From: Candidatus Kapaibacterium sp.
GTDB taxonomy: Bacteria; Bacteroidota; Ignavibacteria; Kapaibacteriales; UBA4661
Length of the DNA: 34,375 bases
Direction of reading: 5' to 3'
NCBI GenBank assembly: GCA_025055035.1
Contig: JANWZB010000018.1
Span: 1 to 34,375 of the forward strand
Position numbers and translations under genes: made by a program. The notes under the pieces are model-generated. The model did no database searches and was not told the DNA's origin. It worked only from the letters and a program-made list of their open reading frames with translations. Positions 1-34,375 of the stretch are shown in pieces; position 1 is the stretch's first letter, and each line of letters starts with the position of its first letter.

Positions 1-291
1 CTCCTTACGCTTGATTCCCGCACAAACGTTGATAGTGATGCGGTATAACCACGTTGTTACGGAGCTGTCACCGCGAAAATTCTTGATATTATTGAGCGCT
101 TTAATAAATACTTCTTGTGCCGCATCATATGCATCGTCGGAGGATTTCAGATAACGCAGCGCTGTTGCATACACAAATTTTTGGTATGTCCTCACAAACT
201 CATTTGCCGCAGCGCTATTGCTCTCATTCGTTTGGCGTAACGCTGCTAGCAGTGCGTGTTCGTGCTGCTTCACAGAAAGGGCGTAACTCAT
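1..291 (-). CDS. ECF-type RNA polymerase sigma factor, N-terminal part (cut by left edge)
   Basis: The minus strand from ATG at 291 to the window edge is open for 97 codons. It reads as sigma-70 region 2 of an extracytoplasmic-function sigma factor, a subunit that directs RNA polymerase to a specific set of promoters. Visible signatures are the region 2.1/2.2 helix (ALRYLKSSDDAYDAAQEVFI) followed by the region 2.3/2.4 core (FRGDSSVTTWLYRITINVC), where the tryptophan and aromatic residues help melt the -10 element. The N-terminal 30 residues are a short helical leader. Regions 3 and 4 and any anti-sigma gene lie beyond the edge, so the regulon cannot be guessed. The ATG was chosen because it gives a normal ECF N-terminus; no good Shine-Dalgarno precedes it. 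Family assignment is strong, subgroup unknown. Confidence 0.85.
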   Translation of the reverse strand, partial: MSYALSVKQHEHALLAALRQTNESNSAAANEFVRTYQKFVYATALRYLKSSDDAYDAAQEVFIKALNNIKNFRGDSSVTTWLYRITINVCAGIKRKE

Positions 292-464
292 GGGGAAACT
301 ATCACACTGTGGCAAATATACAGAATTTACACTCATTCGATGATGCCGCCTACAAAAAAGTTTAATACCTGGCACATATCATCAACATGAGACTACAGAG
401 CGTTTCGACACTCTGCTCCCCAAAAGCGTTATCGTGCACGTGCAATAGTTAGAGGAACCGCGGA

Positions 465-501
465 TAAAAATAGCCTTCGCCCTACAGCAAGGGGCGAAGG
501 C
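465..501 (-). terminator. Intrinsic terminator after the PAP2-like gene
   Basis: A perfect 10-bp inverted repeat (GCCTTCGCCC at 473-482 and GGGCGAAGGC at 492-501, 9-nt loop) is followed on the minus strand by a T-rich run (TATTTTTATC). It lies about 30 bases past the stop of the minus-strand gene at 534, so it should end that transcript before the sigma-factor gene. Confidence 0.8.
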
Positions 502-533
502 CAGGGCCAGACAATCGAGATTTAAGTGTATAA

Positions 534-1169
534 CTACAGAAAATAGCGCAGCTGTAGAGCTGTCAAGCACAGCCCTATTAGCGAGCCAACGATAACTTGT
601 CCAGTTGTGTGCTTACGGAGCACCACACGCGACGCTCCGACTATTGGCACGAGAAGGAAGTACGGCAGCGCTGCTGCGCCGAACAGAAATGCCCACGACA
701 CCACCGCTCCACCGATACCCGTCGCATGAACGCTTACTTTCCACCAATGCGTAATAATTTGGATGAGCAATGTGTTAGTGATAAAACAAAACATCAGCCA
801 TGTCGCTAGTGGAGGAGCATCAAGCCAATACACTAGCCCGAACCCCACACAATGACTGACTAGACCGACAATAAAAGGCTTTGTGCGTTCGGAGCGTAGG
901 TCAAGGTCTAGAGAACCAATGGCACCAGAAATTTTCAGATATATTACGTACACCGAAACAATTGCTGTTGTTGTCAGCAGGCAAATGCTCCAGATCAGCC
1001 ACTTGCGCTCCACTGGCAATGTTGTGTCCCGCAGCATAATTGCGGAGAACGTAAACACTGGCAAAACAACAGGACTGAATACTGCCGAGACAATAACAGA
1101 CACATAGTGTAGCGCTTTGTACAGCACACTGCTATCAGCCCTCGTATGAAGAAGTGTCGTACTCGTCAT
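534..1169 (-). CDS. PAP2-like integral membrane phosphatase homologue
   Basis: A 211-residue membrane protein with about five to six hydrophobic segments. The PAP2 (type 2 phosphatidic acid phosphatase) signature blocks appear in order and in modified form: SLDLDLRSERTKPF stands in for the KX6RP block, HWWKVSVHATG for the PSGH block, and SRVVLRKHTTGQV for the SRX5HX3D block. The two histidines are kept, but the final aspartate that normally activates the histidine is glutamine. Family members remove phosphate from lipid (pyro)phosphates such as undecaprenyl pyrophosphate; whether this variant is catalytic is unclear. ATG at 1169 was preferred to the in-frame TTG at 1175. It sits downstream of gcvP on the same strand with a 134-bp gap and has its own terminator. 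Confidence 0.7.
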   Translation of the reverse strand: MTSTTLLHTRADSSVLYKALHYVSVIVSAVFSPVVLPVFTFSAIMLRDTTLPVERKWLIWSICLLTTTAIVSVYVIYLKISGAIGSLDLDLRSERTKPFIVGLVSHCVGFGLVYWLDAPPLATWLMFCFITNTLLIQIITHWWKVSVHATGIGGAVVSWAFLFGAAALPYFLLVPIVGASRVVLRKHTTGQVIVGSLIGLCLTALQLRYFL

Positions 1170-1303
1170 ATGCAAGCAAGAAGGTAAGACAGCAATATTA
1201 CTTAGTTGCTTGGCAGTATAGCAATTTTCTCAACAACAGCCTAATTACGTTTGTGTTACCATTTCATAACTTTTTTCAGGACTGCTGCACTCTGCTCACA
1301 CTG

Positions 1304-4300
1304 TCACATCACTGCATCAGCAGGCGAGATACGTTCACTTTCTGTGTGATACGATTCTACTGATGGACATGTACACACCAAGTGGCGATCACCATAAGTA
1401 TTATTTACACGCCCGACACTCGCCCAAAACTTCCGCTCGCGCACCCAAGGGAGAGGGTATGCTGCTTCTTGGCGAGTGTACTTGTGCTCCCATGTGTCGG
1501 CAGACACAGCAGCAACAGTGTGAGGTGCGTTTTTCAGCACATTATCATCTTTATCTGCTAAGCCTTGCTCGATAGCTGCTATCTCCCGACGAATTGAAAG
1601 CATTGCCTCGCAAAAGCGGTCAAGCTCTTCCAACGATTCACTTTCTGTTGGTTCAACCATTATAGTTCCTGGCACAGGAAACGACAGTGTTGGGGCATGG
1701 AATCCATAGTCTATCAAGCGCTTCGCGACGTCTTCAGCATCAATGCCTGCCGTACGCTTCAGCTCGCGCAAGTCAAAGATAAGCTCGTGTGCAACACGTC
1801 CATGTTCTCCTGTATAGAGCACAGGATAGTGTTCCTCTAAGCGAGCTTTGATATAGTTTGCATTCAAAATCGCTACTTCTGTTGCGCGGCGCAGCCCCTC
1901 TGCGCCCATCATACGGATATACATGTACGACACTACAAGAATTGAAGCGCTACCCCACGGAGCTGCAGAAACTGCAGAAATTGCTTGCTCGCCGCCCATA
2001 CGAATAATTGGATGGCTAGGTAGGAATGGTACAAGATGCTGTGCAACACAAATCGGACCCATGCCCGGACCGCCCCCTCCATGCGGGATACAAAAGGTCT
2101 TATGCAAATTCAAGTGGCACACATCGGCGCCAATAATTGCAGGACTTGTCAGACCTACCTGTGCATTCATGTTTGCACCGTCCATATACACCTGACCGCC
2201 GTACTGATGCACAATCGCGCACAGCTCTTGAATAGATGATTCAAATACGCCGTGCGTTGAGGGATACGTTACCATCAGTACAGCCAGATTGTCTTTGTAC
2301 TGCTCAGCCTTTGTACGAAGGTCATCGACATCAATATTGCCACGCTTATCAACCCCGACTACGACAACTTTCATACCTGCCATAACTGCTGATGCAGGAT
2401 TTGTGCCATGTGCCGAAGAAGGAATCAGCGCTACTGTACGATGCCCTTCACCACGTGATTCATGATAAGCACGAATGACCATCAACCCTGTATATTCGCC
2501 TTGCGCTCCTGCATTCGGCTGCAAGGAAACACCAGCAAAGCCTGTTATCGCGCAGAGGTCACGCTCTAACTCGCGAAAAATCCGCTGATAGCCCTGCGCT
2601 TGGTCGAGCGGTGCAAATGGGTGTAGAGCATTGAACTCACGCCATGTTATAGGAATCATCTCCGATGTAGCATTGAGCTTCATCGTACACGAACCAAGCG
2701 GTATCATTGAATGTACGAGCGATAAGTCCTTGTTTTCTAGGCGCTTTATATAGCGTAGCATTTCATGCTCAGAACGATACCGCCGAAATACAGGATGCGT
2801 TAGATATGCAGATTCACGCTTGAGCGTAGGTGGTATGTGAGTAAGGTCTTGTAATCGCGCAAGCTCTTCGAAGCCAATACGTGCAAGGTCTCTGCCAGTT
2901 GCTCGCGCAAAGCATATAAGGATAATCTGAATGTCATTTAGCGTTGTTGTCTCATCAAGCGATATCCCAACAAATGGCTTTGCCGCATCATCGGACGAAT
3001 AGCGAAAGTTCATACCATGCGTGAGGGCAAACTTGCGGATATTGTCTTGTGTGCTAGGATACTCGAGCAGAACCGTCAGAGTATCAAACCAGTAGTCGTT
3101 TGCTAATGTAAATCCCAGCCGTGTCAGGCTCTTTGCAAGGAGCGTCGTGAGTGCATGAATGCGCGAGGCAATAGCTTTAATACCTTCAGCCCCATGATAA
3201 ACAGCATACATTGCCGCAACATTTGCCAACAGTGCCTGTGCGGTGCAAATGTTGCTTGTGGCTTTATCACGCTTAATGTGCTGCTCGCGAGTTTGTAGCG
3301 CCATACGATATGCCACAGCACCGTGCACATCCACAGAAACACCAATGATGCGGCCGGGCAGAAGACGTTTATATTCTTGCTTTGTAGCAAAATATGCCGC
3401 ATGCGGACCGCCATATCCCATAGGCACGCCAAACCGCTGCGTTGAACCAATAGCAATATCCGCTCCAAACTCGCCGGGTGGCACAAGTAGCGCCAAGCTC
3501 ATAATATCTGCTGCAACGCAGACAAGAGCATCATGCTCATGCGCTGCACGACAGAATGTTCGGTAGTCATACACTTCGCCGTTCACCGTAGGATATTGCA
3601 CAATTGCCCCAAAAATATGAGGATTCCTATCCCATTGCAGCGTCGTGTGGTCGCCAAGAAGCAGCTCAATACCAAGTGGAGCACAGCGTGTTTTCAATAC
3701 AGCAATTGTTTGCGGCAAGCATTCTGCTGACACAAACAGAACATTCGCATTGCGTTGTACAAGTTCTTTCGAGCGAGCAGCATACATAAGGTGCATTGCC
3801 TCAGCGGCGGCTGTTGCTTCGTCCAGCAGCGATGCGTTGGCAATGTCGAGCTTGGTTAAATCAATAACCATTGTCTGAAAGTTCAGCAGCGATTCTAGCC
3901 GCCCTTGCGAGATTTCTGCTTGGTACGGTGTATATTGTGTATACCATCCCGGATTCTCAAGGATGTTCCGCAGAATTACTGGGGGCGTGATACAATCGTA
4001 GTACCCCATGCCGATGTATGACTTGTAGATTGTATTCTCACTTGCAATGCTTTTCAGTTCTTGCAGAAGCTCGAACTCTGTTTGTGGTGGGCTAAGGCGG
4101 AGTGGCTCACGCAGACGAATTGCGTCGGGTATTGTTTCGCGAATGAGTACTTCAAGCGACTCTACACCAATAGCATGGCACATTGTCGCTTGTTCTTGCA
4201 AGCTTGGTCCGATGTGGCGTTGAGCAAAACTCTCAAAATTATTGAGAACAGGATTTTGCTGTGGTATGCCATTCGATGATGACGACGAATGAAGCAGTGC

Positions 4301-4369
4301 AGTGGAAGACTGAATAGGACGAAATGTAGAACTCATTGGATTGCTTGAGAAGATGGCAGAACATTGCAT
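1304..4369 (-). CDS. gcvP: Glycine dehydrogenase (decarboxylating), P-protein of the glycine cleavage system
   Basis: This PLP enzyme decarboxylates glycine and passes the aminomethyl group to the lipoyl arm of GcvH. The protein is the fused single-chain type, 1021 residues, slightly longer than the usual 950-960 because of a Ser-rich leader of about 45 residues. The leader precedes the conserved FAQRHIGPS start of the fold. The N-terminal half carries YDRD-fold blocks such as [13 protein letters not shown]. The C-terminal half holds the PLP site in [20 protein letters not shown], the Schiff-base lysine being about residue 757. ATG at 4369 is the outermost start; ATG at 4336 is equally possible and neither has a Shine-Dalgarno. 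gcvT and gcvH are not next to it and no glycine riboswitch was recognised upstream. Identification is very secure. Confidence 0.97.
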
Positions 4370-4492
4370 GCAATTCTAGAACTACAGTACAAAAATACGG
4401 ACTTTTTGCTGAACTATCGTATGAACATTGGCTACAGATAAAAAGTTCTGTTAGACTCTACATGTCTGCCTATGCTTACAGCATAACACGCG

Positions 4493-4520
4493 TACGATAA
4501 TGTTTCTACGATAATGTTTC
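4493..4520. repeat. Perfect 14-bp tandem duplication in the gcvP/threonine-lyase intergenic region
   Basis: The 14-mer TACGATAATGTTTC occurs twice head to tail without mismatch, between the divergent starts of gcvP and the threonine ammonia-lyase gene. It could be a replication-slippage product or a paired binding site for a regulator; the sequence alone does not decide. Confidence 0.8.
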
Positions 4521-4642
4521 CGCGCAAGGCATTGTGCGCATGATTTTTTCTCGCTTGCACTTTTCTTGCATTGGGAGAGCATGATTCTTCCGTATTTTCG
4601 CATGTACTCCATACTCACAATATCACATGTTTTGTAGTGACA

Positions 4643-5998
4643 ATGATTTGTATGGCAACACTATCTTCTGGCGCTTCTTTCAGCACAGTACACTCCTCTT
4701 TATCATCTTCATCGGATCAGGAAATACCTTCCGATACACTAGCCGAATCCTCTGTTGAGGAGAGTGCATATACCTCTCTTAGTGTCAGCTTTAAGGATAT
4801 TGAGGCAGCACGCGAGGCTATTCGGCGCTACATCTACGAAACGCCTTGTGCATTCTCTGAGCGTCTTTCGAGCATGACAGGGTGCAAGCTACACCTTAAG
4901 CTCGAGAATCTACAGATGACTGCTTCCTACAAGGAACGCGGCTCACTTAATAAGATTTTACATCTCACAGAGCACGAACGAAAAGCAGGCGTCATTGCTG
5001 CATCGGCTGGCAACCATGCACAAGGTGTCGCCTACGCTGCACAGCGTAATGGCATTAAAGCGACAATTGTTATGCCCGAAACAACCCCGCTGGCAAAAGT
5101 CCGCGGAACGCAGGAATTCAATGCAGAGGTCATTTTGTATGGCAGTGGATATGACGACGCTTTCGGGCGAGCCATGGAACTCCAGCAAGAGCATGGGTAC
5201 TGCTTTATTCATGCTTTTGATGACCCACTCATTATTGCTGGTCAGGGCACAGTCGGACTAGAGCTCCTTGAACAAAATCCATACTTAGAAGCTGTTATCG
5301 TTCCTGTCGGTGGGGGTGGATTAATTGCAGGTATTGCCGTTGCAATGAAAGAAATCAACCCTAAAATTCGTCTTATTGGTGTCGAAGCAGAGCAAGTTCC
5401 CAGCATGAAGGCAAGCCTTGCTCAAGGTACAATTGTTGAGGTCGAACGCGCTAGTACCATTGCTGATGGTATTGCTGTTGCCAAGGTAGGTCGGCACACA
5501 TTCCCCATCGTACAGCGCTATGTCGATGAAATTGTAACGGTCAATGAAGAAGAAATTGCCAATGCAATTATGATTTTACTCGAACGCGAGAAAACTCTTG
5601 TAGAAGGGTCGGGAGCGGCAGGATTTGCAGCAGTGTATAATCGCAAAATTCCTGGTCTGGACGGCAAGCGCGTTGCTGTTGTGATTACAGGTGGAAATAT
5701 CGATATCACCATTTTGTCGAAAATTCTAGAACGTGGTTTAGCGAAAGATGGTCGTCTAGCAAGCTTAAAAGTTATTGTTCCTGATAAGCCCGGCAGCATT
5801 GCCGAGATTGCGACAATCGTTGCAAAACATCGCGCAAACATTCTCAACATTAGCCACGACCGCGTTTTCACGGCAGCAAGTTTGCGCGAAACAGAAGTGG
5901 AATTTCTTCTCGAAACGAAAGGTCATGCACATGTTCAAGATATCGTGCACGACATCGCCGCACGGCAGTATCAAGTCAAACTCGAAAAGCCATCCTAA
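4643..5998 (+). CDS. Threonine ammonia-lyase with C-terminal ACT domain
   Basis: PLP-dependent fold-type II enzyme that deaminates threonine (and usually serine) to 2-oxobutyrate (or pyruvate) and ammonia. The PLP lysine is in TASYKERGSLNKI, residue 97 counted from ATG 4643. The glycine-rich phosphate loop VPVGGGGLIAGIAV and SAGNHAQGVAYAAQ substrate loop are present. Residues about 375-450 form one ACT domain (LKVIVPDKPGSIAEIA onward), which fits the single-ACT medium form rather than long IlvA with two regulatory domains. About 45 residues of Ser/Glu-rich sequence precede the fold. An in-frame TTG at 4571 would add 24 more; ATG at 4643 or 4652 looks better. The gene could be biosynthetic (isoleucine) or catabolic; its divergent neighbour gcvP hints at amino-acid catabolism. 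Confidence 0.93.
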   Translation: MICMATLSSGASFSTVHSSLSSSSDQEIPSDTLAESSVEESAYTSLSVSFKDIEAAREAIRRYIYETPCAFSERLSSMTGCKLHLKLENLQMTASYKERGSLNKILHLTEHERKAGVIAASAGNHAQGVAYAAQRNGIKATIVMPETTPLAKVRGTQEFNAEVILYGSGYDDAFGRAMELQQEHGYCFIHAFDDPLIIAGQGTVGLELLEQNPYLEAVIVPVGGGGLIAGIAVAMKEINPKIRLIGVEAEQVPSMKASLAQGTIVEVERASTIADGIAVAKVGRHTFPIVQRYVDEIVTVNEEEIANAIMILLEREKTLVEGSGAAGFAAVYNRKIPGLDGKRVAVVITGGNIDITILSKILERGLAKDGRLASLKVIVPDKPGSIAEIATIVAKHRANILNISHDRVFTAASLRETEVEFLLETKGHAHVQDIVHDIAARQYQVKLEKPS

Positions 5999-6170
5999 GC
6001 ACTTGATACTGGCACTAAGTTGGTATGACAAAGAGACATTTCATGAATGATACTAACTTTCTGTTTTCTGTGAGATGTACAGAGCCTGCCTCCGTTCTCA
6101 TCGCTTGCAATTCCACAATCCTGTTCATACATGGTTTTAATACCAATCAATGCTTAACCCTTGAACGACT

Positions 6171-8477
6171 ATGCCTGCAAAATCTGATAAAAACGAACAA
6201 CGCTCTGAAATAAAACGTATTGACCTACACAACCCAGCATACTATATCAACAGAGAACTCAGTTGGATAGCATTTAACCAGCGGGTTCTGGAAGAAGCTG
6301 AAGATCCAACTAACCCCTTGCTTGAGCGGCTCAAATTCCTTGCTATCTTCAGTTCCAATCTTGATGAGTTCTTCATGATTCGTGTTGCTGGTCTCAAAGA
6401 ACAACTTGATGCAGGTGTGGTAAATCTTGCAGCCGATGAGATGTCTGTTGCCGAACAACTCCGTCATATACGAGAGCAATTGCTTCCTCTCATTGCTAAG
6501 CAATCCCAACTTCTGCAAGAACTCCTGCCACAGTTAGCCGATGCGGGGGTTGTTATTCATCCATACGATAAACTTCCCGCACGCGACCGTTCTCAGCTTG
6601 AGGCATACTTTTACCAAACAGTCTTTCCACTACTGACACCGTTAGCGATTGACTCTGGACATCCATTCCCACAAGTGTTGAATAGAAGTCTGAACATTTT
6701 ATTTACTATTCAAAGCCCCGACGATTCAACTGAACGGCGTGCCGCTGTTTTGCAACTGCCGCAAGTCCTTTCGCGCTTTGTGCCTATTCAACGCAAGCAA
6801 GGACATCACTTTGTGCTCATGGAGGAAGTTATACAAGCGCATTCGGAAGCGCTCTTTCCGGGTTTGCACGTTGTAGAGTCGTACTGTTTTCGTGTTTCTC
6901 GCGATGCGGATATCGAAATCGCCGAAGATGAAGCAGGAGATCTGCTGACAGAAATGGAAGAGCAAGTCCGCAAGCGGCATTGGGGCGCTGCAGTACGCCT
7001 CGAGCTCGATGAGCGCACACCAGAAAGCCTACGAGAACTTCTTATGACACTGCTTGACCTCACACATGATGATGTGTATGCTATTCGAGGTCCGAGCAAT
7101 ATTTCCGATTTTATGAGCCTTACAAACCTCGATGTCCGTCATGCACGTTATCCTTCCTTTAGCAGCCGCGTGCTCGCACGTTTCCATGGAGATGCATCAA
7201 ATCCTGCAGCGCTGTTTGCCAGCATCCGTCAGCAAGATCTTATCGTTCATCATCCCTTCGATTCATTCTCAAATCACGTCGTAAAGTTTGCTATGGCAGC
7301 CGCCACCGACCCTGCTGTCTTAGCAATCAAGGTAACACTATATCGTGCCGGTCGTAAATCACCCGTTGTCGATGCTCTTATTAAAGCTGCTCAAAATGCA
7401 AAGCAAGTAACGGCGTTTGTAGAGCTTAAAGCGCGCTTCGACGAGGAGAATAATATTCAATGGGCACGTGAACTTGAGGCGGCAGGTGTTCATGTTGTCT
7501 ATGGACTTGTCGGGCTAAAAACTCATGTAAAGATCATGATGGTTGTGCGGAAAGACGAAGATAGAATCCGTACCTACGTTCACCTTTCAACAGGGAACTA
7601 CAACCAAGTTACGGCGCGTATCTACACCGATATCGGGTACTTTACTGCTCGCGATGAGTTTGGTACAGATGCCATTAACCTTTTCAACTTTCTTACAGGC
7701 TACTCGCAGTATCGCACATGGAAGCAATTCGCTGTAGCGCCCATCACGTTATCCGATGCTCTACTGATGCTCATTCGCCGCGAGACTGAGTCGCACACAC
7801 CAGATAACCCGGGCGAAATTGTTGCAAAACTTAATGCACTCGTTGATGATACGATTATTCGTGCACTATACCGTGCCTCGCAAAAAGGTGTAAGAATCAA
7901 ACTTCTTGTGCGCGGTATCTGCTGCCTGCGCCCCGGAGTGCCGGGAGTCAGCGAGAATATTGAAGTACGCAGTATTGTTGGCAGATTTCTAGAGCATAGC
8001 AGGATTATATACTTCCGAAACGGTGGCAATGAAGAAATTTATCTTTCAAGCGCCGATTGGATGCCACGCAACCTTTATCGCCGCGTCGAAGTCATGTTCC
8101 CTGTTCCCGACCCGCAAGCAAAAGCATATATGAAGCACATTCTCAATGTGTATTGGGCTGACACAGCAAAATCGCGAATGTTACTACCCGATGGACGCTA
8201 CGAAAAGCTTATACATCGCCTGAATATTACCCAAACTCAGCCTCATCAAGCGTTTTCAGCACAGCAACATTTTCTTAATGAACTTCGCTTACAGGTAAAG
8301 AACACAACAGGAGCTAGTGCGGGCGATATACAATCTCTTCCATTTTCTCCAACTCTCTTCATTGATGAGCAGCGTCCTCATAGAGGCAGCTCCTCAGCAC
8401 GGGAAAACGGTGGCATACATCACTACCCTCGTACTACCGTATCCACACCTTCAGAAGACACAGGAATCGAGAAATAA
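6171..8477 (+). CDS. ppk1: Polyphosphate kinase 1
   Basis: Reversibly transfers the gamma-phosphate of ATP onto inorganic polyphosphate, giving a phosphate and energy store linked to stress survival. The four-domain PPK1 layout is visible. The N-terminal helical domain starts with YYINRELSWIAFNQRVLEEA and the signature FSSNLDEFFMIRVAGL. The C-terminal half has two phospholipase-D-like modules. The autophosphorylated histidine is in YVHLSTGNYN (residue 471) and the second conserved histidine in FLEHSRIIYF (residue 609). At 768 residues it is longer than the usual 690-720; the excess is a C-terminal polar tail after about residue 690 that lacks recognisable family motifs. The stop is 4 bp before pth, so the two are probably cotranscribed. 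The ATG gives the standard N-terminus. Confidence 0.96.
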   Translation: MPAKSDKNEQRSEIKRIDLHNPAYYINRELSWIAFNQRVLEEAEDPTNPLLERLKFLAIFSSNLDEFFMIRVAGLKEQLDAGVVNLAADEMSVAEQLRHIREQLLPLIAKQSQLLQELLPQLADAGVVIHPYDKLPARDRSQLEAYFYQTVFPLLTPLAIDSGHPFPQVLNRSLNILFTIQSPDDSTERRAAVLQLPQVLSRFVPIQRKQGHHFVLMEEVIQAHSEALFPGLHVVESYCFRVSRDADIEIAEDEAGDLLTEMEEQVRKRHWGAAVRLELDERTPESLRELLMTLLDLTHDDVYAIRGPSNISDFMSLTNLDVRHARYPSFSSRVLARFHGDASNPAALFASIRQQDLIVHHPFDSFSNHVVKFAMAAATDPAVLAIKVTLYRAGRKSPVVDALIKAAQNAKQVTAFVELKARFDEENNIQWARELEAAGVHVVYGLVGLKTHVKIMMVVRKDEDRIRTYVHLSTGNYNQVTARIYTDIGYFTARDEFGTDAINLFNFLTGYSQYRTWKQFAVAPITLSDALLMLIRRETESHTPDNPGEIVAKLNALVDDTIIRALYRASQKGVRIKLLVRGICCLRPGVPGVSENIEVRSIVGRFLEHSRIIYFRNGGNEEIYLSSADWMPRNLYRRVEVMFPVPDPQAKAYMKHILNVYWADTAKSRMLLPDGRYEKLIHRLNITQTQPHQAFSAQQHFLNELRLQVKNTTGASAGDIQSLPFSPTLFIDEQRPHRGSSSARENGGIHHYPRTTVSTPSEDTGIEK

Positions 8478-8481
8478 CAGC

Positions 8482-9075
8482 ATGATGGATTGGCTCATTG
8501 TTGGTTTGGGAAATCCTGGAAAACAGTACGCCGAAACACGCCATAACATTGGGTGGAAAGTTGCGGAGACATTTGCCTCGAAGTATACATCTTTGGCAGC
8601 ACAGCACGATGCTGTATTCAAGCCTGGAGGAGGCTCATGGTACGAAGCTCGATGTCTCGTGCATCATGCGCACGTCCTTGTTATTCTGCCAACAACCTAC
8701 ATGAACCGCTCTGGCATAGCTGTGGCACATGCGGCACGGCTATACTGTATCCCAACAAACCAGATAGTAGCTATCGTGGATGAGTATAATTTCCCCGTCG
8801 GACGCATTCATCTCAAAAACTCTGGTTCAGATGGCGGGCACAACGGCATAGCGTCGCTTATTGCCGAACTAGGAACGCCACATTTCTTCCGCCTGCGTTG
8901 TGGTATCGATAAACGGTTTGGTCCGAATGAACTTGTAGAATATGTGCTTGCACCATTTGCACCCGATGAACTCAGTGCTCGCGATAGCATGATTTCCTCT
9001 GCCATACAAGCACTTGAGCTCTTGATAACACATGGAGCAGCAAAAGCAATGCAGCAGGTAAATACACGACCGTAG
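8482..9075 (+). CDS. pth: Peptidyl-tRNA hydrolase
   Basis: Releases peptides from prematurely dissociated peptidyl-tRNA so that the tRNA can be recycled. Of 197 residues, the canonical start is WLIVGLGNPGKQYAETRHNI, with the catalytic histidine at residue 21. Downstream are the substrate-gate block TTYMNRSG, the aspartate block VDEYNFPVG and the GGHNG loop, all in order and at normal spacing. Two consecutive ATGs at 8482 and 8485 follow the ppk1 stop by 4 bp. The in-frame extension upstream lies inside ppk1 and has no Pth homology, so it was discarded. The close spacing suggests translational coupling with ppk1. Identification is secure. Confidence 0.96.
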   Translation: MMDWLIVGLGNPGKQYAETRHNIGWKVAETFASKYTSLAAQHDAVFKPGGGSWYEARCLVHHAHVLVILPTTYMNRSGIAVAHAARLYCIPTNQIVAIVDEYNFPVGRIHLKNSGSDGGHNGIASLIAELGTPHFFRLRCGIDKRFGPNELVEYVLAPFAPDELSARDSMISSAIQALELLITHGAAKAMQQVNTRP

Positions 9076-9220
9076 CCAGAAAATCTCATTTTGTTTTCTT
9101 CGTCCTTCCCCCTAAATTAGGGAAGGGATACGCTGCAAGCCATCCTCAATGCTTGTCTGACAGTACACATCATTAACCCAAACCGAATGCTCGATAGTTC
9201 GTTGTAATAGTCGTTACATC

Positions 9221-9853
9221 ATGCCGCACAGTATATCTCTCGGCTCTCCCTCTCATCGTACGCCATCTCGCATTAACGCTCCTGTTATCAAGGGAACACG
9301 TCGCACTGCTCGAGAAAAGGTTATGCAGCTCCTTGCTGCACAGGAAGTTTCCGACGTACATTGGCGAGAAAACTTCCCGTACGTTTTTTACCATGAGTAC
9401 CGTGTTGATGATGCTGAGCAACCAAATCGCCTTCTAACCGAAGAAGAACGAGAGTACCTAGAGGCAGATGCTGTGATTGAGTGGGACGAAGATACAAAGC
9501 ACTTTGCACTGGATTTGCTCGAAAAAACCGAATTACACACACATGAAGCACTCGCACTTATTGAAAAATTTTCTCAGAACTGGGAGCTTGGTCGTTTGGC
9601 ACATATTGACCGTATTGTTCTAACGGTTGCGATTACCGAGCTTATAGCCTTTCCCGAAATTCCCACCAAAGTGAGCATTAACGAGGCTATTGAAATTGTC
9701 AAAAAATACTCTACAGAAAAGAGCGGCATGTTTGTCAATGGAATTTTGGACTCTGCCTTAGAGGAATTGCGTCATCAGGGGAAAATCAACAAGACAGGGC
9801 GTGGTCTTCTCGATACACCTCTTCCCAAGTCACGGAATTCCGACAGCCACTAG
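9221..9853 (+). CDS. nusB: Transcription antitermination protein NusB (long form)
   Basis: NusB with NusE binds the boxA RNA of rRNA operons and suppresses termination. The NusB fold is seen in RRTAREKVMQLLAAQEVS at the N-terminus. The C-terminal signature includes LGRLAHIDRIVLTVAITEL, PTKVSINEAIEIVKKYSTEK and FVNGILDSALEEL. At 210 residues it is well above the roughly 140 of the Escherichia coli protein. The excess is a 24-residue leader, an acidic insertion around residues 60-95 (EEEREYLEADAVIEWDED) between the first helices, and a short tail. The ATG follows a 145-bp gap after pth, and ispD begins 27 bp downstream. Confidence 0.93.
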   Translation: MPHSISLGSPSHRTPSRINAPVIKGTRRTAREKVMQLLAAQEVSDVHWRENFPYVFYHEYRVDDAEQPNRLLTEEEREYLEADAVIEWDEDTKHFALDLLEKTELHTHEALALIEKFSQNWELGRLAHIDRIVLTVAITELIAFPEIPTKVSINEAIEIVKKYSTEKSGMFVNGILDSALEELRHQGKINKTGRGLLDTPLPKSRNSDSH

Positions 9854-9880
9854 TCTTCGTATAGCACTGTACTCGATAGT

Positions 9881-10597
9881 ATGCGCACTACAGCAATTAT
9901 TCCCGCAGCTGGCTTTGGAACACGTCTTGGTAGCACTGTACCAAAGCAGTTTATTGAACTCGCAGGCATACCTATTATTGTTCGTACATTGCGTGTGTTT
10001 GAGCAATGCGGCGATATCGACACGGTTGTTGTTGCTGCGGCACCAGAATTCCACACTTATATACTCGACCTCAAAACTCGCTATTCTCTACAGAAACTTA
10101 CAGCGCTCGTGCAAGGTGGCAGCGAACGCCAGCATTCTGTTGCTAATGCTTTGCACAGTCCTGCTTGTTCCGACGCTGAGATTGTCGTTATACATGATGC
10201 TGTGCGTCCTTTTATTACACCGTCGCTTGTCCATCGGATTGTTCAGGCTGCAATTGTTCATGGAGCAGCTATTCCTGGAGTGATTCCTAAGGACACTATC
10301 AAGGAATGTACATACTTGCCCGATTTACCTAGTATCGCATATGTCCATACAACCTACGAGCGCTCTCATTTGCGTGTTATCCAAACCCCTCAAGCGTTTC
10401 GGCGAGACCTTTTGACACGTGCGTTTGCACATGCTCACAGTCATGGTATTATCGGAACTGATGACGCCAGTCTTGTTGAGGCAAGTGGCGTGTCTGTCGT
10501 CGTTATTCCCGGTGAAGAGGAGAATATTAAAATTACTACTGCACTCGACATCCGTTGGGCTGAGTACATAATAACATCAACTTCGTCACACGCGTAA
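9881..10597 (+). CDS. ispD: 2-C-methyl-D-erythritol 4-phosphate cytidylyltransferase
   Basis: Third enzyme of the MEP isoprenoid pathway; it joins CTP to methylerythritol phosphate, releasing pyrophosphate. The 238-residue protein has the nucleotide-binding start IIPAAGFGTRLGSTVPKQF (Gly-rich loop, Arg and Lys), the GGSERQHSVANAL block, VVIHDAVRPF with the metal-binding aspartate, IPKDTIKE, the VIQTPQAF block and TDDASLVE near the C-terminus, in normal order. Its product feeds the undecaprenyl carrier made by UppS encoded at 16168. No ispF is fused or adjacent. ATG at 9881 is the only start that retains the N-terminal loop at the proper distance. Identification is secure. Confidence 0.95.
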   Translation: MRTTAIIPAAGFGTRLGSTVPKQFIELAGIPIIVRTLRVFEQCGDIDTVVVAAAPEFHTYILDLKTRYSLQKLTALVQGGSERQHSVANALHSPACSDAEIVVIHDAVRPFITPSLVHRIVQAAIVHGAAIPGVIPKDTIKECTYLPDLPSIAYVHTTYERSHLRVIQTPQAFRRDLLTRAFAHAHSHGIIGTDDASLVEASGVSVVVIPGEEENIKITTALDIRWAEYIITSTSSHA

Positions 10598-10643
10598 ATT
10601 CTCTGCACATTTGCCTGCTTGTTTCATAGTTCTCGGAGTCTAT

Positions 10644-12191
10644 ATGCCTATTGTCAAGCCTGATGCTACGTGGGAACATCTTGTATCCCAAGTGAAAACT
10701 CTTGTACCAGAAGCGTTTTCTTCATCTGGTCATCCGCTCAATCTCATATGTGGCGAATGGAGCAATCCCGGTAACAGTAAGCTGTTTCTCTCGCCTGTTG
10801 ATGGCTCGCCCCTTGGTTATTACCCTATGCTTGAGCTTGAATCGGGGAAAAAAGCAGTCCAAGCTGCAAAAGAGGAATTTTTTCTATGGTCGAAGACCGA
10901 CCTTGATACCCGAAAGGCACGGGTGAGCGCTTGCTTAGAAGAGCTTCGCAAACATCATACACTGCTTGCATATCTGCTCGTATGGGAAATCGGCAAGCCA
11001 TTTCGTCAGGCCATGGTCAGCGTTGAGCGTTGTATCAGTGGCGTACAATGGTACATTGACAATATCGAGGTTATGCTTCATGGTCGCGCTCGCAAGCCGC
11101 TAGGACTCATCTCCAACATTGCTTCATGGAACTATCCTATGTCGGTACTGTTTCATGCAGTGCTTGTACAAGCCCTTGCTGGAAACTCTGTGATTGCCAA
11201 AACACCGTCCGATGGAGGATTATTTACCTTAACACTTGCCTTTGCACTTGGTCGTCGTGTAGGACTTCCCCTATCATTGATTTCTGGCTCAGGAGGTGAG
11301 TTAAGCGAAGCATTAGTACGCAATGACCATGTAGATTGTCTAGCATTTGTTGGTGGAAAATCCAACGGACGCGATATCGCTGCTGCACTGTACGACCGTA
11401 ACAAGCGCTACATGCTCGAAATGGAAGGTCTCAACGCCTATGGTATATGGAATTTCTCCGACTGGGACAAGCTTGCACAACAACTTAGGAAAGGCTATGA
11501 ATATGGCAAGCAGCGCTGCACTGCCTACCCACGCTTTGTTGTTCAGCGCTCGCTTGTGCCCGACTTTCTTGATATCTACCTCTCGGTTGTCAAATCCTTA
11601 CGTATCGGGCATCCGTTACTTGTAGAACAGCCCGACGACCCTGCACCAGATCTAGATTTCGGTCCGCTCATCAACAGTCGCAAAACAGAAGAGCTACGAG
11701 TGCTCTTTAGCGATGCTCTCGCCCACGGTGCTATATGTATATATCAAGGCAAGCTCGATGAATCTCGCTTTATTCCTGGGCAAGATATTTCTGCATATTT
11801 TACGCCACGCGCACTTATGAACCTTCCACGCAAAGCCAAACTCTATCAACATGAACCTTTTGGACCAATCGATAGTATCGTTGTTATTGATACACCTGAA
11901 GAACTTGTCGAGGAAATGAACGTCTCCAATGGCTCGCTCGTATGCTCGATTGCAACGGACGATGAAGCATTCTTCCAGCGTATTGCCCCTGAGCTTCGGG
12001 GCTTCAAGATTGGCCATAACACACTGCGCTCACGTGGTGATAAGGAAGAAGTTTTCGGGGGCATTGGTCAATCGTGGAAAGGCTGTTTTGTCGGGGGAAA
12101 ATATCTTGTCGAAGCAGTTACAATCGGTATGCCTAATGAACGCTTGTATGGCAACTTTCCAGACTACACACTGCTTCCAGAGCAACGCTAG
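10644..12191 (+). CDS. Divergent NAD(P)+-dependent aldehyde dehydrogenase family protein
   Basis: Has the aldehyde dehydrogenase fold (515 residues) with catalytic residues kept but their surroundings unusual. The catalytic cysteine is C292 in YGKQRCTAYPR and the general-base glutamate is E259 in YMLEMEGLNAYG. The latter block is normally ELGGK(S/N)P, so the GGK part is lost. The asparagine of the oxyanion hole is in NIASWNYPMS, the cofactor lysine in SVIAKTPSD, and EPFGPIDS matches the usual E-FGP block. The E-C spacing of 33 residues is normal, so the protein is probably active. Substrate unknown. ATG 10644 has a CGGAG Shine-Dalgarno-like run upstream; the in-frame TTG at 10611 does not. 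It lies 46 bp after ispD and converges on the gluQ-like gene. Confidence 0.85.
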   Translation: MPIVKPDATWEHLVSQVKTLVPEAFSSSGHPLNLICGEWSNPGNSKLFLSPVDGSPLGYYPMLELESGKKAVQAAKEEFFLWSKTDLDTRKARVSACLEELRKHHTLLAYLLVWEIGKPFRQAMVSVERCISGVQWYIDNIEVMLHGRARKPLGLISNIASWNYPMSVLFHAVLVQALAGNSVIAKTPSDGGLFTLTLAFALGRRVGLPLSLISGSGGELSEALVRNDHVDCLAFVGGKSNGRDIAAALYDRNKRYMLEMEGLNAYGIWNFSDWDKLAQQLRKGYEYGKQRCTAYPRFVVQRSLVPDFLDIYLSVVKSLRIGHPLLVEQPDDPAPDLDFGPLINSRKTEELRVLFSDALAHGAICIYQGKLDESRFIPGQDISAYFTPRALMNLPRKAKLYQHEPFGPIDSIVVIDTPEELVEEMNVSNGSLVCSIATDDEAFFQRIAPELRGFKIGHNTLRSRGDKEEVFGGIGQSWKGCFVGGKYLVEAVTIGMPNERLYGNFPDYTLLPEQR

Positions 12192-12232
12192 ACCAAGAGT
12201 ATCTAGCACCGCTATCCTGTACTAGCTACTCG

Positions 12233-13150
12233 CTATATACTAGTGGGAAGCCATTCTTGTACAGGAAATGCATCAAGAAGCGCCTGAAGGCTCGGCTGTG
12301 CAACTGATATTCCTAGCCATTCGGCACAGCGCTGATAGATGTCCTCCACTGTTGTTCCTTGCTCACGCATTACCTTGATAGATAGCGCATTGTGCGACTT
12401 TGATAGCTTATTCCCCGTGCTATCGCATACGAGAGGGTGATGCACAAACTGCACACGACAAAATTGGTCTAGACGCAAGCGCTGAGCAAGAATCATCTGT
12501 ACAGCAGTAGAGTGTAGTAAATCTTCGCCCCGTACAATAAGGGTAATATTCTCCTGTACATCGTCGGCAAGTGATGCAATGTGGTAGGATGGAATACCAT
12601 CCCGGCGGCGCACAATACTATCACCTATAGTGGACGCTTTGACACATACCTGTCCGAGCCTTCCATCACGGAATGAGATCACATCAGTCTCTGTCAGTCT
12701 GATACGCCACGCTGTATGTGGTGTATCAAGTGGGATGTTCTTTGCTCGGCAATTTCCCGGATATATATTCGTTGGCTCTTGACGAAGAAGCTGAGAGCGC
12801 GAACATTCGCAGGCAAAGACATCACCATTGAGTGCAAGAGTACGCAGAAGGCTATTATACTGCACCTGACGATGTCGTTGCGACCAGTACTGCCTGCACT
12901 CGGCGAATGAGCGAGGTCCGGAGTCAACGTCTAAATGCAACCATTCTAGCGTCGCGAAAATATCGTCGTAGTAGGCTGGTTTTGCGCGGTCTGTATCGAG
13001 GTCATCAATTCGCAGATGAAGACTACCACCCAGCTTGCGCACAATAAGCCACGTAAGAAGAAACGATAGCACATTCCCTATATGAAGTAATCCGCTCGGA
13101 GTTGGCGCAAGACGTGAGCGTATATTTCTTGGGCAAGTACTTACGGGCAT
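12233..13150 (-). CDS. gluQ: Glutamyl-Q tRNA(Asp) synthetase-like protein (truncated GluRS family)
   Basis: Class I aminoacyl-tRNA synthetase catalytic core without an anticodon-binding domain. Family members attach glutamate to the queuosine in the wobble position of tRNA(Asp). At 305 residues it has the HIGH-type motif TPSGLLHIGNVL, the RIDDLDTDR block (RIEDLD in canonical GluRS), and the KMSKS equivalent NKLSKSHNA. A Cys-X-Cys followed by Tyr-X3-Cys (FACECSRSQL and YPGNCR) is the expected zinc site. RIDD instead of RIED is common in the Bacteroidota-type branch as I recall it. Last gene of a six-gene minus-strand run. Whether it modifies queuosine or another target cannot be told from sequence. 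Confidence 0.85.
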   Translation of the reverse strand: MPVSTCPRNIRSRLAPTPSGLLHIGNVLSFLLTWLIVRKLGGSLHLRIDDLDTDRAKPAYYDDIFATLEWLHLDVDSGPRSFAECRQYWSQRHRQVQYNSLLRTLALNGDVFACECSRSQLLRQEPTNIYPGNCRAKNIPLDTPHTAWRIRLTETDVISFRDGRLGQVCVKASTIGDSIVRRRDGIPSYHIASLADDVQENITLIVRGEDLLHSTAVQMILAQRLRLDQFCRVQFVHHPLVCDSTGNKLSKSHNALSIKVMREQGTTVEDIYQRCAEWLGISVAQPSLQALLDAFPVQEWLPTSI

Positions 13151-13204
13151 CCTGTTTGACGCATACGAAACAGTACGAATACTGCTGCTATCTACAAATC
13201 GAAG

Positions 13205-13753
13205 TTAAGCACTTTCTACACTTTGTCTGAAACGCTGTACTGCTGCTGTATGGTCGGTACGGAGTGTTTGTTCTAGGATGCCATTTTCCCCAAAATTTTG
13301 GTGAAACAACGGTAGCGAGAACGTCGCAGCAATCTGTGCTCCACACCGTGGAAAATACGCCTTTGCTATTTCGAGAACACCTTGACCACCAAGCTTACCA
13401 GGCGATGTACTCATCAATAGCATTGGTTTGTTTGCATAGATGTTCATATCAACTCGGCTACACCAATCAAGAACATTTTTGAAGGCAGCAGTATAGCTTC
13501 TATTGTGCTCAGCAAGCGAACATACGATGCCATCGGATTGCATCATATGTTCTCGAAAAGCATATGCCTGAGCAGGGATACCTATCATTTTCTCTCTATC
13601 TGCAGAATATAACGGCATCTCAAAGTTATTCAAATCAAGTATCTGCACAGAGTACTCCTTGAATTCCCGCAGTGTGTAGAGCACGAGGCGTCTATTAATA
13701 GACGTTGAGCTTGTGCTTCCTGCAAAAGCAACAATACTTTTGGTCATAGGCAT
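13205..13753 (-). CDS. NAD(P)H-dependent FMN reductase family protein
   Basis: Flavodoxin-like fold of 182 residues. The FMN phosphate-binding loop is FAGSTSSTSINRRL at the N-terminus (family consensus GS.R..S.N). The central block MQSDGIVCSLAEHNRSYTAAFKN corresponds to the DG/ii..PEYN..ipg.LKN region, here with SLAEHNRSY in place of PEYN. The KPMLLMSTSPGKLGG segment matches the late strand with the isoalloxazine loop. Members reduce FMN, quinones or azo compounds with NAD(P)H. It is cytosolic with no signal peptide. A second ATG at 13747 could be the start. It lies between the TerB-like gene at 13787 and the gluQ-like gene, with gaps of 33 and 54 bp, in the same direction. Confidence 0.82.
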   Translation of the reverse strand: MPMTKSIVAFAGSTSSTSINRRLVLYTLREFKEYSVQILDLNNFEMPLYSADREKMIGIPAQAYAFREHMMQSDGIVCSLAEHNRSYTAAFKNVLDWCSRVDMNIYANKPMLLMSTSPGKLGGQGVLEIAKAYFPRCGAQIAATFSLPLFHQNFGENGILEQTLRTDHTAAVQRFRQSVESA

Positions 13754-13786
13754 TCCGCTATATCTGCATTGGGAAGTTACGAGGAT

Positions 13787-14305
13787 TTACGATAAGAATG
13801 TCGACCAGACTTTTGAACCATCGCTCGATGTGATGATTTTCTGCAATTTCTGGAAGCTTAACCCCAACGCCTCCGCCACAACAACCAAATTCTCAATTTC
13901 TTCTTCCGAAATATTTGACCCTTCTCCTGTTTCGCTAAACTCCCCCGAAGCAGCTGCTACCGACCAACCCATGACGAAGACTAGTGTTTTGAACTCACTT
14001 GTTACATCAGGCGGAAGTTTATCAAGAATAGCTACAGCCTCGCGCAAACCTTGGTAGGGCCTTGTAGGATTGTTCTTTGCTTTGTGGAGAATATCAATGA
14101 ACGAAGCGTCCATGTTACTAAATACTGCTCGTGCAAACTCGTCTTTCAGGCGCGGTGCATCATCAAGCATAGACTGGAATGTCTCCGTTTCGCGTTCATC
14201 AATTACAGTGTCTGCTCCTGCAACTTGGTAGAATACCCAAAAGGGCACCATATAAATAGTTGCAAGCTCCTCGAGAGAAAATCGGGCAAGGATTGGATCG
14301 ATCAT
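13787..14305 (-). CDS. TerB-like helical protein, copy 1 of a tandem pair
   Basis: A 172-residue, mostly helical soluble protein that I do not recognise with certainty. It has two acidic loops resembling the A-DG-E metal/acid loops of TerB-fold proteins: VAGADTVIDERE in the first half and VAAASGEFSETGEGSNISEE in the second. That suggests an internal duplication of a TerB-like unit. The neighbouring gene at 14393 is a clear paralogue (conserved VPFWVFY..AGAD, FARAV, FVMGWSVAAASG and EEEIENL blocks). TerB proteins are implicated in tellurite and other envelope stress but no role can be assigned here. ATG 14305 has AAGG nine bases upstream and matches the paralogue's start; ATG 14314 is also in frame. 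No signal peptide or membrane segment is evident. Confidence 0.7.
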   Translation of the reverse strand: MIDPILARFSLEELATIYMVPFWVFYQVAGADTVIDERETETFQSMLDDAPRLKDEFARAVFSNMDASFIDILHKAKNNPTRPYQGLREAVAILDKLPPDVTSEFKTLVFVMGWSVAAASGEFSETGEGSNISEEEIENLVVVAEALGLSFQKLQKIITSSDGSKVWSTFLS

Positions 14306-14392
14306 AAGGTACATCCTTTTCTGTGAGTATGGTGAAGTAATACCTAACGCTTAAGCACTAGAATAGTACAAGATCCTACCTAAAGGCTTACC

Positions 14393-14908
14393 CTACACTT
14401 TCTCCAAAAAACTATTCCAAATTTTAGCAGCATCAGTGGATACAATAACTTTGCGTAGCTTTGCCATACTTAGACTCAAAGCATCAGCAATATGGGTCAA
14501 ATTTTCAATTTCCTCATCGGAAATATTTGACCCTTCTCCTGTTTCGGTAAAATCTCCTGACGCAGCTGCCACCGACCAACCCATCGCAAACACAATAACC
14601 TTAAATTCTTCGGACTCAGATGGCGACGACTTTTGAGAGATGATACTCATTGCCCGCTCAATTCCTCGTATTGGTTGTTCGCTTTTCGACTTCAGAACTA
14701 CTTCATCGAAGCGTTCATAGAGCAGCGAGAGCACTGCTCGTGCAAATGCATCTTTGAGTTTTGGTGCATCTTTGAGCATGCCCTTAAATGCTCCGATTTC
14801 TCGGTGGTCAATAACGCTATCAGCTCCAGCAACAGCGTAAAACACCCATAAGGGGACAAGACTCAGCGTCAGAATTTCTTCCTGTGTATACTTCTGTAGA
14901 GGTGACAT
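14393..14908 (-). CDS. TerB-like helical protein, copy 2 of a tandem pair
   Basis: A 171-residue paralogue of the preceding gene product. Shared blocks run the full length: LVPLWVFYAVAGADSVIDHRE, DAPKLKDAFARAV, FAMGWSVAAASGDFTETG and EGSNISDEEIENL. The middle, between about residues 70 and 100, is diverged. A strong GAGAGGAG lies upstream; it is 13 bases from ATG 14908 and only 1-4 bases from the in-frame GTGs at 14920 and 14917, so the start is uncertain. The two acidic loops are retained in both copies, which implies they matter for function, perhaps metal binding as in TerB. The function is unknown. It follows the HIT gene on the same strand with a 58-bp gap. Confidence 0.7.
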   Translation of the reverse strand: MSPLQKYTQEEILTLSLVPLWVFYAVAGADSVIDHREIGAFKGMLKDAPKLKDAFARAVLSLLYERFDEVVLKSKSEQPIRGIERAMSIISQKSSPSESEEFKVIVFAMGWSVAAASGDFTETGEGSNISDEEIENLTHIADALSLSMAKLRKVIVSTDAAKIWNSFLEKV

Positions 14909-14966
14909 ACTTTTCACCACGCTCCTCTCAACTTGTAGTTACACGACCGATATTGTGCATCAAGAA

Positions 14967-15308
14967 TTATGCCGTTTCGAACGGTAGAGATTTTCCTCCA
15001 ATAAGATGCATATGCAGATGAAACACCGTTTGTCCACCGTCTTTACCAACATTAATGATAAGACGATACCCTTGCTCAGCAATGCCTTTTTGTGCAGCAA
15101 CCTTCTTTGCAACAAGGATCATTTTCCCAAGCAATACAGCATCATCATCCGCAGCATCATTGACTGTTGGAATAAGTTTTTTCGGAATGATGAGAATATG
15201 CACAGGAGCTACAGGACAAATATCATGAATTGCGATAATTTCTTCATCCTCGTATTCGATTCTTGCAGGAAGTTCTCTGCGGATAATTTTGGTAAATACT
15301 GATTCCAT
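14967..15308 (-). CDS. HIT family protein, HINT/PKCI-like purine nucleoside phosphoramidase
   Basis: A 113-residue single-domain histidine-triad protein. The signature HxHxH-phi-phi is FHLHMHLIGG near the C-terminus, with the middle histidine the likely nucleophile. The front block FTKIIRRELPARIEYEDEEI and the AVAPVHIL-like segment PVAPVHILIIPKKLI are typical of the HINT branch. These enzymes hydrolyse nucleoside phosphoramidates such as adenylyl-lysine. It is 15 bp after the phosphatase gene at 15324 and shares its strand, indicating cotranscription. A second, larger HIT protein of another subfamily is encoded at 25385. Confidence 0.93.
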   Translation of the reverse strand: MESVFTKIIRRELPARIEYEDEEIIAIHDICPVAPVHILIIPKKLIPTVNDAADDDAVLLGKMILVAKKVAAQKGIAEQGYRLIINVGKDGGQTVFHLHMHLIGGKSLPFETA

Positions 15309-15323
15309 AGCATGGTGAATACG

Positions 15324-15833
15324 TTATACAGTCCTTGCTTTCAGCGCGGTGTTTTCTAGGAAATCTAGGAAATTGCTACACGAGCGGTACAAGACATCAT
15401 ACACATACTCGAATCCGTCATGTTCACCATAGTAGGGGTCGGGTACATCAGCATCATACTCACTTGCTTCGGGGTCGAACGAGCGCATCATAAGAATCTT
15501 AGGTGTAGCAATAATTCCTGCCTGCAAGGCTTTCTTTTGCAATGCGAGGATAATCTCCAGATTCGCACTGTCCATAGAGATGATATACTGAAATCGCGCA
15601 AAGTCCTCAATACTTAGTTTTCGTGCACGATGGGTGAGCTCAATATTATGTGCTCGTGCGGTTTCCAACATACGCGAATCCGGCAATTCCCCTGCATGAA
15701 ACCCCGAGGTCCCAGCAGAATCAGCCACAACCTTATCCTGAAGTCCGCGCTCCTGCAGTAAAGTACGAAAAATTCCCTCTGCCATAGGCGAGCGGCATAT
15801 ATTCCCAAGACAAACAAACAGTACGTGAATCAT
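15324..15833 (-). CDS. Low-molecular-weight protein-tyrosine phosphatase / arsenate reductase-type family
   Basis: A 169-residue cytosolic phosphatase. The P-loop is FVCLGNICRSPMAEG, with the nucleophile C8 and R14 in the CX5R motif. The general-acid aspartate is in DVPDPYYGEHDGFEYVYD, matching the DP(Y/F) block with following tyrosines. In this family such phosphatases act on tyrosine-phosphorylated proteins, often partners of BY-kinases that control exopolysaccharide; no such kinase is in the window. Start ATG 15833 puts the P-loop at the family's usual position; the ORF opens further to 15887 but the extra residues are not conserved-looking. First gene of the six-gene minus-strand run. Confidence 0.92.
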   Translation of the reverse strand: MIHVLFVCLGNICRSPMAEGIFRTLLQERGLQDKVVADSAGTSGFHAGELPDSRMLETARAHNIELTHRARKLSIEDFARFQYIISMDSANLEIILALQKKALQAGIIATPKILMMRSFDPEASEYDADVPDPYYGEHDGFEYVYDVLYRSCSNFLDFLENTALKARTV

Positions 15834-16167
15834 CGAGTCTCTGCAATTGTCTTTATTCTGTTGTTCTATCGCTACAATGCATGGCAAATGCTACATGCCG
15901 ACTACTATGGCTGGCTAAGGCACTTACGCCGCGTAGTTTGTACGCAGAACGAAACAATGCAAAATACAATACTTTGGAGATTTTTGAAACAGTTTTACCA
16001 GCACAACTTCGCTATGACACAGAGGAAGTTTGAACTTTGTCGTTATTCCAAGATTCCTGTACGTAGATATGGTCTACAAAATTGTCGCTCTATTGCTATT
16101 AAAAACTTCGTATTTTGTATTTTGGCTACGTTTATACATTTCTTCACTGATTGAGGAGGAGCGCTTT
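15834..16167. other. Divergent intergenic region between the phosphatase gene and uppS
   Basis: No convincing gene is present. It must hold the promoters of the minus-strand run and of uppS. Near the right end is the unusually strong Shine-Dalgarno GAGGAGGAG (from 16153) of uppS. From ATG 16069 the uppS frame is open upstream and would encode a hydrophobic stretch (see findings). Confidence 0.6.
16153..16161 (+). promoter_or_regulatory. Strong Shine-Dalgarno of uppS
   Basis: GAGGAGGAG ends six bases before the GTG at 16168. It is the best ribosome-binding site in the window, where most starts have none, and it decides the GTG start. Confidence 0.75.
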
Positions 16168-17001
16168 GTGAGTTGGGAAACATCTCAGGAAACACATGAC
16201 AAGCAACTACAACACGAGCTTCGTCTATTGGGCAATTTACCGCAACACATTGCCATTATCATGGACGGCAATGGTCGTTGGGCTGAGGAACGCTCTCTAA
16301 GCCGCACACAAGGACACCGCGAGGGCATCAACGCTGTGCGTGATATCGTAGAAGCCTCGTCGCTGCTTGGTATACGCTATCTTACGCTCTATGCATTTTC
16401 TATGGAAAATTGGCGTAGACCACGCATGGAAGTAACAGTCCTGATGGACTTGTTATTGCACTACCTCCGCTCAGAGCTTGAGGAACTTCATCGAAACAAC
16501 GTACGCCTGCAAGCTATCGGCAAACTCAATGCGCTTCCGAAGAATGTTCAAAAGCAGCTCTTTGACTGCATCGAAATAATGAAGCATAACACGGGATTAA
16601 CTCTCACTCTTGCTCTAAGCTACAGCGCTCGCTGGGATATCGTACGCGCAGTGCAAATGATTGCTCTCGATGTACGGCGTGGGAAGTTATCTCCAGAGGA
16701 TATCAGCGAAGAACGCTTCGCTTCCTACCTCCAGACTCATACTCTCCCCGACCCCGACCTACTGATTCGCACAAGTGGTGAACTCCGCATTAGTAACTTT
16801 CTCCTTTGGGAACTTGCGTACTCAGAAATATATGTTACAAGTAAGTTCTGGCCTGACTTTCGCCGCTATGACCTATATGAGGCTATCCGTGCCTATACAA
16901 AGCGCGAACGCCGATTTGGGAAAACATCACAGCAGATTCTCGAAGAACAAACCACGGAAAAAAGCTCGCTCAAACGCATTCTGTCGGCTTTACACTCATG
17001 A
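16168..17001 (+). CDS. uppS: Undecaprenyl diphosphate synthase (cis-prenyltransferase)
   Basis: Condenses isopentenyl diphosphate onto farnesyl diphosphate to give the C55 lipid carrier for peptidoglycan and other glycans. At 277 residues it is a little longer than the usual 250-260. The catalytic aspartate is D33 in IAIIMDGNGRWAEERSLSR; also present are GHREGINAVRDIVE, the LYAFSMENWRRP loop, LALSYSARWDIVRAV (usually YGGR, here YSAR), and DLLIRTSGELRISNFLLWE. All substrate and metal residues are in order. Start GTG 16168 is supported by GAGGAGGAG six bases upstream; in-frame ATGs upstream would add a hydrophobic leader. It precedes bamA by 99 bp on the same strand, with a candidate promoter for bamA between them. 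Confidence 0.95.
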   Translation: MSWETSQETHDKQLQHELRLLGNLPQHIAIIMDGNGRWAEERSLSRTQGHREGINAVRDIVEASSLLGIRYLTLYAFSMENWRRPRMEVTVLMDLLLHYLRSELEELHRNNVRLQAIGKLNALPKNVQKQLFDCIEIMKHNTGLTLTLALSYSARWDIVRAVQMIALDVRRGKLSPEDISEERFASYLQTHTLPDPDLLIRTSGELRISNFLLWELAYSEIYVTSKFWPDFRRYDLYEAIRAYTKRERRFGKTSQQILEEQTTEKSSLKRILSALHS

Positions 17002-17027
17002 CATGCGACTCAAGCTTTTCAACGCTA

Positions 17028-17055
17028 TTGCATGCCTAGCAGATGACTCTAAAAT
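17028..17055 (+). promoter_or_regulatory. Candidate promoter of bamA
   Basis: TTGCAT and TAAAAT are separated by 16 bases, 45 bases before the bamA ATG. The spacing and hexamers resemble a housekeeping promoter. The same TTG-N3-N16-TA arrangement recurs upstream of three other outer-membrane-related genes in this window. Pattern match only. Confidence 0.35.
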
Positions 17056-17100
17056 GGGTTTTCGTACATTCTTTGCTCCATATTCCTTGCTGGACACACG

Positions 17101-19659
17101 ATGAACCGTCTTGTATGTATCCGTTCTATGCACCATCGCTTGCGCACATATTTATTTTTGCATTCCAGCATAGCACTATTCTATATCTTTGGTGCCACAA
17201 CCCTTACCACGATTGCTACTGCTCAAGTGTCACGGCAGCGTCCTGTTCCCATTAAAATTCTCGGCTTGCGCGTTGAGTCCCCGACACCTGTGGACACTGC
17301 TACAGTGCTCTTTTACTCAGGGTTGCAAGTTGGTGATTATCTCGACGCACGTGGTGGCAAAATTCAAGACGCTATTCGAAGTCTTTGGAAACGCCATGAA
17401 TTCGCTAGCGTTGATATTGTTGTGGACAAAGTAACACTCGACGGAACAGGCGTGTACCTCGTTATCAAAGTCCGCGTTGCAGGCCATATTCGCAGTATTC
17501 AGGTTCATGGTAACTCAGCTGTCTCTACAAAAGATATCCTCAAAGCATTTGACAAACGAGAAGGTGATGCCTTTACCCCATATGACCTCGAACTTGGAAG
17601 AAAAGCCGTTAAGCAACTGTACGACAAAGAAAGTAAGCCATTTGCAAAGGTTGATGTACGCAAAGAGCCAACGGACACCGCTCACTATTATACAATCATT
17701 CTCGACATCAAGGAAAGTGTTACATTCTACGTCAATTCTATCACCTTTGAAGGAGCAAAAGCATTTACTGATGCCGAACTAGCAAGTGCATTCGAAGATA
17801 CCAAAACAAAGCAGTGGTGGGAAATTTGGAAGAACAACAAATTTGAGCAGAAAAAGTATGAGAAAGACCGCGATGAGCGCCTTCTGACATTTTATCGCAA
17901 GCATGGCTATATTGATGCACAGGTTGTGCGTGACTCTCTCATCTTCAATGATTCTCTGGAGACTGTTGATATCCGCATTACCGTCGATGAAGGGCGCAAA
18001 ATATATGTACGCAATATTGCCTTCGAGGGCAACCTCGTATTCCCTACATTCTTTCTGGAGTACCGTTTGCAAATACAAAAAGGCGATGTTTACAACGCAG
18101 ACAAATTCGACAAAAATCTTCAGGGTAACGAAGACCAAAGCGATATTGCATCGCTGTACATGAACAATGGCTATTTAACTGCCCGCGTTGAAAAGGAGGA
18201 AAAACGTGTTGCTCCCGACTCTGTTGATATCACTGTCAAAATCTATGAGCGTAACCAGTTCACTATTCGCCGCGTCGAAATTGAGGGCAACACAAAAACA
18301 AAAGACAAGGTTATTCGTCGCGAATTGTTTGTTCGGCCTGGTGATTACTTCAACCGCGCCGCTATTATTCGTTCGGTACGCTTTCTCGGTCAGCTGAACT
18401 ACTTTAATCCTGAAAAGCTTCGTCCCGACGTTAAACTTGCAGACAATACCCAAGTAGATATTACTTTTAAGGTAGAAGAACGCTCCAACGACACGTTCAA
18501 TGCCTCGTTTGGATATGCAGGAGCGTTTGGCTTCACTGGCTCGGTAGGAATTACACTCAACAATTTTTCTATCACGGAACCACTTCAAGGTGGCGGCGGT
18601 CAAATCTTCAACCTAAACTATGAGCGTGGTGGTGGCTTCGGTGGAGCGACAGCATTCGGTGGAGCTGGGGCATTCAATAATACCTTCCTTGGTGGCGCTC
18701 TAAGCACATTCACACTCGGCTTAACCGAACCATGGCTCTTTGACGAACCAACGACCCTGGGCTTTAACATTTTCGACGTACAAAACTTTTTCTTTAGCAA
18801 CCAGCGCACTGGAGCTTCGGTCAATATTGGACGGCGATTGCGTTGGCCTGATGACTTCTTCCGCGCTGACTGGGTATTTCAAGGCTTGAACAACCAACTC
18901 CTCGCTAATGGCGGGCTCGTTATCAACCCGCAACAGCAATTGTTCTTTGCGCAGGGCCTAGAATTTAGTATCAGCCAGACAATCTCTCGCATTAGCATCG
19001 ACAATGGCTTATTCCCAACCGAAGGATCACGATTCGTGCTATCCAGCAAAATTTCTGGCGGAGCACTTGGCATTGGTCAGATGGACTATTTCAGAAACCA
19101 ACTCACCCTCGAAAGCTATACACCACTTCTACAGATTGCAGAACAAAACCGTTTAACTCTTCGCGTGAATGCTGATCTCGGTTACGTTACCGGACTGAAT
19201 CCCGCAACAGAACTTATCCCACCACTCGAACTCTATTATATGGGCGGCACAGTGCTTGGTGGGCTTGCTATTACTCCTTTACGCGGATACCCCGACCGCA
19301 TGATTGGTCCGCGTATTCCCGCAGAAGGTAATTCTCAAGGACTCAACCCCCAAGGCGGACGCGCAATGATGTTGCTGAATGCGGAATTGCGATTTGCTGT
19401 AACACTCAATCCCGTACCAATCTATGCGATGGCATTTGTTGAAGCTGGGAATGTTTGGGACAGAATTACTAACGTAAACCCCTTCGATCTTAAACGCTCA
19501 GCAGGCGTTGGAGTACGCTTTCTTATCAATCCCATCGGTCTGCTAGGATTTGATTACGCTTACGGTTTCGACCGTATTCTTGGGCTCGACGGTACCCCTG
19601 TCGGGGATAGTAACGGAACACCACCGGGATGGCGCTTTCATTTCCAATTCGGGCGTTAG
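17101..19659 (+). CDS. bamA: Outer membrane protein assembly factor BamA
   Basis: Inserts beta-barrel proteins into the outer membrane. The 852-residue protein has an N-terminal signal segment ending in TIATAQ (about residue 42), five POTRA domains (about 50-127, 128-206, 207-298, 299-384 and 385-460; each later one opens with a strand like VNSITFEGA, VRNIAFEGN or IRRVEIEGN), and a 16-strand-type barrel to the C-terminus. The L6-loop VRGF signature is LRGYPD with the arginine at residue 728. The final segment ends in alternating aromatic residues (RFHFQF). A very Gly-rich stretch, about residues 497-535 (ERGGGFGGATAFGGAGAF), lies near the start of the barrel and is unusual. Its stop overlaps that of the convergent pgeF gene. 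Confidence 0.96.
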   Translation: MNRLVCIRSMHHRLRTYLFLHSSIALFYIFGATTLTTIATAQVSRQRPVPIKILGLRVESPTPVDTATVLFYSGLQVGDYLDARGGKIQDAIRSLWKRHEFASVDIVVDKVTLDGTGVYLVIKVRVAGHIRSIQVHGNSAVSTKDILKAFDKREGDAFTPYDLELGRKAVKQLYDKESKPFAKVDVRKEPTDTAHYYTIILDIKESVTFYVNSITFEGAKAFTDAELASAFEDTKTKQWWEIWKNNKFEQKKYEKDRDERLLTFYRKHGYIDAQVVRDSLIFNDSLETVDIRITVDEGRKIYVRNIAFEGNLVFPTFFLEYRLQIQKGDVYNADKFDKNLQGNEDQSDIASLYMNNGYLTARVEKEEKRVAPDSVDITVKIYERNQFTIRRVEIEGNTKTKDKVIRRELFVRPGDYFNRAAIIRSVRFLGQLNYFNPEKLRPDVKLADNTQVDITFKVEERSNDTFNASFGYAGAFGFTGSVGITLNNFSITEPLQGGGGQIFNLNYERGGGFGGATAFGGAGAFNNTFLGGALSTFTLGLTEPWLFDEPTTLGFNIFDVQNFFFSNQRTGASVNIGRRLRWPDDFFRADWVFQGLNNQLLANGGLVINPQQQLFFAQGLEFSISQTISRISIDNGLFPTEGSRFVLSSKISGGALGIGQMDYFRNQLTLESYTPLLQIAEQNRLTLRVNADLGYVTGLNPATELIPPLELYYMGGTVLGGLAITPLRGYPDRMIGPRIPAEGNSQGLNPQGGRAMMLLNAELRFAVTLNPVPIYAMAFVEAGNVWDRITNVNPFDLKRSAGVGVRFLINPIGLLGFDYAYGFDRILGLDGTPVGDSNGTPPGWRFHFQFGR

Positions 19660-20405
19660 TATGGCATGATACCAATGAACGCAGCCATACGCCCAGCACG
19701 TTGACCATCGCGACGGTATGAGTGGTAGCGTTCATCGCTTATTGTACAGCCACCCGATACTTCAATATGCTCTGGTAATACCCCACATTCTAGCAATTGC
19801 TCAGTAATGCGCAGGCGATTGTCGAATGTATAGGTGTTTTCGCTCACGCGCTGCAACGCAGGAGCACTAAAGTACTGAGCAACGTCATGCTGTACAATGT
19901 AGCGTTTCCCTGATGCACATGGAGAAACATACGCTCGAAGTGATGAAGGATGTGACCCATAATGCTCTCGCATCATTGTAATACCTTGTTGTACGATGTT
20001 ACCACAGGTACCCCTCCACCCCGAATGGAGAGCGGCAACAGCATTGTGGCTACTATCATAGAGCAAAATGCCTGCACAATCAGCAATACCTACACAGAGC
20101 ACGACTCCCTGCAGCTGCGTTATCATACCGTCGGACTCTTCAAACGGCTCGTATATATGATACTGATTGGTTTCTTGTGTGAGAATACGTACACGTGTGC
20201 CATGCACTTGTCGCTGAAACCGTAAGGCTGTGCGCTCCACTCCAATTGCCTGTGCTAGATATGCCCGATGTTGTTCAACTTCTCTATCATTGAGAATTTG
20301 TGCTTTGAAGAGCGAAAGACCTGTTAGTGGAAACCGATCCACATTTCGCTCTGTAACACCAGCAACGATGTGTGACGGGAAAATGGAGGGTCGTTCTATA
20401 TGCAT
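19656..20405 (-). CDS. pgeF: Peptidoglycan editing factor PgeF / YfiH multicopper-like laccase-domain protein
   Basis: A 249-residue member of the YfiH/LACC1 family. The His-Cys-His metal site is recognisable in QVHGTRV, VGIADCAGILLYD and AALHSGWRGTCGN, and the late block AYVSPCASGKRYIVQHDV matches the G.(C/I)G.(C)YEV region. Family members act as purine nucleoside phosphorylases or adenosine deaminases, and in E. coli YfiH (PgeF) removes L-Ser-containing errors from peptidoglycan precursors. Start ATG 20405 gives a standard N-terminus. Its TAA overlaps the bamA TAG on the opposite strand. It lies 45 bp after the RmlC-like gene, with which it is probably transcribed. Confidence 0.9.
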   Translation of the reverse strand: MHIERPSIFPSHIVAGVTERNVDRFPLTGLSLFKAQILNDREVEQHRAYLAQAIGVERTALRFQRQVHGTRVRILTQETNQYHIYEPFEESDGMITQLQGVVLCVGIADCAGILLYDSSHNAVAALHSGWRGTCGNIVQQGITMMREHYGSHPSSLRAYVSPCASGKRYIVQHDVAQYFSAPALQRVSENTYTFDNRLRITEQLLECGVLPEHIEVSGGCTISDERYHSYRRDGQRAGRMAAFIGIMPY

Positions 20406-20450
20406 AGTTTCAGAGAGACGGACTCTACACAGATTGTCATTCTACTGCTG

Positions 20451-20981
20451 CTAGCCGAACTTTGGCTCCCATACATCTTGCAGAACGCAGTCCCATGCGA
20501 ATTTGAATTCATCGCTAGGGTCATAAGGGTGAGATTGTAGATTGATGACAATAGTTTCGGGCTGTGATAGCGCTTTCCAACCATGCATTACTCCCGGAGG
20601 AATGAGTATCATTGCGGGATTCTGGACACCAATGATAAATGAGTTTACCTGACCAAATGTTGGCGAAGACGAACGAACATCTACACATACTATTTGCATC
20701 TTTCCACGTGTTACTGTAAACTGGTCGGTATGAAGAGCATGAAGGTGCCACGCCTTTACAACGCCGTAATCTGTTGCTGATTGATAGACATGCTGGGGAA
20801 CAATAATATTTTCACGCTCCACCCATGGTAAGCTCCATAGTTCAATAACATCACCGCGCCCATCAACAATTGCCTTGAGTGCTCTATAATACACACCTTG
20901 AATTGTTGCACCCTGTGCAGTTGAGCACCGAACATACGGAATACTCTGCAAAAATGGAATTGTGATATCCTGCACCATCAT
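20451..20981 (-). CDS. RmlC-like cupin (dTDP-4-dehydrorhamnose 3,5-epimerase-related)
   Basis: A 176-residue cupin. The first cupin block is VVKAWHLHALHTDQFTVTRG (canonical RmlC has VRGLHYQ), followed by MQIVCVDVRSSSPTFGQV. The second block is MILIPPGVMHGWKAL, matching the P-G-(F/W)-HG(F/W) motif. The KAWHxH-Q variant occurs in RmlC-related proteins whose substrates are often not established, so strict dTDP-rhamnose synthesis is not implied. No other nucleotide-sugar gene is nearby. Two adjacent ATGs (20981, 20978) could serve. It is the upstream gene of a two-gene minus-strand pair with pgeF. Confidence 0.8.
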   Translation of the reverse strand: MMVQDITIPFLQSIPYVRCSTAQGATIQGVYYRALKAIVDGRGDVIELWSLPWVERENIIVPQHVYQSATDYGVVKAWHLHALHTDQFTVTRGKMQIVCVDVRSSSPTFGQVNSFIIGVQNPAMILIPPGVMHGWKALSQPETIVINLQSHPYDPSDEFKFAWDCVLQDVWEPKFG

Positions 20982-21110
20982 ATAGACAGATTGTAGCTTG
21001 AGAGTAAGTTAATGAAGCTCTGCACTATACATACACGCTATCATACGTATAGAGCAAAAACATAATGCCCATAGCAGTGTATTTGATGCTACCGAGCACT
21101 ATACTTCTGC

Positions 21111-21146
21111 AAAGATACAGTAAACACAAAAGATACAGCAAACACA
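21111..21146. repeat. 18-bp tandem repeat, two copies
   Basis: Two head-to-tail copies of AAAGATACAG(T/C)AAACACA, 17 of 18 bases identical, lie in the non-coding region between the RmlC-like gene and rlpA. It could be slippage or a doubled protein-binding site. Confidence 0.75.
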
Positions 21147-21201
21147 AACGAATGTGGAAAATTTTATGATGTCTGAGTACTGTTGGATATGATACTCACC
21201 G

Positions 21202-21229
21202 TTGAGTACCAAACCCGCATACATACTAT
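21202..21229 (+). promoter_or_regulatory. Candidate promoter of rlpA
   Basis: TTGAGT, 16 bases, TACTAT. This gives a long 5' leader of about 130 bases before ATG 21369. It is a weaker match than the bamA and ompH candidates, listed because the spacing is the same. Confidence 0.22.
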
Positions 21230-21368
21230 ATCGTTGAGATATCAACTTTGTAAACTCAAGTAAATGAACGAGAAAATGAAATTATTTTCATGCTTCTGTC
21301 ATTGAGTAGTGATTTTTTTGATTGCAGATTTGCACCTGTTATTTTGTTGAACGTTGTTCAATGGGCTC

Positions 21369-22322
21369 ATGGCATTTCGGATATTCGCAGTTATTGTACC
21401 ATTTATTCTTCATTCCTCGCCCCGAACATTCCGTGCTGTGCGCGAATGGGTATTTATCATGCTTGTTCTTATCGGGGCAACGTACAGCCTTGGAGTGCAG
21501 GCAAAATTACGCACAATGCTTATACCACAAACTGTTGTTGTAGAAGATATTCCCCTTTCCTCATCTTCAACATTCGTACAGTACGGTATAGCATCATGGT
21601 ACGGTCCGCGCTTTCATGGTCGCAGAACAGCCAATGGAGAAATCTACGATATGTATAGCTTTACTGCTGCACATCTTACACTTCCACTTGGAACGGTTGT
21701 TCGAGTAACAAATATCGACAACAACAAGACAATTCTTGTACGTATTAACGATCGAGGCCCGTATATTGAAGGGCGTATTCTAGATTTATCGTATAGCTCG
21801 GCAAAGGCATTAGGAATTGTCGAGAATGGCACAGCATATGTCAAGATAGAGGTCATTGAAGGAATTCGCCTTAGCGACAGCACGCTCCAGACAAACTTTC
21901 TAAGCACCGATTATGAATTTACGGCACTCAAAGATCTCCTGACAACAACAGCATTTGCGCATGACATGCAGCCGCTCGTTGTTAGTCCGGGGACATGCTC
22001 AATCGTTTATGAAACAGACCACTTTGCTGATGCTCTCACAACGTGGCAGCAGCTTCGTAAGAAACATGGCAATGTCATTTACCTTGTTCCTCAGCGTAAG
22101 CCGAGTGAACAACTAGTGTATGAAGAACTGTCTCGTCGAGCCAGAAGAAAGCAGGCTTCCCTGCGCACTTCTAAGGCCGATAAGCATTCCATCAACCATC
22201 CACTTCTAGCACAGCGCCAAGAACGAACGAGACTATACAATTATCAACTTCTTTTACTAGAAACGGGTGCAAACACTGTTTCTGCTGACACCCTACAGCT
22301 TATAACGGGAAGCCTCAACTAA
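21369..22322 (+). CDS. rlpA: RlpA-like septal ring lytic transglycosylase (double-psi beta-barrel protein)
   Basis: A 317-residue exported protein. The double-psi beta-barrel domain is at about residues 70-160: GIASWYGPRFHGRRTANGE, MYSFTAAHLTLPLGTVVRV, then VRINDRGPYIEGRILDLS with the conserved aspartate of the active site, and SSAKALGI. RlpA cleaves denuded (peptide-free) glycan strands at the division site. The N-terminus has a hydrophobic segment at about residues 29-45 (FIMLVLIGATYSLGV), serving as signal anchor; a later ATG at 21459 is possible. The C-terminal 120 residues are polar, may contain a weak SPOR-like unit around IVYETDHFADALTTWQQL, and end without a lipobox. No lipoprotein cysteine is seen at the N-terminus, unlike E. 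coli RlpA. Confidence 0.88.
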   Translation: MAFRIFAVIVPFILHSSPRTFRAVREWVFIMLVLIGATYSLGVQAKLRTMLIPQTVVVEDIPLSSSSTFVQYGIASWYGPRFHGRRTANGEIYDMYSFTAAHLTLPLGTVVRVTNIDNNKTILVRINDRGPYIEGRILDLSYSSAKALGIVENGTAYVKIEVIEGIRLSDSTLQTNFLSTDYEFTALKDLLTTTAFAHDMQPLVVSPGTCSIVYETDHFADALTTWQQLRKKHGNVIYLVPQRKPSEQLVYEELSRRARRKQASLRTSKADKHSINHPLLAQRQERTRLYNYQLLLLETGANTVSADTLQLITGSLN

Positions 22323-22415
22323 TAAATATTCTTGTATCTTGTTAAGGCGCTAAACTTTTCATGCAGGGGAAGAATCTCACACGTAATCGCTGCGAAATAG
22401 TTTGGCAAAGGATTG

Positions 22416-22443
22416 TTGAAGTCGTAAATTAGTAAGCTACAAT
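22416..22443 (+). promoter_or_regulatory. Candidate promoter of the first ompH/skp gene
   Basis: TTGAAG and TACAAT with a 16-base spacer, 43 bases before the ATG at 22487. It is a good housekeeping-type match and shares the spacer length with the bamA candidate. Confidence 0.4.
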
Positions 22444-22486
22444 TATTCGCCCATTATTTTATTCATGTTCATTGTTGTGTTGTAAT

Positions 22487-23023
22487 ATGAAGTATCTCAT
22501 CAGCACCACGCTGATAGCAGCGTCTGCGCTTATCACTCCGAGCTATGCCCAGAAAGCAGGAGCAGCATCGGGTGGCATAAGAATTGGCATAGTAGATTCT
22601 CAAAAAATTGTCTCACAACTTCCTGAAGCAAAAGAAGCACAGGACAAGCTTCAAGAGGCGGGGAAAAAGTATCGTGATACTCTGGAAACTATTCAGAAAG
22701 ACTACCTACAAGCGCTTGAAAGCTACGACAAGCAAAAAGGCATGATGTCCGCCGAAGCAAAAGCAAAAGAAGAAGAGCGCCTTAAAGCTATTCAAGAGCG
22801 CTTTCTACGGTATCGTGAAGAAAAGCTTGGGAATCAGGGAGAGCTTGCTCAACTTCAGGAAGAACTTCTTGCTCCGATTCGTAAGCGTGTCCAAGCAGCT
22901 ATCAAAGAAATAGCAAAGAGCGAGAAAATCTCAGCAGTGATGGAAACCCCTGCATTCGTGTACTTCGACGAAGAACTCGATATTACATTCCGTGTTCTCG
23001 ATAAGCTCAAACGCAATAAGTAA
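22487..23023 (+). CDS. OmpH/Skp family periplasmic chaperone, copy 1
   Basis: A 178-residue secreted protein. The signal peptide is MKYLISTTLIAASALITPSY with cleavage after YA or at AQ. The mature part starts with the family strand IRIGIVDSQKIVSQLPEAKE and continues as a long charged coiled coil (about residues 50-130, rich in KAKEEERLKA-type repeats). It returns to the short beta body near IKEIAKSEKISAVMETPAFV and YFDEELDITFRVLDKL. Skp trimers hold unfolded outer-membrane proteins in the periplasm on their way to BamA (encoded at 17101). ATG 22487 was chosen over an in-frame TTG at 22472 because it begins the signal peptide exactly. Confidence 0.9.
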   Translation: MKYLISTTLIAASALITPSYAQKAGAASGGIRIGIVDSQKIVSQLPEAKEAQDKLQEAGKKYRDTLETIQKDYLQALESYDKQKGMMSAEAKAKEEERLKAIQERFLRYREEKLGNQGELAQLQEELLAPIRKRVQAAIKEIAKSEKISAVMETPAFVYFDEELDITFRVLDKLKRNK

Positions 23024-23098
23024 CGCAACTCAGACCATATTTATACCTCCAATAATTCTATTACACTCCGCATAGTATCGAACATTTTTCTTTCACGC

Positions 23099-23142
23099 AA
23101 AGCCAAAGCCGATGCAAGAATATTGCCGTGCTTTGGCTTTTT
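23099..23142 (+). terminator. Intrinsic terminator between the two ompH/skp genes
   Basis: AAAGCCAAAGC (23099-23109) pairs perfectly with GCTTTGGCTTT (23130-23140); inside the loop GCAA/TTGC extends the hairpin. It ends in a TTTTT run at 23138-23142. It is placed 75 bp after the first ompH stop, so the second ompH gene needs its own promoter or read-through. Confidence 0.85.
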
Positions 23143-23182
23143 CTCATTCAATCGCTCTTTTTCTATATTCGCCAATTGTGCT

Positions 23183-23974
23183 ATGAAGACTTTTTGGAAA
23201 ATCTGGAGCTTTGTTGTATTATACAGGGCGCTGTATCTTCTTGCTGCTGTTCTATTCTTTGTTCATCCAGTATTACGGGCACAAACTCCCAAAGTAGGAT
23301 TTGTCAATTCGAATACTATTCGTGAGCGTCTCCCAGACTACCAAGCAGCCAAGCAGCGACTAGAGTCACTTGTTGCAGACTGGAAGCGCCAAGCAGACGA
23401 CCAACTAGCACATATTCAAGCACTTGAGGAAGAAATTCAGAAAAAGCGCCTTATTTGGAGCGAAGCAGAACTCAAAGACCGCGAGGCACTCCTGCAGAAG
23501 CGTCGTCAAGACCGCGAAGAATTTATTCGTAAGACGTTTAACTCTGGAGGAACATTCGACACCGAAGCAGCAAACATTATGCGCCCTGTTGAGGCAAAAA
23601 TCGCAGCAGCTATCCAAGAAGTTGCTATTAGTGAGCAATACGACTACGTCTGGGATAAGAGTACCCAGCCACTGCTATATGCTAATCCACGCTATGACAT
23701 CACTGCGAAAGTGATGGATAAGCTCGGCTTATTCACTGATGATATCAAAGCAAAGCTGAACGATGCTATCGACAAAATTGAGCGTGAAATCGCAAAAGCA
23801 CGACAAGAAATCGCTCCTTCGAGCATTCGGCGCCGCTTAAGCAGAATGGCGGAAGAAGCAAAAAAAGCAGCAGAGGAAACCCTCAAAGAAGCAGAAAAGG
23901 AATTCAAGGAAGCAACAAAAGACCTCAAACTTGGTCAGCCACAAGACACAATTAAAAAAGAGCAGCCGAAATAG
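23183..23974 (+). CDS. OmpH/Skp family protein, copy 2, with long charged tail
   Basis: A 263-residue paralogue of the preceding gene product. The signal/anchor segment runs to about residue 33 (LYLLAAVLFFVHPVLRAQ), then PKVGFVNSNTIRERLPDYQA begins the Skp body. The coiled coil is followed by VEAKIAAAIQEVAISEQYDY and the late beta segment with YDITAKVMDKLG, at which point normal Skp ends. Here about 75 more residues follow, Lys/Glu-rich and predicted helical (EAKKAAEETLKEAEKEFKEA), ending in a polar tail. ATG 23183 starts the signal segment; the ORF opens 60 bases earlier inside the terminator, which argues against the earlier start. The extra tail may form another coiled coil for a partner. 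Confidence 0.85.
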   Translation: MKTFWKIWSFVVLYRALYLLAAVLFFVHPVLRAQTPKVGFVNSNTIRERLPDYQAAKQRLESLVADWKRQADDQLAHIQALEEEIQKKRLIWSEAELKDREALLQKRRQDREEFIRKTFNSGGTFDTEAANIMRPVEAKIAAAIQEVAISEQYDYVWDKSTQPLLYANPRYDITAKVMDKLGLFTDDIKAKLNDAIDKIEREIAKARQEIAPSSIRRRLSRMAEEAKKAAEETLKEAEKEFKEATKDLKLGQPQDTIKKEQPK

Positions 23975-24050
23975 CTACTACAACGCTAGAAGTTCACTAT
24001 TACACTGTGTCTGCCTTTAGCTTTCATCTACTCTCTCACATCAGCGCTGT

Positions 24051-25388
24051 ATGGAACATAAACGACCGCACCTAAGCTTTTGGCAAATCTGGAATATGAG
24101 CTTTGGCTTTTTGGGCATTCAGTTTGGTTTTGCGTTGCAGAACGCCAACGTTAGTCGTATCTTCGCTACACTAGGAGCAAATCCCGATGAAATACCAATT
24201 CTTTGGATAGCTGCGCCAACAACTGGGTTACTCGTTCAGCCAATTATTGGATACATGAGCGACAGAACGTGGGGAAAGCTTGGACGACGGCGACCATACT
24301 TCCTTGCCGGAGCCATTGCAGCATCACTTGCTCTTATTGCTATGCCAAACTCATCTGCTCTCTGGATAGCGGCAGGGTTACTTTGGGTTATGGATGCATC
24401 TATTAACGTTTCGATGGAGCCATTCCGTGCACTCGTTGGCGATATGCTTCCCCCAGAACAGCGCACCACAGGCTTCGCTCTCCAAAGTTTTTTTATCGGA
24501 ACAGGTGCTGTCATTGCATCTGCACTGCCGTATATCCTGAACGTATGGTTCGGCATCTCAAACACTGCACCTGCTGGTCAGATTCCTGCGTCTGTTGTTT
24601 GGTCATTCTACATCGGTGCTGTTGTATTCTTTTCTGCAGTTGCATGGACTGTTGCGACAACACATGAGTATCCACCCGATACTTCTCTGCTAGTCGAAGA
24701 TATAGGGCATAAGGGCATTGTTGCTCGCCTAGTTCAAGGACTGCGAGATATCGCAGATTCTGTTGCTTCTATACCTACTACTATGAAGCAACTTGCCTTT
24801 GTGCAGTACTTCTCATGGTTTGCACTATTCTCGATGTGGATTTATACTACTTCCGCTGTTACAAGTCGTGTGTACGGTACAGAGGACACACAATCCCTTG
24901 CCTACAATCAAGGTGCGAATTGGGTTGGTGTTTGCTTTGCCGTATACAACGGTGCAGCAGCGTTGTATGCATTCCTACTACCTATCATTGCTTCCAAAAT
25001 TGGTCGCCGAGCGGTTCATGCACTTGCGTTAGTTTCAGGTGCACTTGGTCTTGCGTCGGTGTACGTCATTTCTCAGCCAATGCTCCTACTGTTATCCATG
25101 CTCGGAGTTGGGTTTGCATGGGCAAGTATTCTCTCGATACCATATGCTATTTTATCAGGGGCAATTGCTCCCGACAAAATGGGCGTATACATGGGAATTT
25201 TTAACTTCTTCATCGTGATTCCCCAAATTACTGCTGCGAGCATTCTCGGCTTTTTTATGCGCACATTCTTCAACAATCAAGCGGTGTATGCACTCATGCT
25301 TGGCGCTGCATCACTACTCATTGCAGCAGGTATGACGATGATGGTGCGCGATAATGATGACTCCTCCTCACGTACTGATCCCGTATGA
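24051..25388 (+). CDS. MFS transporter of the sucrose/GPH-like (SLC45-type) group
   Basis: A 445-residue inner-membrane protein with about twelve hydrophobic segments. Signatures are the loop 2-3 motif GYMSDRTWGKLGRRRPYFLA (the D-R-T-W-G-R-RRP form typical of sugar:cation symporters of this group), FGFALQNANVSRIFATLGA in helix 1, and a membrane-embedded MDASINVSMEPFRALVGDML segment in helix 4. The related family members carry disaccharides such as sucrose or maltose with protons, but the substrate here cannot be assigned. No glycoside hydrolase genes are nearby. Its stop overlaps the next gene by 4 bp (ATGA), so the HIT gene is probably translationally coupled. Confidence 0.88.
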   Translation: MEHKRPHLSFWQIWNMSFGFLGIQFGFALQNANVSRIFATLGANPDEIPILWIAAPTTGLLVQPIIGYMSDRTWGKLGRRRPYFLAGAIAASLALIAMPNSSALWIAAGLLWVMDASINVSMEPFRALVGDMLPPEQRTTGFALQSFFIGTGAVIASALPYILNVWFGISNTAPAGQIPASVVWSFYIGAVVFFSAVAWTVATTHEYPPDTSLLVEDIGHKGIVARLVQGLRDIADSVASIPTTMKQLAFVQYFSWFALFSMWIYTTSAVTSRVYGTEDTQSLAYNQGANWVGVCFAVYNGAAALYAFLLPIIASKIGRRAVHALALVSGALGLASVYVISQPMLLLLSMLGVGFAWASILSIPYAILSGAIAPDKMGVYMGIFNFFIVIPQITAASILGFFMRTFFNNQAVYALMLGAASLLIAAGMTMMVRDNDDSSSRTDPV

Positions 25389-25921
25389 AGAACCTTTGGT
25401 CGCCGTGGCGCTCCGAGTACATTCACGCCGTTACAACGAGCGACGCAACTAGCACTTGTTTCCTCTGCACTGCCGCACAGAATCAAGCACAGGACGATGC
25501 ATCTGCACTTGTTGTTGCTCGACGGCAGCATTGCTTTGTTATTATGAACCGCTTCCCCTACAACGCTGGACATATTATGGTTGTGCCATATCGGCATTGC
25601 CCGGAACTATCGCTTCTGCGCGATGAAGAACTAGTGGCTCTCTTTCACACCGTTCGCGAGGCAGAGTCTGTGCTACAGCGTGCTTTTCAGCCCCACGGCA
25701 TTAATATTGGTATCAACATTGGTAGCGCAGCCGGAGCTGGCGTCCCCGGACATCTTCACGTGCACCTTGTACCTCGCTGGAATGGCGACGTTAACTTTAT
25801 GCCCGTTCTTGCTGAGGTGAAAGTTATTTCTGAGCGACTTGAAGAAACATACGCACGCCTGCACCGCGCATTTGCTGAATCAGCGACATATCTACCCCAC
25901 ACATCGTCCTATGGCGCCTGA
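25385..25921 (+). CDS. HIT domain protein, Ap4A phosphorylase / AMP-transferase-like
   Basis: A 178-residue histidine-triad protein of the larger branch. It starts with KNLWSPWRSEYIHAV, the typical beginning of the Ap4A phosphorylase-like group, followed by a zinc CFLC pair. The core carries NRFPYNAGHIMVVPYRH, and the histidine triad is GHLHVHLVPRW near residue 125. Such enzymes split diadenosine tetraphosphate, giving ATP and ADP with phosphate. The start overlaps the MFS stop by 4 bp and its end overlaps the RNase R start by 11 bp, so three genes are tightly coupled. Confidence 0.9.
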   Translation: MKNLWSPWRSEYIHAVTTSDATSTCFLCTAAQNQAQDDASALVVARRQHCFVIMNRFPYNAGHIMVVPYRHCPELSLLRDEELVALFHTVREAESVLQRAFQPHGINIGINIGSAAGAGVPGHLHVHLVPRWNGDVNFMPVLAEVKVISERLEETYARLHRAFAESATYLPHTSSYGA

Positions 25922-28313
25922 CCGTTTGCAGATTCTTCGTCTGCTTGAAGATGTTGCCCCAACCACCCTGCGGCTGCACGATATTGCTTGCCACTTTCAT
26001 ATACCGTCTCACTCCCCAGACTATGAGCACTTGCGAGAAATACTCGCAGAACTGACTACAGAGCATCTTGTGTACCGCTCAACACGGCGTAAGTACGGTA
26101 TCGCAGCTCCCGTAGGCACAACAACAGCAAAACTTCGAACTAGTATCCGTAGTCTTCATGAAAGCGCAACAACGTTTGAAGGCATTATTAGCATTGATGG
26201 ATACAACGGTGTCGTTGCAACAGACTCTGAAGAGTTTCCAACGGTTATCATCAAGCGCCCTAATCTTGGCGTAGCATTCAATGGCGACCGCGTGCGTGTG
26301 CGCCTACTAGCTCTACGCAAAGGTAAGGTTACAGGCGAAGTTATTGAAGTTCTTGAGCGTGCACCAACACGCTTTGTTGGCACTATAGAATGCGATGGGG
26401 ATTTCACCTTTTTTATTCCCGACGATGAGCACATTCACGTTGATTTTCTTGTACACCCAACTTATCTAGGTGGAGCACAGAATGGGGATAAGGTCGTTGC
26501 AGAACTCCACCATTGGGACGATCCTATGAAATCCCCAGAAGCTCGTGTTCTTGAAGTTCTAGGACGTGCCGGCACTGCCAGCGTGGAACATTCCTCAATT
26601 CTCAAAGAATTTAGACTCGTCCGTGAATTTCCTACTGCCGTCGAACAAGAAGCATACGCTGTTGCCATTCCACCATCCGACGAAGAAACCCAGCGCCGCC
26701 TCGATATACGACAGACAACTGTTATTACAATCGACCCTACTGATGCTCAAGACTTTGATGATGCTCTCTCGTATGAGGAGCTGGAAAATGGCTCTGTGCG
26801 CATCGGTGTTCACATTGCCGATGTCAGTCATTACGTCCACGAACAAACTGCTCTGGATACCGAAGCACTACGCCGTGGCAATAGCACATATTTGGTTGAT
26901 GGTGTTGTTCCTATGCTTCCTCATATTTTATCAAGCAACATATGCTCGCTCGTTCCCCATCAAGACCGCCTTGCATACTCTGTCATTATGGACTTTTCAC
27001 CACGCGGTGCGCTGCGCTCATACACCATTACCGAGACCGTTATTCGTAGCGTACGTCGTTTTACCTACGACGAGGTGCAGGCTCTTATTGAGGGAACAAC
27101 ACACGACCCCTTAGAACAGCTTATTGTCAAGCTACATCGCTTTGCAACAATTCTACGGAAAAAGCGCTACGCTCATGGAGGAATCGACTTTGAAACAAGC
27201 GAAGTACGTTTTCTGCTAGATGAAAACAAGCAACCCGTGAAAGCACTGCTGAAGACACGCACTGATGCAACATCGCTCGTAGAAGAATATATGCTCGCGG
27301 CAAATCGCACTGTTGCTGAGCATGTCAAGAAGCTCTCGCGTACATATCGCCTCAAAAAGACACTGCCTTTTCTGTATCGTATTCATGACCGACCCGACAA
27401 GGATAAACTTAGCCTAGCACTGCATCTAGTCCGGTCATTAGGCATTCCTACACCTCACACAAGCGAGCGTCTGGGATCAAGAGACATCAATACATTACTT
27501 CAGAGCTTAGCTCAGCATCCTGCAAAGGACACACTTCACCAAGTGCTATTGCGTTCTATGGCAAAAGCAGTGTATGCTGAGTATAATATTGGTCATTATG
27601 GTCTTGGCTTTGAGTACTATACCCATTTTACCTCGCCTATTCGCCGCTATCCCGACCTCCTTATACACCGGCTACTAAAGGAATTCGCACGTGGCAAACC
27701 AAGTGCTGAGCGGCTTCAAGAGCTTTCTACACTCCTGCCTGATATCAGCTCACACTGCTCAACTACTGAGCGTCTTGCTATCGAGGCAGAGCGCGCTTCA
27801 GTGCGCCTGACACAGATCGCACTCGCTTCTGCACACATCGGCGAGGAATTCAATGGTGTTATCACAGGGGTAACGCATTTCGGTGTCTTTGTTACTATCG
27901 ATGAGCTCTACAGCGAAGGCTTAGTGCGGATTGCAGATTTACCTACAGACTACTATTACTATAACGAGCGTGAGTTCTCTCTGATTGGGCGCTATACGAG
28001 GCATATCTTTCAAATCGGCAAGAAAATCCGTGTACGCATTGTGAAGGTCAATATGCACAAACGGGAGATAGATTTTGTATATGCCGGCACACCACTGGAT
28101 GATAACGACCTCACTAAGCGCAATGCACAACGCACAGCACTGCAGGATACATCTACTTCTGATGACAGCACACAAGTACTGAAGCGCCTTTTGAAAAACA
28201 GTACTCAGCGTGCAAAGAACAATGCATCGCACGTAGCAATACTCAGCATGAAGAAGCAATCACGTTCGGCATCACATAAGTCTTCAAAGAATAAGCGACG
28301 GGAACATCGGTAA
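25911..28313 (+). CDS. rnr: Ribonuclease R
   Basis: 3'-5' exoribonuclease that degrades structured RNA. The 800-residue protein has the expected order: an N-terminal helix-turn-helix-like domain (residues 1-65, APDRLQILRLLEDV), cold-shock domains with SFEGIISIDGYNGVV-type strands (about 80-240), the RNB catalytic domain with the metal-binding aspartates in TIDPTDAQDFDDALSYEEL (about residue 280), and an S1 domain near 645-725 (EFNGVITGVTHFGVFVTIDE). A basic Lys/Arg/Ser-rich tail of about 45 residues ends the protein. ATG 25911 overlaps the HIT stop by 11 bp and was chosen because the upstream codons lie in the HIT gene. rsmA follows 22 bp downstream. Confidence 0.95.
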   Translation: MAPDRLQILRLLEDVAPTTLRLHDIACHFHIPSHSPDYEHLREILAELTTEHLVYRSTRRKYGIAAPVGTTTAKLRTSIRSLHESATTFEGIISIDGYNGVVATDSEEFPTVIIKRPNLGVAFNGDRVRVRLLALRKGKVTGEVIEVLERAPTRFVGTIECDGDFTFFIPDDEHIHVDFLVHPTYLGGAQNGDKVVAELHHWDDPMKSPEARVLEVLGRAGTASVEHSSILKEFRLVREFPTAVEQEAYAVAIPPSDEETQRRLDIRQTTVITIDPTDAQDFDDALSYEELENGSVRIGVHIADVSHYVHEQTALDTEALRRGNSTYLVDGVVPMLPHILSSNICSLVPHQDRLAYSVIMDFSPRGALRSYTITETVIRSVRRFTYDEVQALIEGTTHDPLEQLIVKLHRFATILRKKRYAHGGIDFETSEVRFLLDENKQPVKALLKTRTDATSLVEEYMLAANRTVAEHVKKLSRTYRLKKTLPFLYRIHDRPDKDKLSLALHLVRSLGIPTPHTSERLGSRDINTLLQSLAQHPAKDTLHQVLLRSMAKAVYAEYNIGHYGLGFEYYTHFTSPIRRYPDLLIHRLLKEFARGKPSAERLQELSTLLPDISSHCSTTERLAIEAERASVRLTQIALASAHIGEEFNGVITGVTHFGVFVTIDELYSEGLVRIADLPTDYYYYNEREFSLIGRYTRHIFQIGKKIRVRIVKVNMHKREIDFVYAGTPLDDNDLTKRNAQRTALQDTSTSDDSTQVLKRLLKNSTQRAKNNASHVAILSMKKQSRSASHKSSKNKRREHR

Positions 28314-28335
28314 GCCATAGCATACTTTAGAACCT

Positions 28336-29295
28336 ATGTTCGAAGCACGTATGCCTTCTTTGCGTTCACACGAGCATCTCCATCCCCGTAAGTCGTTGGG
28401 GCAGCATTTCCTGCGCGATGCAAATATCGCGCATAAGATTGTTGCTGCACTGTCAGTACAAAACCAAAACCTTGTGCTTGAAATCGGTCCGGGCGAAGGG
28501 GCACTAACATCACTATTACTAGCAACACCGGCACGCTACATCATTGCTGTAGAATATGATACACGGGCAGTTGCATTCTTGCACACACGTTTTGCCGATG
28601 AGATTGCACAAGGAAGGCTTCATATTGTCCAGAGCGACATTCTTCGATGCAGTTTTCAAAATCTTCTCCCAACTCGCCTGAGCACTGACCAGTCTTTCAG
28701 CATTGTAGGAAATATACCGTACTACATCACAAGCGATATCCTGTTCTGGATATTCGAGCAATGGGCTCTTCAGTATGTCGATACGTGTTGCCATGCTCAC
28801 CAAGAAACACCGTACCTATGCAAGGCAGTTCTTATGATGCAGAGAGAAGTTGCCGAACGCATTATTGCCCAACCACGCACCAAAGCATATGGCATTCTCA
28901 GTATTGCATCGTCGCTCGTTTCCACACCAGCAGTACTGTTTGACGTTTCTCCGCAATGCTTCTTTCCTCCACCACGCGTTCGCTCCTCTGTAGTGTCATT
29001 CCAAATGAGACATACCAAAGAAGCTGCTCAGCATTTTCGTGCTGTTCATCCGCTTGTTCGCATAGCATTCAATCAGCGCCGCAAGATACTTGCTAATGCT
29101 CTTGCTAGAATTATACCCAAACAACGCCTTGCCGAACTCGCAACTACCGAAGAAATACAAAAAATTTCGTATTTTCGTTCTCGTCCGGAGGAACTAACGC
29201 CTTATGACTTCATTCGTCTTCACGAGCTTTTGCAGGAGTTTCGCTTCGTATCGAATGTAGTACCGATGCAGAATGATAGATGCCAGCGCGCTTAG
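28336..29295 (+). CDS. rsmA: 16S rRNA (adenine1518/1519-N6) dimethyltransferase
   Basis: SAM-dependent methyltransferase that dimethylates two adjacent adenines in the loop of 16S helix 45 during small-subunit maturation. Signatures are KSLGQHFLRDANIAHKIV at the start, the SAM-binding VLEIGPGEGALTSLLL, VEYDTRAV, IVQSDILRC, and the catalytic motif IVGNIPYYITSDIL (NIPYY). The C-terminal domain carries FPPPRVRSSVVSF and AFNQRRKILANALARI. At 319 residues it has a roughly 20-residue C-terminal extra. The ATG follows the rnr stop by 22 bp, suggesting an rRNA-maturation/RNA-decay operon. Confidence 0.96.
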   Translation: MFEARMPSLRSHEHLHPRKSLGQHFLRDANIAHKIVAALSVQNQNLVLEIGPGEGALTSLLLATPARYIIAVEYDTRAVAFLHTRFADEIAQGRLHIVQSDILRCSFQNLLPTRLSTDQSFSIVGNIPYYITSDILFWIFEQWALQYVDTCCHAHQETPYLCKAVLMMQREVAERIIAQPRTKAYGILSIASSLVSTPAVLFDVSPQCFFPPPRVRSSVVSFQMRHTKEAAQHFRAVHPLVRIAFNQRRKILANALARIIPKQRLAELATTEEIQKISYFRSRPEELTPYDFIRLHELLQEFRFVSNVVPMQNDRCQRA

Positions 29296-29350
29296 CATCT
29301 TTTTGCACGATTCTTTCCTCGCATACCTACGCTAGCCCAGCCCTTGCTTC

Positions 29351-30433
29351 ATGAAGAAGTCGCTATTGCCATATACCCTGCAATACCATTCACACGAGCG
29401 CCCCAGCGTACAGCAACATCGCTTCCGACATCCTGACGCCCCACCTCAACCTGCTGAATTTTCGGGAAGCAGACTGAACGTTTTTCAGCAAATACGCATT
29501 ACTCCCAAACGCTTAAAAGAATCACTAACTACTGCTGAAATTCTCACGCTTGCAATACTTGGCTTTTATACAGTGCTAGGCTGTATATTCTCCACAAGCG
29601 TTGAGAATGGACTGATGTACATTGTCCTGAACTGCTGCTTTATGTGGCTTCAGTGTGTTCTTGCTGTGAGCGTTTCAGAAACAAACGCTGGTAGAACGCT
29701 ACGCTCATTACTCATTGCACGGCGCTTTTTCCTGCTGCCTGCTATTTACTTTATCTACTCGCAATCGCATCTATACATCGTTCACATCAACCCACAAGAC
29801 TATGATACTATTCTTGCCCAGTGGGATTTTGCTCTCTTCGGAGTCTATCCAACGCACTGGATACACCAATTTGCGCATCCTGTATTGACAGAGTTTCTAC
29901 AGATCTGCTATTTCTTGTATTTCTGGATTCCAATAGGGCTTGGAATCGAGTTTTACGCCACACGTCCCACAATTTACTATATTCGCTATGCACTCTACGT
30001 AGCAAGTGTTAGTTATGCACTGTATCTCGGCTATTTTTTCATGCCAGCAGTTGGTCCTTGCTTCACGCTTCATGATTTTACTCAATGGAATGCAGAGCTT
30101 CCCGGAATTCTCTTCACCGAACCACTTCGCGCTCTTGTTAACATCGGCTCCGGTGCTAGCACGGCAACACCACAACTGACTGCTCATCGCAACTGTATGC
30201 CGAGCGGTCATACGATGGTTACACTGCTCAATATGATGATTGCATTTCGCTGGAAATCCCGCTTACGCTGGTGCTACCTAGTGGTGGGTTGTGGTATCAT
30301 TGTTTCCACAGTGTATTTGCGCTATCACTACGTTGTAGACTTACTTGCTGGAGCAGTTGTTACTATCGTTGCACTCATTGGGGGACGCCTTCTCGAGTAT
30401 GGACTTCGTCGCATAGGATTTGTTCACGCATAG
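29351..30433 (+). CDS. PAP2 superfamily membrane protein, inositolphosphotransferase-like
   Basis: A 360-residue multi-pass membrane protein, first 50 residues cytosolic and polar. The PAP2 C-terminal signature is RNCMPSGHTMVTLL with the PSGH histidine, then YLRYHYVVDLLAGAVV, where the second histidine and aspartate match SRX5HX3D. The extra aromatic AVGPCF segment and length resemble the Aur1/Ipt1-type branch, which often transfers head groups rather than simply removing phosphate. In this place it may act on undecaprenyl pyrophosphate or a membrane lipid; that is inference. It follows rsmA by 55 bp and ends 25 bp before the pbpC ATG. Confidence 0.85.
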   Translation: MKKSLLPYTLQYHSHERPSVQQHRFRHPDAPPQPAEFSGSRLNVFQQIRITPKRLKESLTTAEILTLAILGFYTVLGCIFSTSVENGLMYIVLNCCFMWLQCVLAVSVSETNAGRTLRSLLIARRFFLLPAIYFIYSQSHLYIVHINPQDYDTILAQWDFALFGVYPTHWIHQFAHPVLTEFLQICYFLYFWIPIGLGIEFYATRPTIYYIRYALYVASVSYALYLGYFFMPAVGPCFTLHDFTQWNAELPGILFTEPLRALVNIGSGASTATPQLTAHRNCMPSGHTMVTLLNMMIAFRWKSRLRWCYLVVGCGIIVSTVYLRYHYVVDLLAGAVVTIVALIGGRLLEYGLRRIGFVHA

Positions 30434-30458
30434 CTTTACCTTGTATGCTACTCGTGGT

Positions 30459-32936
30459 ATGAACTCTTTGCTATATCAGAGTGCTAGAACGTTCTGCGCT
30501 GGGCTTCGCTACATGGTTATCCATGTGCTTATACGTGTAGTTCGTCTTGCAATACTACGCTGTGCACTCTCTCTTGTCTTAGCATTTCTTGGCATTCTTG
30601 GCATTTTGTCTCTGCTGTTTCCTTTGCATGTTGATATTCCATTTTCAACGCTCATTGCTGCACGCGACAGTACGATTATCCATGCATTTCTCGCTAGCGA
30701 TGATAAATGGCGCATGAAAACCGATATAGCCGAATTATCCCCACTGCTGCGCACAGCACTAATAGCCAAAGAGGACCGATGGTTCTACTGGCACTGTGGC
30801 GTAAATCCTGTAGCATTAGTTCGAGCGACAATACAGAATATCACTGCACAGCGCACGGTATCAGGAGCTTCGACACTTACTATGCAAGTCGCTCGCATGC
30901 TCGAACAGCAGTATGCATCGCGTTACGGCAATCCACATCAACGTCCGCGTACACTATGGAATAAGCTTGTCGAGATATTCCGGGCACTTCAGCTGGAATG
31001 CGTGTATTCTAAAGATGAGATCATTCAGCTATATACCAATCTTGCTCCGTATGGCGGCAACATTGAAGGCGTCAAAGCCGCATCAATGCTCTATTTTGGA
31101 AGATTACCCGACAAAATTAGCCTTGCACAAGCTGTAACGCTTGCTATTATTCCTAATCGCCCTACTACACTGAAACTTGCAGAGCATAACACGGCTATTC
31201 AGCGTGAGCGAGACAAATGGCTCGAGCGGTTTCGCAGTGAACGCATCTTTCCAGACTCTCTCATCAACGACGCACTGCGCGAGCCGCTTGGTGTTGAGCG
31301 GCGCCAAGCCCCTTCAACTACCGTACCGCACCTTGCGTACCGCATGAAGCGCTCTTTCCCAACAGAATCCATTATTTACACAACGATCGACACCCGTAAA
31401 CAACACGCTGTCCAGACGCTTACACAGAATGTCATTCGGCGGCTTACAATTTATGGTATTCGCAATGCGGCCGTGCTTGTCGTCAATAACCAACGCTCGG
31501 AGGTTGAGGCATATCTCGGTTCGCCAAACTATGACGACAAAGCCGCTTCAGGCGAAGTTGATGGAGTGCGCGCAGTACGCTCCCCCGGCAGTGCGCTCAA
31601 ACCCTTAATATATGCCCTTGCGATGGACAGAGGACTTATCACACCTAAGACAATCATGACCGATGCACCCAGCAACTTCGACGGATACGCTCCAGAAAAC
31701 TTCGACCGACAATATCGTGGCTTTATCTCCGCCGAAAAAGCACTCATTAACTCGTTGAATATTCCTGCTGTAAAGTTGCTTCAGCAACTTGGCGTTGCAG
31801 CTGTGAGCGACGTGCTTATACGGGCAGGATTTGAGCAAATTCGCAAAGATGCAGCCAAACTTGGCTTATCTCTTGTACTTGGCGGCTGTGGTGTACGTCT
31901 TGAAGAAATGGCAGCACTATACAGCGCATTTGCTCGCTATGGCGAATGGAGACCATTGCATATGTACCGCACTACGCCACCACAACCTACTTTCGGGCTT
32001 CAAGTGTTCCGTACTCGTGATTCGATGTCTTCAGTTCCAAACCGCCTTATTTCCCCATCGGCAGCATTTATGCTAGGAGAAATCCTCACACAACTTACCC
32101 GTCCTGATGTTCCACGCAACTTTGCCTCTACGCGACGCCTCCCCAAAGTTGCATGGAAAACAGGTACATCATATGGTCGGCGCGATGCATGGAGTATTGG
32201 CTACAATAAACGCTATACTGTTGCTGTATGGGTCGGAAACTTCTCAGGACAAGGCGTTCCAGAACTTGTCGGAGCTGATATCGCAACACCGCTTCTTTTC
32301 GATATTTTTAATGCCATTGACTATGATTCACCTAACGATTGGTTTGAGCCACCACCAGAAATAGACTTCCGCTTAGTGTGCTCGGAGAGTGGCTTGCTTC
32401 CTGCAGAACACTGCACAAACCAAGTTACAGATTATTACATTCCCGGTGTTTCCTCCAATGCTCGTTGCAGTCATCAGAAAAGTGTCATTGTCTCTGCTGA
32501 TGAGCAGGTATCATACTGCCCAGACTGCTTGCCATCGACAGGATACAAGAAAAAGCTCTACCCAAATCTTCCGCCTGAGATTGTTGCACTCTATAGTGCC
32601 GAGAACAGGGCATTTGAACGAATCCCACCGCACAATCCTGCATGCACACGAGCACAGCAGAGTGGTACAGCACCTACTATTACATCGCTTATCGACGGCA
32701 AGCAATACTACGTAGAACATAACACCCGTGCGACCACAGTCTCCAAGCTCATGCTTTCCTGCCATGCGGCAAACGACGTTCGTACAGTCTATTGGTATGT
32801 AAACGACAAGTTTTTGTGCTCTGTTCCTCCCGAAGAACGAGTATTCTTCACACCAGAGCATGGTTATAACAAAATTTCGTGTAGCGACGATAAGGGGAGA
32901 ACCAGCAGTATTACTATTCTTGTCGAATGGCAGTAG
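30459..32936 (+). CDS. pbpC: Penicillin-binding protein 1C
   Basis: Bifunctional membrane enzyme that polymerises glycan strands and cross-links their stems. The 825-residue protein has an N-terminal membrane anchor (about residues 25-55), a GT51 transglycosylase domain with catalytic glutamate E105 in AKEDRWFYWHCGVNP and GASTLTMQVARML, and a transpeptidase domain with S378-A-L-K381, SLN at 432-434, and KTGTS at 567-571. The C-terminal region has the cysteine-rich BiPBP_C type lobe (SESGLLPAEHC, YCPDC). In many genomes PBP1C sits with a bacterial alpha-2-macroglobulin; none is seen on either side here. ATG 30459 was preferred to an in-frame TTG at 30420; ATG 30513 remains possible. Confidence 0.94.
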   Translation: MNSLLYQSARTFCAGLRYMVIHVLIRVVRLAILRCALSLVLAFLGILGILSLLFPLHVDIPFSTLIAARDSTIIHAFLASDDKWRMKTDIAELSPLLRTALIAKEDRWFYWHCGVNPVALVRATIQNITAQRTVSGASTLTMQVARMLEQQYASRYGNPHQRPRTLWNKLVEIFRALQLECVYSKDEIIQLYTNLAPYGGNIEGVKAASMLYFGRLPDKISLAQAVTLAIIPNRPTTLKLAEHNTAIQRERDKWLERFRSERIFPDSLINDALREPLGVERRQAPSTTVPHLAYRMKRSFPTESIIYTTIDTRKQHAVQTLTQNVIRRLTIYGIRNAAVLVVNNQRSEVEAYLGSPNYDDKAASGEVDGVRAVRSPGSALKPLIYALAMDRGLITPKTIMTDAPSNFDGYAPENFDRQYRGFISAEKALINSLNIPAVKLLQQLGVAAVSDVLIRAGFEQIRKDAAKLGLSLVLGGCGVRLEEMAALYSAFARYGEWRPLHMYRTTPPQPTFGLQVFRTRDSMSSVPNRLISPSAAFMLGEILTQLTRPDVPRNFASTRRLPKVAWKTGTSYGRRDAWSIGYNKRYTVAVWVGNFSGQGVPELVGADIATPLLFDIFNAIDYDSPNDWFEPPPEIDFRLVCSESGLLPAEHCTNQVTDYYIPGVSSNARCSHQKSVIVSADEQVSYCPDCLPSTGYKKKLYPNLPPEIVALYSAENRAFERIPPHNPACTRAQQSGTAPTITSLIDGKQYYVEHNTRATTVSKLMLSCHAANDVRTVYWYVNDKFLCSVPPEERVFFTPEHGYNKISCSDDKGRTSSITILVEWQ

Positions 32937-33000
32937 GCAACTGCAGGTGTTCCTAGTCAAACACCTTGGAGATTGTGGCAAGATACTGGTTGCCTCTTTT
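32935..33000 (+). terminator. Possible weak terminator after pbpC
   Basis: Immediately after the pbpC stop, AGGTGTT/AACACCT (32945-32966) forms one hairpin and GGCAA/TTGCC (32977-32994) another, followed by TCTTTTC. An outer pairing AGGCAAC/GTTGCCT encloses both. The T run is short, so termination is only a possibility. Confidence 0.3.
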
Positions 33001-33020
33001 CGGTGTATACAACTTCCAAT

Positions 33021-33048
33021 TTGCCAAACTGCAGCTAGTTGTTATATT
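33021..33048 (+). promoter_or_regulatory. Candidate promoter of the right-edge barrel gene
   Basis: TTGCCA and TATATT with a 16-base spacer, 39 bases before the ATG at 33088. It also reads as TTTG-N19-TATATTGC, close to the Bacteroidota-type -33/-7 pattern TTTG and TAnnTTTG. Confidence 0.4.
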
Positions 33049-33087
33049 GCCGACCAATCTATCTCTATCATACTTTTCTACTGTGCT

Positions 33088-34375
33088 ATGTGCCTTTTGC
33101 TTCACCTGTGTCGTATATGCCTACGCTGCGCATGCAGAGTACTCATAGTTCATGCTGCTTTGGGAACTCTATGTGCTCAGACACGTATATTTTCGCCAGA
33201 AAATCTTACAAATCGCCGCTTAGGCTTTCTGAGCGATGCGAGTAGCGTCGGCTGGAATCCTGCTATACTTGGAATGCGCCCCGTGTCGGAGATTCTCGCT
33301 GCTGTACCGCTCTTACACAGTTTTTCGCCTAATAATCAGTATGGTCTTTTTGCTAAGCTTGGTCCTCTTGGGGCTGGGTATGTCCTAAATGCTGACAGCG
33401 TCCTTGCAAGCGGCGAGCTATATGCAGGAGTGGGATTCAGCCTCATAGACGATATTTTGTGGGTGGGCGGTAGTGCACGAATTGTCAATCCCGGTAATAT
33501 CGAGCGCGCTTCGTTCGAATCTTTGCGCTGGAATGCTTCTTTAGCAATGAAGCCATTCAATGGTATATTCCTCAGTGTTTCAGCGACAACAATGGGTGAG
33601 GATGGATTCCAAACTCAAAGAATTCAACAAATACTTCAGCATATTCGTACATCTCCTAATCTGCTCTACTGGACAGCAAGTGCGAGCTATACGCCCTTAG
33701 AGTTCATTTCCCTGTTCGCTCACTATACAACAGCACCTAACTCTGCCGCGCTCGGTATACCAGTCAATATTCTGCCCAATGCTCTAGGACTTGATGTAGG
33801 AGCAAGCCTTCAAGCGACTCTTCTTGGAAATCCTATTATCCTCTCAGGTCAGTATAGCTTTGCTTCAAGTGCCCTACGCTTTGGTTTTGAAATCAACGTT
33901 GGTTTTCTAGGAGTGGGACTATTACGGTCTATGCCGGCAGTAGGCGATGCTGGAATGACAGCTACTGTACGCCTTACGACCGACCCACTGCGCAATACAG
34001 GTCAGCTTTTGGGTTATCGTGTTGACGATGACGGCTGCCGTCTTCCCGTCGATACTTCCTTTGCACGTCCTAGAAAGCTTGTTGCAGAACTTCGCGCGAC
34101 AAATCCTGACTACGCAAGGGTTCTACAAGAGCTTTCCCCAGACCCCGATAGACTATACATGGCTATCCAAGAACGCTACTACAAGCCTCGGCAGCAACTT
34201 CGTTCTATTGCTGGCGATGCAATCGATGTTGTATCCCGTCAAGGATATCCACTACAGGTACTCAATGTGGACAACAGTCGATTTCCCGACATTACTGTGT
34301 TTGTGCGTGCTCTCGATGCAGAGGGTAGAAGTATTCGTGGTCTTGGAGCAGAGGATTTTGCTCCCAATGATCCTT
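33088..34375 (+). CDS. PorV-like outer-membrane barrel protein with C-terminal non-barrel region (cut by right edge)
   Basis: An open frame of 429 codons runs from ATG 33088 off the window. The start encodes a signal-peptide-like leader (basic CRICLRCACR, then VLIVHAALGTLCAQ). Then comes a barrel-type region with the FadL/PorV-like entry SDASSVGWNPAILGMRPV and alternating Gly/aromatic strands to about residue 310. After that the composition changes: a polar, helical-looking segment (LSPDPDRLYMAIQERYYKPR) and, at the edge, a strand-rich segment FPDITVFVRALDAEGRSIRG followed by LGAEDF. The latter resembles the lead-in of VWA-domain proteins (P-x-(I/V)-x-V-x-V-x-D-x-x-G...GL...DF). The rest lies outside the window; function unknown. 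Confidence 0.75.
   Translation, partial: MCLLLHLCRICLRCACRVLIVHAALGTLCAQTRIFSPENLTNRRLGFLSDASSVGWNPAILGMRPVSEILAAVPLLHSFSPNNQYGLFAKLGPLGAGYVLNADSVLASGELYAGVGFSLIDDILWVGGSARIVNPGNIERASFESLRWNASLAMKPFNGIFLSVSATTMGEDGFQTQRIQQILQHIRTSPNLLYWTASASYTPLEFISLFAHYTTAPNSAALGIPVNILPNALGLDVGASLQATLLGNPIILSGQYSFASSALRFGFEINVGFLGVGLLRSMPAVGDAGMTATVRLTTDPLRNTGQLLGYRVDDDGCRLPVDTSFARPRKLVAELRATNPDYARVLQELSPDPDRLYMAIQERYYKPRQQLRSIAGDAIDVVSRQGYPLQVLNVDNSRFPDITVFVRALDAEGRSIRGLGAEDFAPNDP

Follow-up and report, generated by a model that had tools for sequence, protein, structure and literature searches.

The window considered here, a stretch of 34,375 nucleotides, lies on contig C99 of the genome G000, a 3.16-Mb draft with an estimated completeness of 99.47%. 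Within it lie two adjacent reverse-strand open reading frames, at 13787-14314 and 14393-14920, whose genes we call A and B and which the initial annotation described as tandem TerB-like paralogues sharing common blocks around a diverged middle (Table 1). Alignment of the two products agrees with this description: the proteins are 54% identical, with 91 of 172 aligned residues the same in the pairwise alignment, and both ends consist of common blocks, while the middle has diverged. The aligned DNA is ~59% identical. Comparison with orthologues also agrees with the start proposed earlier for B, at the ATG at 14908, but places that of A at the in-frame ATG at 14305 and not at 14314. In the order of transcription, the HIT and low-molecular-weight phosphotyrosine phosphatase (LMW-PTP) pair lies upstream, followed by B, A, and then the FMN reductase gene and a tRNA-synt_1c gene, the last of which is gluQ-like in our own reading. 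Protein A is 75-79% identical to five loci, in metagenome genomes labelled Candidatus Kapaibacterium sp. or Ignavibacteria bacterium. Upon scanning for promoters and terminators, promoter-like sites were found to be no commoner than in shuffled sequence.

Table 1. Genes and sequence features at the TerB-like pair, in window coordinates.
Feature	Position	Strand	Remarks
Gene A, TerB-like protein	13787..14314	(-)	175 aa from 14314; 172 aa from in-frame ATG 14305
Gene B, TerB-like protein	14393..14908	(-)	171 aa from ATG 14908; upstream GTG 14920 possible
NADPH-dependent FMN reductase family gene	13205..13753	(-)	Pfam FMN_red; occupies the phnC position of relatives
HIT-family gene, upstream of B	14967..15308	(-)	Pfam HIT; same order in several relatives
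Low-molecular-weight phosphotyrosine phosphatase family gene	15324..15887	(-)	Pfam LMWPc; same order in several relatives
27-nt stretch in A	13908..13934	(-)	Codes ETGEGSNIS, residues 128-136, second TerB loop
27-nt stretch in B, identical to that in A	14520..14546	(-)	Exact match
First TerB motif of A, VAGADTVIDERE, residues 31-42	14189..14224	(-)	DNA coordinates by arithmetic
First TerB motif of B, VAGADSVIDHRE	14798..14833	(-)	DNA coordinates by arithmetic

Both proteins almost certainly belong to the TerB family and adopt its fold, profile matches and structural models pointing the same way. Pfam TerB (PF05099) is the only Pfam match for either protein at E up to 10, with scores (21.5 bits for A, 22.7 for B) that fall just under the gathering cut-off of 24.4. 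Relatives do pass it: the single copy of G009, a genome of the same family, scores 34.4 bits, two order-level relatives score 28.8 and 26.7, and B of G007 is likewise over the cut-off, as are the B genes of G002-G005 when counted with their in-frame neighbours. In each protein the match is one stretch (residues 28-153 of A and 28-155 of B) that spans both loops once, so that each comprises one TerB domain. The initial annotation had likened the two loops to the two halves of a TerB unit duplicated within each protein. As pseudo-symmetric halves of one domain they may broadly be retained, the profile-profile comparison of half against half giving P = 0.0011 at a probability of only 20.8%, but the duplicated unit has to be given up, there being one TerB per protein. 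The DUF533 (PF04391) and EF-hand families, which had been named alongside TerB for comparison, have no profile match to A or B at E up to 10 (relatives match DUF533 only at E 0.06-0.21), and NCBIfam has none at E up to 0.001.

The AlphaFold models, built from 12 sequences, have pLDDT values of 85.3 for A and 82.7 for B, and the only stretch of at least three residues below 50 is the loop (A 128-133, B 120-125). With VIA-align, run over Foldseek's top 1000, the same two structures lead for both proteins, with Z values of 7.6-10.1, for which the tool advises caution when models are helical. For A, 2ou3 comes first (Z 8.7, rmsd 4.8, 136 aligned) and 2h5n second (Z 7.6, rmsd 3.9, 121 aligned), with the next row at Z 4.4; for B, 2h5n comes first (Z 10.1, rmsd 3.7, 125 aligned) and 2ou3 second (Z 9.0, rmsd 4.0, 123 aligned), with the next row at Z 4.5. 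Of the two, 2ou3 comes from Nostoc and bears the title of a tellurite resistance protein (COG3793); 2h5n, which is PG1108 from Porphyromonas gingivalis, we take to be TerB-type as well. This match was reached only via structure alignment, plain Foldseek having failed for A (nothing significant, best E 0.84); searches of PDB sequences, whether with the single protein or the family profile, returned chance hits only. Rather than the unrelated fold that would have told against a TerB-like assignment, the models thus match TerB-type structures, and the assignment is upheld from both sides, by the sole Pfam match with some orthologues over the cut-off and by the fold. With solved TerB proteins the pair has in common the all-helical fold, the single domain and the two motif-bearing halves; it differs in its sub-cut-off score, in matching ~126 residues over the 118-position profile, in a longer second loop, in its lineage-specific tandem arrangement and in having no ter operon. 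The pair is, in short, a further addition to a known family.

Relatives were found by single-protein search in 15 of 61 genomes, representing 7 of 27 genera. Adjacent A and B genes are present in all eight genomes of the genus, the window genome included; G009 has one copy, and one or two distant copies occur in each of six order-level genomes. When 296 genomes of the phylum were searched with the profile, at least seven were recovered; G027, which the single-protein search had found at 7.8e-12, was missed. The A and B copies form separate clades (support 97/100 and 90/87), from which we read the duplication as old, with A-B synonymous sites saturated; it may predate the genus, the branching of the G009 copy not being settled by the tree. 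The pair is under purifying selection, with dN/dS at 0.014-0.057 in the seven pairs, out of ten, for which dS is measurable. A and B would, on this picture, be anciently duplicated single-domain proteins of all-helical TerB fold, held in tandem in one Kapaibacteria-type genus. The more distant G011 also has two tandem TerB-like genes (L029:6227-7307; 27% and 35% identical to A), which may, as far as the tree goes, stem from an independent duplication.

The 27-base DNA identity that had been reported between the two genes is exact. Allowing up to three mismatches, the stretch occurs at only these two sites in the window and in 0 of 100 shuffles, and it is contained in the window's sole long direct repeat (177 nt, 71% identity, spacing 612). 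The synonymous-site comparison between copies that the initial annotation had suggested finds A-B sites saturated, and of 20000 simulations that kept both proteins and sampled codons according to local usage (seven long open reading frames of the window), three produced 27 or more identical nt in a row (P = 0.00015); for these two reasons, the match is more than chance. Among residues that are the same in A and B, leaving out Met and Trp, 35 of 84 codons match, as compared with 8 of 8 in the aligned loop columns.

Gene conversion and strong constraint had been offered as alternative sources of this identity, and both seem to contribute. If constraint were acting alone, function would fix the protein and the codons would agree by luck, with no conversion between the genes. 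This would account for the loop protein, in which all 17 copies (eight A, eight B and the single-copy gene of G009) keep SNIS and the second Gly of GxG, and it draws some support from other nine-column windows (columns 144-148) in which a similar within-genome excess is seen. On the other hand, the simulated P value already takes the proteins and the codon usage as given, and the identity at the DNA level fits short conversion. Loop codons vary synonymously among genomes in both A and B. The A and B of the window genome both use GGA at the first loop glycine and GGG at the second, and in the genus none of the remaining 14 A and B loops has either codon at that position; in G006, TCT and ATC are, independently, common to its own A and B loops. 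Codon sharing in the loop is greater within than between the eight genomes (p = 0.0006 and 0.0012 in two runs), and the excess persists upon removing the window genome (p = 0.005), upon removing both the window genome and G006 (p = 0.039) and upon dropping one of each close pair (p = 0.009). Weighing all of this, we think it unlikely, if still a serious contender, that constraint and codon coincidence suffice.

The eight genus genomes include two close pairs, which were merged for an exact permutation test with 720 permutations. This gives 6/720 for the loop, 4/720 for columns 110-156 and 18/720 for the same columns minus the loop; the corresponding values are 140/720 for columns 0-110 and 716/720, that is, the opposite sign, for columns 156-171. 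Rare bases common to A and B tell a similar story, numbering 3.25 within versus 1.02 between genomes in columns 110-156 and standing near parity in columns 0-57 (2.25 versus 1.91). Because the test regions, columns 110-156 among them, were picked after the data had been seen, and because a windowed permutation test gives p < 0.05 in 22 of 161 overlapping windows, with another peak at columns 144-148, the case for repeated short conversion events in the 3' third of the gene, which is its most conserved third, is good but not decisive. We consider it fairly likely that gene conversion contributes to the A-B match, the 27 nt being probably the product of a conserved loop and a small recent copy-over between the genes. 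For paralogues that are saturated elsewhere to undergo such micro-conversion in a conserved loop is, in evolutionary terms, a modest curiosity.

Each TerB domain would contain two pseudo-symmetric turns, one bearing motif 1, AD..ID..E, and the other motif 2, ASG...(G)SNIS.EE, with a lineage insertion. In the family, motif 1 reads VAGAD[ST][VI][IF]D..E (two A copies have Ser in place of Ala34); in most order-level relatives it reads AD.(I/V)(D/S)..E. The genus form of motif 2 is ASG(E/D)...GxGSNIS.(E/D)E, and that of most relatives, where most of the inserted loop is missing, is SG....(I/V/F)(S/N)..E; in the TerB domains of the transporter fusions described below this motif is a short turn, mostly with Asp. 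Since relatives do without most of the loop and the fusions have only a short turn, the acidic stretch of the initial annotation is mainly a family-specific insertion.

This bears on the proposal that the loops bind metal, possibly in a calcium-like manner, with the acidic loops ETGEGSNIS and AGAD..ID.RE chelating an ion that switches a putative sensor. In keeping with it, three acids (Asp35 and Glu42 in motif 1, Glu139 in motif 2; D31, E38 and E135 in A1 numbering) are invariant in the 17 family copies and are kept in the order-level relatives aligned. The loop, however, is the least confident part of both models, Glu131 of A is Ser or Thr in three of eight A copies (G002, G003 and G007), order-level relatives mostly do without the inserted acidic stretch, and the EF-hand profiles, as noted, fail to match. 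In the EF-hand register, which we take to place acids at positions 1, 3, 5 and 12, the first and third positions of motif 1 are occupied by Val and Gly. Judging from the sequences and models, metal or calcium binding by the ETGEGSNIS loop is not favoured, and a calcium-like sensor in the form proposed strikes us as improbable; Asp35, Glu42 and Glu139 would be better candidates for any TerB-wide site.

TerB domains are common in the phylum (78 of 198 genomes sampled), and the conserved pair, taken together with a set of ABC fusions, suggests a specific hypothesis for their work, that of a sensor linked to transporters. All eight of the large frames scanned that have a TerB match over the cut-off combine TerB with ABC_tran and ABC2_membrane. 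Two of them belong to the window genome and one to G004; the remaining five come from G233, G195 and G106, genomes of another family. Every genus genome has a ~1200-aa frame with a TerB match over the cut-off, the scan for ABC domains covering G000 and G004; two shorter frames (G193 and G094) have TerB_N/TerB_C instead of ABC domains. The fusions tie a TerB domain to an ABC transporter in the same genomes as A and B, from which they differ in being membrane proteins of ~1000-1300 aa with a short, mostly Asp-containing motif 2, whereas A and B stand alone and have the long GxGSNIS loop. The two large proteins of the window genome, with TerB at the N-terminus followed by ABC_tran and ABC2_membrane, lie at L064:1366-4947 (contig C172) and L065:1121-4855 (contig C5), and the same fusion in the other family is found at L067-L069, L073 and L074. 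A 12.7-bit TerB match on contig C183 turned out to be a DUF4175 protein. Anantharaman and co-workers reportedly published a genomic survey of Ter systems in 2012, and no claim is made here that the TerB-ABC fusion is new to the literature.

ABC genes are also encountered next to the stand-alone genes. In all eight family relatives (G001-G007 and G009), the best PhnC match, over the TIGR02315 cut-off, adjoins A or the single gene, in the place held at our locus by the FMN reductase gene; seven of these eight neighbours were also covered by a second scan. Directly beside the TerB-like gene and on the same strand, G015 has an ABC exporter gene and G034 a DrrA-like ATPase gene. No ABC neighbour was found among the scanned neighbours in G011, G027, G053 and G060 (for G027 and G053, the upstream side). 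If the family is treated as a single lineage, and G027 and G053 together as another, three of six lineages have one, an association noticed post hoc and with the category picked afterwards. Genomes of 5.6, 3.0, 2.5 and 4.2 Mb contain 46, 24, 19 and 29 ABC ATPase matches, respectively, or roughly 1% of genes if there is one gene per kb, and the neighbour rate is above what this would lead one to expect.

The reading that we prefer is one in which A and B would cooperate as a cytosolic adaptor that responds to a ligand or a metal and serves membrane transport, notably by ABC transporters. That the pair is a TerB sensor or adaptor for membrane transport is, taken by itself, a tentative proposal. 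TerB has been proposed to be a ligand-binding domain, perhaps for the sensing of a signal (PMC7824862), and a partner of the membrane protein TerC (PMC11003894), views that would fit such a role. A more specific version, in which A and B form a heteromeric, diffusible sensor, the stand-alone counterpart of the TerB fused to ABC-2 transporters, and dock onto ABC ATPases through the conserved GxGSNIS loop, is a good deal more speculative and rather improbable; repeated short gene conversion would here keep the loops alike, because both subunits must fit the same partner. To the explanation as a whole, that is, a TerB pair with loop conversion and a paired role as transport adaptor, we would assign a probability of about 0.45.

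The adjoining phnC genes, the one beside the single-copy gene of G009 included, invite the narrower view that A and B are regulatory partners specifically of a PhnC phosphonate-type ABC transporter. The window genome, however, has kept the pair with no PhnC over the cut-off and no phnE. The latter gene, present in seven of nine genomes and absent from the matches in the window genome and in G003 (which is 86% complete), lies away from the pair wherever it occurs. The window genome, the smaller one, seems to have lost the phosphonate-type transporter together with TerD while keeping the pair, so that neither that transporter nor TerD can be indispensable to the pair here. An exclusive partnership with PhnC is in our estimation rather remote.

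Membership of the TerB family might equally suggest a tellurite-resistance or Ter stress operon, and TerC genes are indeed present in nine of nine genomes, with two in the window genome. These two are on other contigs, however (C242 and C66), TerD is found in neither the window genome nor G009 although all seven other genus genomes have it, and the neighbours of the pair are the tRNA-synt_1c, FMN reductase, HIT and LMW-PTP genes. We therefore regard a Ter operon as very unlikely. Exact identity at two places in one genome might, finally, be thought to mark a DNA- or RNA-level element (a binding site or structure) constrained as a nucleotide sequence, but the loop codons of the other seven genomes differ synonymously in both genes, so that the string is not conserved and the idea can be all but ruled out.

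Neither a Ter operon nor a Shango-type defence context was found around the pair. The Shango anti-phage system comprises a TerB-like protein (PMC10250203), a helicase and an ATPase; the TerB-like protein is what the pair has in common with it, but in the window A and B have no helicase or ATPase partner alongside, and their neighbours look like housekeeping genes. In G004, a gene for a Yip1/YknW-like membrane protein lies directly upstream of B (L024:8018-8836), with weak matches that are under the cut-offs. The TerB-like genes of G027 and G053 are each preceded by a gene whose ~970-aa product has BNR-type repeats and a Por secretion tail (L031:4094-6994 and L033:4202-7147).
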